Source: Methanosarcina sp. MSH10X1 (lineage in GTDB: Archaea > Halobacteriota > Methanosarcinia > Methanosarcinales > Methanosarcinaceae). Taken from it: a stretch of 64,000 nucleotides of DNA. Position 1 is the first letter of the stretch; each line of letters opens with the position of its first letter. Of this stretch, positions 1 to 64,000 are shown one piece after another. Made by a program: the position numbers and the translations under genes. Location of the stretch: assembly GCF_004099695.1 (NCBI RefSeq), contig NZ_SCHL01000007.1:62001-126000 (forward strand), given 5' to 3'. The notes beneath the pieces were generated by a model, which saw nothing but the letters and a program-made list of their open reading frames with translations, was not told where the DNA came from and did no database searches.

Positions 1-135
1 CTTTTGTTCTTTACATGGGGTTTCTATATTCAGTTAATTTACTGGGAAAGGAGAAATCACATGAAAATTTATGTAAAACATGAAAATAGCCTCGAGAAGA
101 TGTATGCTGTTGGGGAAAAAGAGGGAGAACTATGA
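1..135 (+). CDS. C-terminal fragment of a GWCP-family membrane protein (cut by window edge)
   Basis: An open frame runs in from the left edge and stops with TGA at 133-135. Its sequence (FYIQLIYWERRNH near the start) matches the C-terminus of the next gene (FQLIYWEKKNH), so this is the end of a tandem paralog. Its stop overlaps the ATG of the next gene (ATGA), which implies co-transcription. The function is unknown; the family resembles DUF1673, from memory. Confidence 0.7.
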   Translation, partial: LLFFTWGFYIQLIYWERRNHMKIYVKHENSLEKMYAVGEKEGEL

Positions 136-725
136 GCCTTAAAGTCGAAACCATAAAAAGACTGATGAGCTGGTGCCCAAATGCAAAAGCACATGAGGCA
201 AGACAACCTATTAACTTTGAAAGTTTTGAATCTGGTATTTCGAGTAGATCAAGTGGAGATGACGAAAAACAGAAAAATCCTGGATGGTTTCGGAAAACAA
301 GTATCCGAACTTTTTTAATTACCACATTTTTTACACTCACATATCTCCCAATAATTAAGCAATTAGGTGTAAACCTGATTTTTCTACTTGCCGGATCTTT
401 AGTTTCTTTGTTTTTCATTATATTTGACTGGAATGCTCAAATGCAAAGATATGATATTCTGATAAAACAACCAGTAATCGATTATTCAGGTAAGAAAAAC
501 CTGTATTATATACTCGCATATACGTTCATGATTGTGATTTTCTACTTTAAAGGTCAAGAACTCGCTATGCAAGCAATATTTTCACTATTGGGAGGTTCTC
601 TGGTTGCTATGTGGCTTAGTTATTTCCAGCTAATATATTGGGAGAAAAAGAACCACAAAACTATTTATTATGGCAAAAAGCATGGGACCTGGAAATCTTC
701 GTATCTCATTATGGAGAAAAAATAA
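132..725 (+). CDS. DUF1673-like membrane protein
   Basis: This 197-residue protein has an N-terminal motif IKRLMSWCPNA at about residues 9-19, a charged linker, and then hydrophobic segments at about 58-100 and 125-165 that look like two membrane pairs. The GWCP-type N-terminus followed by membrane segments fits the DUF1673 family of Methanosarcina, recalled from memory. The start is supported by GAGGGAG at 121-127, four bases before the ATG. The gene overlaps the preceding paralog by four bases. No enzymatic motif is visible and the function is unknown. Confidence 0.75.
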   Translation: MSLKVETIKRLMSWCPNAKAHEARQPINFESFESGISSRSSGDDEKQKNPGWFRKTSIRTFLITTFFTLTYLPIIKQLGVNLIFLLAGSLVSLFFIIFDWNAQMQRYDILIKQPVIDYSGKKNLYYILAYTFMIVIFYFKGQELAMQAIFSLLGGSLVAMWLSYFQLIYWEKKNHKTIYYGKKHGTWKSSYLIMEKK

Positions 726-862
726 ATGCCTACTAAAGCTGCTACTTTTGAACAAATCAAAAGTTCATGTGTTGGTGCCCAGCCTGTAAGAAAATGGTAC
801 GATATAAGTTGGACTCTTACTACTCATAATTAGACGAAATCTCGGCTGCCGAGATAAAATCA
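726..862 (+). pseudogene. Decayed N-terminal remnant of a DUF1673-like gene
   Basis: An ATG directly abuts the TAA of the previous gene. The frame from it reads FEQIK and then ends at a TAG at 831-833. In a shifted frame the same DNA reads CWCPACKK, the family N-terminal motif. One indel between the two halves explains both readings, so this is a broken copy between two intact paralogs. Confidence 0.5.
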
Positions 863-893
863 CTCATTGTAAGGCATTGTGAGGGTGCATGAA

Positions 894-1643
894 ATGGTTT
901 TTGAGGAACACTTCAAAAAGCTGTTGGGCTGGTGCCCAATGAAAGGTTATCTTAAGAAAGATGGGCAGGAAGGCTGCTTCCCTGAATTTAAATTAGAAAA
1001 TAGGAATATTCAGTTAGTACCATCATCCCTGGGTCTGCACGAAAGTGGAATTCTTAAGGTGAGGGCTAGTCTCTTTGACGGGAGATGGATATTATGGATA
1101 TTAATAATCACTTTTTTCACAATAATAGTCTCATTATTTTTCTGGACATATAGTCCTGAAGGCTCTTATTTAGTCATTTTTTCAGGCCTTATTATGTTCC
1201 TTATGCCTCTCATGATATTTCTTAACCATCCAAATACTGCTTCAGTAATGCCCGGAAAAATCATGATTAAGAAACCTATGCGTAAGTTAGTTGTGATCAA
1301 AAAAGAGGAGATTAAACAAATCTCAGTAAAAAGGATAGGGAATCGTTTCGGTTGCTGGCTGATACGCCTAGTTTGCGTAATCTGGATACCATTTTACTTT
1401 AAAAAAGAGATAATGACAACTTTGTACGATCTGAAAATGTCATTTCCAGACTACATCGAACTCAGTCAATTTCTGAGACAGCTTGCATTACTAACAATGT
1501 TCTTTATAATGTTTTACAACAACGAACTCATGGCGCCTTATCAGCAGGCTCTTGAAGTAACCACAAACTCAAACCTGAGAATCTGGTTGTATACCGAAGA
1601 ACCTGAAAAACTTACCACGATCCTCAGAAACGAGAGTGAATAA
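894..1643 (+). CDS. DUF1673-like membrane protein
   Basis: This protein of about 249 residues begins FEEHFKKLLGWCP, the same N-terminal signature as the gene at 132. Hydrophobic stretches lie at about residues 65-110, 155-175 and 195-215. A GTG at 879 could extend it, but the ATG at 894 is preceded by GAGGGTG (881-887) at six bases and puts the GWCP motif at the usual distance from the N-terminus. It is the third member of the tandem cluster. The function is unknown. Confidence 0.7.
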   Translation: MVFEEHFKKLLGWCPMKGYLKKDGQEGCFPEFKLENRNIQLVPSSLGLHESGILKVRASLFDGRWILWILIITFFTIIVSLFFWTYSPEGSYLVIFSGLIMFLMPLMIFLNHPNTASVMPGKIMIKKPMRKLVVIKKEEIKQISVKRIGNRFGCWLIRLVCVIWIPFYFKKEIMTTLYDLKMSFPDYIELSQFLRQLALLTMFFIMFYNNELMAPYQQALEVTTNSNLRIWLYTEEPEKLTTILRNESE

Positions 1644-1716
1644 GAAAAGAGATAGAAAGGGAAAAGAAATTGTAATTCTCTGGAGACTTAATTATCTGGA
1701 AAATACAATTAAACTC

Positions 1717-2190
1717 TTATTTCAAACTTTTAATAAGCTCCTGCCAGCGTTTTTCTTCAATAAGCTTCTGGGCATTTAGCATCCTTTTAAACTCATCAAC
1801 ACTCTTCTCGCCGCCCTTTCCTTCAAGCCTGTCCTTTAATTCCATTGCAGCTCTTAAAAGCCCGGTAGCTTCTTCGTATAAAGCCTCAGCCTCAGTCGTT
1901 GTAAGTTCTTCGGTTTCCAGCAGTTCCTCATCTGCTTCTGCCTTTGCTTTGAGTTTCGGAATAAGAGCCCTTACTTTGGCAACTTCATTCGGATCAGCGA
2001 ATCCTCTTTCTTCAAGTTCCCGGACCAGCTCTCCTAATTTATACCCCTCTCCGTCTATCTCTATGTTCTCAGGGATCTTCTTCCCTGCCCAGGCAAAATC
2101 GCTTCTGAGACTCCAGAGCAGTTTATTCCGTTCCTGAGTACTGATGTATTCTGTGTCTGCTTCTTTTGTATTTTTCTCGTCCGGCAGCAT
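1717..2190 (-). CDS. DUF5788-like protein
   Basis: This 157-residue soluble protein is rich in Glu and Lys and probably helical. It shares a clear pattern with the gene at 3984-4460: an ER-LL-L opening, a W(A/V)G-IP segment, a TxxEAxxLYxETxGLLRA segment and a C-terminal helix ending in LIKSLK. I place both in DUF5788 from memory. The two paralogs flank pyrBI on the same strand, which hints at joint regulation but not at a biochemical role. No catalytic motif is visible. Confidence 0.7.
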   Translation of the reverse strand: MLPDEKNTKEADTEYISTQERNKLLWSLRSDFAWAGKKIPENIEIDGEGYKLGELVRELEERGFADPNEVAKVRALIPKLKAKAEADEELLETEELTTTEAEALYEEATGLLRAAMELKDRLEGKGGEKSVDEFKRMLNAQKLIEEKRWQELIKSLK

Positions 2191-2488
2191 GAATTCTTTC
2201 CCCGATTCAGGCGTACTTAATTATTTCTCTGCCCCAATTCATATCTCTTTCTATACATGCCTGAAGAAACTGCCTGAGCACACATTTAAAGAACCTGGCG
2301 CATTGACTGTACTATAACTGGCAATACTAATATTCGAAAAGCTTTATGCAATAACCATGATGCAATAACATATAAAAAGATGCAAAAGGTTGCCGCTTGT
2401 TGTATGAGATAACGAATACAATCAGAGGAGCAAGCAGGTGGATAAAAATCTACAGCCTGAATATGATGTAAAAGGCAAGCAGTGATAT

Positions 2489-2959
2489 TCACAGCAAATT
2501 TTCGGCTATATTTTCCGAGATCAAATGTTCACAGTACAGGCAGTGCAGAGTCACCCCTTCTTCTTCGGACTGGATCACGGAAAATTTGGATTTTATGGGT
2601 TCATTGCTATTGGAAATACAGTTTGAATTGGTGCAGCGCACAACGCCTTCAACGTAGGAAGGAAGTACAACATTATTCTTCTGGACTACTTCAAAATCCC
2701 TTATAATATTGATGGTTGCCTTCGGAGAGATCAGAGCAATTCTGTTAAGCTCTTCAACACTGAGTTCTTTCCCCTCGATTTTCACAACATCTTTTTTGCC
2801 TCTGGCACCAGGCGCATTCATAACAAAACTGATAGTAGCTCGGAAGTCGCTGGAAATTCCAAGTATGCGCAGAACATTCAAGGCCTGCCCTGACTTTATA
2901 TGGTCAATTACTGTTCCTTTTTCAATTGCCTCGACTTTGAGGTTTCGTTTTTCCTTCAT
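2489..2959 (-). CDS. pyrI: Aspartate carbamoyltransferase regulatory subunit
   Basis: This 156-residue protein is the allosteric, zinc-binding subunit of aspartate transcarbamoylase, which commits carbamoyl phosphate to pyrimidine synthesis in the cytoplasm. The N-terminal nucleotide-binding half carries GTVIDHIKSGQA. The C-terminal half carries the zinc cysteines as CTNSNC and, about 30 residues later, CLYC, the pattern that holds the catalytic chain. Its start overlaps the pyrB stop by four bases (2956-2959), so the two subunits are translationally coupled. Length is normal. Confidence 0.97.
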   Translation of the reverse strand: MKEKRNLKVEAIEKGTVIDHIKSGQALNVLRILGISSDFRATISFVMNAPGARGKKDVVKIEGKELSVEELNRIALISPKATINIIRDFEVVQKNNVVLPSYVEGVVRCTNSNCISNSNEPIKSKFSVIQSEEEGVTLHCLYCEHLISENIAENLL

Positions 2960-3882
2960 TCAATCACCCCAATGGCAAGAGCAAGAAGTGCCATCCGCGT
3001 TGGAATCCCATAAAAAGCCTGCTCGAAATAGCTAGCATATTGTGTTGAATCTACTTCAGGGGAAATTTCGTTGACTCTCGGTAGAGGATGAAGAATTTTG
3101 AGGTTTGGATCAGCACTTCTCAGCAGGTCACCCGTAACCTTCAACCTGTTTTTAACCTTTTCATACTCCTCAGGATCAGGGAAACGTTCCCTTTGAACCC
3201 TTGTCATATAGAGAACCTCAACGTCTCCAATTGTTTTCTCAAGAGAGTCAGTCTCTTTTATACTGAGACCTCTCTTTTGAAGATCCCTGACAATCTCCAG
3301 AGGCATCCTCAGTTCAGGAGGCGAAACGAAAGTCATTTCAGCACCGTAAAGGGATAGAGCATAGCAGAGGGAATGGACTGTTCTTCCATACTTCAGGTCT
3401 CCTGCCAGAGCAATCTTCAGTCCCTCGAGATGGCTCTCCCTGCGAATAGTGTAAAGGTCAAGGAACGTCTGTGTAGGATGGTTGACAGATCCGTCTCCAC
3501 CGTTGATTATAGGGACACCTGCAAATTCGGCAGCCATTCGTGCCGATCCGTCAAGAGGATGGCGCAATACTATAAGGTCTGCATAGTTGCTAATGACACG
3601 GATAGTATCGGCAAGATTTTCTCCTTTCATTACTGAACTTGCCTCCACGGAACCCAGGTTAAGAATCTTCCCTCCAAGTCTCTGCACAGCAGCCTCAAAA
3701 GACAGCCTTGTCCTAGTACTTGGTTCAAAAAAAAGAAGTGCTATAATTTTTCCATCCAGCAGCTTGGATCTCTCTTCGCCTCTGGCTACAGGCTCAAGCT
3801 TTTCCGCGGTATCCAGAACATAATCGATTTCTTCCCGCGAGAAATCTTTCATTGAGATGACGTGTCTGTTCTTAAATGACAT
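2956..3882 (-). CDS. pyrB: Aspartate carbamoyltransferase catalytic subunit
   Basis: This 308-residue enzyme condenses carbamoyl phosphate with L-aspartate to N-carbamoyl-aspartate. The carbamoyl-phosphate loop EPSTRTR lies at residues 53-59, with later motifs HPTQTFLD, DLKYGRTVHS and HPLPR for aspartate and phosphate binding. Length is typical. It is the first gene of a pyrB-pyrI unit on the minus strand, about 100 bases after a DUF5788-like gene. An 8-bp inverted repeat lies in that gap. Confidence 0.98.
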   Translation of the reverse strand: MSFKNRHVISMKDFSREEIDYVLDTAEKLEPVARGEERSKLLDGKIIALLFFEPSTRTRLSFEAAVQRLGGKILNLGSVEASSVMKGENLADTIRVISNYADLIVLRHPLDGSARMAAEFAGVPIINGGDGSVNHPTQTFLDLYTIRRESHLEGLKIALAGDLKYGRTVHSLCYALSLYGAEMTFVSPPELRMPLEIVRDLQKRGLSIKETDSLEKTIGDVEVLYMTRVQRERFPDPEEYEKVKNRLKVTGDLLRSADPNLKILHPLPRVNEISPEVDSTQYASYFEQAFYGIPTRMALLALAIGVIE

Positions 3883-3945
3883 CCTGTTTTCATAAAATGA
3901 TTACCAGAGATATAACCTTTGCTACAGAAACTTCTAAGAGTACTG

Positions 3946-3984
3946 AAATGATAAATCTTACCTTCCCTCTCGGCTCTATCATTT
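3946..3984 (-). terminator. Hairpin between the DUF5788-like gene and pyrB
   Basis: AAATGATA at 3946-3953 and TATCATTT at 3977-3984 are perfect 8-bp inverted repeats around a 23-base purine-rich loop. The structure begins at the stop codon of the upstream gene and lies about 60 bases before pyrB. It could end the first gene or form part of a pyrB leader; there is no clear T-run. Confidence 0.3.
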
Positions 3985-4460
3985 TATTTTGACACCTTTT
4001 TGAGAAACTCAAGCCAGAGCTTTGCATCTTTAATTCTCTGATTAATAAACTTTTCCTGAAAACGTCGTGTATTCTCTTTAAGAGCTCCACTCTCGATTTC
4101 CTTAAGATCTGTTATTGCACGCAATAAACCCGCAGTTTCGTGATAGAGATTTCTTGCTTCTTCCGAAGTAAGGGGCTTTTCTTCCAGTTCCTTTTCATCC
4201 TTCTTTTCCTTTGCTGAGAGAATTTCGATACATTTATCTATCCTTAATTTTTCAGCGGGACTGAGTTCATCTTTTTGAATCAGTTCCCACACGTAGTTAT
4301 GCAGAGGGTAGGTCTCTCCCTCAAACTCCACATAATCCGGAATGTGCTGGCCCACCCAGAAGAGGCGACAATGTAGAGCCGAAAGTAGCTCTTTGCGTTC
4401 CTTATCATTTATACGTTTTTCTGGGATTGTTTTCTCGTCTGTTTTGTGATTTTCATCCAC
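3984..4460 (-). CDS. DUF5788-like protein
   Basis: This 158-residue helical, charged protein is a paralog of the one at 1717-2190. Shared segments include ER(K/N)(E/K)LL, VGQHIPDYVEFEGE (the W-G-IP region) and SEEARNLYHETAGLLRA. It lies directly upstream of pyrB on the same strand. Nothing in the sequence suggests an enzyme. A regulatory or scaffolding role near pyrimidine synthesis is possible but rests only on position. Confidence 0.7.
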   Translation of the reverse strand: MDENHKTDEKTIPEKRINDKERKELLSALHCRLFWVGQHIPDYVEFEGETYPLHNYVWELIQKDELSPAEKLRIDKCIEILSAKEKKDEKELEEKPLTSEEARNLYHETAGLLRAITDLKEIESGALKENTRRFQEKFINQRIKDAKLWLEFLKKVSK

Positions 4461-4833
4461 TATTTATCCCCCAGATATTGTATATGCATCAAATTTCATA
4501 TAATGACTATCTTTACTAATTCTTTTCTTTAAATCTCAGATATAGATAACAGCAATAACATAAAAACAGTCACAAATAAAAAGAAATATAGGTAATGAAA
4601 AACTCACACATAAAAATAAAATGATCAGAATCAAATTAGAAGAATAAAATCAAGAGAATGACATCAAGAGAATAGAATTAAGAAATCAAACTAAAGAAAT
4701 CAAATAGATATAAAAACTGTAAATTTAACAGAGTAAACCTGGAGTAAAACCCAGAAATAAAAGCATAGATGATAGCTGATATAGAAATGCTTAAAAATCC
4801 TAATTTCTTCAATTTCCCTTTTGAGGTGATACC
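4461..4833. other. Divergent intergenic region
   Basis: This AT-rich stretch separates the minus-strand DUF5788-like gene from hps-rraA. Simple A-rich repeats of the type AGAAATCAAA occur at about 4590-4710. A TATA-like CTTAAAAAT at about 4790-4798 and the ribosome binding site GAGGTGAT at 4823-4830 serve the rightward gene. I see no gene here. Confidence 0.5.
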
Positions 4834-6114
4834 ATAACTCCCATAATTCAGGTTGCACTTGATCTTCTGGAACTGGACCGCTCGGTAGAGATTGCAAAAG
4901 AAGCAATAGCAGGAGGTGCGGACTGGATCGAAATCGGAACCCCCCTGATCAAAAGTGAAGGAATGGATGCAATCCGTACCATGAGAAAAGCTTACCCAGA
5001 TAGGACAATTCTGGCAGATATGAAAACCGTGGATACGGGAGCAATGGAGGTCGAGATGGCAGCAAAAGCTGGCGCCGATGTCGTAATTGTCCTTGGAACC
5101 GCAGATGATTCTACATTACTTGATGCGCTCCGTTCTGCCCACAAATACGGAGTCAGGCTGATGGCAGACCTTATTTCGGCTCCTGATCCTGTAAAAAGAG
5201 CGGTCGAACTTGAAGCTCTGGGCGTTGATTATGTGAACGTACACATAGGAATAGACCAGCAGATGATAGGGAAAGATCCTATATTGCTTTTGAGAGAAAT
5301 TTCGCAGAGAATCAGTATGCAGCTTGCAGTCGCCGGAGGGCTTGATGCAAGCAGTGCAGTCCAGGCTGTCAAAGCAGGAGCCAGAATTGTAATTGTCGGA
5401 GGAAACATAACCCGTTCTGACAACGTAACTGAAGCCGCCAGAAAAATCCGGCAGAGCGTAGACTCCCCGGATGCTGTGGAAATCCGCAATGTCGGAACTG
5501 TAGACCAGGAGATCAGGGCAATCTTAAAGGAAGTATCCACCTCAAACATTTCCGATGCCATGCACAGAAAGGGAGCAATGAAAGGCATTCGCCCTCTGGT
5601 AAGAGGGAAAATGGTAGGGACCGCAGTTACCGTGCAGGCTTTTCCAGGAGACTGGGCAAAAACCGTGGAAGCAATTGATATTGCAAAAGAAGGGGACGTA
5701 ATTGTTATTTATAATGAAAGTAAGGATATCGCCTGCTGGGGAGGACTTGCAACCCTGAGTGCTTTAAACAAAGGAATTGCGGGAGTAGTTATTGAGGGTG
5801 CTGCAAGGGATATTGACGAAATCGAAAAGATGGGACTTCCGATTTATACTAGCAATGCTGTTCCTAATGCCGGCGATCCCAAAGGTTTCGGAGAAATAAA
5901 TGCTGAAATAACCTGTGGTGGGCAGACTGTCAAGCCAGGCGACTATATAATAGGCGATGAAAGCGGAGTTGTAGTTATCCCCTCGGAAAGAGCTTACGAG
6001 CTGGCAAGAAGAGCAAAAGAAGTCAACAAAACTGAGAAAAGGCTCTTCGATGAAATTAAGAGAGGTGGGACCCTATCTGAGATAATGGAACTCAAGAAGT
6101 GGGAAAAACATTGA
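4834..6114 (+). CDS. hps: Bifunctional 3-hexulose-6-phosphate synthase / RraA-like protein, apparent ATA start
   Basis: The first half (about residues 1-210) is an OMP-decarboxylase-like barrel of 3-hexulose-6-phosphate synthase, with VALDLL at the start, then [12 protein letters not shown] and [10 protein letters not shown]. It interconverts ribulose 5-phosphate plus formaldehyde and hexulose 6-phosphate and can feed pentose synthesis. The second half is an RraA/dimethylmenaquinone-methyltransferase-like fold ([24 protein letters not shown]). The first in-frame ATG (4963) would cut off the first strand and helix of the barrel. Homology continues upstream to [10 protein letters not shown], and the only codon correctly placed after the strong GAGGTGAT (4823-4830) is ATA at 4834. 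There is no ATG, GTG or TTG between the upstream stop at 4822 and 4963. A length of 426 residues fits the fusion family. Confidence 0.9.
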
Positions 6115-6239
6115 ATGGCCTCATTTCTCGGATTCGGGCTAAGAAAGAAGATAAAAAGAGAATGAGATAAAAAGAGTGAAGTAAAAAACCAGAAAAACAT
6201 AAAATCGAAGAAAAATAGTGGAATTCGCAGGAAGGGGTT

Positions 6240-8903
6240 TTACTTACCGCCTTCAGACCGGGAAAAGCAGACTCTGGACAGAAGTAAAGCCCTGATAAAT
6301 TTTATTTCTTCTTCCTGGCAGTTCTCGTCTAACGTGGCCCGAAGCAAAGAGTCAAGTTCAATTTCAAGGGTTTTGAGTGCATTATTCACCTGTTGCTGCC
6401 TATCCGGGGGCAGGACTCCTCCAATACCCCTGACATTTCCGGAAAGCGCGAGCTGTTCAAGTTGCCTGAAGACAGCCCTTGTCTTCATGCCCTGGATTTC
6501 AGCAATCTCGTCAACCCCTAATCCCTTCTTAAAAAGATAAAGAGTTCTTTCCAGCGAATTTTTTTCATCGGGATCGGATTCAACAGATGCTGTTTTGATC
6601 GCATCTACAGTTCCTGATTCAGGCGGAATTCCTGATGAATTTATTTCTCCGGAGCCACCTGCCGAAGAATCTCTTCCTGACCAGTCCTGGATACTCGTGT
6701 CCAGATACCTTGCCCTTTTCGCCGGAAAATTGAAAGCTTCCAAACTCTTCATATTGTCAGAATCCAGGTCCAGTATGCTAACGCCTGGAATTTCAATTTC
6801 ATCTCCGCAGTTCTCATCGCTCTGAGTGATTTCTTCTGAGGCAATTACCACTTTTTCAGGACTTCTACAGGCAATTTCCGAATTTTCTGGTTTTCCGGCA
6901 GGTATCAAGTTGTAGTCCCTGCAATAGTTTTCAATTTCTTTGAGAAAAATATCCCCATATTTTCTCAGTTTATGCTCTCCAACTCCTGTAATGGAATGAA
7001 ACTCTTCAGAGCTGCGTGGAAATTTTGTAGCCATTTCCTTAAGGGTGGTATCAGAAAAAATGATGTAAGGAGGAAGATTTTTCTTTAGAGCTATTTCCTT
7101 TCTCAGAGCTTTTAACCTCTCAAAAAGAATGGGATCAGGTTCCTTTCCGCATTTTACGGTTTTTCTGGTTTCTGTATTTTTTAGAATGTCAGCCGCAACT
7201 GAGAATTTTTCTGAAAATGCTCCTTCTGAAGCTCCTTCTACAGGTAAACACAGATCATCTGCTCTTCTATCATTTATACCGGCAATTATTGAAGGCTTCA
7301 AGTTTCCTTCAGCTTCAGGTGCAAATCCTTCAGGGCAGACAAGCTCTACCAGTTCCGTTCCCGCCAATATCTTTCTGCTCATGGCGTTCAACTTCAAAAC
7401 AGGATACTGTGCTCCACTCACGTTCAGAAGTCCGGTATTTATCATTTCGGAAGCTAAGGATCTCCATTGTTCCTTGGTAAATTCCCGGCCAGTGCCATGA
7501 CTTTTTAACTTTTCGTGGCGGTTTTGACGGATTTTTTTATTTTTTGAGCCGGTGAGCACATCAATAACATAGTTAGTGCCAAAGCGCTGGTTCAGTTCCT
7601 GGACGCAGGATACCAATTTCTTTGCAGCTTCAGTCCCGTCGAAAGTACCTTTCGGAGTAAGGCAGCAGTCACAGTTACCGCAGGGCTCCGAAAGTTCCTC
7701 ACCAAAGTATTCCATCAAGGTCTGGCGCCTGCATTTATTTCCCTCACAATAAGCTACCATTTGCCTTAACTGCACAAGAGAAACGTCTTTCTCCTTTTCA
7801 TTTGTCTTCTGTGAAATGAAATACTCAATTTTGAAACGGTCTCCCCTGCTGAAAAATAGAATGCATTCGCAGGGGCTGCCATCCCTTCCCCCTCTGCCGG
7901 TCTCCTGATAGTAGCTCTCAAGATTCCTGGGAAGGTCATAGTGTATTACGAAGCGTACATTGGATTTATCAATCCCCATCCCAAAAGCAATAGTAGCTAC
8001 TATGATATCCACGTCATCTTTGATGAACATTTCCTGGTTTCGGGCTCTGTCAGCATCCGAAAGGCCCGCATGGTATGGAAGAGCCCTGAAACCCGCAAGA
8101 TTCAGTTTTTTTGTCAGGGCTTCAACACTGTTTCTGCTCTGGCAGTAGATAATTCCAGCTTCACCTCTATGCCTGCGCAGGTGGTCTGTGATTTCGGAAA
8201 AAGTCTCCTTCTTTGGCCTGACCTCATAATAAAGGTTTTTTCGGTCAAAACTGGCTACATACGGACCTTTTTCCGGGGCAATATTAAGGTTGAGTTGCGT
8301 TACGATATCTTCCCGAACTCTTTCTGTGGCTGTTGCCGTAAGCGCGATAACTGGAATATCAGGGAAGCCGGTCTTCGGATCCCTCAAAATTTTCAATTTC
8401 CTGTATTCAGGGCGGAAGTCGTGTCCCCACTCGGAGATGCAGTGAGCTTCGTCAATTGCAAAGAGGCTAACCTTCCCTTTCTTTAAAAAGGCAAAAGTTC
8501 CTGGCATCATTAGCCTTTCGGGAGCAATGTAAAGAATTTTCAATCTGTTTTCGAGAAAAGCTGTTTTCACATCCCGGATTTCTCTGGCACTCTGGGTACT
8601 GTTCATGCAGGCTGCAGCAATCCCATTTGCTTCAAGCCCATCAACCTGGTCTTTCATCAGGGAAATCAACGGAGAAACAACAATCGTAACCCCTTTCATA
8701 AGAAGAGCAGGTAGCTGATAGCATATCGACTTGCCCCCGCCAGTAGGCATGAGTACGAAAGCATCTTTCCTTTCCAGAACATCCCTGATAATCTCTTCCT
8801 GTAGAGGGCGAAAAGAAGTATATCCGAAATACTGATGCAGGGCTGAATACATTCTTGCAGACAGAGAAGGCACGGGCTCAAGCTCGCGTTTACTCGCCCT
8901 CAA
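6240..8903 (-). CDS. recQ: RecQ-family ATP-dependent DNA helicase with extended C-terminus
   Basis: This 887-residue 3'-5' DNA helicase acts in recombination and fork repair. It has Walker A TGGGKS at about 54-59, DEAH at 151-154, the motif III region ALTATATERV, and motif VI QETGRGGRDG. A RecQ zinc-binding segment follows with four cysteines (CEGNKC, CGNCDCC), then an HRDC domain (SITGVGEHKLRKYG). The last 200 residues hold an acidic linker and a helix-turn-helix-like region (LGVDEIAEIQGMKTRAVFRQL) near 790-815. The start is uncertain: the longest frame opens with TTG at 8903 without a clear ribosome binding site, and ATG at 8852 (MYSALHQYFGYTSFRP) begins where the family usually begins. It converges with hps-rraA. 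Confidence 0.93.
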   Translation of the reverse strand: MRASKRELEPVPSLSARMYSALHQYFGYTSFRPLQEEIIRDVLERKDAFVLMPTGGGKSICYQLPALLMKGVTIVVSPLISLMKDQVDGLEANGIAAACMNSTQSAREIRDVKTAFLENRLKILYIAPERLMMPGTFAFLKKGKVSLFAIDEAHCISEWGHDFRPEYRKLKILRDPKTGFPDIPVIALTATATERVREDIVTQLNLNIAPEKGPYVASFDRKNLYYEVRPKKETFSEITDHLRRHRGEAGIIYCQSRNSVEALTKKLNLAGFRALPYHAGLSDADRARNQEMFIKDDVDIIVATIAFGMGIDKSNVRFVIHYDLPRNLESYYQETGRGGRDGSPCECILFFSRGDRFKIEYFISQKTNEKEKDVSLVQLRQMVAYCEGNKCRRQTLMEYFGEELSEPCGNCDCCLTPKGTFDGTEAAKKLVSCVQELNQRFGTNYVIDVLTGSKNKKIRQNRHEKLKSHGTGREFTKEQWRSLASEMINTGLLNVSGAQYPVLKLNAMSRKILAGTELVELVCPEGFAPEAEGNLKPSIIAGINDRRADDLCLPVEGASEGAFSEKFSVAADILKNTETRKTVKCGKEPDPILFERLKALRKEIALKKNLPPYIIFSDTTLKEMATKFPRSSEEFHSITGVGEHKLRKYGDIFLKEIENYCRDYNLIPAGKPENSEIACRSPEKVVIASEEITQSDENCGDEIEIPGVSILDLDSDNMKSLEAFNFPAKRARYLDTSIQDWSGRDSSAGGSGEINSSGIPPESGTVDAIKTASVESDPDEKNSLERTLYLFKKGLGVDEIAEIQGMKTRAVFRQLEQLALSGNVRGIGGVLPPDRQQQVNNALKTLEIELDSLLRATLDENCQEEEIKFIRALLLSRVCFSRSEGGK

Positions 8904-9236
8904 GAAATCATATTCAGTGCTCGTTTTCGAATCCCCCTGACTGTAGAATTAATTCGTGCCAGAATATAAAGCCCGTAATCTCCGGGAAATCAGGTATAGC
9001 TATACGTTTATGCACAACCACACCCTTAATAAGTGATATTTTTATAATAGTCCCTTTCAATATTTATAATAGGCTATTCTCATGTCAGTGACAGGTCATT
9101 TCAGGCTTATAATAGATTTTTCTCAGATTATAATAATCAGGTACAATAATCAGATATAAGTATAAAATGCGCCTGATCCGGAATCCTGACGCTGTGATGT
9201 TTTAAGCTCATCATATTTAAGTTACAGGTGTGCGGG
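8904..9236. other. AT-rich promoter region
   Basis: Upstream of recQ and of a small rightward ORF. The motif TTATAATA recurs four times at about 9044, 9063, 9100 and 9117. A clear TATA box AAGTATAAAA lies at about 9158-9167, suited to the small ORF at 9237. No gene is visible within. Confidence 0.4.
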
Positions 9237-9368
9237 GTGAAAGTATTCAGCTATACTGATTATAAACTCCTGATAGATACTCTGAACTATAAGAATATTA
9301 GAGTTAAAACGGTAGAGTTCAGTAAAGAGAAAGCGATCGTTGTTTCAGAAAAATCCGAAGAGAATTGA
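9237..9368 (+). CDS. Small charged protein, 43 residues (candidate)
   Basis: GTG at 9237 opens a 43-codon frame ending with TGA at 9366-9368. It starts MKVFSYTDYKLLID and ends KSEEN. AGGTG at 9226-9230 lies six bases before the GTG, and a TATA box about 70 bases upstream gives a plausible transcript. The composition (Lys, Glu, Asp, few rare residues) is protein-like. There is no membrane segment and no recognisable family. Confidence 0.45.
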   Translation: MKVFSYTDYKLLIDTLNYKNIRVKTVEFSKEKAIVVSEKSEEN

Positions 9369-9448
9369 AAGGATTAAAAATGGAAATAAATAATAAATTT
9401 ATTTATTTCTAGCGTCAACATTATTAATGTTTGGTATGAGGTAAGGAT

Positions 9449-9494
9449 AGGAAGGTAAGAAGTGCGGCTACACCCAGGCACTTCTTACCTTCCT
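9449..9494. terminator. 17-bp perfect hairpin between convergent small ORFs
   Basis: AGGAAGGTAAGAAGTGC at 9449-9465 and its exact reverse complement at 9478-9494 enclose a 12-base loop. It lies between the 43-residue ORF on the plus strand and the broken ORF on the minus strand, so it can act as a bidirectional terminator. Its length and perfection would also suit a small structured RNA. No long T-run follows on either strand. Confidence 0.6.
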
Positions 9495-9520
9495 CTTTAG
9501 TTATGATATTTACCAGCCAG

Positions 9521-9733
9521 TTATGTTTTCAGTTTCTCCAGGTTGTCCATTAACCATTCTTTGTACGCTTTTCCATATTCCAGAAGTTTTCGCCCGCCTT
9601 AATCTACAACTCCCTTGTCCTTTACCATCCACTCCAGAGTATCAGCTATCCTTTTCTGTGACTCTGCCAGGCTCTCCAGGGATTTCGCAATATTTTCAAG
9701 CTTATCAATGACCTCATAGTTCTCACTGCCCAT
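9521..9733 (-). pseudogene. Small coiled-coil protein gene split by an in-frame TAA
   Basis: From ATG at 9733 the minus strand encodes 44 residues (MGSENYEVIDKLENIAKS..., ending DKGVVD) and meets TAA at 9599-9601. The same frame continues without any other stop for 25 more residues (GGRKLLEYGKAYKEWLMDNL...) to TAA at 9521-9523. Both halves look like one 70-residue helical protein. A single C-to-T change, turning a CAA glutamine codon into TAA, would explain the break. The first half could still be made as a 44-residue peptide. Confidence 0.5.
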
Positions 9734-10256
9734 TCCTATAATCAACCCCTCTCCATCATTTATAATAGGAATATTTTTGGAAAAGCTTTGTATAAAAGTC
9801 TAATTTTTAATTTTCTGGAAAGGGTCAGGAGATGAGCTTTGATTAGGTTGAAATTACTTGCTTTCCCGTATTAGACAGGGTCTTTCTAAAGTTTGCAGGA
9901 GATAGATCTTCTAATATTTAAGAGGTCTTACCAGCTGTAGTTCCTTAGCAGTGAGATATGAAACTGAAATCGAGATAAAAATAAGTTAAGCACCAGGAAT
10001 TAAAGAAAAATACATTCCGTGTTTACAGCTTACACATAAAAAAATTTCTACTTAAATGCTCATTTCCGCACATATAAAGTTAAAATATTTTTATCAATTG
10101 ACGATTTCTTTTATGATACTTTTAAATACCAAAACTCCCATGCACAAACTCATATATCACAATAAAATAATCAAATTCAGATAATTCTAATACCGTTTAC
10201 TGATTACGATCATTTTTTCGAAGAATTTTATTTAGCATCATTTAAGGAGCATTTCA
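9734..10256. other. Intergenic region upstream of guaA subunit B
   Basis: AT-rich, without a supported gene. A TATA-like TTTTAAATACC lies at about 10122-10132 and could serve guaA subunit B. Its ribosome binding site AAGGAG is at about 10241-10246. Confidence 0.4.
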
Positions 10257-11174
10257 ATGGTAAAACCCGAGAAGTTCATTCCAAAAGCAGTTGAGAAAAT
10301 TAGCAAGGAAATAAAGGACGGGAGAGCAATAATTGCACTTTCGGGCGGTGTGGACAGTTCTGTCTGTGCGGAGCTGGCTTACAGGGCGATCGGGGACAGG
10401 CTTCAGCCGATTTATATAGACACCGGGCTCATGAGGAAAGGAGAAACCGAGAGGATAAAGCATATCTTCTCCCATATGAACCTTGATATTGTCTATGCAA
10501 AGGATAGGTTCCTTGCAGCCCTGAAGGGTATAACCGACCCTGAAGAAAAGAGGAAGGCTATAGGCGAGACCTTTATCCGCGTGTTTGAGGAAGAGGCAAG
10601 AAAACTTGAAGCCGATTACCTTATCCAGGGCACGATTTACCCTGACAGGATCGAGTCCGAAGGTGGAATCAAATCTCACCACAACGTTGGGGGGCTGCCC
10701 AGCGTAATGGATTTCAAAAAAATTGTTGAACCTATTGAAGACCTATATAAAGATGAGGTCAGGGAAGTCGCCTGGGCGCTCCAGCTGCCTGACGAAATCT
10801 GCGAAAGAATGCCTTTCCCAGGGCCTGGTCTGGCTGTGCGGATTCTCGGGGAAGTTACAGAGGAGAAGCTTGAGGTTGTTCGGGAAGCCAACTTTATAGT
10901 TGAAGAGGAGCTTCTTGACAGGTTCTGCCCCTGGCAAACTTTTGCCGCTGTCCTTGGCAAGGGAACAGGCGTAAAAGGAGATATCAGGGCTTACGGCTGG
11001 ATCGTAGCTGTAAGAGCTGTAGGGTCCAGAGACGGGATGACTGCCGAAGCGCTCGAACTCCCCTGGGATATACTTAAGAAACTGGAAGCAAGAATCACCT
11101 CAGAGATTCCAAAAGTAGCAAGGGTGGTTTATGACATTACACCAAAGCCGCCTGCAACAATCGAGTTCGAGTAA
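10257..11174 (+). CDS. guaAB: GMP synthase ATP-pyrophosphatase subunit (subunit B)
   Basis: This 305-residue subunit adenylates XMP and transfers ammonia to give GMP, using ammonia from a separate glutaminase subunit not present here. The P-loop SGGVDSS lies at residues 29-35, and the C-terminal dimerisation part carries [15 protein letters not shown] and ends in KPPATIEFE. Archaea commonly split GuaA this way, so the absence of a glutaminase domain is normal. AAGGAG about ten bases upstream supports the ATG. Confidence 0.96.
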
Positions 11175-11296
11175 TTTTGAATAAAATAAAGTAATAAATA
11201 CAGAATATAATGTAAAATATAGACTTCGAAGCTGTTTTTCAGCTTTCTAACCTTTTTTACAGTTATAAACAAGCCATAAAGCGAGTTTTTACACCC

Positions 11297-12337
11297 ATGA
11301 CCCTGAACAAAGCAGTAATGGAAATCCGGCAGCGGATTAAAGTAAAGCCCTCTCCTACGGACGAACCTGCGGCAAGCTGGACAGGAATTGACCTTGTAAA
11401 CGGAACTCAGGTAAACACCCTAACTGTGATTTTCAAAAGCGCAGGTTGCCGCTGGGGAAAAGCCGGAGGGTGTACTATGTGCGGGTATGTCTACGACTGC
11501 GCAAGTGAACCCCCAACGCTGGAAGATTATAAAGCCCAGCTTGCAAGAGCAATGAAAAAAGCAGAAAAATTCCCTGAGTTTATGGTCAAAATATTCACCT
11601 CAGGCAGTTTTCTTGACGAGCTGGAAGTGCCTCGCGAAGCGAGGGACGTGATCCTCAAGACTCTTGCAGACAATCCCAGGGTAGTAAAAGTACTTGTGGA
11701 AACCCGTCCCAACTTCGTGACCGAGGAGAATGTGCAGGAGTGTCTCGAAATTCTGAAAAACAAGCCCTTTGAACTGGCTTTCGGGCTGGAAACAAGCTCG
11801 GACAGGATCCGCAGAGACTCTATTAATAAAGGTTTTACCTTCGAGGACTTCATCCGTGCTGCAGAGACTTCAAGAAAGAATGGGGCAACCGTAAAAGCGT
11901 ACCTCATGCTAAAGCCTCTCTTCCTCTCGGAGCGCCAGGCACTGGAGGACATCGTCCGTTCCATAGACGATGCATCCCCTTACGCTGACACGATTTCCAT
12001 CAACCTCTGCAACGTCCAGAAAGGCACCCTTGTCGAAGCCCTCTGGGAAAAGGGGCAGTACCGCCCTCCGTGGTTATGGAGCATTATAGAGATCCTGAAA
12101 AGAGCAAAAGCCGCCCATCCTGACCTGCCCCTGATGTCGGATCCGGTAGGCGCAGGCTCAAAACGCGGCCCTCACAACTGTAAACTTTGCAGCTCAGACG
12201 CAGCAGATTCTCTCAGGATGTTTTCACTTACTCAAAATCTAGAAGATCTTAATAAAACCGACTGTGAATGTAAAGAGCTCTGGAAAAAAGTCCTGGAGCT
12301 TGAAGACTTTACCTACGGCACACCCATTTTAGATTAA
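11297..12337 (+). CDS. raSEA: Archaeosine biosynthesis radical SAM protein RaSEA
   Basis: This 346-residue radical-SAM enzyme has cysteines C51, C59 and C62 within AGCRWGKAGGCTMCGYVYDC, the elongated CX7CX2C pattern of the RaSEA/TIGR01210 family. RaSEA works with ArcS on lysine-modified preQ0 at position 15 of tRNA to form archaeosine. The sequence retains GLETSSDRIRRDS and a C-terminal cysteine pair (CKLCSS) of a possible auxiliary site. No strong ribosome binding site precedes the ATG. Confidence 0.88.
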   Translation: MTLNKAVMEIRQRIKVKPSPTDEPAASWTGIDLVNGTQVNTLTVIFKSAGCRWGKAGGCTMCGYVYDCASEPPTLEDYKAQLARAMKKAEKFPEFMVKIFTSGSFLDELEVPREARDVILKTLADNPRVVKVLVETRPNFVTEENVQECLEILKNKPFELAFGLETSSDRIRRDSINKGFTFEDFIRAAETSRKNGATVKAYLMLKPLFLSERQALEDIVRSIDDASPYADTISINLCNVQKGTLVEALWEKGQYRPPWLWSIIEILKRAKAAHPDLPLMSDPVGAGSKRGPHNCKLCSSDAADSLRMFSLTQNLEDLNKTDCECKELWKKVLELEDFTYGTPILD

Positions 12338-12678
12338 AAGACATAAAAATAGTAAAAGCAGGCGCCCGGGAGATAAATACCGGCGCCGATAAATTATTCT
12401 TTTTGAGCCGCGACCGTTGACCCGAAACCGTTGTGCCGCGACCGTTGCGCCGGTCGATCACGCTCCGGTTACACCAGTATAGATAAATCATGAGTTTTTG
12501 ATCAAACTTTTTCAAAAAAAGTTTGCGTTGCGCCGGTTTATCACGCCGTTACGTGGGGATTTTCGCTCAAGCCTTTTTTTAAAAGGCTTGCGATCAAGGA
12601 TTTTTTGAATGGGCTTGTGACAAGGTTTGCGGGATTGGATGAATTACATCGCTGTCTCGGGCTGTAATCTATCATTAT
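12338..12678. repeat. Intergenic repeat region with GACCGTTG motifs and two hairpins
   Basis: This GC-rich then T-rich stretch lies between converging raSEA and argB. CCGCGACCGTTG occurs twice near 12408-12450 with a related copy between. CAAACTTTTT...AAAAAAAGTTTG (about 12502-12525) and CAAGCCTTTT-TTT-AAAAGGCTTG (about 12569-12591) form two hairpins. Related hairpin pairs occur at 15560-15625 and 19690-19752. They probably act as terminators and belong to a dispersed intergenic repeat. Confidence 0.6.
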
Positions 12679-13578
12679 TTATTCTTTTGGCTTTTCCAGC
12701 TTGCATACCATTGTTCCAACTCCGCAATCGGTAAAGAGCTCAAGAAGCATGGAATGAGAAACGCTTCCATTTATTATATGGGCTCTTTCGACCCCGTTTC
12801 TCACTGCGACTGCTGCACCTTTTAGTTTTGGGATCATGCCCCCCCGTATAACGCCTTCAGCGATAAGAGGCTCGATTTCTTCCAGAGTTACGCGGGAGAT
12901 GCGGCTAGCCGGATCCTTTAGATTCCTAAGCAGGCCTGATACATCAGTCATCAGAATGAGCTTTTTGGCATGCAGAGCTGCCGCAATGTCGCCTGCCACT
13001 ATATCGGCATTAATATTCAGGGCATTGCCTTTCGCATCCACAGCAATAGGAGAAATAACCGGAATGTAACCATTCTCAAGCATTATATGAAGGATATCAG
13101 GATTGATAACTTCGCTCTCTCCAACCCAGCCAATATCAACTTCAGTTTCAATACCATCTACTACTACTTTTTGTACACCCTGTTTATGCCCAAGGATCAT
13201 TCTACCATCGTGGCCGGTAAGCCCAATGCCTTTGCCCCCGCAGACCCCGATAAGGGATACAATTTTGGTATTGATATTTCCGACAAGCACCATTCTGGCA
13301 ATTTCCATAGTCTCGTCATCTGTAATTCTTAACCCCTGGCAGAACTCAGCCTTTTTACCCATCCGCTCCATTTTTTCCGTGATCTCAGGCCCGCCGCCAT
13401 GTACAATAACGGGTTTGATTCCCACATAACGCAGGAGCACAACATCTTTTATGATATCTTCCATGATCTGGGCGCTAACCATTGCATTCCCGCCCACTTT
13501 GATAACCATGATTGAGTCAAAGAACTCCTGCATATAAGGCAGGGCTTCAATGAGCACGTTCTCTCTCTTCAGTTCCAT
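12679..13578 (-). CDS. argB: Acetylglutamate kinase
   Basis: This 299-residue enzyme phosphorylates N-acetyl-L-glutamate in arginine synthesis. Hallmarks are the phosphate-binding VIKVGGNAM at about 25-33, VHGGGPEI at about 59-66, and the late substrate region GGMIPKLKGAA. Length and motif order are normal for the amino-acid kinase family. It is monocistronic on the minus strand, with a small ORF starting divergently 43 bases away. Confidence 0.96.
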   Translation of the reverse strand: MELKRENVLIEALPYMQEFFDSIMVIKVGGNAMVSAQIMEDIIKDVVLLRYVGIKPVIVHGGGPEITEKMERMGKKAEFCQGLRITDDETMEIARMVLVGNINTKIVSLIGVCGGKGIGLTGHDGRMILGHKQGVQKVVVDGIETEVDIGWVGESEVINPDILHIMLENGYIPVISPIAVDAKGNALNINADIVAGDIAAALHAKKLILMTDVSGLLRNLKDPASRISRVTLEEIEPLIAEGVIRGGMIPKLKGAAVAVRNGVERAHIINGSVSHSMLLELFTDCGVGTMVCKLEKPKE

Positions 13579-13621
13579 GATCTAGGAATCAGAAAATCTA
13601 TTTTTAAACTTATCGTTAAAG

Positions 13622-13801
13622 ATGCTGGCAAGAACTCGATTAACATGGAAAAACAAAGATGATATGATCAATTTCGAGAAAGTACTGGAAATAAGCAGCC
13701 CGGATAGTGATAAAATTAAAGACCAGTCCAGGCCAATTCCTTATTTGGATATTAAAGAAAAAGAAAGAACCCCGATTTTCAGGGCATGTGAGAGAAATTA
13801 G
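13622..13801 (+). CDS. Small hypothetical protein, 59 residues (candidate)
   Basis: ATG at 13622 opens 59 codons ending at TAG 13799-13801. The product begins MLARTRLTWKNKDD and has a protein-like mix of charged and hydrophobic residues. There is no ribosome binding site, but a TATA-like TTTTTAAAC lies about 25-30 bases before the ATG, so a leaderless message is possible. It is divergent from argB and converges with MC1. No family recognised. Confidence 0.35.
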   Translation: MLARTRLTWKNKDDMINFEKVLEISSPDSDKIKDQSRPIPYLDIKEKERTPIFRACERN

Positions 13802-13813
13802 GTTTATTCAGGT

Positions 13814-14098
13814 TTATTCGATCTTTTCTATCTTTTCTTTCTTGACAAAGGGCTTGCTGATTTTCTCAGGCATCCAGTCAGGCCTGTTTTTAGGGGCTTC
13901 GACAAGTTCCTTCCATGCCTTGAAAACGTGCACCTTCTTTGTCCCGCGTTCTCTGAGGCGGATGATATCCGGTTTGGATTTAGTCCCGGCGCCCCGGTTT
14001 GCAGCTTTCAGGGCAGCCTGCCGAGGCTGTTTTCCAGTGAAAACTCCGTGCTCATTGCCTTCTTCGTCTCGTAAAACAAAATTTCTTGTGTTGGACAT
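13814..14098 (-). CDS. mc1: Chromosomal protein MC1
   Basis: This 94-residue basic DNA-binding protein begins MSNTRNFVLRDEEGNEHG. It is the major nucleoid protein of Methanosarcina and bends DNA and binds distorted sites. Blocks KQPRQAALKAANRG and IIRLRERGTKKVHVFK form the DNA-contact surface. I chose ATG at 14098 rather than the upstream GTG at 14107 because GAGGTGA lies five bases before it and the known mature protein is 93 residues. Confidence 0.97.
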   Translation of the reverse strand: MSNTRNFVLRDEEGNEHGVFTGKQPRQAALKAANRGAGTKSKPDIIRLRERGTKKVHVFKAWKELVEAPKNRPDWMPEKISKPFVKKEKIEKIE

Positions 14099-14260
14099 AA
14101 AGGTCACCTCGCAAATGTATTGCTAGACACTGATTAAGTTTTAAAGTATATAAAATCTTTCTTCAGGATGTTGCCTGTAGTTATTGGTTTATGCAAAATT
14201 CTCCCTGATTTGAGAGGGATATATAAACTAAATTTTTCAATATTGTTGGCAAAATGGGAA

Positions 14261-14341
14261 ATATTTAAATAATTATATCTTGTTAGAAATGCAGTCCAAA
14301 ATAAGTTTCAGGAAATGGATTTTGGACAGTTTTGAAACTTA
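14261..14341 (+). promoter_or_regulatory. mptA promoter with two overlapping dyads at the predicted transcription start
   Basis: ATATTTAAATAAT at 14261-14273 is a good TATA box, placing transcription start near 14290-14296. GTCCAAAAT (14294-14302) pairs with ATTTTGGAC (14319-14327), and TAAGTTTCA (14302-14310) pairs with TGAAACTTA (14333-14341). Both are perfect 9-bp repeats, interleaved, so they form mutually exclusive hairpins in RNA or a compound protein site in DNA. The loops look too short for both to form as a pseudoknot. Confidence 0.5.
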
Positions 14342-14502
14342 AATTTTATTGTACTTTTGGAAAAAGAACCTGGAAAGCACAAACTTTACATGCTATAACT
14401 CCTTATGGTCATTATATTTTTCCAAATGGAATAAAAATTACGTACTTATCAGAATTCATTTTACAAAATCAAACACTCATCTTTTCATGGATCTGGTTAA
14501 TT

Positions 14503-15462
14503 ATGGAACATTGTATCTTCAACCTCCCGGACGTCCAGGCCAGCAAACCAAGCATAGCTATTAACCTTACCCGTGTAGGGGTAACAAATGTGAAAAAACT
14601 CGTTGAAATCAAGCGAAAAGACAAACGTCCTATCGTACTGATTTCAACTTTTGACGTTTTTGTTGACCTGCCCTCTGATCGAAAGGGAGCAAATCTTTCG
14701 CGCAACTTTGAAGCTGTAGACGAGGTGCTGGAAAAAGTACTCAGTACGCCCGTATATGAGATTGAGCAGTTGTGCAGTGACATCGCACATAACCTGCTTG
14801 GCAGGCATGAATACGCCAACCAGGCAGAAGTTCGGATGAAAAGCGAATATATGATCAGACGTGCTTCTCCCTCAACCGGGATCAAATGTCAGGAAGTTGT
14901 AAACATCTTTGCTGAAGCATCTGCAGTAAGGGGAGAAGGCAATGAGGACTATTTTGATGTGAAGAAGCTGATCGGTGCCGAAGTCGTAGGAATGACCGCC
15001 TGCCCCTGCGCTCAGGAGATTATGCGGGATAAAGCTGCAAATGAACTTTCCGAGCTTGGAGTTGACAGAGACACAATTATAAAATTCCTTGAAAGAGTTC
15101 CCATGGCTACCCATAACCAGCGCGGAAGAGGTATTATCTCAATCAAGGTAGCACATGATTTCGATGTTTCGCTCGAAAGTATCATCGATATTATCGAACG
15201 TTCTATGAGTTCCAGCGTGTACGAGGTCTTGAAACGCTCAGATGAAAAGGTCGTTGTAGAAACTGCACATATGAACCCTAAATTCGTGGAAGACTGCGTA
15301 AGGTCTATGGCTGACAATATAGTAAGAGAGTTTCCGGACCTTCCTGATAATGCAGTAATCACCATCAAACAAACCAATGAAGAAAGCATTCACAGGCATA
15401 ATGCTTTCGCCGAAAGAGTTGCCCTCATGGGAGATCTCAGGATGGAGATTAATCAGGGGTAA
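14503..15462 (+). CDS. mptA: GTP cyclohydrolase MptA (type IV)
   Basis: This 319-residue Fe(II)-dependent GTP cyclohydrolase makes 7,8-dihydroneopterin 2',3'-cyclic phosphate, the first step toward tetrahydrosarcinapterin, the C1 carrier of methanogenesis. Typical segments are [20 protein letters not shown] at the N-terminus, [12 protein letters not shown] and [10 protein letters not shown]. The frame is open back to 14332, but homology begins at ATG 14503 and no extended form is known to me. The ribosome binding site there is weak. About 200 bases of leader contain the paired dyads listed separately. Confidence 0.93.
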
Positions 15463-15509
15463 AGAGACAGAAGAATAATAAAATAAATAATTCTATTTTT
15501 TGAACCTGC

Positions 15510-15625
15510 AGGTCTCCGAAAAAGTGTATTTCACAGAGACCTTAAGGGTTCAGACCATGCGTTTTTAGTTTTTGATAAAACTTTTTTGGAAAAAAGTTTT
15601 TTTCTAAAAAGTTTTGCGAAGACCT
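15510..15625. repeat. Intergenic hairpin element
   Basis: AGGTCTC at 15510-15516 pairs with GAGACCT at 15536-15542. After it comes TTTTTGATAAAACTTTT followed by GGAAAAAAGTTTT and CTAAAAAGTTTTGCG, a T-rich/A-rich hairpin like those at 12502 and 19690. It lies between mptA and the DUF2098-like gene and can terminate mptA transcription. Confidence 0.45.
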
Positions 15626-15746
15626 CCAAAGGCTCAATCCACACAAACTTTATTAGAGAGCCTGGATAACCTATAAGCAGTTAAATAATAAGAAGGGACT
15701 TGCAGGGCCTGAAGTGCCAGTGTCCTGAAAGCCCTGAGGTGAAAAC

Positions 15747-16073
15747 ATGGCTGAAGCTGAGGTAATTACAGCTGTAGGGCGGAATAAGAAACCTATCAAA
15801 GCGGGAGACACTGTCAAATACGTAAACAGTGATACGATCAGCCGCGTTACTGAGATCAAAAAGGACGAGCAGGGGAAGGTATGGGTTCTGCTCGAAAGTA
15901 CAGAGCTCTGGTACAGAGAGGAAACTCTGGAGCCAACTGAACTTAAAGCTAAAGAAAAGAAAGAAGAAAGGGAACTCACTGCTGAAGAACTGGAAGAAAG
16001 GTTCAGAAAGCAGAGAGAAACAATGCAGGCTTTCGACCTCGGAAAAGCAGGGGGAGGAGGAGCAGGAGGATAA
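15747..16073 (+). CDS. DUF2098-like protein
   Basis: This 108-residue protein has an N-terminal beta-type module (VGRNKKPIKAGDTVKYVNSD, then a WVLLESTELWYREETLEP segment), a charged helix, and a Gly-rich tail. It resembles DUF2098 proteins of methanogens, from memory. GAGGTG upstream supports the ATG. It converges on the methanogenesis marker 14 gene. The function is unknown. Confidence 0.75.
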   Translation: MAEAEVITAVGRNKKPIKAGDTVKYVNSDTISRVTEIKKDEQGKVWVLLESTELWYREETLEPTELKAKEKKEERELTAEELEERFRKQRETMQAFDLGKAGGGGAGG

Positions 16074-16205
16074 TTCCTCTTCCTGCATTTTGAGTACTTT
16101 TGTCTTTAATATTTTTGTTTTTACATCTCAATATTCTCTTCTCAATATTCTCTTATACTGCCTTGCTTTAGAGTTATTTCCCGATGCTTCGTATATACTT
16201 CAGTA

Positions 16206-17639
16206 TTATCTTTTCTGTAACTTTACCCTCTGTGCAAGTATACATTTCCCACCATGCCTGCCGCCAAGAGGACTTTGAGGCGAACCCAGGGAATTCATGC
16301 ATCGAGCCATTACGGCTGCACCTCTGGCAAGTCCGTCATCTACAAAGACTACCCTCTCGTCTATTTTTGGTGCGAGTTTGAGTTCATCCAGACATTTCAG
16401 GATCAGTTTGGGTTTATTCCCTGTAATACCTGCCCTGCCTGTAATCCCTATAGTTGTGTCCTCGAAAATAAGCCCCTCATCTTTTGCGATCTTGATCAAC
16501 CTGCAAACCACACCTGCCATGACCTCATCAATGACAGCATATACAACCGGAAGCCCATTAGTTTTACAGATTTCCATGCCTATAGCACTGAGCTTGCCCA
16601 TATCGGAACCATTTTCTCCTACATCGCAACCTATAAGTATTACACCTATCTGCTCGGCTGCATCCGGCCTGACAGGCACGCTTCCATATCTCGTTCTGTT
16701 CTTAGGGACCTTTTCAATAATGATAAGTTCATGAATACGCTTTGCAAATGCCTCAATCGCTTTAGCCTTCATCTTCAAAGTAAGAAAAGAAGGCGATTTT
16801 TCTTTCTCAAAAACTTCAAGTGCTGTTCCTACTTTTGAATCCACGACCTTCGAACCACGGACAATAGCATCAGGAATTGCCCCGGCATATCCGCAGAAGT
16901 TTCCTATTGTTTTTGCGTACGGCTGGTCGGAACTTGTAATCCTGCCATCAAGGGTTGTCCCGAAGTCAATAGATATACAGGGATTTCTGAAATCGACATC
17001 CGTAAGCTGGGCTGCTTCCTTAATCCCTGCTGTGGCGAGTTCTCCCTCCATTTCATTTGCAACGATTTCAACGCCAGTTGAACCAATGGGTGGTGTTACG
17101 CTTGCGACAGCTCCATCAAAAATCACCTGTTCCAGTTTGCTGTACTTCTGGAACCTTTTAGGTATATTTGAGATAGACATGGGAGGCGTCATATTCTTGG
17201 GTGGGACTCCTGCCATCAGGCAACCGTCGGCCAGGGCTTTGATAAATTCACCTACATCATCCGGGGAATCAAAACCTGCAACCACGCCAGTGGAACGAAC
17301 CACAAAGTCCAGATCGGTTTTTATATCAAGGTTCGCTCTTTCCATTGATTCGGTCAGAGTGCTACTAACCAGTTCTGCAACAGCTTCGCGACTGAGTTCA
17401 ATACCTGTAAGTGTCTTACCGAATACGGTTTCCCCGGGCTTGGGGGGGCGGACATCTCTGGTCATCCGCACGACCTTATTTATGATATGGGTCCTTCCAG
17501 TGTCCATATTCGTAGCTGTAAGAATAGATTTGGTTGTGGTATTTCCGACTTCTAAAGAAGCTACAATAAAGAAGGGTTTTGATTTAAGATCGATCAAACG
17601 AACCTGAGGGGATTCCGTAATTCTAGGTTTCAGAGCCAT
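16206..17639 (-). CDS. mmp14: Methanogenesis marker protein 14
   Basis: This 477-residue protein belongs to a family found in methanogens. Features include ASLEVGNTTTKSIL near residue 30, which resembles the phosphate-1 loop of actin/Hsp70-like ATPases, CISIDFGTTLDGRI in the middle, and a C-terminal GRAGITGNKP and VFVDDGLARGAA. An activase-like ATPase role is an inference from the fold; the substrate is unknown. The final 30 residues (LGGRHGGKCILAQR) are Gly and Cys rich. Confidence 0.88.
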   Translation of the reverse strand: MALKPRITESPQVRLIDLKSKPFFIVASLEVGNTTTKSILTATNMDTGRTHIINKVVRMTRDVRPPKPGETVFGKTLTGIELSREAVAELVSSTLTESMERANLDIKTDLDFVVRSTGVVAGFDSPDDVGEFIKALADGCLMAGVPPKNMTPPMSISNIPKRFQKYSKLEQVIFDGAVASVTPPIGSTGVEIVANEMEGELATAGIKEAAQLTDVDFRNPCISIDFGTTLDGRITSSDQPYAKTIGNFCGYAGAIPDAIVRGSKVVDSKVGTALEVFEKEKSPSFLTLKMKAKAIEAFAKRIHELIIIEKVPKNRTRYGSVPVRPDAAEQIGVILIGCDVGENGSDMGKLSAIGMEICKTNGLPVVYAVIDEVMAGVVCRLIKIAKDEGLIFEDTTIGITGRAGITGNKPKLILKCLDELKLAPKIDERVVFVDDGLARGAAVMARCMNSLGSPQSPLGGRHGGKCILAQRVKLQKR

Positions 17640-18386
17640 TTTTAATTCCTTCCTGAGGATCTGTGAACAAATTTAATTAACAGGGATTATTTTGCAGGCT
17701 TAATCTGAAGGCAGTTAAGGTTTATTTGAAGATTATTCGAACTGAGCTGAGATCAGTTCGAATGGATCGGATTTTAAAGTTCAGGAACCAGCGCTTGAGG
17801 TCAGCACATTTCTGAAATACTGCTTCTCCAGAACCTTAAAAGATATCTAAAAAGAACATAATTACCCAAAAGATAAAGAAAGATTAACTAAAGCCTATAA
17901 TAACCTTTGCTAAAATATTCTGAAGGAGAATTCAACAGTGTATGGACCTTTATTCAGTTCCGGTTTTTCATTACTTTTAATTTTACTTTATTTTCGTTTA
18001 TTCAGTATTTTCATTATCTCTGTTTATCTGTCACTATTTCTGTATACCTTCCGTTTTCAGGTTAGTTTTTCCTTCTACGACTGCCTTTATACCTTTTTAG
18101 CACTGCCTTTCCATCTATTTCAGACATATCCTGACGAGATCTCTTTCGTTTGAAATAATGATTTCAAGATCGTTCTCTGATAGATGCCCATAAGAATAAA
18201 TACAACACCTAATTATAAAGAACATAAATTATAAATGATAAAACTATAAAAAGATGCATATAATATACGCATAGTAAATATAATATTCATAATCACTTAA
18301 GGCTGGCACTTAATCAATTCCTGAATAACGAGCAAGCCTGATGGCACTTTCTGAGATTCTCACAAAACCTGCTTTGGAGGTTCTTA
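17640..18386. other. Long intergenic region
   Basis: Between divergent mmp14 and the YHS/FrhB gene. It contains a T-rich stretch at about 17940-18150 that reads as a hydrophobic 71-codon frame (GTG at 17938, AAGGAG nine bases upstream). I regard that frame as doubtful because it is low in complexity. TATA-like sequences are frequent from 18180 to 18300. Confidence 0.4.
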
Positions 18387-19550
18387 ATGCCACTCGATCC
18401 TATTTGCAAGAAAATCATATCTGACAATACGGAGTATATCTCGGACTATGGAGGGAAGAATTATTATTTCTGTAGTCCAGAATGCAAACAAAAGTTTGAC
18501 GCACTGGAAAAAAGCGTAATTCGTCTAAAGCGGGGTCTTAGTGAAAAAGAGAAAATTTCCTTTGGGAAACTGAGAAAAGATATCATAAAACCAGGCATAT
18601 GTACCCTCTGCGGAGCCTGCGCAGCAAGCTGTGAGTACATAACTATCGAGGGCGGCGTACCAAAGCTGGTAGGTCCCTGCAAAGCCTGTGGAGTCTGCTA
18701 CTACCAGTGCCCAAGAACCATAACAACGGAAGAAGGGCTTATAGGATGTTTCCGGTACGCATACGCAGCAAGGTCTGCAATTCCCGAAATAAGGGGGCAG
18801 GACGGAGGAGTCGTAACCTCGCTTCTCCTGTACGCCCTGGATGAGGGATTGATAGATTGCGCTGTGGTTACTACCCGCTCAAAAGAAGAACCCTGGAAAC
18901 CGGTGCCTATTGTCGCGAAAACCAGGGAAGATATTCTTGAGGGTAGCGGCAGCATTTACTCGCATTCCATGACGCTTGAAGCCCTTATGAGTGCAATCAA
19001 ACAGGGAATGAACAGCATTGCCTTTGTAGGGACAAGCTGTAATATCGATGCTGTTACCAAGATGCAAAAAAGTTCTTACGGTTTCCTGCATCTTTTTATG
19101 AGGGCAAAAGTCCTCAAACTCGGGCTCTTCTGCATGGATACTTTTTCCTATGAGGGGATTAAAGCCGTCCTTGAAAGCTATGGAATCTTACTGGAAAACG
19201 TAGACGCGATGAAAATCCGAAGAGGAAAATTCGAGGTCACTCTGAAAGATGGAAAGGAACAGGTCTTCGATCTCAGTGAATTTGACGAATATCGGAGCTC
19301 TTCCTGCCGTTTCTGCACAGACCTTACCGCCGAAAACTCGGATATTTCCTTCGGAGGAGTCGGCAGCCCAAGAGGCTGGACCACAGTCCTTGCCCGCTCA
19401 GCCATAGGATACGAAATCTTCAACGAAGCCGTAGACAACGGCTACATTGAAGCCCGACCCCTCACTGACGAAGAACTCGAAAGAGTACTCAATCTTGCAA
19501 AAATGAAAAAAGTCCAGATGTACGACCTTAACAGAAGACAGAAAGCATAA
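18387..19550 (+). CDS. YHS-domain / ferredoxin / FrhB-family F420-linked oxidoreductase subunit
   Basis: This 387-residue fusion has an N-terminal YHS/TRASH-type metal module (DPICKK, then YYFCSPEC, residues 1-45), two 4Fe-4S clusters (CTLCGACAASC and CKACGVCYYQC, about 72-110), and an FrhB-like N- and C-terminal pair. FrhB proteins exchange electrons between F420 and iron-sulfur clusters through flavin. Here the partner protein is unknown and no hydrogenase genes are nearby. GGAGG six bases upstream fixes the ATG at 18387. The N-terminal metal module is the unusual part; it may sense or receive metal or bind a partner. Confidence 0.85.
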   Translation: MPLDPICKKIISDNTEYISDYGGKNYYFCSPECKQKFDALEKSVIRLKRGLSEKEKISFGKLRKDIIKPGICTLCGACAASCEYITIEGGVPKLVGPCKACGVCYYQCPRTITTEEGLIGCFRYAYAARSAIPEIRGQDGGVVTSLLLYALDEGLIDCAVVTTRSKEEPWKPVPIVAKTREDILEGSGSIYSHSMTLEALMSAIKQGMNSIAFVGTSCNIDAVTKMQKSSYGFLHLFMRAKVLKLGLFCMDTFSYEGIKAVLESYGILLENVDAMKIRRGKFEVTLKDGKEQVFDLSEFDEYRSSSCRFCTDLTAENSDISFGGVGSPRGWTTVLARSAIGYEIFNEAVDNGYIEARPLTDEELERVLNLAKMKKVQMYDLNRRQKA

Positions 19551-19878
19551 AACGAAGAACCAAAGACAGTATATGCTAACATTACTCTCCAACCAAAAAA
19601 TCCAGATTTCCTATTTTTGGAAGATCCGGCAGTGAGCAAGTTTTACTCGCTGCCAGCCACGAACTCAGATAAACGTTTAGATAAAGCATTAGTTTTCGAT
19701 AAAACCTTTTCTCAAAAGGTTTTCGCTCAAGCCTTTTACAAAAAGGCTTGTGGACGGAACTCGGGGGCGGCAACGGACGCAAGGGGGGATGAATATATAT
19801 TTATCCCATTAACCTGTTTCTATTATGCAGCAACCAACGGCATTCTAATCAGGATTATTCTATTTTTGAGGAACTTTC
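19551..19878. repeat. Intergenic region with paired hairpins
   Basis: AAAACCTTTTCTCAAAAGGTTTT (about 19699-19721) is followed by CAAGCCTTTTACAAAAAGGCTTG (about 19728-19750). The second hairpin is nearly the same as that at 12569, and the spacer TCGCT is shared. It ends the FrhB-like gene and precedes the gatC promoter. GAGGAA at about 19868 is the gatC ribosome binding site. Confidence 0.55.
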
Positions 19879-20160
19879 ATGATCACAAAAGAAGATGTAG
19901 AACACATCGGCTGGCTTGCTCGCATTGATATTAGCGAACAGGAAACCGTCGAATACATGGAAAAACTTAACTCAGTCCTGGGATACTTCGGACAGCTTGA
20001 TGAATTGCAGACCGAAGATGTAGCCCCCACTTACCATGTGGCTGAGATATATAACGTATTCAGGGATGATATGGTTAAAGATTGCCTCCCTCAGGAAGTT
20101 GTTCTTGCAAATACCGAACATAAACAGGACGGGACTTTCAGAGTTCCGAAGATCGGCTGA
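19879..20160 (+). CDS. gatC: Asp/Glu-tRNA amidotransferase subunit C
   Basis: This 93-residue subunit stabilises GatA on GatB. The family pattern ITKEDVEHIGWLARIDISEQE opens the protein, and LGYFGQLDELQTEDVAPTYH follows in the middle. It is the first gene of gatCAB, which amidates Asp-tRNA(Asn) and, in some organisms, Glu-tRNA(Gln). The gap to gatA is 12 bases and contains GGAGG. Confidence 0.95.
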   Translation: MITKEDVEHIGWLARIDISEQETVEYMEKLNSVLGYFGQLDELQTEDVAPTYHVAEIYNVFRDDMVKDCLPQEVVLANTEHKQDGTFRVPKIG

Positions 20161-20172
20161 GGAGGATTTTTG

Positions 20173-21600
20173 ATGGCAAAATGGATGAGTGTTGCACAGG
20201 TTAAAGAGAGAATTAAAGAAAGTTCAGCCGAAGAAGTAACAGCCCACTACCTCGAAAATATAGGAAAGAGCAAAATTAATGGTTATATAACAGTTTCTGA
20301 AAAGGCTCTTGATCAGGCTAAAAAGATTGACTCTGAAGGACATAATGGCATTCTTGCAGGAGTGCCAATTGCGATAAAAGACAATATTTCCGTAGTCGGA
20401 CTGCCAAACAGCTGCGGTTCAAGGATCCTTGAAGGCTACGTTCCTCCTTTCAATGCCCACGTTATTGAAAAGCTCCTCGCTGCAGGCGCAGTAATTCTCG
20501 GAAAAACCAATATGGATGAGTTTGCAATGGGCTCTTCTACGGAAACCAGCTATTACGGGCCGACTGCAAACCCCTGGGACCTTGAAAGAGTACCTGGCGG
20601 GTCTTCCGGAGGCAGTGCAGCAGTCGTTGCAGCAGGAGAAGCTCCCCTTGCCCTTGGTTCGGATACTGGCGGATCAGTACGCTGCCCTGCGGCTTTCTGC
20701 GGGGTTGTTGGGCTTAAACCTACGTACGGAGCCGTTTCCAGATATGGAGTAGTAGCTTACGCAAACTCTCTTGAACAAATAGGGCCTCTTGCAAACAATG
20801 TAACGGATATTGCAATCCTTATGGATGTCATAGCTGGCTACGACCGTCGAGACTCAACTTCTATTGACAGTAAAACCGAATATCAGAAAGCCCTTGTAGA
20901 AGATATAAAAGGTCTTAAGATCGGAATCCCGAAAGAGTTTTTCGGGGAAGGTATACATCCGGATGTTGAAAAAGCCGTATGGAATGCTATTCACAAATAC
21001 GAGGATTTCGGGGCTTCCCTGGAAGAAGTCTCTATGCCCAATATAAAGTACGCACTTGCCTCGTATTATATCATTGCAATGAGTGAAGCTTCCTCAAACC
21101 TGGCCCGTTTCGATGGAACACGGTACGGATTTAGAGAGAGCGGCGAAAACTGGCATGCAATGGTTTCGAAAACAAGGGCTGAGGGTTTCGGGACAGAAGT
21201 AAAGAGAAGAATTCTGCTTGGGACCTATGCGCTTTCGGCAGGATACCATGATAAATACTATTTGAAAGCCCTGAAGGTCAGGACCCTTGTGAAGCAGGAC
21301 TTTGACAGGGCGCTCTCAAAAGTTGATGTACTCATGGCTCCAACCATGCCGAACCCTGCTTTTAAAATAGGAGAAAAAATCGAAGATCCGCTCACACTTT
21401 ACCTTTCGGACGTGAATACCTGCCCGATCAACCTTGCAGGCGTGCCCTCAATTTCCGTGCCGTGCGGTTTCACTGAAGGCCTTCCTATAGGGCTTCAAAT
21501 AATGGGCAAGCCCTTTGACGAGTCTGCTGTGCTGCGTGCAGCGTACACTTTCGAGCAGAATACCGATTATCACACAAAGAGGCCACAGGAGGTGGCATAA
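20173..21600 (+). CDS. gatA: Asp/Glu-tRNA amidotransferase subunit A (amidase)
   Basis: This 475-residue amidase releases ammonia from glutamine for the tRNA-bound substrate. The catalytic Ser-cisSer-Lys set is seen in IKDNIS (Lys) and in GGSSGGSAA with [17 protein letters not shown] (Ser residues). ATG at 20173 sits seven bases after GGAGG; a TTG at 20170 is an alternative. The stop directly precedes the gatB ATG. Confidence 0.97.
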
Positions 21601-23088
21601 ATGGTCTATGAGAACCCTGAAGGGATAAGGATCGGGCTTGAAATCCACATCCAGCTGAACAAACTTAAGACCAAGATGTTCTGCGGCTGTTCCACGGACT
21701 ACCACAATGCAGCGCCCAATACTCACACCTGTCCGGTCTGTCTGGGCCTTCCGGGAGCGCTTCCTGTATTGAACAAGAAAGCAGTGGAAGCTGCAATTAA
21801 AGTGGGACTTGCCCTTGAAGGAGAGATTGCAGAAGAGACGCAATTCCACAGGAAGAACTATTTCTACCCTGACCTTCCCAAAGGTTTCCAGATTACCCAG
21901 TATGATTTCCCAATCGTCAGCAAAGGAAAAGTCGTAATTGAAGGCGAAGACGGGGAGCATACGGTCGGAATTACAAGAGCTCACATGGAAGAAGATCCTG
22001 GCAAGCTTGTGCATATAGGAAGCATAGGGAAATCAAAGGGTGTCCTTATCGATTACAACAGGTCAGGTATGCCTTTGATTGAGACTGTTACAGAACCTGA
22101 TATGCGCAGCCCCAAAGAAGCAAGAAGGTTCCTTGATAAATTCAGGAATATCCTTGAATATCTGGACGTTTTTGACGGCAACCTGGAAGGCGCAATGCGT
22201 GTGGATGCAAACGTTTCGGTCCACTGGGGCACCCGCGTTGAGGTCAAGAACATTTCCTCTCACAAAGGAGTTGAAAGAGCCCTTCTCTATGAGATTATGC
22301 GCCAGAAGAATGTGATCCGACGTGGAGGGAAGGTCTCACAGGAAACTCGCCATTTCGATGAGGGCAGGGGCGTAACGCTTTCAATGAGGACAAAAGAAGA
22401 AGCTGAGGACTATCGCTACTTCCGCGAACCTGATCTCATGCCTATGCGTGTTACTGACTGGATTTCTGCAATTAAGGAAACCTTACCTGAACTTCCGGAT
22501 GCCAAACGTGCTCGTTTCATGGAGCAATACGGAATTACGGATATGCACGCACGGTCTCTTACGTCAAAGATTATGCTTGCTGATTTCTATGAAGGTGTCA
22601 GTGCAAAAGGTGCGGATCCGAAGTTTGCAGCCACCTGGACGGCTGACGTTTTCCTTGGGGAGTTAAATTACCGTGACCTCGCAATTTCTTCTTACGATGG
22701 AGAGAGAATAGGTTTCATCCATGCAAAAGATCCGAGAATAAAGAACTCCTTTAAGGTTTCAGATATGGTAGAATTGATTAACCTTTTTGCCGAAGGTAAA
22801 ATCAGTGATAGGGCTGCAGTAGAAGTAATTCGAACCATGCTGGATACCACAGAGGAAAAAACCCCGTCCCGGATTATCGAAGAAAAGGGCCTTTTTAAAG
22901 CAGAAGACGACCTGGTGACTAAAGCCGTTGCAGAAGCAATTGCCGAAAATGAAGCTGCTGTACAGGATTATCTTGGAGGCACGGAGAAATCCCTGAACTT
23001 CCTTGTCGGACAGGTCATGAAAAAGACAAAGGGTACGGCAGACGCAAAAACCGCACGTGAACTGATTGTGAAAGAACTGAAAGGGTAA
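21601..23088 (+). CDS. gatB: Asp/Glu-tRNA amidotransferase subunit B
   Basis: This 495-residue subunit binds and activates the misacylated tRNA. It has the GatB start IGLEIHIQL, a zinc-type cysteine pattern (CGC, then CPVC), and FPDLPKG-type chemistry region YPDLPKGFQITQYD. The C-terminal YqeY-like tail ends GTADAKTARELIVKEL. ATG follows the gatA TAA with no gap; AGGAGGT lies within the end of gatA. Confidence 0.97.
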   Translation: MVYENPEGIRIGLEIHIQLNKLKTKMFCGCSTDYHNAAPNTHTCPVCLGLPGALPVLNKKAVEAAIKVGLALEGEIAEETQFHRKNYFYPDLPKGFQITQYDFPIVSKGKVVIEGEDGEHTVGITRAHMEEDPGKLVHIGSIGKSKGVLIDYNRSGMPLIETVTEPDMRSPKEARRFLDKFRNILEYLDVFDGNLEGAMRVDANVSVHWGTRVEVKNISSHKGVERALLYEIMRQKNVIRRGGKVSQETRHFDEGRGVTLSMRTKEEAEDYRYFREPDLMPMRVTDWISAIKETLPELPDAKRARFMEQYGITDMHARSLTSKIMLADFYEGVSAKGADPKFAATWTADVFLGELNYRDLAISSYDGERIGFIHAKDPRIKNSFKVSDMVELINLFAEGKISDRAAVEVIRTMLDTTEEKTPSRIIEEKGLFKAEDDLVTKAVAEAIAENEAAVQDYLGGTEKSLNFLVGQVMKKTKGTADAKTARELIVKELKG

Positions 23089-23109
23089 CCCGGCAGGGTT
23101 TACCTTTTT
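23084..23109 (+). terminator. Terminator of gatCAB
   Basis: GGTAACCC (23084-23091), loop GGCA, and GGGTTTACC (23096-23104) form a stem with one bulge, followed by TTTTT. It starts at the gatB stop codon. Confidence 0.65.
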
Positions 23110-23305
23110 ACTTACTTCGAAATAAACTACGCTTTTGACTATTTATTTAAATTTTTATCTAAATTTTTATTTATCTAATTTTTACTATCAAAAGTTTTTA
23201 GTTCCTTTTTCTTAATTCTTATTTAGTTCCTTTGTTTCAATTTGTTATCTAATAAAGGTTTTTTTCTAAATATAGTTTTAAGTAATAGTTTTAAATAATT
23301 TTAAA

Positions 23306-24133
23306 TTAATAAAGATCAGGTCTGCGATCTTCCAGAATCGAGCCAGCTTTCCTGATTTCCGTTGCCTTCTCATGATCGATTTCCCCTAGAAGGACACACT
23401 CTTCTTTTCCCGCTTCTGCAAGAATCTGGCCCCAACCGTCGGCGATAAAGGAGTTTCCGGTATAAGTTGAGTACCTGTCTTTGCCAACCCTGTTACAGGC
23501 AACATGTGGGAGCTGATTTTCAATTGCCCGTGAAAGAGACATAGTGTGCCAGGGATGTATATAAAAATCCGGGATCTCGGCAGCCGAAACCAGCAGGTCG
23601 GCTCCTTCAAGTGCCAATTTTCGAGCGACTTCAGGATACCGGAGTTCATTACAGACTATGAGCCCTATAGAAAGCCCGGACTTTTCCAGCCTGATAGGAG
23701 CGAGCCTGTCTCCATGCGCAAAGTACTCTTTCTCAGGACCGTAAAGGTGAGTTTTCCTGTGTATGCCCGCAAGTCTCCCGGATTCGATACAGAAACCAAG
23801 GTTATACTGAGGAGGAATTATACACTCAGAAGGAACGTTACTTTCATCGCTGGCTTCTGAACTTCCTCTCTTTTCTATCATTGAACCTGCTAGAATGCAA
23901 TCGTGCGCTTTCGAGAAATCGCATAAGGCTTCCAGAGTAGGACCTGAAACCGTTTCAGCCACTTCTTCTATCCGGTCATAGCAAAACCCTGTTGAGAAAA
24001 CTTCAGGATAAACTAGTAATTCAGCCCCTTTAGAAACTGCTTCCTCTGCCAGTAATAGTGCTCGCTCAAGATTTTCTTTTTTTGAGCAAAGGGAAATGTT
24101 CATCTGGATGCAGGCGGCTTTCACGGCAGTCAC
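23306..24133 (-). CDS. Carbon-nitrogen hydrolase (nitrilase superfamily)
   Basis: This 275-residue hydrolase carries the Glu-Lys-Cys triad: YPEVF near residue 43, HRKTHL near 127, and IVCNELRYPE near 161. Substrates of the family are amides, omega-amido acids or carbamoyl compounds; which one applies here is not readable. Start codons are GTG at 24133 or GTG at 24124, the latter five bases after GAGAGTGA. It stands alone on the minus strand. Confidence 0.88.
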   Translation of the reverse strand: MTAVKAACIQMNISLCSKKENLERALLLAEEAVSKGAELLVYPEVFSTGFCYDRIEEVAETVSGPTLEALCDFSKAHDCILAGSMIEKRGSSEASDESNVPSECIIPPQYNLGFCIESGRLAGIHRKTHLYGPEKEYFAHGDRLAPIRLEKSGLSIGLIVCNELRYPEVARKLALEGADLLVSAAEIPDFYIHPWHTMSLSRAIENQLPHVACNRVGKDRYSTYTGNSFIADGWGQILAEAGKEECVLLGEIDHEKATEIRKAGSILEDRRPDLY

Positions 24134-24216
24134 TCTCTCGTTGTATTATGTATAGGTCACTTTACTTCATAAAGTTACTCCACTTACTCAACTTTATAGT
24201 TTAAATTGGAATCGCG

Positions 24217-24381
24217 ATGGAGACTGAGAATAACCTTGAAATAAAGAATAGCAAACCCCTCTTCACAGGCAAGACACTCACAGGGCGTGAAAACTTCAAA
24301 CTTAATGGGATGATCTTATACACAAAGTATTCCGCTGAAAAAGAGATTGCAGGAAGTTTGAACAAAAAGGACACAAAATGA
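24217..24381 (+). CDS. Small hypothetical protein, 54 residues (candidate)
   Basis: ATG at 24217 opens 54 codons to TGA at 24379-24381. The product begins METENNLEIKNSKPLF and has a mixed, soluble composition with several Lys and Thr residues. The ribosome binding site is weak (TTGGA eight bases upstream). It reads away from the nitrilase gene. No family recognised. Confidence 0.35.
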   Translation: METENNLEIKNSKPLFTGKTLTGRENFKLNGMILYTKYSAEKEIAGSLNKKDTK

Positions 24382-24576
24382 CAGACCAATGTCCCAGAAG
24401 ATTATTCAATCTGCTTTTAAGGTTTCATTAGTTGGGCTTCCGCGACTGTTTTAAACGAATAGATTATGGAAGAATTAAGATTAATTAATAACTTATCCAG
24501 CCTTTTAAGTCTTTATTTTCCGAGAAACTTTTTTGCCTGTCCAGGTATGTATTCTATTCCGGTTTATTGCTGAAGC

Positions 24577-24711
24577 TCAGATTTTTGTTGCCCGGACAAC
24601 CCCGAGGCTTTCCATGATTTCCATTTCAGCGGGAGTGATAAACTTGCCGTTGCTTAACAAAAATCCATGCAAAATAGGTTTGGGAGAGGTCTCCTGGGTT
24701 CCGTCTTTCAT
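24577..24711 (-). CDS. Small hypothetical protein, 44 residues
   Basis: On the minus strand ATG at 24711 opens 44 codons to TGA at 24577-24579. The product begins MKDGTQETSPKPILHGF and ends ESLGVVRATKI, a balanced, protein-like composition. AAGGAG lies nine bases upstream. A minus-strand TATA box TTATTTATATA lies near 24777-24790, and GTAATCC/GGATTAC form a leader hairpin. These signals together make a real gene likely. No family recognised. Confidence 0.55.
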   Translation of the reverse strand: MKDGTQETSPKPILHGFLLSNGKFITPAEMEIMESLGVVRATKI

Positions 24712-24735
24712 ATTCTGAGTCTCCTTTTCTATTAT

Positions 24736-24793
24736 GTAATCCCGGAATAATTAGGATTACGGTATCCTTTTACCTAGCGCATATATAAATAAT
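24736..24793 (-). promoter_or_regulatory. Promoter and leader hairpin of the 44-residue gene
   Basis: On the minus strand a TATA box (TTATTTATATATGCG, about 24777-24791) is followed by inverted repeats at 24753-24759 and 24736-24742 (GTAATCC and GGATTAC, 10-base loop), then AAGGAG and the ATG at 24711. Confidence 0.4.
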
Positions 24794-24918
24794 TTTCTAA
24801 TAGTATATGATTGCTCTAAAGTTTAAGACACCTGGGTAACGATGTGGTTGCAGACATAATGTAGATTAAGCGAGAAACTTATAATCAGATTGGAAACACA
24901 TAAAGGAGGTGAATTCTG

Positions 24919-25008
24919 GTGGGCACAAAATTCAAGGTTTTGCTGTGTACTGTGTTACTATATGCCTTAATGGCCGTTCCAACACCTGCTGTTAATTGGG
25001 GCACTTAA
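24919..25008 (+). CDS. 29-residue signal-peptide-like peptide (candidate)
   Basis: GTG at 24919 follows a near-perfect ribosome binding site AGGAGGTGA (24904-24912) at six bases. The 29 codons encode a basic start (MGTKFK), a hydrophobic core (VLLCTVLLYALMAV) and a short tail to TAA at 25006-25008. It looks like an export signal with nothing after it: either a membrane micro-peptide or the start of a lost secreted protein. A 30-codon frame follows at 25011-25103 without a ribosome binding site. Confidence 0.4.
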   Translation: MGTKFKVLLCTVLLYALMAVPTPAVNWGT

Positions 25009-25205
25009 TTATGGGAAAACAAATTAATCACAAAAATGAGGAGTTGTCTTACATTCTAAACTTTTGGCTCTATATAAGAAACCCTCAGTTTAAGCAAAAA
25101 TAAGGTTACAATTTTATACATACTGACATTCGCAGTTTTTATTTTTGCTTTTTTATTTGGTTGCAGAACTTCTTGGTTTAAGAGTTTCTCCAAACTTCCT
25201 CTTTA

Positions 25206-26291
25206 TTACTGAAAATCCGATAATAACTTTTTTTCAAACTTTCTCCTTATTTCAGCCGGAACCCTGTTAAAAGGACATCCGAAGTAGATGCAGTGGGAAC
25301 ACTCGTACTTCCATATCGTCAGCAAGAAAATTAAAATGGAAACTGAGTAAGTACCCATCAAAAACGGCTCTTTCAAAAGCCAGGAAATCGGGAAAAAGAT
25401 TACGATCAAAAACCCCAGGGTAGTAATAGCAAGATCAAATTTTCCTGGGGGGTAAGGTCTGGGCTTGAAATGCTTCGGCCAGCCCCAGCTCATCATGCAT
25501 CTCTGCTTTATCCCGCCAGTTGCATAATAAGGGCAATGTGTACAGAAAAAACGCTGTTCCAGAATGTCAAAGTGAAAGAAGACTAAAAAAACATAGACGA
25601 GCAGCCAGCCTGTAGAGTAAATGCCAATTGCAAGACCCGCCGAAAATAAGAGAATCAGGGTTACGAAGTTCCAGTACAGAAAATCCTTAAATTCATGCTT
25701 CATTTTAAGAGAAATGCATCCGCCTGAGCCTGACATCCTGAGTTTCTCTCCTGGGAGCTTAACGTTCCCGGAAAGGGCGCCCTTTTTCTCATGCGCTTGT
25801 TTTACACCTGCAGGTATTCGATTCACAGGACACTCGAAGTTAATGCACCTTACACACTCATACCGCTGCGCGGTCAAAAAGAACAGAGCCCAGGCAATGA
25901 TATATGCTCCCAGCAATAGCGGGTCTCTGACCAGCCAGTAAACCGGAAAAAGAAAAACAGGCAAAGCTCCAAGAACAACCATAGCTTTCTCAAAAGGGTT
26001 GTGAGGACCGGATCGAGCTTTAAAAAGTTTTGGTATTCCCGGAAGCATCATACATTTTACGCAGCCCTTGCTCCGGATGTAGTGGAGGCAGTGGGTGCAG
26101 GCAAAACGGAATTCAATAGTAAGAAAGAAAAATAGGGCTATTCCTGTATAAACGGCTACCCACATGAACGAATCTCTGGCAATTGCTATCGAACCGATTA
26201 GAAAAGGGATAAGATTAAGGAAATTCCAGTAAAGGCGGTCTTTTAAAGAATGTTCGATTTTAAGGGGAATGGGCATGCTCGGGGGAGACAT
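25206..26291 (-). CDS. Internally duplicated cysteine-rich membrane protein
   Basis: This 361-residue protein is two copies of a unit of about 170 residues. Each copy opens with a DRLYWNF or DFLYWNF segment and has about four membrane helices. Each also carries CTHC(L/P)-Y followed by CMM, and ends with YEC-RC/HC-F-CP-NR-PA (ECVRCINFECPVNRIPA and ECSHCIYFGCPFNRVPA). The repeated cysteines suggest two metal or iron-sulfur sites per half on one membrane face. I do not recognise a named family. Start choice (26291 or 26276) is open because no ribosome binding site is visible. Confidence 0.7.
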   Translation of the reverse strand: MSPPSMPIPLKIEHSLKDRLYWNFLNLIPFLIGSIAIARDSFMWVAVYTGIALFFFLTIEFRFACTHCLHYIRSKGCVKCMMLPGIPKLFKARSGPHNPFEKAMVVLGALPVFLFPVYWLVRDPLLLGAYIIAWALFFLTAQRYECVRCINFECPVNRIPAGVKQAHEKKGALSGNVKLPGEKLRMSGSGGCISLKMKHEFKDFLYWNFVTLILLFSAGLAIGIYSTGWLLVYVFLVFFHFDILEQRFFCTHCPYYATGGIKQRCMMSWGWPKHFKPRPYPPGKFDLAITTLGFLIVIFFPISWLLKEPFLMGTYSVSILIFLLTIWKYECSHCIYFGCPFNRVPAEIRRKFEKKLLSDFQ

Positions 26292-26345
26292 ATAAGAAGC
26301 AAAATCACATAAACTCAGATAAAAGTTACTAAAGGGGAAGGGACA

Positions 26346-26903
26346 TTGAAAGAAAATATGCCTAAAATAAAGCTCTATATCGCCTGCAGCCTCGACGGCT
26401 ACATAGCCAGGGAAGACGGCAGCATAGACTGGTTGACAAAATATGATAACAATCCCGAAACCGACTACGGCTATTCCGAATTCTATTCCTCGATAGGAAC
26501 AGTCCTGATGGGCAGAAAAACCTATGAACAGGTTCTGGGCTTTGGAAACTGGCCTTATGGGGAGAAAAAGTCATATGTTTTTACACGACAAAGCGAGCCC
26601 CTGCGCCGGGAAAAAAACGTAGAATTTGTTTCCGGTAACGTCGGGGAATTTGTTCGCCGGCTGAAGGGAAGTACTGATAAGGATATCTGGCTCGTTGGGG
26701 GGTCACAGCTTGTAAAGGCATTCCTTGAAGAAAATCTGGTCGAAGATCTGATTGTTACTATTGTTCCCATTATTCTTGGAAGTGGGATTCCATTGTTTGA
26801 TCGGATTGGGAAAGAGATTAGATTAAAGACCGGAAGGGTGGAAAAGTATGGGAACGGGCTGGTAGGTATTGAGTATGTGGTTCGGGAATGGACACAAAAA
26901 TAA
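26346..26903 (+). CDS. DHFR/RibD-like reductase family protein
   Basis: This protein of about 181-185 residues begins KIKLYIACSLDGYIA, has TVLMGRKTYEQVL and DIWLVGGSQLVKAFLEENLVEDL, and ends with the VPIILGSGIPLF signature. This is the RibD C-terminal/YwjB-type NADPH reductase fold. The substrate is unknown; a pterin or flavin precursor role is one option. A TTG at 26346 follows AGGGG at eight bases; ATG at 26358 is the alternative. Confidence 0.85.
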   Translation: MKENMPKIKLYIACSLDGYIAREDGSIDWLTKYDNNPETDYGYSEFYSSIGTVLMGRKTYEQVLGFGNWPYGEKKSYVFTRQSEPLRREKNVEFVSGNVGEFVRRLKGSTDKDIWLVGGSQLVKAFLEENLVEDLIVTIVPIILGSGIPLFDRIGKEIRLKTGRVEKYGNGLVGIEYVVREWTQK

Positions 26904-27353
26904 CCGGAATTTAACTTTGCTGAAAATTGGTTAAAGTAACTCTTCAATAAATACATATATTTTTGAGTCCAATATTAGTATGATTCCAAACTAATTATAT
27001 CAAAATCACATCGAATATAAATATATGTAAAATTAAATATTAGTTATTATTAGGAATTTGGATTGTCCCAGGTTCTTAGAGAGAAGAATAAAACAAGCCA
27101 GACAACGGAGGGAATTTCCCTTTTTGGGAAAAAGGCTTTCCACTTTATAAAATTTAGAATTAATTTTAGATAAATAAGAAAGTCAAATAATACAATTGTG
27201 TCAACCTGCGTAACCAGAAGAAAAAATATATATCCGTAGTCAGAATAAATAGTACTAATTCTACGTGCTCTAACTTATGGAAATAAGTTTCAAACTAGAA
27301 GTCAAAGACCGAAAACCCAGACACTAGCCTGGGAGGACGTCGTGTGAGAAGTC
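26904..27353 (+). promoter_or_regulatory. Intergenic region with htpX promoter
   Basis: An AT-rich region. A TATA box AAATATATAT lies at about 27224-27233, and an inverted repeat AACTTAT-GGAA-ATAAGTT lies at 27272-27289, about 40-60 bases downstream of it. The repeat would be at the start of the htpX leader and could be a heat-shock operator or an RNA hairpin. No gene seen. Confidence 0.4.
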
Positions 27354-28217
27354 ATGAAGAACATGCTTAAAACTACAGTTTTGCTTGCCGCCCTGACAGG
27401 TCTCCTTGTTCTGATAGGAAACTACTTTGGGGGTACGGGCGGAATGATTATCGCGTTCCTGTTTGCAGTAATCCTGAATTTCGGAAGCTACTGGTACAGT
27501 GACAAGATAGTACTCAAGATGTACAGGGCAAAGGAAGTTTCCCCTGCGGAAGCTCCGAACCTGCACAGGATTGTTGATGGGCTCGTTATGAGAGCAGGAA
27601 TACCAAAGCCTAAAGTATATCTCGTAGAGTCCGGAATGCCTAATGCCTTTGCGACTGGGAGAAACCCACAGCATGCGGCTGTGGCTGCTACAACCGGAAT
27701 TCTTGAGCTGCTCTCCTATGAAGAAATGGAAGGCGTGCTGGCACACGAGCTTGCACATGTGAAGAACAGGGATACCCTGATAAGTGCTATAGCTGCGACC
27801 ATTGCAGGTGTTATCACAATGCTTGCTCACTGGGCACAGTGGGCTGCGATTTTCGGCGGCTTCGGCGGCAGAGATGATGACAGCGGCGGTGGAATCATAG
27901 GCCTTATTGCAATGGCAATTGTAGCGCCTATCGCTGCAACTCTCATCCAGCTTGCAATCTCAAGGTCAAGGGAGTATGCAGCCGATGCAGAAGGAGCTGC
28001 TATTTGCAGAAAACCCTGGGCTCTTGCCAATGCTCTTGAAAAACTCGAATACGGAAACTCTCACTACAGACCGAGAGTCTCAGATGTGCAGGCAAATGAA
28101 AGCAGTGCACACATGTTCATTGTCAACCCCTTGAAGGGAGGAACTATCCAGTCTCTCTTCAGCACTCATCCTGTAACCGATGAGAGGGTAAGACGCCTGA
28201 GAGCAATGAGGATCTGA
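27354..28217 (+). CDS. htpX: Zinc metalloprotease HtpX
   Basis: This 287-residue membrane protease degrades damaged membrane proteins. The zinc motif HELAH lies at residues 131-135, with the third ligand in REYAADAEG downstream. Membrane segments occur at about 4-40 and, after the active site, at about 145-165 and 180-205. A Gly-Asp-rich loop ([13 protein letters not shown]) divides the last two. Length is normal for the archaeal form. Confidence 0.95.
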
Positions 28218-28467
28218 GAATACTTTTCAGATCTTCATTTTTTAATCCAATTTAATTTATCAGTATTTTTTATCCAGTTTTTATTTGATAGCTTCTTTAT
28301 ATATTTCTCTATCCCTCTTTTTTCCGGAATTTTTTTAAATTAAGTATGACATATGCTATCACTGATCAGAGGTAGCTTTCAAGGTTATGCTCTAGATAAA
28401 GCACATATAAAAGAAAGTGGTAAATAAAGAAAAAAGGTAGATTCCTGATTTTATCGGGGAATTTTCA

Positions 28468-29121
28468 ATGGAAGACAGGTTTGAAATTGGCAGGATTGTC
28501 AGGGCAAAAAGTATCTCTGATGCGTGGTACCGCGGGCTTAATATTATCTGGAATCACGGACAGGTTATTACGGACGAGAGAGGAAGCCAGATCAGAGAAT
28601 TCATGGATTTGATGGTGGTAATTGAAGATCCGTACATTGACAGGATCCCGCACGGTACTGCCTGGAATGAGGAAAGACTTGAAGAGTACGCAAAGCAACT
28701 GATCTCAGGAGAAAACGTACAGGACTTTGAGTATACATACGGACAGCGCCTTCGGAACTGGGATGGAAAAGTGGATCAGATCGAGTACGCAATCGAAAAA
28801 TTACAGGAAACCCCGACATCCAGGCGAGCAATAGCCGTTACCTGGATCCCATCGGTGGATACTAAAGTTAGTGAAGTTCCCTGCATGATGCTCGACGATT
28901 TTAAGATAAGAGATGGAAAGATTCACCTCACCACTCTTTTCAGAAGCCATGATTTTGGCGGAGCCTATCCGGCAAACCTTTACGGACTTTCCAGGCTTCT
29001 CGAGTACGTAGCCGACAGGGTTGGGACCAAACCAGGAACAATCACTACTATCAGCATCTCAGCACATATTTATGACCATGATTGGGATCTGATAGAAAAT
29101 ATTGTAAAAGGGGTAAACTGA
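28468..29121 (+). CDS. thyA: Thymidylate synthase (archaeal ThyA type)
   Basis: This 217-residue enzyme methylates dUMP to dTMP with a methylene-tetrahydropterin donor. The nucleophile lies in SEVPCMMLDDF (Cys 139), with TSRRAIAVTWIP before it and HDFGGAYPANLYGL after it, and it ends in SAHIYDHDWD. The protein is shorter than the bacterial ThyA, as is usual in methanogens, which use a tetrahydromethanopterin-type cofactor. It precedes aroA by about 130 bases. Confidence 0.93.
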   Translation: MEDRFEIGRIVRAKSISDAWYRGLNIIWNHGQVITDERGSQIREFMDLMVVIEDPYIDRIPHGTAWNEERLEEYAKQLISGENVQDFEYTYGQRLRNWDGKVDQIEYAIEKLQETPTSRRAIAVTWIPSVDTKVSEVPCMMLDDFKIRDGKIHLTTLFRSHDFGGAYPANLYGLSRLLEYVADRVGTKPGTITTISISAHIYDHDWDLIENIVKGVN

Positions 29122-29251
29122 ATTTTTAATCTCACCCAAAATTTCGAAGTGTTTAAGTTTGGTAGTATTCAAAAAATCTCTTCAGAAAGCTAAAAGTAAA
29201 CACCTGAAACTTAAAAAATCTAAAATTAATAATAGAAGAGCTCTGGTACAC

Positions 29252-30544
29252 ATGCGTGTTTCTGTCGACAAATCTTCAGTTAAAGGGGAGGTTTTTGCCC
29301 CGCCTTCAAAGAGTTACACTCACAGGGCAATAACCCTTGCAGCTCTCTCAAGAGAATCAATTGTCAGACACCCCTTGATTTCAGCCGATACTCTTGCTAC
29401 AGTCCGGGCTTCCGCGATGTTCGGGGCTTCGATTGAAAAGAAAGAGGACAGGTTTATTATCCACGGGATTAATGGAAAACCAAATATCCCCGACGATGTA
29501 ATTGATGCTGCAAATTCAGGGACGACCCTACGCTTTATGGCTGCAGTAGCAGCTCTTACTGATGGAATTACGGTACTTACCGGAGATGCCTCGCTTCGTA
29601 CCCGACCAAACGGTCCTCTTCTTGAGGTTCTCAATAAATTGGGAGTAAAAGCCTGCTCCACGCGAGGAAACGAGAAGGCTCCACTTATAGTTAAAGGCGG
29701 ACTTGAGGGACAGGAAGTGAGCATTGACGGCTCTATCAGTTCCCAGTTTATCTCAGCTCTTCTCATAACCTGCCCGCTTGCAGAAAGCAGCACTATTCTT
29801 TCCATAAAAGGAAAACTTAAATCAAGACCTTATATCGATGTAACCCTTGAGATGCTTGAACTGGCAGGCGTTAAGATTCATACCGAAGACAGTAATGGTA
29901 CCAGATTCATAATTCCCGGAAAACAGAAGTATGATCTCAAAGATTACACTGTTCCTGGCGACTTTTCTTCTGCATCCTACCTGCTCGCAGCAGCCGCTCT
30001 GACCGACGGGTCTGAAGTTACAGTCAAGAACCTTTTTCCCTCAGAGCAGGGGGATAAGGTGATCATTGAAACCCTCAGACAGATGGGAGCCGATATTACC
30101 TGGGATAAAGAAGCAGGTAATGTAACAGTCAGGGGAGGAAGACAGTTAAAAGCCATAACCTTTGATGCCGGAGCAATCCCTGACCTTGTTCCGACCGTTG
30201 CGGTCCTGGCTGCAACTGCCGAAGGTACGAGCAGGATTGAAAATGCCGAGCATGTCCGATACAAAGAAACAGACCGCTTGCATGCCCTTGCAACTGAACT
30301 CCCAAAGCTTGGAGTAAACCTTGAGGAGGACAGGGATAGCCTGACGATCACTGGCGGAAAACTGCAAGGAGCATCAGTACATGGCTGGCATGACCACAGG
30401 ATTGTTATGTCCCTTACACTGGCAGGGTTGATGGCAGGGAATACGACAATTGGCACCACTGAATCGGTATCAATATCTTATCCTGATTTTTTTAAAGATA
30501 TGCGCAGCCTTGGAGCAAAAATTAAGGATATTTCTGCAGAATGA
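29252..30544 (+). CDS. aroA: 3-phosphoshikimate 1-carboxyvinyltransferase (EPSP synthase)
   Basis: This 430-residue enzyme of the shikimate pathway joins shikimate 3-phosphate with PEP. It has PPSKSYTHRAI near residue 17, AANSGTTLRFMAA, the RTRPNGPLL region, and GWHDHRIVMSL near the C-terminus. The open frame extends back to GTG 29159, but that 31-residue extension is Lys-rich and unlike the family, so ATG 29252 is preferred. No strong ribosome binding site is visible. Confidence 0.95.
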   Translation: MRVSVDKSSVKGEVFAPPSKSYTHRAITLAALSRESIVRHPLISADTLATVRASAMFGASIEKKEDRFIIHGINGKPNIPDDVIDAANSGTTLRFMAAVAALTDGITVLTGDASLRTRPNGPLLEVLNKLGVKACSTRGNEKAPLIVKGGLEGQEVSIDGSISSQFISALLITCPLAESSTILSIKGKLKSRPYIDVTLEMLELAGVKIHTEDSNGTRFIIPGKQKYDLKDYTVPGDFSSASYLLAAAALTDGSEVTVKNLFPSEQGDKVIIETLRQMGADITWDKEAGNVTVRGGRQLKAITFDAGAIPDLVPTVAVLAATAEGTSRIENAEHVRYKETDRLHALATELPKLGVNLEEDRDSLTITGGKLQGASVHGWHDHRIVMSLTLAGLMAGNTTIGTTESVSISYPDFFKDMRSLGAKIKDISAE

Positions 30545-30571
30545 GTTGAAAATACAATCAAGCTTTCCAAT

Positions 30572-30602
30572 TGCAGATTGGATGCAGATTGAGTGCAGAT
30601 TT
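30572..30602. repeat. Three TGCAGATT copies at 11-bp spacing
   Basis: TGCAGATT starts at 30572, 30583 and 30594, one helical turn apart, just after the aroA stop. This may be chance or a protein-binding array. Confidence 0.35.
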
Positions 30603-30773
30603 TGCCTGACTTTGGAACCGGTCCTGGAAAATCCTCAGATTTCCAGTATTTTTTCTTTGAGCACCCTCTAAACGGTCAGAGAAATCATTTACCTTCTAAA
30701 TTAACCTGAACCGGAATCCAGTAAACAGTAAGAAATGATATAGTACTTATACGAAATATCCACATTAAAACTT

Positions 30774-31754
30774 ATGGAAATAAAATGCAGATGTGGGGAT
30801 AAGTGCATAAAACCTGTTTTGGAAACACTAAAGGATATTGAGTCATTTTACAGACCGTGCAACGATTGCAAAGCAGAAAATATAAGGAAATTCTCTCCTC
30901 TAGCCGAACAGATTAATTTAGACAAAATAGATAATCATTTTGGAAGTTGTAAATGCGGTAAGAGATGTCTTGATATTGTAATGTCTCACGTACTAAAGGT
31001 AATGATCGATGAAGGAATAAAAGAGAAAAAAGCTAATTTAAGGAATTCATGTGTCCCTCTTGTGACTCCTGGCTATCCAACTAATTCTGTTCCCTATTTG
31101 CCTGCGGATTCTTTAGTAATATTATCGAATGAAATGGATAAAAGCTGTGCTGAAAGAATTGTAAAGGAAGTGGAGGAAGTTAAAGGGGTTTTAAAGGGAG
31201 ACATAAGAAAGACTGTGGGTATAAAAGATTCTGATTCTGATCCTTATGTATATGAACTTCTTGCTGGATGCGATTTGAGGTGTGATATTGTACAGACTCC
31301 TTATGGCACTTTAGGAGTATACAAGTATCAGCATGAAATCCATATAGAGTTTCCGAGGATAGAATACCCCAAAATCGAGATACTTAGCAAAGTTTTGAAA
31401 GATTATGATAAACCTGCTGTTCTTGATTGTACATGTGGACCCGGGACTTTGGGAATCACGTGCCTTAAAGCTGGTGCGCGAAAAGTTGTTTTTAATGATA
31501 TCTGGAATCCTGCAATAGAAACTACTTTGATGAATTTAGAAGCAAATGGATTCCCAGTCAAACATCCAGTCAGCGAAGAAGAATTAAGAGCGTCTGGAAA
31601 CGAATTTGAAGTTTACAGTATGGATGTAAGAGAATTAGCAGATCGTTTGGATGAAAAGTTTGATATTTGTATTGTAGACACGTTTCCGGATGTAAATGCG
31701 ACAGAATTTGTGGAAGCCGCAGGCAAACTAGGCAAAAAGGTTGTCGTAATTTGA
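30774..31754 (+). CDS. SAM-dependent methyltransferase with cysteine-rich N-terminus
   Basis: This 326-residue protein has two CxCGxxC segments (KCRCGDKCIKPV at the start and CKCGKRCLDIV near residue 59), which look like metal-binding modules. A middle region follows and then a Rossmann methyltransferase with motif I LDCTCGPGTLGITCLKAGA near 218 and a following acidic FND. The pattern recalls tRNA methyltransferases of the Trm5/Met-10 type, but the target is not readable. No ribosome binding site precedes the ATG; a TATA-like TACTTATAC lies about 26 bases upstream, so the message is probably leaderless. Codon use is more AT-rich than in its neighbours. Confidence 0.75.
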   Translation: MEIKCRCGDKCIKPVLETLKDIESFYRPCNDCKAENIRKFSPLAEQINLDKIDNHFGSCKCGKRCLDIVMSHVLKVMIDEGIKEKKANLRNSCVPLVTPGYPTNSVPYLPADSLVILSNEMDKSCAERIVKEVEEVKGVLKGDIRKTVGIKDSDSDPYVYELLAGCDLRCDIVQTPYGTLGVYKYQHEIHIEFPRIEYPKIEILSKVLKDYDKPAVLDCTCGPGTLGITCLKAGARKVVFNDIWNPAIETTLMNLEANGFPVKHPVSEEELRASGNEFEVYSMDVRELADRLDEKFDICIVDTFPDVNATEFVEAAGKLGKKVVVI

Positions 31755-32236
31755 AGTAAGATTATACTAACTATAATGTAGAAGAGTATTGACAACTTTA
31801 TCAATATAAAAGTTAAAACTGTAAATACAAACATTTTGTATTTGAACTATGTATAAAGAAAAACGATAAATCTATTTTTTCCTGATAGAAAAAAACAGAG
31901 ACTATTGGGATTTGCAGAACCTTTATACGCTACTAAAATACATCGACGAATTTAGCCATTTTTCTACCTATTATATCCTCTCACATTCTTGTTCAATTCT
32001 TCTCATCGTACCATTCATCCCTTGCATACGATTGAGTACAAGAAGAAAAAGAAAATTGAGAATTATATTCCTGACTCATTTTGCATGTGCACGGATAAAA
32101 CTTAGAACAGCGGGACTTTTCGGGTGGGGTCCAGTACTTTCTGGAAGAATCTTACGAAAGAAAAGAGCGTAGAAAAAAAGAGAAAAAAAGCAGGCCCGAA
32201 GGCCTACTCTGTTTTAAAGTGTTTAATTTATTGAGT
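31755..32236. other. Intergenic region between convergent genes
   Basis: AT-rich between the methyltransferase and mcrA ends. A hydrophobic frame at 31912-32172 has no start signal and I do not call it. The only feature is the mcr terminator at 32172-32205. Confidence 0.45.
32172..32205 (-). terminator. Terminator of the mcr operon
   Basis: On the minus strand AGGCC-TTCG-GGCCT (32192-32205) forms a stem with a stable UUCG tetraloop, followed by two long T-runs broken by a few bases (about 32172-32190). It lies about 30 bases beyond the mcrA stop. Confidence 0.85.
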
Positions 32237-33949
32237 TTACTTTGCTGGAATGACGAGGGATCTCTCACCAGCAGGCACGAACTCTCTGATTGCACCGCGG
32301 CCGAACTCTCTCCTGGGTTCAGCGAAGTTGAAGGGCAGGAGGTCGTCAGCGAAGCAGATCTTGACGAGTGGGTTGACGGTGAATGCGTCTCCACGTCCGG
32401 AGTGAGCTGCCTGAGCGATACCTGCGTATCCGCCCTGGTGACCGACGTTCATTGCATAGTTGGGGTAGTTTGGACCACGGAGTTCGTCTGGGAGACCTTC
32501 GTCGCCCTGGTAGGACAGAACGTTTGTGGCACCGCACTGGTCCTGCAGGTCGAAACCGAAGAAGCCGAGTCTGCCCCATGCTTCCTTGTGCAGATACATG
32601 GAGAGGTACCAGCCTGAGAGACCGGCATTGGCGTTTGAGGTTGCGAGTGCAGTTGCGACACCGGCTGCGGCTGCGAGCACGGTTGCTCTCTGGGAACCAC
32701 CAAAGTGGTCTTCAAGGGCAGTCGGGAATTTCTCGTAGGTCTCGATACCGTAGATTGTGGACTCGGTTGCGATGTCCTTTACGACTTCGAGGGTTGCCTT
32801 TACTTTGTTGTCCTTGCCGACATTTGCAGCACCGTTGTACTTGTCGTTGATGTAGTCAACATCGTAGTACACGTTGTTGTCGAGGATATCATCGGTGTAT
32901 GCAGCTGTTGCATACTGTGTGAACCCGACACCACCGGACATATAGGATCCGAGCCAGATCTGGTCGTAAAGCATACAGCCTGCGCCGACAACTTCGAGAG
33001 CAATCTTTGCTGGGTCTTCGGAGGTGCGGCTTGTCTGGACGATGTCTGAGAGATGACCGAAGGAAAGTCCACCTGGCTCGTTTGGACCACGTGCACGCCT
33101 TGCTGGGAGCATTTCACCCATGGAGACCAGAGCTGCGTGCTTTGCAGCGAAGGAAAGGTCAGCAACGGCTGCTTCACCGGCGCACATTGAGTATGCGGAG
33201 ATGAAGGACATACCGATCTGCATGGCTGCCCACCTGGAGGTCTGGGCACCGTCAGTTGTTCTGGAGACAATTGTTGGGATGTGGATTGCCTGCCAGGTAG
33301 TCTTGCCGATGGAGGCCCTGATCTGGGCTGCCTGTTCTTCAGAGAATTCCTTGTTGATGTCAATAAGGAACTGCTTGTCGATTTCGTCTGCAAGTGCGTC
33401 GTCACCTGTGAAGATCTTCACGTAGCAGTCGTCAACAAGAGCAGGGTGGGTTTCAACCATCATTTCCTGAACTACTGCTGCACCGGGCATTGCATGGTTA
33501 AGGACCTCAAGATAGTGGTTGATGGTTTCAGGGGTAACTTCCTTACCCAGCCTCTTCTCAAGGGTCTCGTGAGCCATGTCAAGACCGACAATACAGGTTC
33601 TCCTGATGTCGTCCCACATCTGCTGCATTGCAGCGTTGTTGACGTAGTGCAGGTCATCAGGTTCTGCGACGATGTCAGTGCCGGAGATAGTGTAAGGAGT
33701 GATTGCACGCTGACCGAGAGGAGCACCGGAGTGCATCATTGGGTTGTAGAATGCAACGCCTCTCTTCTCTGCGATTTCCTTACCAGCTTTGATCATTTCG
33801 GTCTTTCTTGCGTCCTGCTCAGGACCCAGTCTCAGGAATTTTGTGGTGTTGCTGGTAATATCGCCGCCACTCTGCTTGTTTGAACCAAATTCCTGGGCGA
33901 ACTTGACTTCCATATCTTTTTTGAATTTAGAGAAAATATCTGCTGCCAT
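32237..33949 (-). CDS. mcrA: Methyl-coenzyme M reductase alpha subunit
   Basis: This 570-residue chain holds the F430-nickel active site that reduces methyl-CoM with coenzyme B to methane. The nickel ligand Gln lies in [12 protein letters not shown] near residue 161. Sites that are modified in known McrA proteins are visible: His in FAAKHAAL, Arg in MLPARRARG, Gln in GVGFTQYA, Gly in [12 protein letters not shown] and the Cys of that last motif. GAGGTGA five bases before ATG 33949 fixes the start; GTG at 33958 would overlap it. It is the last gene of mcrBDCGA, with a gap of ten bases after mcrG. Confidence 0.99.
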
Positions 33950-33959
33950 TGTGGTCACC

Positions 33960-34706
33960 TCATTTCGGCTGGAATCCGTAAATTGTTCTCAGATCAAATA
34001 TCCTCTGTACCCATTCAACGACTTCTGCATCGTCCCTGAAGGCTACATTGTCCACACGATAAATTGTGGTTCTCTTTGCGGCTTCCTCACTGGACATTGG
34101 CTTGCCGAGGTCTACTTTCCTGTCGAGTGGGATTGCAACCTGGTCCTTGTCCATAATGATAGTACCGCCTTCGAGTCTTCTCCTGTCGAGCATGTCGAAC
34201 ATTACACCGTCTTCCTGGAGACGGACAGAGTGACCGTGGACAGTTGCGCCACGCATCCCTGCGAGTGCGTGGTCTGTGATTTCGGTTTCCATCTGGACCT
34301 TTGCACACTGTTCCATGTCTCTTTCACGGGCTTCAACGATCTGACGGCCGGAAAGGGTACCTGGGTCTACACCTCTGAAATTGATTGCTGCAAAGTATGA
34401 TCTGAAGTACGGGGTTGCAGGCGCGTTGTACATCGAGTCAGTGAACTGGACGTACCTGACCCTGTCACCGGCCTTTGCGCCTGGTGTAGCTTCAACATTC
34501 TCGCGGGTCGAGCATGCAGGCTCTCCCATCTCTGCAAGTGGCGGGTGGGTGCTTGGATAATCGCTCCCTGGGGCACGGTGCCCGAGAACTGCAGTTAAGT
34601 CTTCGTCTGAAATTTCCCTGAGTTTCTCAAGTTTTCCAGACATGTGATTTCTTCTGTTAGCGGCAACTGATGTTGCGCCTGGATAAAATTGTCTCTCGTA
34701 AGCCAT
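33960..34706 (-). CDS. mcrG: Methyl-coenzyme M reductase gamma subunit
   Basis: This 248-residue subunit completes the alpha2-beta2-gamma2 enzyme and forms part of the substrate channel. It begins [15 protein letters not shown]. Typical segments are [17 protein letters not shown] and [18 protein letters not shown] lies nine bases before ATG 34706; a TTG at 34715 would add three residues. It lies one base after the mcrC stop. Confidence 0.98.
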
Positions 34707-34707
34707 C

Positions 34708-35328
34708 TCATGCAACTCCTTTATGATCTTCTAACTGGTCTAATGTAGTCTTGACGTATTTAACGATTAAATTTAGCTTGTCCCTGGGACAGGAATCACC
34801 GCGTGTAACTCCGCTCACCATATCCATAACAATTCCTTTTGTACGAATATTTTCATCCCTTGGCATCACTAATCTCGTCTTTATCCCTGCCTCTGCAAAA
34901 TCCTCAAAATCTACCGGGATCTGGCTGACTACAATCGCCGGGATATTTGCCTGACTCAGGATTTCCCTGGCCTTTCTAATCACATGGTCCTTGATATTTC
35001 CGAGGTGAATAACAGCCAGTTTGTGCATTTCAATCTGTGCAACTTCTACCGGACTCAGTACAAAAGATCCGGTTCTCGTACCGGATTCAGGAATTCCGGA
35101 GCCTGAGTAGAGTACCAGCACACTGACCTGAATGTTTTCTTTCCTCATTCCGTATGTGATCTCACATACCGGTTTTGTGATATGCCTCTGTCCGGGACTC
35201 ATGGCAATAGCTACGACCTCAGCACGGCCGGCTTCCGAGAGAGTGCCTCGCTGGGCAAGCCCTCCTCCTTTGCCAAGTCCGCCACCGCATCGGCAGTCAA
35301 CTACCTGTGTTTCCCGATCGAACATCAT
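34708..35328 (-). CDS. mcrC: Methyl-coenzyme M reductase operon protein C
   Basis: This 206-residue protein is conserved in mcr operons and is linked in other methanogens to the ATP-dependent activation complex of the reductase. It begins with a Gly- and Cys-rich segment (VDCRCGGGLGKGGGL), then VCEITYGMRKENIQVSVLVLYSGSG. Start is ATG 35328 or the adjacent ATG 35325. It begins six bases after the mcrD stop. Confidence 0.95.
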   Translation of the reverse strand: MMFDRETQVVDCRCGGGLGKGGGLAQRGTLSEAGRAEVVAIAMSPGQRHITKPVCEITYGMRKENIQVSVLVLYSGSGIPESGTRTGSFVLSPVEVAQIEMHKLAVIHLGNIKDHVIRKAREILSQANIPAIVVSQIPVDFEDFAEAGIKTRLVMPRDENIRTKGIVMDMVSGVTRGDSCPRDKLNLIVKYVKTTLDQLEDHKGVA

Positions 35329-35334
35329 ATTTTT

Positions 35335-35850
35335 TCACTCATCTTCATCTTTTTTCTTTTCTTGCTTTTCTGGTTTCTCAATAAAGATGAGCTGGTCTAT
35401 CCTGGCTTTAGGATCTACCATTCCAAATAACCGGGGATCTGCTTCAGGACCAAGTTTGGCATAGTCAGTTACAGTAGGCTTCTTTTTGAGGAAATGCCCT
35501 TCCCTGAATTCAAATGGGAACGAGAGCAATTTTTCGCATACTTCCCTGATCTGTTCTTTAGCTTCGGCGCTTGAAAGTTCAACCCTGATCCTGCCCACAC
35601 AAATCTTCAATTCAATAATCTGATCTCCAATCTGAATAGGCTTTCTCAGTGGATGTTCCACTTTTTCCCCGGTGCCGGGGCCAGCACCCACCTTATCAGG
35701 CAGCCTGTTGCCCTGCACCATGACGCGGATTACCCCGTCCACCTTGTAAATCTCAGCCATGAGTTTCTGAGCTGTTTCAGGGGACAGGATTCTGCTGGGA
35801 AAAATTTCGATTTGAATAGAATCTTCAGTATTTGAAGCAGAGTCTGACAT
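35335..35850 (-). CDS. mcrD: Methyl-coenzyme M reductase operon protein D
   Basis: This 171-residue protein is a small chaperone-like factor that binds the reductase. The family core IQIEIFPSRILSPETAQKL and VRVMVQGNRLP is intact, and the end is a Lys-Glu-rich tail. It lies 24 bases after mcrB in the operon. Confidence 0.95.
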   Translation of the reverse strand: MSDSASNTEDSIQIEIFPSRILSPETAQKLMAEIYKVDGVIRVMVQGNRLPDKVGAGPGTGEKVEHPLRKPIQIGDQIIELKICVGRIRVELSSAEAKEQIREVCEKLLSFPFEFREGHFLKKKPTVTDYAKLGPEADPRLFGMVDPKARIDQLIFIEKPEKQEKKKDEDE

Positions 35851-35874
35851 CGTTAGACCTTTTGAGTTATATGT

Positions 35875-37179
35875 TTAGAGTGCTCCTGCAACTGCTTTAA
35901 TCGGCTCGCGGAATTCTGGTATTGCACCAAACACGTCGCCTATCAGGCCAGATGTTGATTCGATTGTGAACATCTGGGTACCTGCATCAAGAGCTACTGC
36001 TGCGCATACGCAGGGGATTGCGAATCCTCTGGAGTGTCTGGTAACTACGTGGTTACCGTTGAAGACACCAGGCCCACCGCCACCATAGATGGAGTGGCTG
36101 AAGAATGAGAATCCTACTGCGGTACCTTCTACTTTACCGTAGTCGCATCCTGGGAGACCGGTTTCCTTCTCAAGGATATCGTTGAAGTAGAGAAGAGTTG
36201 AGGAAACGTTCTGAGCTGCACGTCCTGCACCACAGTTCACAAGGGTGGCTGCAAGGGTACCGACTGCTGCACAGGCATTCCACATGGGAACGTCGTTTGC
36301 CTTATAGAAGTTGTATCCAGAAGGAGCTGTCTTGTCAACGGAGATAATACCGCCTTCAACTGCCCTGCGGACAACGGACTCGATAACGGTTCCAATGGTG
36401 CCGTCCTTACCGTTTTCCTTCACGATGTCATATAAAAGATTGTTGGCGTTAAGTCCCTGGTATGCAAGACCGAGGAGCTGATGTCTCTCGAACATACCGA
36501 CTGCTCCACCCATCTCGAAGATACCAGCCTGTTCGTAGATAGAAGAGAGAGCTGATGCGTTCATTGCATTCCTGCTAGCGATTGCTGCAACGTGGTTGGC
36601 CATAATGTTCCTGAGGGAGAAGCCAAGACCTTCATTGTTCTGGGGGATGCTGAGAATGCCCTGAACTGCGCCTCCCATGAGATCCATTGTCTGTGGGTAG
36701 CTTCCCCAGACAGCTGCCTTTACTATGGGAGCGTCATACATGTCGGTTCCGAACATGTCAATAAGAGTCTGGGTAACTGCTGTTGCACCAACTGTGGTAG
36801 CGCCCATGTAGTCAGCGCCGGCAATCATTCTGGACTGTGGGGCCTGAATGAGAAGGCTCTTTCCGCCCTTAACGAGCTTTACTGCGGTATCGTCGCCTTC
36901 GTCGACCTGGACATACTTTTTAACACTTTCTGCAATTGCTTCAGCATTGCCAACTACATCATAGTTGAGTCCGCGGCCCAAGATCTGACGGCCCTTTCCG
37001 CCCATCTTGCCGCTGGCAAGTGCACCCTGAATACCTGCGAGGTTGACTGCGACGGACCTCTTGGTGTCCATGATGATCTTTTTAATTGCTGCGTTTCTTG
37101 TTGGAGCAAGGGACATTATATCGACATTGCTCTCGAGCAGTTTTCCTCTGTCGTCGTAGATGTCTACTGTGTCAGACAC
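35875..37179 (-). CDS. mcrB: Methyl-coenzyme M reductase beta subunit
   Basis: This 434-residue subunit contributes coenzyme B and F430 contacts. The motif FFSHSIYGGGGPGVFNGNHV near residue 365 contains the Phe, Tyr and His residues of the channel, followed by TRHSRGFAIPC. It is the first gene of the operon. The start codon is GTG at 37179, eight bases after a strong AAGGAGG (about 37188-37194). Confidence 0.99.
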   Translation of the reverse strand: MSDTVDIYDDRGKLLESNVDIMSLAPTRNAAIKKIIMDTKRSVAVNLAGIQGALASGKMGGKGRQILGRGLNYDVVGNAEAIAESVKKYVQVDEGDDTAVKLVKGGKSLLIQAPQSRMIAGADYMGATTVGATAVTQTLIDMFGTDMYDAPIVKAAVWGSYPQTMDLMGGAVQGILSIPQNNEGLGFSLRNIMANHVAAIASRNAMNASALSSIYEQAGIFEMGGAVGMFERHQLLGLAYQGLNANNLLYDIVKENGKDGTIGTVIESVVRRAVEGGIISVDKTAPSGYNFYKANDVPMWNACAAVGTLAATLVNCGAGRAAQNVSSTLLYFNDILEKETGLPGCDYGKVEGTAVGFSFFSHSIYGGGGPGVFNGNHVVTRHSRGFAIPCVCAAVALDAGTQMFTIESTSGLIGDVFGAIPEFREPIKAVAGAL

Positions 37180-37436
37180 TTTAATTTCCTCCTTAATTTA
37201 TTAAAATCATTTTGGGACTGGTCACCTACTAGAGTGCTTTTGCACTCAATAATCAAGTACCGCTTCGTTTTTAAGTGTCCACTTTCCCAATGAAATCTCA
37301 TTCGTTTAGAAGGTACTTAAATCTTTTGTGTTCTCCGCTAGATGAATTCATGTATTTTTTTAAAATGGATTTTATTAATCTAAAATCTATTTTTGTATAA
37401 TTATATAAAAAAACGATATCAATCGGTAGACCGATT
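37180..37436 (-). promoter_or_regulatory. mcr promoter, palindrome and leader hairpins
   Basis: On the minus strand TTTATATAATTATAC (37395-37409) is the TATA box, which gives a transcription start near 37375 and a leader of about 190 bases. Just upstream lies the palindrome AATCGGT-AG-ACCGATT (37421-37436). Within the leader GAGTGC-TTTT-GCACTC (37232-37247) forms a tight hairpin, and AAGTACC (37255-37261) pairs with GGTACTT (37312-37318). Confidence 0.55.
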
Positions 37437-37597
37437 TTTAACGTTACTTAAAGCCGTCAAAAATAAACAAAATTACATAGAAATATTTTTTTTTAAGACA
37501 ATAGGAAACTGACGTAAATATTTTTAGTATGATATTCTGTCGCCTGAGAGTCATACCAAAAAGATTTAGTAATATCTTGGTAATACGAAAGTTTAAT

Positions 37598-38857
37598 ATG
37601 GAAGTAGTTGTCGATGTAGGTGGAAATCCAGGGGTAGACTGTAGAGGCTTTTGTAAATATTGCTATTTTAAAAAGGTAAAAGACGTTCAGCCTCTGGGCT
37701 GCAAGTACTGTCTACCGTTTAAAAAAGGATGTGACTACTGCACACGCAGTGTGAAGGAATCATATTCAGGTTTCAAGCCCCTTCAAGTTGTACTGGAGGA
37801 AACTGCAAGAAAACTTTATTTCGCAAACGGCGAGATAAAAAAATTCACTATCAGCGGGGGAGGCGATTTAAGCTGCTACCCGGAGCTGAAAAATCTAGTC
37901 GCTTTCCTATCTCAATTCGGAACTTCTATACATCTCGGATATACAAGCGGAAAGGGCTTTAGCAAGCCTGATGATGCTCTTTTCTACATAGATCACGGAG
38001 TCACAGAAGTGAGTTTTACGGTCTTTGCAACCGATCCGGCTTTAAGAGCTGAGTATATGAAAGACCCGGAGCCCGAAGCCTCCCTACAGGTTCTTCGGGA
38101 TTTCTGTACTCATTGCAATGTTTATGGGGCTATCGTGCTCATTCCAGGGGTAAATGACGGAGAAGTGCTTGAGAAAACCCTCAGTGACCTGGAAACTATG
38201 GGTGCAAAGGGAGCTATCCTGATGAGATTTGCAAACTTTCCGGAAAACGGCCTTATCCTCAATAACGCCCCTATCATTCCGGGTATAACTCCACATACTG
38301 TCCAAGAATTCACAGAACTGGTGCGGAATTCCGCATCAAAGCACCTCTCTATGAGGATTACAGGAACCCCGCTTGAAGATCCTCTGATTGGTTCTCCTTT
38401 CGCAATCCGGAACATTCCCGGCGCCCTTGAAAGACTTCCGAGAATCATAAAAAAAGCGACTATCATAACAGGCCAGGTAGCAGCCCCAAGACTAAGGGAA
38501 ATTCTTGAAGCTCTTGGAGATTCCGTGAATGTCGTCGCTCTGGAAAAAGATATTGGATGCCTCATTACTATTGAAGACCTCAGGAAAATGGATCTGTCCG
38601 AAGTGAGCGAGACTGTTTTTATCCCTGGAAGATCCTTTGCTCACGATATGGAAGTTAAAGAAGCTCTCAAGAGGGACGGGATTGACAGGCTTTTCCGCAG
38701 GGGTCCTGAGCGCCTTTCCGTAGACGGGGAGATGTCAATCGGGATGAGCAGAGAAGAAGTTATTGAGCTGGAGATTGAAAACTTTACTGAACTTATAGAG
38801 CAGATTAATTCTCTTGGGCTACCTGTGGAGAAATCAGAGTATAATTCTTATAATTAA
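37598..38857 (+). CDS. mmp10: Radical SAM methyltransferase Mmp10 (McrA arginine methylase)
   Basis: This protein of about 419 residues installs the C5-methyl group on the active-site arginine of McrA. The radical-SAM cluster is CRGFCKYC (C15, C19, C22), followed by further cysteines (GCKYC, GCDYC) of an accessory site and a long C-terminal domain typical of the B12-dependent enzyme. Homologs begin MEVVVDVGG, so I start at ATG 37598; the frame is open to ATG 37529. It is divergent from the mcr operon, which encodes its substrate. Confidence 0.93.
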
Positions 38858-39200
38858 AACCATCCTGACCTGAGGAAAAATACCATAACCACATAAAAAA
38901 AAGTGCTCAGTAGGAGATACAGATAATCAAACAGATAATATAAAAATAGCCCTGTAATTATATAATTACTCGAAACAGGTATAGAACATTGTTAGATCTG
39001 ATAAGGTTTATTTTTCCCTACAGGAAACAATCAAAGCCTGAAGATCGCCTCTCCCAAGAAAAAAATAGCACTGTCAGCAGTAAAATTAGAGAACTAATTA
39101 ATAAATACTTCTGCCTTTTTAGCCTCTAAAACTGCCCTGCCACCTTTCAATCCATAAATGTAATATTTTTTTAATTGTTGATCTTTTCTTTTACCCGTTC
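38858..39200. other. Intergenic region between convergent mmp10 and polC
   Basis: AT-rich with short T-runs and no gene or strong hairpin that I can support. Confidence 0.4.
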
Positions 39201-42200
39201 TCAACGCACTGACCCGGACATGAAATCCGAAAGTCCCAGTTGTTTAACCCTGTGGTTTTCAAATAGAGAGCATATATCTTTATCAAGAAGTTCAATTCTC
39301 TGTCGGGTATAACTGGAAACCCCATATCTTTCGCCGATCTCTTTTGAAATCTCAAGATATTTACGGACAGCTCCTTCGTGTACAGTCAGCACTACATTCC
39401 CTCCGCACTTAGGACAGGCTCCGGTTAACGGAGGACGCCGGAATTTCTCTCCGCACTTTATACAGCGCATCCGCTGCCTGGAAAAGGAGCGTAAATTCCC
39501 TAGAAGATCCGGAAGGAAATGAGATTTGAGGACTCTTTCAGCCACATCCGGAGCGTCAACTGCCCTTATCTTATTCGCCAGGGAAAGTTGAGCTTCCATT
39601 TTCTCGATCATGCTCCCCAGAGTCTTATACGAAGAGTTGAGCGGGCCTGCAGCAATATCCGTAGTATCATGCGTAAACATAAAATGCTCATACTGCTCCG
39701 GCGTTCCAAGTCGGCTACTGACCAGGTCCATAATACCCTCAAGCTCCGTGGGATTTTTGATCTCCTGAGTAGCCCTGTAGAACGCCAGGGGGTACCTTGC
39801 AGGCACGTCTATATTATGCGCTTCCTTATCTACCTCTTTGGGGTCGATCCTGGTAGTAAGCACAAGAGGAGCATCCATTTTTCCACCCCTCTTATCCGGA
39901 AGATAAGACCTCGAGAAATTTAGAATTCCATCCATGAGAAGCATTATGCAGTCTTCGTCGCCATCGCAATTCCTTCGTTTTGAAGCATGAAAAAAAGGGT
40001 GAGCATAGCCTACCGATGCTTTCGTGAACCCTATCAAGCGCCCCAGCACGCCTGCTGAGGTATGCGGAGCAAGTCCTATAAGCAGCACACCTACCAGGTC
40101 CTGAATTGTTTCAGCATTATAGTAGGGCTCAACCCTGTAATATTTAACAAGCAGATCGTCTACGTATTGTGCCGTACGCAGCATATATTCACCCCCATCA
40201 TAAGAGATCACAAGATCCTGAACCTTCAGGCAGACAATCTGATCATCCCTTTCCAGGGGGTTTCCATAAATATCCTCAAGATAACCGAGGTCCCGGAGTT
40301 TGACCGCAGTTATCCCTATCTCATCAGCCCTGATATGTGTAAGCGGAATATCTGACATGTCATAGCGGACAGTCCCATCTTTAAAAATATAGACATTATG
40401 TTTCGCCCGTAAAATTCCCTTTTCCAGAGGTTCGGGAGTCATCTGCCCATTCATGAGCCGTTTTACGCCCTTGATGAGGTCAATTTTTTCTCTCTCCCCT
40501 ACGTTTTCAAAAGCCTGCTTGTAGATGGAACGAAAATCCAGTTTGACATTTGCAACGGAATTCGGTTTTCTTCCGCACTTTGGGCAGGTTTCAGCACCCC
40601 GGACCTCAATTTTACAGCGAGGGCAGAAAAGTTTGGGATGGGTATACTCTCCGCAGTCACAGCGCCAGAAATAAGTCTCTTTCCCGCAGCCAGGACATTC
40701 CCTGAGTCCGAGCTCCACTTCAATTTCGCCTATTTTCCCATTCATGGAAGCCGTGTAGTCTGAAGCAGATACAAGATTCCGTGTAATTCCTCCGGCATTG
40801 CTTATCGGAAAAAGAACCTGAGCTGCAGGAGACATTTTTCGCAGGTCGGACTTTTCGGGTCTTCCCATCCTTGCCCCTATTCTCGAAGGCGCCCTCGGGA
40901 AAACCTTAAGTCCACTTAAAAGAGCGGCAGCTTCAACCATGTCTTCGGTATCAGGCATCCGGGATTTTTCTTTAAGATAGCAGTCAAACCCAAGACAGAA
41001 AACAAAAGGAAGAGCTCCTTCAATCAGGATGGTTTCAGTTTCTACCTTATGGAGCACAAGGAGTTTTTCAAGTACAAATTTAATACCATTTTCCAGGCAG
41101 GTTTTAAGAGGTAACCTGAGAATCCCGCGTTCAATCGAAAAATCCCCTTTTTCAGCCACGAATTCTCTTAAAGCTTCAAATTCAGTTCGGTTTATGTCGT
41201 GCCAGAGATACGTAAATTTCGGGTGTAAAGGAATACCATATTCCTCCGCAAGCCTGAGAGCCAGCGCCACAGGCGGGTTTTTTAGTTCATCTTCGGGTAT
41301 TGCCTCATGACAGGCTGCTTCATAGTCATAGCGCCACCACTCAAAAACATAAGGAGAAGGCATAAGAGGATGGTTATTTTCCAGAAAATCTCCAAAATTA
41401 ATCAGGATTTCCCCGATATCTACTATTACTTCGACCTGCGAGCGAAGTTCGTAGGCATCTTTTATATTATCTATACGGACAAGGTCTCCGGAAAGAAGAC
41501 GCACAGTAGGTCCTTCTATCGAGTCTACGGCAGACATTGCTGCGGCTTTTCCAGGCCTTTCGACCTTGAGTTGAGTCCCGTTGGAAATAAAATCGTCAAG
41601 CAAAACCATAGAAGAGGGATTTATTCCTGCAGATGCAAACGAGGTATTTCTGGAGCGCCCATAGCGGAGCCTGAACCCGCCTGGCCTTGAGGGATGGGAA
41701 AAGACCGGCCTGCCTGCAATAAGATCTCTTATATATTTGTCCTTAGGCTTAATCTTGTTTTTCTGCTCATTTTCTTCGTCGCCTTCGCCTTTCGCACCCC
41801 CTATGAGGGTTTCCAGCCAGTCCCACCCATCCATATTTAACTTATTAACATGTTTCTTTACTTTAGGTGCTTTAAGGGCAAGCCCTTCGGCAAGTACGAG
41901 ACACATTCCTCCTCTGACGCGGTTTGTCCCTATTCTTTCCAGGTCCCTGTGCCCTTCGACCTCGGCATCTTCAGTTGGGTCGCCATCAATACAGACAGGA
42001 CAATTCTTAACTATCAGGCGGATTTCATCTTCCGAGGGCGTGTATTGCAGGCTTGCAACTCTTTTGTAAAGCAGGATCTCTTCCACATAACGCTCTACTT
42101 CCTCAGGTCTTGGCTTGTAGCGGTCAATTCCTATCCCGCGCCTTACATAGTCTCCAACGAGTACGGAAAGAGCCTGGGCTGTCCCGCCTGCACTTCGGAT

Positions 42201-42641
42201 TGGACCGGAATAAAAAATCCGGATATACTGCGAACCATCGTCATTCTTTCCAAGTTCGACCTTATCAATTCCTTCAATCGGAGCTGCAACCACGCCTTCC
42301 GTGAGGGTTGCCATAGAGACCCGGATCGCAGCTTCAACTGCGTCTTTTTTTGTTGTGAAGTTTCCCACTTCCCCTTCGGCTACCTGGCGTCCGATTTCAA
42401 GAGCAGCTTCTTCTCTGGACATCCTTAGCTCAAGTTCGCGGATCTTTGCAGCGACTCCTTCTACTCCAATAAGGTTTTCAACCCTATCCGCAAGGTCCTT
42501 GGCAAGGGGAATCTCTACAATGGGTTTTGGGTCTCCTCCACGAGCTCGAGCTTTATTTGCAATCTCTATGGCATCTTTGAGTCTTGCTTCAAGCTCGTCG
42601 AAGTATTCATGCATTTCCTTACTTGCAATCGTTTCGCCCAT
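39201..42641 (-). CDS. polC: DNA polymerase II large subunit (DP2, PolD catalytic)
   Basis: This 1146-residue subunit carries the polymerase activity of the euryarchaeal replicative PolD. The catalytic acidic motif [15 protein letters not shown] lies near residue 896. Zinc modules occur at about 645-700 ([13 protein letters not shown] and CPRC...CPKCG) and near the C-terminus (CIKCGEKF...CPKCGG). No intein is present, since the protein has the plain family length. The small subunit DP1 is not in the window. Confidence 0.97.
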
Positions 42642-42674
42642 TTAAAAGCTCCTCTAAAAAATAAAAATCAGTGT

Positions 42675-42914
42675 TTATCTCTGCTTGCGAAGAGACCCGG
42701 ATGCGATAATGCCTGATATTGCGGTTACAAAAAGAACAAACATACCGGTCCAGAGGAGATAGCTTCCTGCCTTTTCCATACCTAAAATTGTTAAAAGCAG
42801 TCCTGCAGCCAGCACTACAAGGTTAATTTTGTTTACTCTCTTATTTTTGTCTGCAACTTTTTTATAAGCCCGCATTTTCTCCAGATTTTCCTTTTTTTCT
42901 GCTTTCAAAATCAT
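42675..42914 (-). CDS. Small two-helix membrane protein
   Basis: This protein of about 79 residues has a basic N-terminus (KAEKKENLEKMRAYKKVADKN) followed by two membrane helices at about 28-45 and 52-70 and a basic tail. The start could be ATG 42914 or a TTG five codons later that sits better after GAGAGG. It lies between sua5 and polC on the same strand. The function is unknown. Confidence 0.6.
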   Translation of the reverse strand: MILKAEKKENLEKMRAYKKVADKNKRVNKINLVVLAAGLLLTILGMEKAGSYLLWTGMFVLFVTAISGIIASGSLRKQR

Positions 42915-42958
42915 CCCTCTCAAATATTTAATTGAATCTCAAATCTGCACAATTGAGC

Positions 42959-44050
42959 TTAAACAACAAAGCTTGTTGAAGAAGCTTCCCTGAGCCGGTT
43001 AATGAGTGCTTCCCCAAGCCCGGAACGGTTGAAAGACCCATCAGCCACAATTACGTCCAGCCCTTTCCTATCAAGCTTTCTGAGCCCTTCAAAGAGTTTC
43101 CCTGCAGCCACTCCCGGATCTTCTCTGGACCCCAGCAAAAAGCACTCATCCGGGCTCAACTTTCTCAAAGCGAAGAAAGCTGCAGTTTCCTCACTGAGAA
43201 GAAAACCGACTTTCTGCCCTTCACTCCTATATTTTCCAAGTAATTTGACAAATTCATCCGAAACCAGTTTACCTTCTCCTTCAACCAGCACGACCTCTGT
43301 ATCAGGGGTATAATGCCCGTATTTCTGACCTGCCTTTTTTTCCGAAAGGTCAGTTTCATCCTTTGCTTGGCTACCTTTGTATCCTGACCTGACCTTTCCT
43401 ATGATACTCTCAAGCGCTTCAGTGCTGACGGCACCTGGCCTGAGCACAACTGGCGGCTCGACAGTCATATCGATCACAGTAGATTCAAGCCCTATGTCAG
43501 CCTTCCCTCCGTCAAGAATTGCATCAATCCTGCCTGTAAGGTCCGATATGACATGGGCTGCAAGGCTAGGGCTGGGCTTTCCTGACAGGTTGGCACTGGG
43601 AGCAGCAAGAGGAATGCCTGCCCTTTTTATGAGTTCCAGAGGAATTCTATGATCAGGCATACGGACTCCTATCGATTGCAGGTTACCTGAGGTGATGTCG
43701 GGAACAATATTGTTTTTTTCCAAAATAATCGTAAGAGGGCCGGGCCAGAAAGCATCCATTAACCTGAAAGCAGTCTCCGGAACATTTTTTGCTACCCTCT
43801 TAACATCTTCCCTTGAATGGACGAGCAGGCTAAGGGGATTTCCCGGAGGACGCTCTTTTGCCTCGAAGATCTTCAGGACTGCCCCGGGATTCAGGCCGTT
43901 AGCTCCAAGCCCGTAAACCGTCTCAGTAGGGAAGGCTACAGTTCCACCGCTCTTGATTATTTCTGCCGCCCTATCAAGGACGGAATCAAAGTTCTCTTTG
44001 GAAACCCGGAAAACCAGGGTCTTTACTCTATTTCCGTTTTCTGCCTGCAC
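42959..44050 (-). CDS. sua5: Threonylcarbamoyl-AMP synthase (Sua5 type)
   Basis: This 363-residue enzyme makes threonylcarbamoyl-AMP for t6A of ANN-decoding tRNAs. The YrdC domain shows GGTVAFPTETVYGLGANG near 36-53, KERPPGNPL, and LAAPSANLSGKPSPS. A C-terminal Sua5 domain follows a linker with QKYGHYTPDTEVVL. GTG at 44050 is the start, with AAGGAG about ten bases upstream. Confidence 0.95.
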   Translation of the reverse strand: MQAENGNRVKTLVFRVSKENFDSVLDRAAEIIKSGGTVAFPTETVYGLGANGLNPGAVLKIFEAKERPPGNPLSLLVHSREDVKRVAKNVPETAFRLMDAFWPGPLTIILEKNNIVPDITSGNLQSIGVRMPDHRIPLELIKRAGIPLAAPSANLSGKPSPSLAAHVISDLTGRIDAILDGGKADIGLESTVIDMTVEPPVVLRPGAVSTEALESIIGKVRSGYKGSQAKDETDLSEKKAGQKYGHYTPDTEVVLVEGEGKLVSDEFVKLLGKYRSEGQKVGFLLSEETAAFFALRKLSPDECFLLGSREDPGVAAGKLFEGLRKLDRKGLDVIVADGSFNRSGLGEALINRLREASSTSFVV

Positions 44051-44097
44051 AGAGGGTAGGCTCCTTTCAGATTGTTATTCCTGCTGTTTTTTCCGGC

Positions 44098-45384
44098 TTA
44101 TTTTTTCAGCCATTTATCGAGGGCAACTTCAAGCTCTCTGTGGTCTTTTGCATATTCTTGCAGGCTAACTCCCTCAAGGGTAGCCTCAAGTGCCTGCCTG
44201 CAGGCAGTAGCTCCGGCTGCCGTGCCCATAGGGTGGGCATGAATTCCGCCGCCGAATTGCATAATAACATCCCTTCCGAAGATAGAGTACAGGTCAGGAA
44301 TCATAGTAGGGGCAAGCCCTCCGGAAGCAACCGGGAACATGGGCTTTAACCCTCCCCAGTCCTGGGCGAGGATATGCTGGCTTTCATCTGCAGGCACCCT
44401 GTCGAGTACGCACTCATCCCTGAGATTCAGAACCTCGTGCTTTTCTCCGTGCATCTTCCCGACAACCGTGCCTATGTGAAGCTGGTCAAGCCCGATCAAC
44501 CTGCAAAGCTTGGCAACTACAAGCATGCTTATCCCGTGGCGCGGATTCCGGGTATAGGCTGAGTGCATGCAGCGGTGGGCGTGAAGTGCCAGGTCAATAT
44601 CTTCAGCTTCTTCCCTGAGGGTCTGAAGCGCAGTCCAGCCTACGGGCACAACATCAATCATTGCATAGCGCGCGCCCATGTCTTTAAGGATATTCATGCG
44701 GCGGATCATCTCCTTACAGGTTGGGGCAGTAATGTTGCAGAGATACATTTTGCGCTCTCCGGTTTCAGCTTCTGCCTTTTCTGCAAGTTTGAGGGTGAGT
44801 TCGGTTCTCTTTTCAAAGCTGTTAAACTTCTGATCCGTCAGGTTCTCATCATCTTTCACAAGGTCGCAGCCTCCTGCAAAGGAGTTGTAAGCAACCTCGG
44901 CGTGTTTTTCAGAGGTCAACCCCACTTTCGGCTTGACAATGGTTCCTATGAGAGGCCTGTTCTGCACACCTGTAAGTTTCCTGATCCCTAGCAACCCGAA
45001 TTTGGGTCCTCTGAACTCACGGAGCATCGACTTCGGGAAAGCAATATCCTGCAGCCTTAGATTATCAACGACCTTCATGCTAAGGATATTTCCTGCGACT
45101 GCACTGAGAACCTGCGGGACCGACCCCAGTTCAAAGAGTTCTTCGGAATAAGCCACCCTTACAGTCTGCGCCTCCTCGTCCGCGAAAAAAACATGAGGCT
45201 TCAACCTGGATGCAAGTTCGGGACTTAGAGTGGCAATTTCGGTCCAGGAGTCTATAGAGCTTTCTCCTGCCAGATGGGTTGCAGCTTCCTCAAAATTGAC
45301 TCCTGTCGACGGCTCGATATGAAATTCACAGATAAGATCAGTGTCCTTCGGGCTATAGCCCGTGTCTATATAGTCCCTTTGCAT
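44098..45384 (-). CDS. rbcL: Ribulose-1,5-bisphosphate carboxylase, form III
   Basis: This 428-residue RuBisCO large chain carboxylates ribulose bisphosphate made from nucleotide or pentose phosphates. The carbamylated Lys and metal ligands lie in GGCDLVKDDENL near residue 175. LHAHRCMHSAYTRNP and GGGIHAHPMGTAAGA mark the rest of the active site. Archaeal form III enzymes feed AMP salvage or a reductive hexulose-phosphate route. AGGAGG six bases before ATG 45384 favours that start over the in-frame GTG at 45399. Confidence 0.96.
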   Translation of the reverse strand: MQRDYIDTGYSPKDTDLICEFHIEPSTGVNFEEAATHLAGESSIDSWTEIATLSPELASRLKPHVFFADEEAQTVRVAYSEELFELGSVPQVLSAVAGNILSMKVVDNLRLQDIAFPKSMLREFRGPKFGLLGIRKLTGVQNRPLIGTIVKPKVGLTSEKHAEVAYNSFAGGCDLVKDDENLTDQKFNSFEKRTELTLKLAEKAEAETGERKMYLCNITAPTCKEMIRRMNILKDMGARYAMIDVVPVGWTALQTLREEAEDIDLALHAHRCMHSAYTRNPRHGISMLVVAKLCRLIGLDQLHIGTVVGKMHGEKHEVLNLRDECVLDRVPADESQHILAQDWGGLKPMFPVASGGLAPTMIPDLYSIFGRDVIMQFGGGIHAHPMGTAAGATACRQALEATLEGVSLQEYAKDHRELEVALDKWLKK

Positions 45385-46164
45385 TGTCTTCCTCCTCACT
45401 AAAGTAAGTTAATCTCCAGATAGAATAAGTAAGGTAGAATTGATAATCCTGATTGAAGGAAGTAACTGAACATAAATAAAAACTTGTTTAATTGAATAGA
45501 GCGAACCCGGGTAGAAGAACGGAAAGTCATGGCGAAAGGGCATATAAGGAATCCTTTGAAATCCAGGCGAAAAAGCAGGAGATATAAGCTTCAGAGAAAG
45601 CAGGAATCCTAAAGCCTTTATAGCTCATTTAAAAATAGATCTCAAACGCCTTAAATTAAAATGCTCTCATACACCATGCAAGTAACTGGATAATTTTGCG
45701 ATAAATATAAAATGGAAGAACTGGAACCGCAATGAACTAAATTGACTGTAGAAACAGGCAGAAAAGCGACAATTGGATTTAACTAAATTCAAGGTAGAAT
45801 TTTCCGACTGGAAAAATCTGGTCACCCCTAAAATAAGGCAACAATCATATCCGCAATGGAATAATTACATGCATCATGGAAATTACATCCATCATGGAAA
45901 TTACATCCATCATGGAAATTACATCCATCATGGAATAATCATATGCATGTTGTAATGTTGCATTATTCGAAGAGGTGACGATCTTCAACGTTTTTGCTCT
46001 CCGTTTTTATGGAGTTTAGTGGATCTCTTGAGTTTATTTTTCGTATCTGGCTAATTTCATAAATTCTCGGTATATCCTGAGACTTTTTCGCATGCATTCA
46101 AAATTGCTATTTGGCTGGATTGCTGTACGGGTTAGATGCACTGGTTAAACGAGCACATTTTGAA
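45385..46164. other. Long intergenic region with a tandem repeat
   Basis: Upstream of rbcL and downstream of the first DUF1646 gene. It contains an 18-bp tandem repeat (45854-45943, listed separately). At 46020-46110 it has a segment (CTGGCTAATTTCATAAATTC) related to segments downstream of the other DUF1646 genes. The frame across the repeat (45773-45955) has no ribosome binding site. Confidence 0.5.
45854..45943. repeat. 18-bp tandem repeat, about 4.5 copies
   Basis: CATCATGGAAATTACATC begins at 45872, 45890 and 45908, with a last partial copy at 45926 and a degenerate copy before the first. If translated in one frame it reads HHGNYI repeatedly. Coding is unlikely, because that frame lacks a start signal. 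Confidence 0.85.
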
Positions 46165-47277
46165 TCAGATATTGAGTACAAACAATACAACGAAATAGAT
46201 AGCCATCGAGACAAGTCCGAGAGGTAATCCAAGCCTTGCCCATTCCTTGCTGGTTATACCGAGTTTGCTCGCAGAGATAATGTTCGGGATATTTCCAGGG
46301 ATCAGCATTCCGCCTGATATTAGAAGCCCCATGAGGATGCTTTTAATCTGGAACTCGCTAAGAGCAGGTCCGATCTCTGCAGCTGCCAGGGTTGCGTTGT
46401 CAAGGACAGCCGAAACCATATTAATCCAGTAGAGAGCCACAGATGGAATCTGGATGAAGTATTCAAGAATAATGGGCTTGAAACCTTCTCCGAGCAACAC
46501 GAGTGCTGCGATAAACACGTAGACTTTAACAGCTCTCATTATGACGTCTTTTACGGTCTCGTTATAGTCTGCTGATTCCATTTCATGCGCTTTTGGATCG
46601 GCTTTTCCAAGGAAAAACACTCCAATAATACCAAATGCAAGGATACCTGGGAAAATGTAGATGCCAAGCATGTTGAATAAGAAATCAAACCCTGCATAGT
46701 AAGGTGCACCGGATAGTTTTGAAACTGCTATTGTTGAAAGCGGTTCTCCGAGGGGGGTAAGTGCCGCACCGAGCCCGATTGAGAAACATGCAACGATTGT
46801 AAGGTCTATTTTGGACCTCCGTGAGAGAGGCATTGCATTGACTACCTCAACAAGAATAATTGCTGCAAGGATGGCCGACATCACACTGGATGATAAGCCA
46901 AGGACAACAATTAGAAGAAAGCCTAAAACTTTAACAGAAAGTATGTCGGTTAATTTTCTGATTACTTTGTGAATCGGAGCATGCCATTTGTAGATAAGCA
47001 AGCCTACAACCAGCACGATCTGGAATATGCCGATTGGAATGCCGGCTATATCTCCAACATGTAATGGCGCGGTCAATGCTTCTTCGATTATCTCCGCACT
47101 CCAGCCTGTTTCTATGCCCGGAATCCGGGCAAAGCCTGACAGGGTCATTGCAAGCACTCCACAAATAAGCAGGAATACTTCCAGATTTTCTTCAATAGTG
47201 TGTATCTTAAAAGGCCCAAATAATACGGCCAAGAAGATTACAAGAAATCCAATTAAAACTCCTAGATCAAGAGCCAT
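46165..47277 (-). CDS. DUF1646 family membrane transporter, copy 1
   Basis: This 370-residue protein has about ten hydrophobic helices and belongs to DUF1646, which is distantly like ion-transporter superfamily permeases such as NhaD/CitM. Family blocks are FGPFKIHTIEENLE near 21-34, GLGAALTPLGEPLSTIA near 170, and SGGMLIPGNIPNIISASKLG near 325. The Pro-Gly-Asn loop and the LTPLGEP loop look like paired re-entrant hairpins. A GGAGGAAAAAGTA ribosome binding site precedes the ATG. Ion specificity is unknown. Confidence 0.88.
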   Translation of the reverse strand: MALDLGVLIGFLVIFLAVLFGPFKIHTIEENLEVFLLICGVLAMTLSGFARIPGIETGWSAEIIEEALTAPLHVGDIAGIPIGIFQIVLVVGLLIYKWHAPIHKVIRKLTDILSVKVLGFLLIVVLGLSSSVMSAILAAIILVEVVNAMPLSRRSKIDLTIVACFSIGLGAALTPLGEPLSTIAVSKLSGAPYYAGFDFLFNMLGIYIFPGILAFGIIGVFFLGKADPKAHEMESADYNETVKDVIMRAVKVYVFIAALVLLGEGFKPIILEYFIQIPSVALYWINMVSAVLDNATLAAAEIGPALSEFQIKSILMGLLISGGMLIPGNIPNIISASKLGITSKEWARLGLPLGLVSMAIYFVVLFVLNI

Positions 47278-47956
47278 TACTTTTTCCTCCTCTGGTAAAT
47301 TCTGGTTTATGGACTGCCGGGGGAGATTTATTTACTGTTAAACATTACAAAGTCTCGAATGTCTGGGCATTCAGATGACCTGTTTTATCATTTATTATCT
47401 TATAATATATGATTATATAATATATTTATTCCGTCTATATTCAATTTAGCGGCCTGGCATTTGAAAAAAAAGTAAAGCTTGGTTTCGATTGCTAGCTTCT
47501 CAAAAATACATATTCCCGCGTTAATAAACCATGATCATGAACTGAATTTTTAGGAACAAGAATTTATTAAGCTGTCATATATCATCAATAATCATTCTCG
47601 TTGATAAGCTACACTACTGACAAATGAATTGAAAGGCGCACAAGAATCCAATTAAAAAAGTGGTATAGTCTTCAAATTCAAGGGAGAACTTCGAATTAAA
47701 AGATATGAGAACTCTGGAATATTTAAGGAATCAAAAAGGTCTCTTTAATATATTTTTCCGAGCTGGCTAAATTCTCAAAGTACCAGTAGATTCTTAAACG
47801 TTTTTCCTATCGAATTTGAAGAAAATATTGTAAGATAAATTAATTTTATATTGTTTTGAAAGGTGTGATTTTGTTTCAAAACCCAGTGATTATTAATTTT
47901 ATTATTACTGGATTTTGAAACATAATCTACCTCAGGCAAATGGTCAAATTTTGAGC
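47278..47956. other. Intergenic region between DUF1646 copies 1 and 2
   Basis: Holds the promoter of copy 1 (TTACTGTTAAACATTAC near 47331) and, at about 47735-47835, sequence related to the downstream parts of copies 1 and 3, including GAGCTGGCTAAATTCTC and AATTTGAAGAAAAT. No gene seen. Confidence 0.5.
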
Positions 47957-49069
47957 TTATATTCCAAGCACAAAAATAATGACGAAATAGATAGCCATCG
48001 AGATCAGACCAAGAGGCACTCCGAGTCTTGCCCATTCCTTGCTGGTAATACCAAGTTTACCTGCGGAAATGATGTTCGGGATATTTCCTGGGATCAGCAT
48101 TCCACCTGCAATCAAAAGTCCCATAAGGATACTCTTAATCTGGAGTTCGCTAAGGGCAGGTCCTATCTCAGCAGCTGCCAGAGTAGCATTATCAAGAATG
48201 GCCGAAACCATATTAACCCAATAAAGAATACCTGAAGGAATCTGGATAAAGTATTCAAGTATAATAGGCTTGAAACCTTCTCCGAGCAACACGAGCGCTG
48301 CGATAAATACGTAAACCTTAACAGCTCTCATTATGACATCCTTCACGGTCTCGTTATAATCGGCGGCTGCCATTCCCTGGTCTTTTGGACTGACTTTTCC
48401 GAGGAAAAACATTCCAATGATACCATATGCAAGGATACCTGGGAAGATGTATTTGCCAAGCATATCAAGTAAGAAAGTGAATCCTGCATGATAAGGTTCA
48501 CCCGCTAGTTTTGAGATGGCGATTGTTGAAAGAGGTTCTCCGAGGGGGGTAAGTGCCGCACCGAGTCCGATTGAGAAACATGCAACGATTGTAAGGTCTA
48601 TCTTGGACTTTCGCGAGAGAGGCATTGCATTAACAACTTCAACAAGAATAATTGACGCAAGAATAGCCGACATCACACTGGAAGATAAACCAAGAACGAC
48701 AATAAGAAGAAAACCTAAAACTTTAACAGAAAGCATGTCAGTTAATTTTCTGATTACTTTGTGAATCGGAGCATGCCATTTGTAGATAATCAAACCTACA
48801 ACCAGCACGATCTGGAATATGCCGATTGGAATACCAGCTATGTCTCCGACATGCAGCGGCGCAGTCAATGATTCCATAATTATCTCTGAATTCCAGCCCA
48901 TCTCTTCGCCTGGAATTTCGGTAAAACCTGAAAGAGTCATTGCTGCTATTCCGCACACAAGCAGAAATGGTTCCAGATTTTCCTCAATAACGTGTATCTT
49001 AAAGGGCCCTAGTAATACGGCCAGGAATATTACAAGATATCCGATTAAAACTCCTACTTCAAGAGCCAT
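47957..49069 (-). CDS. DUF1646 family membrane transporter, copy 2
   Basis: This 370-residue paralog has nearly the same sequence as copy 1, with the same loop motifs (GLGAALTPLGEP and MLIPGNIPNIISAGKLG). Differences cluster near residues 50-70 (GEEMGWNSEIIMES against IETGWSAEIIEEA) and in the cytosolic loop around 225-240. Its promoter region matches those of the other copies. A GGAGGAAAAAAGTA ribosome binding site precedes the ATG. Confidence 0.88.
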   Translation of the reverse strand: MALEVGVLIGYLVIFLAVLLGPFKIHVIEENLEPFLLVCGIAAMTLSGFTEIPGEEMGWNSEIIMESLTAPLHVGDIAGIPIGIFQIVLVVGLIIYKWHAPIHKVIRKLTDMLSVKVLGFLLIVVLGLSSSVMSAILASIILVEVVNAMPLSRKSKIDLTIVACFSIGLGAALTPLGEPLSTIAISKLAGEPYHAGFTFLLDMLGKYIFPGILAYGIIGMFFLGKVSPKDQGMAAADYNETVKDVIMRAVKVYVFIAALVLLGEGFKPIILEYFIQIPSGILYWVNMVSAILDNATLAAAEIGPALSELQIKSILMGLLIAGGMLIPGNIPNIISAGKLGITSKEWARLGVPLGLISMAIYFVIIFVLGI

Positions 49070-50102
49070 TACTTTTTTCCTCCTTTAATATTATGCTAGA
49101 CTATAAAAGCCTGAAAAACTTACTGTTAAACAGTGTTAGAGCCTAGAATGTTTTAGTCTTATAAAGATTACTCTATTTATTCTTTGATAATATATTATCC
49201 TTAATATTCAATTAAATCTTTATATTTTTTACAAACAACATTATTTACTTTTTGTTGGGAACTTTGCCCAGACGCATTTTTTGTTATTGGCAGAAATTAC
49301 TTTCGGTTCAAAATCCTATAAAATCGTGCAGCTTTACACTATTTCATGTCTCCAGCCAGTTTGTTAAATAGTTTTATCTGTAATCGTTGACATTGAGTAC
49401 AAAAATTTTAGTTTAAGCTTAATCCAGACAGGAAGAGACAATATAGTGTTTTTGATGCCTACTTAGAGGGAGGATTTAAATCACTCCATACTTCGTGATA
49501 GATTTTAATCGTGTATCTCTGGAGAAGTTGTCTCAGGCTTCGGGAGAGATAAATTATTTCTTTGTTCTTTTTGCATTTAGGAAACTCCTGCCTGATTGCG
49601 AACTGCAGGCTTCACAGAACAAAGAAAAAGACCCGCTAAATTTAAGAGAAAAAGCGATTAAAGCTTGGTAATGTTTTAAAAAAAATCCGAAAGATGATCT
49701 GGCAATATTAAGACGCAAAATGAAAATTGTAAATAAAATATCAATTCCTATCATAATATAGAAAAATCACAATTGGAGAGCAGTATTAATAAAATTAATC
49801 TAATAAATAGTATCTTCTTCAAATTCAGGGGAGAACTCTCCAGCTAAAAGTATGGGAATTTTGCCACTGAAAATAAGTTAAGTAGCCTTATGAGTACGTT
49901 TTTTAATTTGGCTAAGTGCTCAAATTTTAGCAAATCGGTGAAATTTGTTTCCTCCCGGATTTGAAGAAAATACGATAAAATTGCAATAGTTTTTATTAAT
50001 TACTGATATGTGTTAAGATTAGGTTCCAGAATCCGAGAACATTCAGCTTTGAATTTCCGACTCTGGAACCGAATTCATAGTAGGCCAAGGCGAATTTTAA
50101 GT
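49070..50102. other. Intergenic region between DUF1646 copies 2 and 3
   Basis: The copy 2 promoter region (CTTACTGTTAAACAGTG near 49120 and TCTTATAAAGATTACTC near 49160) lies at the start. The region at about 49810-49980 is related to sequence downstream of copies 1 and 2. Between them lies AT-rich sequence without a supported gene; a frame at 49554-49754 is not convincing. Confidence 0.45.
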
Positions 50103-51215
50103 TTAGATCTTAAGCACAAAGATAATGACGAAGTAAATACCCATTGAGACGAGACCCATAGGTATTCCAAGTCTTGCCCATTCTTTGCTGGTTATACCCA
50201 GTTTGCCTGCAGAGATGATGTTCGGGATATTTCCAGGGATCAGCATTCCGCCTGCAATTAAAAGCCCCATAAGAATACTCTTTATCTGTAATTCACTCAT
50301 AGCTGGTCCGATTTCAGCGGCTGCCAGGGTAGCGTTATCCAGAATAGCTGAGACCATGTTAACCCAGTAAAGTACAGTGGAAGGTATTTGAGTGAAGTAT
50401 TCGAATATGATAGGCTTGAAACCATCTCCGAGAAATGTCAGAGCCATGATAAACAGATAGACTTTAACAGCCCTCATTACGACATCTTTCACAGTTTCGT
50501 TATACTCTTCAGCTTTCATTCCAGAGTCTTTCATATCAACTTTTCCAAGGAAAAACATTCCAATAATACCATATGCAAGGATTCCTGGAATGATATATTT
50601 GCCAAGCATATCAAATAAGAACGTAAAACTGGCATGGTAAGGCTCACCTGCTAGTTTTGAGATAGCTATTGTCGAAAGAGGTTCTCCAAGAGGGGTAAGC
50701 GCAGCGCCAAGTCCGATCGAGAAACAGGCAATAACTGTCAGGTCGATCTTGGACTTTCGTGAGAGAGGCAGTGCATTAACCATCTCAACAAGAATGATTG
50801 CCGCAAGAATGGCGGACATTACACTGGAAAATAGACCAAGGACGGCGATCAGGATGAAAGCCATAATTTTAAGAGAAAGCGCATTGGCCATTTTCCGGAT
50901 TGCTTTGTGGATCGGCTCATGCCATTTATAGATAATTAAGCCGACAATGAGCACTATCTGGAATATACCTATTGGAATACCGCCAATATTTAAAGAATTC
51001 AGCGGAGAAGTCAATGCTTCTTCGATTATTTCCATTCTCCAGCCTGTTTCTGCACCTGGAATTTCGACAAAACCCGAGATGGTCATTGCCGCAATTCCGC
51101 AGACAAACAGGAAAACTTCCAGATTTTCCTCAATAACGTGAACCTTAAAAGGGCCGAGAAGTACGGCAATAAATATTATAAGAAATCCAATTAAAACTCC
51201 TGGTTCAAGAGCCAT
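50103..51215 (-). CDS. DUF1646 family membrane transporter, copy 3
   Basis: This 370-residue paralog is the most diverged of the three but keeps the loops GLGAALTPLGEPLSTIA and MLIPGNIPNIISAGKLG. Some substitutions replace cation-side residues seen in the other copies (for example NSLNIGGIPIG for HVGDIAGIPIG). It would be the oldest copy or one under different selection. An AAGGAGGAAAGAA ribosome binding site precedes the ATG. An insertion lies in its upstream region. Confidence 0.87.
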   Translation of the reverse strand: MALEPGVLIGFLIIFIAVLLGPFKVHVIEENLEVFLFVCGIAAMTISGFVEIPGAETGWRMEIIEEALTSPLNSLNIGGIPIGIFQIVLIVGLIIYKWHEPIHKAIRKMANALSLKIMAFILIAVLGLFSSVMSAILAAIILVEMVNALPLSRKSKIDLTVIACFSIGLGAALTPLGEPLSTIAISKLAGEPYHASFTFLFDMLGKYIIPGILAYGIIGMFFLGKVDMKDSGMKAEEYNETVKDVVMRAVKVYLFIMALTFLGDGFKPIIFEYFTQIPSTVLYWVNMVSAILDNATLAAAEIGPAMSELQIKSILMGLLIAGGMLIPGNIPNIISAGKLGITSKEWARLGIPMGLVSMGIYFVIIFVLKI

Positions 51216-51238
51216 TAATTCTTTCCTCCTTTACTATT

Positions 51239-51418
51239 TAGTCTATAGTAGTCTATAGTGTTCACACTAGAGTAAGCCTGTAGACTAGATCGTATACATT
51301 TGAGCCCTGTAAACAGCGTGAAGCCCTGTTTTTAAGGGATAAAATAGTTGATCAGCGCATGAAGTATGTAACAAGTATACTGTTTAGTAGTGAAATACAA
51401 TTATTAATTGTGAACACT
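51239..51418. mobile_element. Small inverted-repeat-bounded insertion upstream of copy 3 (MITE-like, tentative)
   Basis: AGTGTTCACA (51257-51266) and TGTGAACACT (51409-51418) are perfect 10-bp inverted repeats 162 bases apart. TAGTCTATAG is duplicated in tandem just to the left (51239-51258). The flanks align with the upstream region of copy 2, where this stretch is absent, so about 180 bases seem inserted. No matching target-site duplication is clear. Confidence 0.45.
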
Positions 51419-52556
51419 GCAGATTACAAAAGGCTTGAGAATTTAATACTATTAAACACCGAAAAGTCCCGGATTCTTTACTTTATAAGGGCCTCTCTAT
51501 TACTCTTCCATAGATCAATTCAATGCCAATGCGTATGAGAAAGGTTTTTGATTTGCTCCCGATGGAACCTTAATTAAGATGTGTTTTATGGCGCTTGAAG
51601 AGGATAATTTTGATCAAAATTTCATGAGATAAATCTTACCTCATAAAAGATCATAATTTGTTTAATGAATTTGATCTTTCTTACCGCATAAGATTGAGTT
51701 TTTCTATCAGGAGGACCTCCTATATTTTTTAAATATATGCATGGCTATCCAGCATCTCTGCACAAGACTGATTCCGGGCTTAAAGGCTGCGGAATTAAGT
51801 TTTCCTTTAGCCAGAGTTAATATCTTGAGCTTTCGTCCTCGATTACACATGCTTTTCTTATTTCGGGACTACAAATTCCCTGTTAAATAATCATACTTAT
51901 ATATTTTGTGTTTTTTTTCTTCTCAAATGTACAATAATTTATACAAAAATCTCCGGTTATAAAGATTATAACAAATGACCTAAAATTTTTCAGTCGTTTT
52001 TTATAATCACTCAAATCCTTTTTATACTAATTTATGAAACAGGACTATTTTGTAAAATATACCGTATTTAGTTCTATATTGTTCCCAATAGTCTAGATTG
52101 ATTATTATTTACAGCGCCAATTTGCAATTGGAAAGGAAATAAAATAGGACATGAAGTTGGTAAATTGAAAAGGCATGCGTGAAAGTATACTAATAGGGCA
52201 AAATAGGACAAGCTAATTTCTAAAGTCTAACTCGTGGATAAAACAAAAAATGACCAGATAAGGTTAAAAATGAAATGCAAAACATAAAAATTAGTTAAAA
52301 AATGTATAGGAGAGCACAAATAGAGATACAGATAGTATGAGTTGAAGGTTTGACTTCATTTTAGATTTCATTTTAGATTAACAGCGTGATTTTTTAAATA
52401 GGGGATTCTGCATACTATCTGTTTTTTAATTGCTGCTCTGTGTAATTCTACTATAACTTCACTTCGGACTGAATTTCTCAACTACAATTTTCAAGCAGAT
52501 TTCTTAGGTGTCCTTCTGTATGTAATTGCTTACTCGTCTCATAATATCCGTTGATA
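51419..52556. other. Long AT-rich intergenic region
   Basis: The first part (51430-51520) matches the copy 2 promoter region (CTATTAAACA, TTTATAAGGGCCTCTCTATTAC). Beyond it are T-rich stretches and a tandem 12-bp repeat TTCATTTTAGAT at 52355-52378. I see no gene. Confidence 0.45.
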
Positions 52557-53054
52557 TCAATTAATTTCGATTTCAACAGGTCTTTCTTCGTTACAGCGCC
52601 TGAAGGTGACCTCAAGCACTCCGTTTTTATAGCTGGCTTTTGCACTCTTAGGATCTACACGGGTCGGAAGCTCTATATCCTGCGAATATTCGGAAGCTCC
52701 AAGGATCTTGATTTCGAGATTTTGAGCAGTCGCATGCAGCAGGAGATCTTCTTTATCAATATCCGGGAGCTCTGCAAGTACATGTACCAGTTCTTCACTT
52801 TCAAAGATATCAATTAAAGGGTCTCTTATTTCGGAGGGGAAGAGATTCTCTTCATCTTCAGAGTGTTCCGGAATGTTTCCGAACTCCCGGAGTTCGGGGT
52901 CTTCCCCCGGGCGATGAATGATAGAAAATCCGTAGACGAAGGGGACGGACTCTCCCATATCTTCCAGGAGGGCTTCGATCATTTCTTCCAGGTTGTCAAA
53001 AAGTTCAGATCCAAAATCTTCAAAGAAATCCTTTCTTTTTCTTGTGCCCACCAT
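52557..53054 (-). CDS. Hsp20/alpha-crystallin family small heat shock protein
   Basis: This 165-residue chaperone-like protein has an N-terminal acidic region and an alpha-crystallin domain at about 75-160 with the signature YKNGVLEVTF near 145. It lacks the usual C-terminal IXI extension, ending at EIEIN. It is the last gene of a heat-shock cluster and a paralog of the gene just upstream (54-base gap). Confidence 0.9.
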   Translation of the reverse strand: MVGTRKRKDFFEDFGSELFDNLEEMIEALLEDMGESVPFVYGFSIIHRPGEDPELREFGNIPEHSEDEENLFPSEIRDPLIDIFESEELVHVLAELPDIDKEDLLLHATAQNLEIKILGASEYSQDIELPTRVDPKSAKASYKNGVLEVTFRRCNEERPVEIEIN

Positions 53055-53108
53055 TATTACCTCTGCTTTTCCTCGTGCTGTTGCACTTACAGTGCAATTC
53101 CCGAAAAG

Positions 53109-53636
53109 TCACTCAATAGTTATTGAGGTTCGGGAATTGGATTCCAGCCTCTTAAAGGTAACTTCCAGCACACCATTTTTGTATGTGGCTTTCGCACTCT
53201 GGGGGTCCACCTTTACGGGCAGTTCCACACGTTCGGAATATTTTGGATTCCCATCTATTGTTTCGATGTCAAGTATTAAATCAGTTGCGTTCAGTCTGAT
53301 ATTCTCTTTCTCGATGCCTGGAATCTCGGCAATTACGTGCACAGTTTCTTCGGCTTCCAGTACATCAATCAGGGGTTTTCTTGTATCGAGATAATTTTTT
53401 TCTCCGGTTTCGGCCTGCTCGAACGCAGGAATATTCCCGAATTCCCGAATTTCGGGTTCTTCGCCTGGTCTCTGGGTTACGGAAAATCCGTAGACAAAAG
53501 GATGCCGCCCGAAGTTTTCAACACTCATACCCATTACCCTGCTGAGGCGTTCAAACATTTCATCCACATCCTCAAGCGGGTCGATTCCGAAGATTTCATC
53601 GAAAAAATTTCTTCTTTTTTTCCTGTCTCTGTCCAT
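53109..53636 (-). CDS. hsp20: Hsp20/alpha-crystallin family small heat shock protein
   Basis: This 175-residue paralog of the preceding protein shares FVYGFSVTQRPGEEPEIREFGNIP in its first half and YKNGVLEVTFKR near 157. Small heat shock proteins hold unfolded clients for refolding or, next to a CDC48 unfoldase, for degradation. It lies about 140 bases after the cdc48 gene. Confidence 0.92.
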   Translation of the reverse strand: MDRDRKKRRNFFDEIFGIDPLEDVDEMFERLSRVMGMSVENFGRHPFVYGFSVTQRPGEEPEIREFGNIPAFEQAETGEKNYLDTRKPLIDVLEAEETVHVIAEIPGIEKENIRLNATDLILDIETIDGNPKYSERVELPVKVDPQSAKATYKNGVLEVTFKRLESNSRTSITIE

Positions 53637-53775
53637 ATGATCACTCTGTTATTAAGTTATCCATCAGTAATTTCATTATCAGGGGAATGTTAATTAGATC
53701 AGCCATTATTTTACTCAATAATCTCTGAAGTTGTGTAAATTAAAAAGGCCAGGGTTTGCCAGTCAGGAAACTGGT

Positions 53776-56040
53776 TTACTCCGCCTGAAAGAAACCCGGA
53801 ACATCTTTAGGTTCGATTTCTTTCTCCTGCTGTCCAGCTTCAGGAGTCTCTTCTTCAAACTCAGTTGCATATCTAGCAAAGAGTTCCGCACCCTGTTCAT
53901 AAGTAGCAAGATTTTCCCTGGATGTCGTTGGCTTTACACGGCGGATTGCACGTTCAAAGTGCTTCTTTGAAATCCTGACTTCTCCTGCCCGCTTTTCAAT
54001 ATCTTTTCTGCCAATTCCCGGAGTAACTATCTCCCTCAGGGCCAGCATTGCAGCCTCCCTGCAGATGCCCTCGATGTCCGCACCAACGTACCCTTCGGTC
54101 ATATCCGCAAGTTCGGAGAGGTTAATATCGTCTGAAAGAGGTTTCCCCTGTGTATGAATCTCAAAGATCTTTTCCCTGCCTGCTTTGTCAGGCGGTTTGA
54201 TATAAATGAGCCTGTCAAAACGACCAGGTCTCAGCAAAGCAGGATCTACCATGTCAGGCCGGTTAGTAGCCGCGACAATAATCACGTCCTTGAGTTCCTC
54301 TACTCCATCCAGTTCGGTAAGGATTTGACTGACAACTCTTTCGGATACATGTGTATCTGAAACAGAACTCCTCTGAGGGGCAATTGAATCGATCTCGTCA
54401 AAGAAGATAACTGTCGGTGCAGCCTGTTTTGCTTTCCTGAAGGTTTCCCTGATTGCACGCTCGGATTCACCCACGTATTTGCTGAGCAGTTCCGGACCTT
54501 TGATGCTGATGAAATTGGCTTCACTCTCACTGGCAACAGCCTTTGCAAGCAGGGTTTTACCCGTACCAGGAGGTCCGAATAGTAGTATTCCTCTTGGTGG
54601 TTTTACACTGATGGCACTGAAGATTTCAGGATACTTCAGGGGCCACTCTACAGCCTCAATAAGTTCCTGCTTTGCATTTTCAAGTCCTCCGATATCATCC
54701 CAGCCCACATGCGGAACCTCTACATACACTTCCCTCATTGCCGAAGGCTCGATATTTTTGAGGGCTTCTCTGAAATCCTCTTTGGTAACTACGAGGTTAT
54801 CAAGAATTTCCTGTGGGATGTCCTCTTCGATGTCTATTTCGGGAGTTATCCTTCTCAGGGCATGCATTGCAGCCTCCTTACATAGGGAAGATAAATCAGC
54901 TCCGACGAAACCGTGGGTTACATCCGCAATTTCACCGAGGCTTACTTCCTGTTCAATTGGCATGCCTCTTGTGTGAATTAGAAGAATCTGCTTCCTGCCG
55001 TTCCGGTCCGGAATTCCTATTTCTATTTCCCTGTCAAACCTTCCACCGCGGCGGAGAGCCTCATCTATTGAGTTTGGACGGTTCGTAGCAGCAATTACAA
55101 CAACCTCACCTCTGGACTTAAGCCCGTCCATGAGGGAAAGCAACTGTGCAACTACCCTGCGTTCCATTTCTCCTGTAACTTCACCGCGCTTTGGGGCAAT
55201 AGAATCAATCTCATCTATGAAGATGATAGAAGGTGCGTCCTTTTCGGCTTCCTCGAAGATTTCACGGAGCTTCTGCTCACTTTCTCCGTAATACTTGGAA
55301 ACGATTTCGGGACCGCTGATAGTAATAAAATTGGCATCAGTTTCACTTGCAACTGCCTTTGCTATCATTGTCTTGCCCGTGCCCGGAGGCCCGTGAAGCA
55401 ACACTCCTTTGGGAGGCTCAATTCCAAGCTTCTGGAAAAGCTCAGGGTGCCTTAGCGGCAACTCGATCATTTCCCTGACAAGCTGAATTTCTCGTTTAAG
55501 CCCGCCGATATCCTCATAAGAAATACCTTCTGGAACCTTGATTTCCTCAACCGATTTCTCCTTGATTACAATTTCAGTATCCTTGGTAACAACAACAGGT
55601 CCTGCAGGTCTTGTAGACGCAACTACGAAAGTGAGAGGATTATTTACAGTCTCTACCCTGATCTGCTGACCTTTATTCAAAGGTCTTCCTTCAATAATTC
55701 TAAGAATGTAGTGAGCTCCTCCGACAAGCCTTACAGGCTGAGAAGGAGCAAGGGTAACTCTCTGAGCATGCTTTGCCTGAACTTTCTGAATCATAACCCT
55801 GTCATCAATTCCGACTTTTGCATTGCTGCGGAGGTTTCCATCGATACGGATCCTGTTTTCCTGGTCACGCTCTACATTTGGCCAGACAATTGCGTAGGTC
55901 CTGGCTCTCCCTGAGATTTCAATAATATCCCCGCTTACGAGATCCATCTGCTGCATCAGTCGGGTGTCAATTCTTGCAATTCCCCTGCCCACGTCCTTGT
56001 GATAAGCTTCAGCAACTCTCAAGTTCGTTTCTTCAATCAT
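53776..56040 (-). CDS. cdc48: CDC48/VAT-family AAA ATPase
   Basis: This 754-residue unfoldase has an N-terminal double-psi barrel domain (1-180) and two AAA modules. Each module has Walker A GPPGTGKT (about 217 and 490), Walker [11 protein letters not shown] or [10 protein letters not shown], and arginine-finger sensors in [10 protein letters not shown] and [10 protein letters not shown]. It extracts and unfolds proteins for the proteasome. Its start overlaps the regulator stop (ATGA), so it is coupled to that gene. Confidence 0.97.
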
Positions 56041-56723
56041 TCATTCTCAACTCCGGTCTCACGTATTTTCCAGTAATACTGGTTATTTTTGATACTATAT
56101 TCAATAAACCCCCTTTCTGCCAGGTCTATGAGGTTAGCGTTAATAACACTGGGGTGCAGGCGCAGGTTGTAACACAGGGCAGCCAGAGTGGTTTCACTTT
56201 TTAGAAGCTCAAACAGAAGCTCACACTCTACAGGATTCATGGCAACCTTTTCAATTGAGTCCAGGCAACGGTCCATAATTTCTGTATACTCAGCCTGAAG
56301 CTGCTGCTGCATCTGTGCCAGTTCTTCTTGCCTTGTTTTGAGATCCTGAAGTCTGCTGCTTAACTTAAGGAAGAAAGCGGACGAATCTTCCGTGGCAGGA
56401 GTTTCCTTTTCCGCAGGAGCCTCACTTTTTTCTCCCTTGCCAAAATCGATGTCATGAAGCGTCACCGTATAGGCATACGGGGATACCGATACCTCAAGCC
56501 TCATATTGTTCGCGATATTAAAGTACTTGCGCCGCTGTTCATCCACGCTGCATTCTATAAGTCCGGCCTGCTCAAGCAGACCCAGATGGCTTATTATGGC
56601 TTTTGGCCCTACTCCCAGCCTGCCAGAGATCTCACTGACATAGCAGGGGCGGCTTGCAAGAAGTTGTATAATCTTCCTGCGGTTTTCATTCCCCAGGATG
56701 TCAAGTAATTTTGCCGGGTCCAT
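56037..56723 (-). CDS. hsr1: ArsR-family heat-shock regulator (HSR1-like)
   Basis: This 228-residue protein has an N-terminal winged helix ([40 protein letters not shown]) and a coiled-coil centre ([19 protein letters not shown] near 125-150). A second helix-turn-helix-like region follows ([21 protein letters not shown]). It resembles HSR1 of Archaeoglobus, where the regulator also precedes an AAA ATPase and Hsp20 genes. It probably represses the cluster and is itself released by heat. Confidence 0.85.
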
Positions 56724-56895
56724 TTTTCCCCCTCTGATAATCGTTTAAGTATACGGGACATTAAGTGATAATGCCAGATTTTACCACTATCATTTTTAGG
56801 CTGTAATGCATCCAGTCTTGAGTAGTTTCTGACAGGAATATGGGAACCCCTGCCCGAATTGTATCCGGAAAACTGGCTTGAAAGGAGTGTAAGAT

Positions 56896-56930
56896 AGTAA
56901 CCTATAGTTAGCACTAAAGATATATAAATG
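56896..56930 (-). promoter_or_regulatory. Heat-shock operon promoter with HSR1-type palindrome
   Basis: The minus strand has TATA box CATTTATATATC (about 56919-56930) followed by CTAAC-TATAG-GTTAC at 56911-56897. This differs from the Archaeoglobus HSR1 operator CTAAC-N5-GTTAG by one base. The site lies between the TATA box and the predicted transcription start, where repressor binding blocks polymerase. Confidence 0.6.
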
Positions 56931-57071
56931 TTTCACTCACCCGATAATCTTATCCGTAATCAAAAAACAGTATCATCCGGAGTATAAGAGAACATAGAGT
57001 ACAAACTGGACTTAAGCACGGGTAATAAAAGCCTGGATTTAAGTGAAAACTAATAAAATAAAAATTATCAT

Positions 57072-57746
57072 TTACATATCGGTAGGGATATGCTGCTTGT
57101 TGTTCTTACCGGTTCCTGGCAAATCTTCTATTGAATCCGAATCACGTGATGAACTTAAAGGAGTAAGCAGATCCTTTATTTTACCTCTTTCATTTTCCCA
57201 GTTTATTAAGAATACAACATGAACGGTATTCCCATCATATTTTTCAGAGGTTACAGCAATGGTATACATCAGATCGCAAACTTCGATTGAGCCACAAAAT
57301 ACCTCGTCATAGATATAAAACTCAGCTTTACTGTAAGGTATGCCTTCAACATGCCCGCGATAATGACCGGATTCCCCACCACCGGAAACTGTGATTTCAT
57401 CGAATTTTATATTAAAGCTTCTTTCCAGTAATCTGATATTAACATTTCCACTTGCAGCAGATTCCTCGAACTTTTTAATATCAATAATAAAAGTCTCAGA
57501 ATCATCCCAGTAATCCTGAGAATCAACAGTACTATCCTGAAGAACTACCTTCTGAATTATACTTTTATCCTGAACGTCTGTAGTTCCATCTGGTGAACTT
57601 TCATTAGAGGTAGTTTCAACAAGCCGTTTTTCGGAATATTTACAGGTATTATCCTCATCATCAATCAGAATAAAAATTCCTGAAAAAACAGCCAATCCAA
57701 GAAAGATTGCAAGTACCAGTATTTTACAGACAATCTCAGTTTTCAT
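57072..57746 (-). CDS. Hypothetical membrane-anchored exported protein
   Basis: This 224-residue protein begins with a single hydrophobic segment at about 8-28 (LVLAIFLGLAVFSGIFILI), so it is anchored with an outside domain. The outside part is acidic and rich in Ser and Asp, and includes a cysteine in the juxtamembrane region (TCKYSE). No family is recognised; a cell-surface role is an inference. Confidence 0.6.
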   Translation of the reverse strand: MKTEIVCKILVLAIFLGLAVFSGIFILIDDEDNTCKYSEKRLVETTSNESSPDGTTDVQDKSIIQKVVLQDSTVDSQDYWDDSETFIIDIKKFEESAASGNVNIRLLERSFNIKFDEITVSGGGESGHYRGHVEGIPYSKAEFYIYDEVFCGSIEVCDLMYTIAVTSEKYDGNTVHVVFLINWENERGKIKDLLTPLSSSRDSDSIEDLPGTGKNNKQHIPTDM

Positions 57747-58066
57747 TCAAATCCCAGCTTAGAGACGAAATATTTCAAGATTGAGTATAGATTGGACCCT
57801 TTCTAGAAGAACTTTTCTAATGTTAGAAAGATTTTATTATCTTTCGATTACATAGGGAATAAACCGGACTGGTGAAGCGATAATGATACACGTTTAAGTA
57901 AAAAAGCTTAAAACAAAAGATAATGGAAGCAGGATAAACTAACTTCTAGATTTTCCAGACGAGAAGCATAAGCCTTTACATTTTATTTCATGAGGCCCTC
58001 GAGAAATGGCTTTCAAAAAATGTCCGGGCTAGAATTTTCCAGGAAAACTTCGAAAAAGTTTAAAAA
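57747..58066. other. Intergenic region
   Basis: AT-rich between two minus-strand genes. A hairpin-like CTTTCTA...TTAGAAAG occurs at about 57800-57832, and nothing else stands out. Confidence 0.3.
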
Positions 58067-58525
58067 TTATTTTTGCTTTTTTGATTTTGATTTGTCTTTT
58101 TGTTTTTCCTTCTGCTGGTTGAAAACCGAGGGTAAATGCAGGGCGTAAGAGCCTTCTTCCCGGATTGCCATGACAAGTTCTTTTCTCTCAAAAAGAGAAT
58201 CCAGATTAAGCTCGTAGGAACCGGGCCCAAGGATTCTTACAGACTCTACTCTGTCTTCATCTGTTTTTCTCTCGGTTTCTGACTCCGGAGTTACGTTTTC
58301 CTGCTCACAGGCAAGAGCCTCATCAATATTCCTGACAACTTCATCCAGGGAGGATTCCAGATCCAGTTTTGGTTCCTCAAGAGCAGGTCTTCCCTGGTTT
58401 TCCGAACCTCCGGACTCTTTCTTTACATAAAGGAATTTATTCCAGCCGCAGTTCGGGCAGCCGCTTAGGATGACATAATCTCCGTCTTCAAAAATGGTTC
58501 CGCATCTGGTGCATCTGTGGGGCAT
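58067..58525 (-). CDS. OapC/ArvC-family zinc-ribbon protein
   Basis: This 152-residue protein opens with a zinc ribbon MPHRCTRCGTIFEDGDYVIL, then SGCPNCGWNKFLYV, a four-cysteine module. The middle is acidic and the end is Lys-rich (KQKDKSKSKK). The start is taken at ATG 58525 because GGTGA lies four bases upstream and the ribbon begins there; an upstream ATG (58576) adds an unlikely tail. The function is unknown; RNA or DNA binding is possible. Confidence 0.8.
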   Translation of the reverse strand: MPHRCTRCGTIFEDGDYVILSGCPNCGWNKFLYVKKESGGSENQGRPALEEPKLDLESSLDEVVRNIDEALACEQENVTPESETERKTDEDRVESVRILGPGSYELNLDSLFERKELVMAIREEGSYALHLPSVFNQQKEKQKDKSKSKKQK

Positions 58526-58580
58526 GAATTCACCGGTAATAGATAATGTAACTGATTTATGTAAATAATGAATCAAGTAC

Positions 58581-58620
58581 TTGGTATTTTGGACCGATAT
58601 TCGGTATCCTGGACCATATA
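58581..58620 (-). repeat. 20-bp tandem repeat in the zinc-ribbon gene promoter
   Basis: TTGGTATTTTGGACCGATAT (58581-58600) is repeated as TCGGTATCCTGGACCATATA (58601-58620), 15 of 20 bases equal. A minus-strand TATA-like TTAATATATGG overlaps the right copy. The pair lies at the likely transcription start and could be an operator. Confidence 0.4.
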
Positions 58621-58846
58621 TTAAATGGGTATACAGAGTGTAACAATGATACTTTTTGGGTACTTTAAAGATACCCTGAATAGATATGTATATTTGTATT
58701 TACAGGTTAACGGCTTGTTTTAAACGAAAGAGATAACTCCAACCATTAAGAGTGAAAACACACTCTTCGGTTGTAAATCTCTTCCGGTTTTCAAGCAGGA
58801 AGCCGGACCGCTTGCTTGTTGACAAAGAAAGTTTATGATAGAATGT

Positions 58847-59521
58847 TTACAAAAGCCTCCAGTGCGTCTTCCCATTAATGATTTCGGAACTTACCCTGCG
58901 CACTCTCTCCATCTCTTCCATAACCTCCGAAAGTCTCCCAGGCTGGGTGATTTCAAAAACAACCGAGTCCAGAGCATGATTTAGATAAAGGCTGTGTTTA
59001 AGGTCCTCAAGACTCCAGGGTTTTTTAGGGTCTTTTCTCATGCATTTCGTCAGGATGCTTATCATATCTTCCATAAAGTTCCAGGGATAGACAATCCATG
59101 CCCAGTCCTCGAGCCGCTCGCCCACGTAATCGGGATTGATTTTCGAACTTCCCAGGTACTGTAATGAAGCGGTCCTGACTTCCGTGGGATTACGGCTTTC
59201 CACATAAGCCTTGGCACTCAGCATACTTTCCCCGGTATCGACAATATCATCTACGATAAGCACTTTTTTACCTTCCATTACGTTGTCCGAGAGGGGGTAT
59301 CGAATGTAAGGTTCACCGGTATCGATAGCTGCGGTTCCTACATAGTGCTCGATTTTCAGACTGGATAGGTCATCAAGCCCCAGGAAATCGCAGAGCACTC
59401 GCCCGGCAAACCAGCCTCCTCTGGCAAGTGCAATGATCACGTCCGGCTCATATCCAGAACGTTTGATCTCAGTTGAGACATTTCGGCACAAGTTATAAAT
59501 GTAGTCCCAGTTTGTAAGCAC
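58847..59521 (-). CDS. Phosphoribosyltransferase family protein
   Basis: This 224-residue enzyme has the PRPP loop VLIVDDIVDTGES near 87-99 and an upstream ALARGGWFAGRVL (near 31-43). Purine phosphoribosyltransferases of this type salvage hypoxanthine, guanine or xanthine, though the exact base is not readable. A C-terminal extension (SLEDLKHSLYLNHAL and beyond) goes past the usual core and may bind another partner. Confidence 0.82.
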   Translation of the reverse strand: MLTNWDYIYNLCRNVSTEIKRSGYEPDVIIALARGGWFAGRVLCDFLGLDDLSSLKIEHYVGTAAIDTGEPYIRYPLSDNVMEGKKVLIVDDIVDTGESMLSAKAYVESRNPTEVRTASLQYLGSSKINPDYVGERLEDWAWIVYPWNFMEDMISILTKCMRKDPKKPWSLEDLKHSLYLNHALDSVVFEITQPGRLSEVMEEMERVRRVSSEIINGKTHWRLL

Positions 59522-59835
59522 ACATTTGAATGATTCTATGCAAAGTCCTCCGTGATCTGGAATTCGCGTACATGGTCAGGATACTCACCAGTTAAGGAGT
59601 ATGCACTTCCCAAGTTCTATATCGAGCTATATAATTTAGATTATAGACCTTAAGGTTTCTTATCTTGTTATAGGACAGTACAGGAAAAGCTTAAAAAAGA
59701 AATACTTAAAAATTAAATTAGAAACCTGCGCTACATTGATAGGATGCTATTGAAGTTAATTTCAAATATCTCCAGCATATCTCATAGAAGTATCAAATTC
59801 CTTTATAAATCCTTTCTGAAAGACCGAAGGAAAAA
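59522..59835. other. Divergent intergenic region
   Basis: Between the phosphoribosyltransferase and the FilR1-type regulator. A TATA box TTTATAAAT lies at about 59802-59810 and GAAGGA about six bases before the ATG at 59836, giving a very short leader. No gene seen. Confidence 0.4.
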
Positions 59836-60693
59836 ATGAATCTTTCGCAGAAGCGCAAGATCTGGAAAGTGAAATCAATGGACAAAGCCCTTATAGACCT
59901 GCTCTTTATGTCCCAGAAAAGAAAGGACCTTTTGCTCCTGCTAAAAAGTGGAGGAGAAACGATAGAGGAAATTGTAGATACTCTGAATGTTAACCCTACA
60001 GGCATGCTGCCTCAAATCAAAAAATTGAAGGACGAACATCTGGTTCTTCAGGAAGATCGGGAGTACAGGCTAACTCCTCTTGCAGAAATCCTGGTTGAAA
60101 AAATGGAGCCTTTACTCGATACTTTGCAGGTCATTGAGGAGAATAAGAGTTACTGGCAGGAACGTGATCTTACTGCCTTGCCCAGGGCATTCTTAGAAAG
60201 GCTCAATGAATTAAAGTTCTGTTTCCTTGTTAGACCGGACCCTGATAATATTTTTGAGCCTCCTGCCGTGTTTCTGGAGAATATAGGAAAATCAAGAAAA
60301 ATTTTTTCTCTTTCATCAATATTTCATCCGGTACTTTCGGAAACGTTTCTTACAAACCAGGATGAAGACACCGAAATAACCCTCATAATAACCGAAAAAA
60401 TCTATGAGAGACTGAAAACCGATTTTGAGGATGAACTGAGACTTTATCTGGCCAGAGAAAAAAAGAAGCTTTTTCTCTATACGGATGAGATAAAGATTGC
60501 CATGCTGGTTAAAACCGAACATTTCATAGCTATTGATTTCCTTACTTCGAAAGGGTCTTTTGATCAGGAGACTATTATAGGCTTCGAGCCTGCGGCTCTG
60601 AAATGGGCTGAAGACCTTATTCTGCATTATAGAGAGCACGCTCGGGAAATAAAGGGTAAACCCGGTCAAGAAAACTTGCAGATGAAGAAATAA
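59836..60693 (+). CDS. FilR1-type winged-helix transcriptional regulator (DUF1724)
   Basis: This 285-residue protein has an N-terminal winged helix (LLLLLKSGGETIEEIVDTLNVNPTGMLPQIKKL near 33-65) and a middle DUF1724/FilR1 domain rich in hydrophobic and charged segments. Relatives in Methanosarcina control methyltransferase and other metabolic genes. Targets here are unknown. AAGGA six bases upstream supports ATG 59836; ATG 59878 is an alternative. Confidence 0.85.
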   Translation: MNLSQKRKIWKVKSMDKALIDLLFMSQKRKDLLLLLKSGGETIEEIVDTLNVNPTGMLPQIKKLKDEHLVLQEDREYRLTPLAEILVEKMEPLLDTLQVIEENKSYWQERDLTALPRAFLERLNELKFCFLVRPDPDNIFEPPAVFLENIGKSRKIFSLSSIFHPVLSETFLTNQDEDTEITLIITEKIYERLKTDFEDELRLYLAREKKKLFLYTDEIKIAMLVKTEHFIAIDFLTSKGSFDQETIIGFEPAALKWAEDLILHYREHAREIKGKPGQENLQMKK

Positions 60694-61029
60694 TATTAAC
60701 TTAGATTTTCCCGTCTTTTTTAATAACTGTAAAACCCCCTTTTATTGCTCTGAGGAGTGAATCTATCTCTTTTGCCGGGGCGCACTTGACAATTCCATAA
60801 TCTCAAGTTCTGAACCAACAATAGGCTCAAAAAATAGGGATTCCCTGTGTGATAAGTAAAACTCTCAATAAAATCCTACCAGATCTTTACTGAGATCAGG
60901 CAAGAGAAATCTGCTCTAAGCATTTCTTTTGGCCTGCAAAACTGCGAATAGACTTGAAGTTTAAGCAAAGGATAAATCCAAACATGCGCATCTTTTCATA
61001 AACGTATCAAAAAGAATAGGAGGGGAAAA
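60694..61029. other. Intergenic region
   Basis: No gene supported. AGGAGGGG at 61018-61025 is the ribosome binding site of the next gene. Confidence 0.35.
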
Positions 61030-61916
61030 GTGAAAAGAGTAGCAAATAATAAGTTCTGGAAGTACGCGAAGTTTTCTACAATCCTGTTTATGGTCTTTGC
61101 GATTATTTTTTCGGCTGTCTTGATGAAGAACAGGACGAAACCGGAACTGGAAATATAACAAACAATAGCCAGGATACCACCGGGATAAACAATAGTCAGG
61201 GAACCGGTGGGAAAGACTACACATACGGTACCGCAAACGTAGAGAGTATTCAGATTCTAACCCTTGAGTCTTTTCCAGTACAGATACAGGTAATAGCAGA
61301 AGGTTACTTGCCTGACGGGTGTACCGAAATAGATGAAATAAAAACTGAAAGAGAAGGAAATGCCTTCAATATCAATATGAGTACAAAACGCCCGACAGAT
61401 GCGATCTGTACGCAGGCTATAGAGAGCTTTACGGAAACTATTCCGCTTGAAGTCGAGGGGCTTAAAGCAGGCAATTATACTGTAAATGTGAACGGTGTAA
61501 CCGGATCCTTTGAACTGGCAACTGATAACATCATACAGGACAAACCTCCGGGCTCTATGCCGCCTGGACAGCAGGTAGTAACTGAGACTGCTAATGGGAA
61601 AACTATAAATCTTGAAAGCGGAGAGACCTTTTACCTGAGGCTACCTGAGAATCCATCTACAGGTTATCGTTGGGAACTCAATCTGACTCAGGGACTCAAT
61701 GTGGCCCTGGGCTCAGATAATCTTCCGGGAGAATACTATCCTCCAGAACAGCCTGAAGGAATCGAACAGCCTCTTGTGGGTGCGGGAGGAGTCCGAATAT
61801 GGGAGATTAAAGCTGTGGCTGAAGGCAGTCAGCAGGTGACAGGAGTATATAAAAGACCCTCGGAGAGCGAAACTGCAGAGGGAGGCACCTTCAAACTTAA
61901 TATTGAGGTTGTCTGA
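61030..61916 (+). pseudogene. Frameshifted lipoprotein with chagasin (I42) domain
   Basis: GTG at 61030, four bases after AGGAGGGG, encodes a signal peptide (KFSTILFMVFAIIF), but the frame then runs to TAA shortly after a run of six T bases at about 61106-61111. In a second frame the same DNA reads GCLDEEQDETG, a lipobox cysteine, and continues open to 61916. One extra T in the run would join both frames as IIFFGCLDEE. The mature part has a Thr/Asn-rich linker and a C-terminal chagasin-type domain with NPSTGYRW near the end, a cysteine-protease inhibitor fold. Either the gene is broken, or it needs frameshifting, or the base call is wrong. Confidence 0.7.
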
Positions 61917-62015
61917 ATTACCGATTATATTTGCCCTTTTCACGATTTATCCGTTTCCACCTGTAAAGGAGAAGGGCATTTTTAACTTCAGGTGCGATCC
62001 TTTCTCGGTGACCCA

Positions 62016-62207
62016 TTAAAGGGATCCCAGAGCCTGTTTCAGGTCCTTAAGGCAACTTTCACATATGTAGGATGTGCCAATTTGGGTACATCCAAGAATT
62101 TCCGTATTTTCTCCCGTTTCTTTTTCCCCCTGGCTTCCCGGATAGCCTTCACAGTAAACTCCGCACTTCACTTCACAATAAGCTCCGCAGAACAGACACT
62201 TTGACAT
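62016..62207 (-). CDS. Small cysteine-rich zinc-binding protein
   Basis: This protein of about 63 residues begins MSKCLFCGAYCEVKCGVYC and ends with YICESCLKDLKQAL. Eight cysteines, in CxxC-type pairs at both ends, suggest two metal sites. The frame is open further upstream, but the added part is hydrophobic and unlike the rest. The ribosome binding site is weak. Unrecognised family. Confidence 0.6.
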   Translation of the reverse strand: MSKCLFCGAYCEVKCGVYCEGYPGSQGEKETGENTEILGCTQIGTSYICESCLKDLKQALGSL

Positions 62208-62373
62208 AATATGAGTTAGGGTTCGGAATTTCAAATACGTTTCCGGAAAAACCGGAGAACAGGAAAATAAGGGGAGAAAAAAAGGTCCAGGTAAATTTAA
62301 AAAGTAGCGGGATTTCTGGAGAGAAATGCACTTATTTATCAATAAATTTCTGAATATAGGGGGCTCGACCGAA

Positions 62374-62386
62374 AAGTATATATGCT
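62374..62386 (+). promoter_or_regulatory. Promoter of the initiator tRNA gene
   Basis: AAAAGTATATATG at about 62374-62386 is a strong box A, about 65 bases before the tRNA, consistent with a stable-RNA promoter and a 5' leader. Confidence 0.5.
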
Positions 62387-62445
62387 ATCGTTTGTATGTT
62401 GTGATAGTTATCCCAGGCAAAGTGGCCTGACAAATAAAACCCTGT

Positions 62446-62520
62446 AGCGGGGTGGGGTAGCCAGGAGATCCCGACGGGCTCATAACCCGTAGACCGATGG
62501 TTCGAATCCATCCCCCGCTA
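62446..62520 (+). tRNA. Initiator tRNA-Met (anticodon CAT)
   Basis: This 75-nucleotide tRNA has acceptor stem AGCGGGG with CCCCGCT and discriminator A. The D arm is GGGTAGCC...ATCCC, the anticodon stem-loop is ACGGG-CTCATAA-CCCGT (anticodon 62481-62483), and the T arm is GATGG-TTCGAAT-CCATC. A1:U72 and three G:C pairs beside the anticodon loop mark an archaeal initiator rather than an elongator. CCA is not encoded. Confidence 0.95.
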
Positions 62521-62780
62521 TAGCAAAATTCTTTTCTGAATTTCTTATGAAATGCTATTCTTATATAATGATATTTTTTCAGATATTATCTTTAAGATTT
62601 CATCACCAGGCAACTTTTTTATAGCCGGTTACCGATTTATATCTAGAATCCATTTAATTATCCCTTTTTCAAGCTATTAAAACTCAAGGCTTATTAAGGA
62701 AGGTTACTTTCTTACACAAGGTCAAAGATGTGTGAGTATCTCTTCAAATATCCTTATAAACTGAGCAGGATGACTTTCAT

Positions 62781-64000
62781 ATGGTAATGGAAAAACTTGG
62801 AGACTCCTTACAGGGGGCGCTCAAAAAGCTGATCGGCGCAGGGCGAATTGATGAGCGCACGGTCAATGAAGTAGTAAAGGATATCCAGCGGGCTCTCCTC
62901 CAGGCCGATGTCAATGTAAAACTTGTTATGGGAATGTCCCAGAAAATCAAAGAGCGTGCATTGAAAGAAGACCCTCCTGCAGGTATGAACCCAAGGGAGC
63001 ACGTAATCCGTATTGTATACCAGGAATTAATGGAGATTATTGGCAAAGGGGCTGAGATCCAGCTAAAGCCGCAGACTATAATGATGGTTGGGCTTCAGGG
63101 AAGCGGGAAAACTACAAGTACTGCAAAACTTGCCCGCTACTTCCAGAGAAAAGGACTCAAAGCAGGGGTTATCGCCGCAGACACTTTCCGCCCTGGCGCA
63201 TACCACCAGCTTAAAACCCTCTGTGAAAAGCTCAATGTAGCTTTTTATGGAGAAGAACACAATCCCGATGCCGTCGAAATCACAAGAAACGGACTCAAAT
63301 TCCTGGAAAAATTCGACATAAAAATTGTGGATACTGCAGGCCGCCACGCCCTTGAAGCCGACCTGATAGATGAGATGGAACGGATCAATGCCGTTGCAAA
63401 GCCAGATCACAAGTTCATGGTGCTGGACGCAGGTATAGGACAGCAGGCAAGCCAGCAGGCCCATGCTTTTAATAACTCTGTGGGGATTACAGGCGTTATT
63501 ATAACGAAACTCGACGGAACCGCAAAAGGAGGCGGTGCCCTGTCTGCGGTTTCCGAAACAAAAGCCCCTATTGCCTTTATCGGTGTAGGGGAAACACCGG
63601 AAGATTTTGAAAAATTCGAAGCTGACAGGTTTATCTCAAGGCTCCTTGGCATGGGAGACCTCAAAAGCCTGATGGAAAAGGCTGAAGAGACTCTGAGCGA
63701 AGAAGACGTTAACGTGGAAGCCCTGATGCAGGGACGCTTCACTCTTAAAGACATGTACAAGCAGCTCGAAGCTATGAACAAAATGGGCCCTCTCAAGCAG
63801 ATAATGTCCATGCTTCCTATGGGAATGGGAGGAATGGGAGGCGTTAAGCTCTCGGATGAGATGTTCCAGGCTACAAGTGACAAGATGAAGAATTACAAAA
63901 TCATCATGGATTCCATGACAGAAGAAGAAATGACTGATCCAAAGCTTATAGGCGGTTCCCGGATAAAAAGAATTTCAAGAGGTTCGGGCTGCAGCCCTGA
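62781..64000 (+). CDS. srp54: Signal recognition particle protein SRP54 (cut by window edge)
   Basis: From ATG 62781 the frame runs to the end of the window without a stop. It has the NG GTPase: G1 [10 protein letters not shown] near 104-113, [16 protein letters not shown], and [11 protein letters not shown]. The start of the Met-rich M domain follows ([20 protein letters not shown]). SRP54 binds signal peptides and 7S RNA and guides ribosomes to the membrane. AGGATGA seven bases upstream supports the start; the C-terminal end is missing. Confidence 0.96.

Follow-up and report, generated by a model that had tools for sequence, protein, structure and literature searches.

Transcriptional control of the archaeal heat-shock response has so far been based on two named regulators, both from hyperthermophiles. 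PMC9133787, citing the work of Rohlin et al. (2005) on Archaeoglobus fulgidus, reports for HSR1 a regulator gene in an operon with hsp20, the dyad CTAAC-N5-GTTAG and autoregulation. The same source states that Phr blocks polymerase binding at hsp20 and proposes the same for HSR1; the Phr regulon includes sHsp and AAA+ ATPase genes (PMC10653856). Both proteins fall in arCOG01684, which PMC5852551 proposes as ancestral in Euryarchaeota, making a switch of this type in Methanosarcina less surprising. A third regulator, SurR, has two winged-helix domains and controls hydrogenases in Thermococcales (PMC12162507); its long motif is given as GTTn3AACn5GTT in PMC8595942. A search of the literature, which covered excerpts of papers other than the original HSR1 report, found no description of a Phr/HSR1-type switch in Methanosarcina. 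The excerpt of a review that reports a heat-shock array of M. barkeri mentions Hsp70 and Hsp60 but neither Hsp20 nor CDC48 (PMC3600222), which counts against such a switch in this genus. The comparative analysis below nevertheless suggests that one is present: the element described here is very likely an operator through which a heat-shock operon of Methanosarcina regulates itself (probability about 0.85).

The window, a stretch of 64,000 nucleotides from Methanosarcina sp. MSH10X1, carries a run of regulator, CDC48 and Hsp20 genes in the same order as in Archaeoglobaceae. The McrA encoded in this genome is nearly identical over 568 aligned residues to PDB 1e6y, the Methanosarcina barkeri enzyme, in keeping with a Methanosarcina host. 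The gene content named in the original prediction (an ArsR-type regulator, CDC48 and two Hsp20 proteins) agrees with the ORF lengths and with Pfam and NCBIfam assignments. The features are as follows.

56921..56928, minus strand: promoter TATA box, TTTATATA, read from the sequence and followed by nine bases before CTAAC
56897..56911, minus strand: HSR1-type dyad CTAAC-TATAG-GTTAC, half-sites 1 and 2, predicted operator (sequence; conservation in orthologues)
56893..56896, minus strand: third half-site, one base past GTTA and in phase with a 14-bp period; TATC here, not TAAC
56724..56892, minus strand: remainder of the operon transcript's 5' leader, ending at the regulator ATG (sequence and alignment of 17 leaders)
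56037..56723, minus strand: regulator gene, ATG at 56723, 228 aa, with an N-terminal ArsR winged helix (Pfam HTH_5, 3e-14), a coiled coil and a C-terminal winged helix; predicted autorepressor
53776..56040, minus strand: CDC48/VAT AAA+ ATPase, 754 aa, with CDC48_N, CDC48_2 and two AAA domains (Pfam); best PDB match the VCP-like ATPase 5g4f
53109..53636, minus strand: first Hsp20 small heat-shock protein, 175 aa; NCBIfam NF041800 (archaeal Hsp20) 167.3 bits, cut-off 140
52557..53054, minus strand: second Hsp20 small heat-shock protein, 165 aa; NF041800 140.4 bits, cut-off 140

The regulator stop is overlapped by the CDC48 start (56040 against 56037). The frame at 57072-57746, just upstream of the operon and in the same orientation, encodes a protein of 224 aa that has a hydrophobic stretch at its N-terminus and matches nothing in Pfam. 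Two same-genus loci, L033 (G018) and L032 (G010), have a broken regulator frame and a retained operator; an assembly error is possible there.

The original prediction placed a palindrome between the TATA box and the operon start, one base short of the HSR1 site. Read directly on the minus strand, positions 56911-56897 are CTAACTATAGGTTAC (CTAAC at 56911-56907, TATAG at 56906-56902, GTTAC at 56901-56897), and the last base alone departs from CTAAC-N5-GTTAG, which is perfect near the same operon's promoter in relatives such as L003, L012 and L025. The TAAC of the dyad begins 18 bp past the TATA start. The dyad is thus as described, but the site is longer than had been proposed, the third half-site TATC at 56896-56893 having been overlooked. 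With one mismatch allowed, CTAAC-N5-GTTAG has one match in the window against 1.30 in shuffles, and genome-wide it has 21 sites, none perfect, against 69 for the reversed control pattern; with counts at or below the controls, these ten bases alone prove nothing, and the pattern was dropped as an unspecific genome scan. A scan combining TATA and core with up to three mismatches likewise gave hundreds of matches, below its control, the only useful one being the zero-mismatch match at the window operon. The case for an operator is positional and comparative.

Conservation was assessed in 59 relatives, 45 of which matched the regulator; two weak partial matches were left out, and the 43 orthologues retained, all with upstream DNA and all of the same order, comprise 30 from the same genus and 13 others. 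The exact core TAAC-N5-GTTA lies upstream of 40 of these 43 regulator genes, against a shuffled mean of 0.38, and the core with at most one mismatch is present in all 43 (12.8 in shuffles). Loss of the palindrome from orthologous operons would have spoken against the prediction; the core is kept in 30 of 30 same-genus operons at this tolerance. In 39 of 43 an exact core is preceded, at a distance of exactly 18 bp, by the start of a TATA-like box (0.0 in shuffles), and 40 of the 43 promoters show the 18-bp spacing between TATA start and TAAC; these promoters are related, so the 40/43 and 39/43 counts are not independent, against which can be set the wide variation of leader lengths around a constant TATA-core spacing. 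The best-scoring spacing at the remaining three loci is 16, 19 and 20, one of the three being cut by a contig end.

Conservation extends beyond the order. A profile search matched the regulator in 174 of 246 genomes of the phylum, and the exact core is present in 26 of 39 wider-phylum loci that were fetched. Judging CDC48 by a Walker-A string in the following ORF, the exact core accompanies 26 of the 31 loci with CDC48 after the regulator and 0 of the 7 without (L194-L200), one locus being too short to tell; the five regulator-CDC48 operons without an exact core count against the operator reading. Exact cores lie at -420 and -485 in the same-family loci L164 and L165. In a named collection, where 57 of 80 loci were scanned (most haloarchaeal loci and L239, which has no upstream DNA, were omitted), the exact core occurs in 47 of 49 non-haloarchaeal loci, mostly Archaeoglobaceae, and in 1 of 8 haloarchaeal loci, there without a good TATA box. 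The palindrome is also kept in the Archaeoglobaceae that have the regulator-CDC48-Hsp20 order, and a promoter sequence is common to same-order genomes of family f5 and the named Methanoperedenaceae loci L274 and L281. Haloarchaea (loci among L247-L282) and some other families (L194-L200) keep the regulator without a CDC48 neighbour or the operator; a haloarchaeal member matches the Pfam Cmi2 C-terminal model strongly.

Alignment of the promoters further defines the element. A TAWC at +14 (TAAC or TATC, one base past GTTA) is found in 28 of 30 same-genus operons, in 5 of 5 loci of family f2 (five of six loci passed the TATA filter), in 5 of 5 Methanoperedenaceae, in 26 of 31 Archaeoglobaceae (33 loci given, 31 past the filter) and in 18 of 18 promoters of a separate hsp20 gene, against a background mostly near 0.01 per slot. 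On this sequence evidence, the full element is TAAC-N5-GTTA-S-TAWC. Some promoters repeat it: in the family f2 loci L035, L038 and L039, tandem 14-bp TAAC/GTTA arrays of up to five dyads fill the space from TATA to the regulator gene, with five 14-bp units in L035. At the separate hsp20 promoters the element is prolonged mainly by TAAC: the 19 sequences compared (one of them L311, with no Hsp20 frame nearby) together hold 34 pairs spaced by 14 bp, against a shuffled mean of 0.24; five TAAC copies occur in L081 and L082, before hsp20, and in L311. The dyad arms at hsp20 co-vary in part (A/T 5, T/A 4, asymmetric 4; n=13).

Only two places in the 3.56-Mb genome match TAWATA-N10-TAWC-N5-GWTA-S-TAWC perfectly, the window operon and C33:119853. 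The latter precedes the separate hsp20 at C33:120256, and both perfect sites therefore stand ahead of hsp20-bearing transcription units. Orthologues of the separate gene have the site at the same spacing with at most one mismatch in 18 of 19 cases (the exception is L073), as do 3 of 3 further hsp20 loci that lay outside the pattern derivation and were found by another route; the operator was found in 0 of 11 loci of other Hsp20 matches (L084-L094). The original prediction, supported in its operator, had overlooked this second target, and also how the element relates to the SurR motif: GTTn3AACn5GTT is the reverse complement of AAC-N5-GTT-N3-AAC, i.e. the three-half-site element on the other strand. 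The excerpts consulted make no mention of this correspondence. The family consensus has this layout on the opposite strand, and the window is one base off (ATC for AAC).

The regulator itself carries an ArsR helix-turn-helix and a C-terminal Cmi2-type helix-turn-helix in Pfam. Its predicted structure (mean pLDDT 87, 52 sequences) consists of a winged helix (1-80), a long helix (114-160) and a second winged helix (164-220). The closest solved relative is Phr (2p4w; profile E 3.5e-39, Foldseek rank 1), with a structural alignment of Z 14.5 over 156 residues and rmsd 5.2 that covers residues 1-159 only, the VIA-align rows being mostly residues 1-82 and barely covering the C-terminal winged helix. 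The NCBIfam Phr model NF053602 scores 94.9 bits, below its cut-off of 320; an Archaeoglobaceae member scores only 96.4, which shows that the model describes a narrower group. The protein can thus not be called Phr sensu stricto, but its wider kinship is unaffected. By sequence profile and modelled fold, the regulator belongs to the Phr/HSR1 family. Together with the conserved operator, this assignment supports the predicted extension of the heat-shock switch to Methanosarcina.

The second closest solved relative is SurR (2qlz/2quf; profile E 2.7e-19, also found by Foldseek), which raises the alternative that the regulator reads the site in response to a signal other than heat, such as redox or sulfur state. 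The two winged helices and the common motif layout fit this alternative, as does a one-mismatch operator-like site with GTTACTAAC, which precedes the gene of a NiFe hydrogenase small subunit by about 0.3 kb in the window's genome (L127, G000:C33:156493-156526) and in G008 (L157, G008:C228:2445); its membership of the regulon is unproven. However, the CxxC of the SurR redox switch is missing from the first 80 residues of 52 of 52 relatives of the window regulator, so the regulator is not SurR; Phr is the closer relative, and the perfect sites stand before chaperone genes rather than hydrogenase genes. A signal other than heat is accordingly considered improbable.

Co-occurrence provides further evidence for the operator reading. 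Among 50 chosen genomes, the strict pattern TAAC-N5-GTTA-S-TAAC is present in 24 of 30 with the regulator and in 0 of 20 same-family genomes without it, a stronger link between DNA site and protein than conservation by itself provides; the six regulator-bearing genomes that miss it still have an exact TAAC-N5-GTTA dyad at the operon. In 12 regulator-lacking genomes with CDC48, no exact core was found in the 1.5 kb upstream of the CDC48 locus examined. Extra strict matches at G258:C16 and G103:C3 lie inside open reading frames and were taken as chance, and that at G267:C49 (L311) is a five-unit TAAC array with no Hsp20 frame within 1.5 kb downstream. These data also bear on the possibility that the palindrome belongs to the core promoter and acts as the kind of initiator element found in strong promoters. 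Its fixed distance from the TATA box, its place close to the initiator location and its conservation along with TATA might suggest this. The full layout, however, stands at only two promoters of the genome, the genomes without the regulator must still initiate transcription, and the spacing in Archaeoglobaceae is mostly 17 and up to about 20; a core-promoter element is thus very unlikely. A functionless chance near-match, which is all that the window's single one-mismatch site would suggest by itself, is contradicted by conservation, spacing and co-occurrence with the regulator and has a negligible probability.

The separate hsp20 has a strongly conserved leader of 380-490 nt in 13 aligned sequences, seen in the window's genome as a structured 5' leader of about 390 nt (L065:1114-1500, G000:C33) in which UACAGAU pairs with the stretch between the Shine-Dalgarno sequence and the start codon. 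Folding beats shuffles (mean z -3.48, n=13, one at +0.08), and pairing in the named helices reaches 97.6 per cent, two pairs differing on both sides; the count of double-changed pairs is not above shuffles, while the covariation score is. A model of the leader's 100-nt core detects it once per genome in 23 of 30 genomes of the same genus and in none of 29 others, and an Rfam search of five leader loci gave chance-level matches only. RNA-level heat control through this leader is possible.

Under operator control, a dimer of the 228-residue regulator would bind TAAC-N5-GTTA and the adjoining third half-site. Placed from the TATA position by the usual archaeal TATA-to-start distance, transcription would start near 56898, which puts the operator at roughly -12 to +6. 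A regulator bound there would still allow TBP and TFB to occupy their sites but would then keep RNA polymerase out. Release by heat, as expected from the Phr/HSR1 relatives, or by chaperone occupation would turn on the regulator's own gene, CDC48 and the two Hsp20 genes, and in parallel the separate hsp20 with the same promoter layout. The Phr consensus is TTTnnTnnCnnnnnGnnAnnAAA, and its TnnC-N5-GnnA core would fit TAAC-N5-GTTA. A broader scheme, put forward tentatively and open to considerable doubt, is that Phr, HSR1 and SurR may have one DNA grammar, with TAAC/GTTA half-sites alternating 9 and 5 bp apart in a 14-bp period and the published motifs as fragments of it. A two-headed regulator might then bind three or more half-sites and coat the arrays of some species (L035; L081, L082), at about one third of a helix turn per unit, to give a steep thermal switch, with the folded leader and its start-codon helix as a second, RNA-level control of the separate hsp20.

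A switch known from the hyperthermophile Archaeoglobus thus very likely works in ordinary-temperature methanogens as well. It is now testable, with two named targets, in a genus that is genetically tractable, and the same-family genera without the regulator offer a natural comparison. The operator rule also connects heat-shock and sulfur regulators.

Compared with HSR1 of A. fulgidus, as described in PMC9133787, the window has the same combination of regulator and hsp20 in an operon, a CTAAC-N5-GTTAG-type dyad and, as a prediction, autoregulation; Archaeoglobaceae loci likewise have the regulator, CDC48 and Hsp20 genes one after the other. It differs in a dyad one base off, two Hsp20 genes, a longer leader, a separate hsp20 as second target and a host that, judging from its genus, would grow at moderate temperature. 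Phr of Pyrococcus furiosus (2p4w) is the best sequence and fold match and has a regulon with sHsp and AAA+ ATPase genes (PMC10653856), but the match is limited to residues 1-159, whereas the predicted structure of the 228-residue regulator includes a further winged helix at 164-220. SurR of Thermococcales (2qlz, 2quf) shares the two winged helices and, going by its long motif, the three-half-site element on the opposite strand; unlike SurR, the window regulator has no CxxC, and its perfect-match targets are chaperone genes. The kind of system is already known, and what is new is the host group, the extended half-site rule and the second target.
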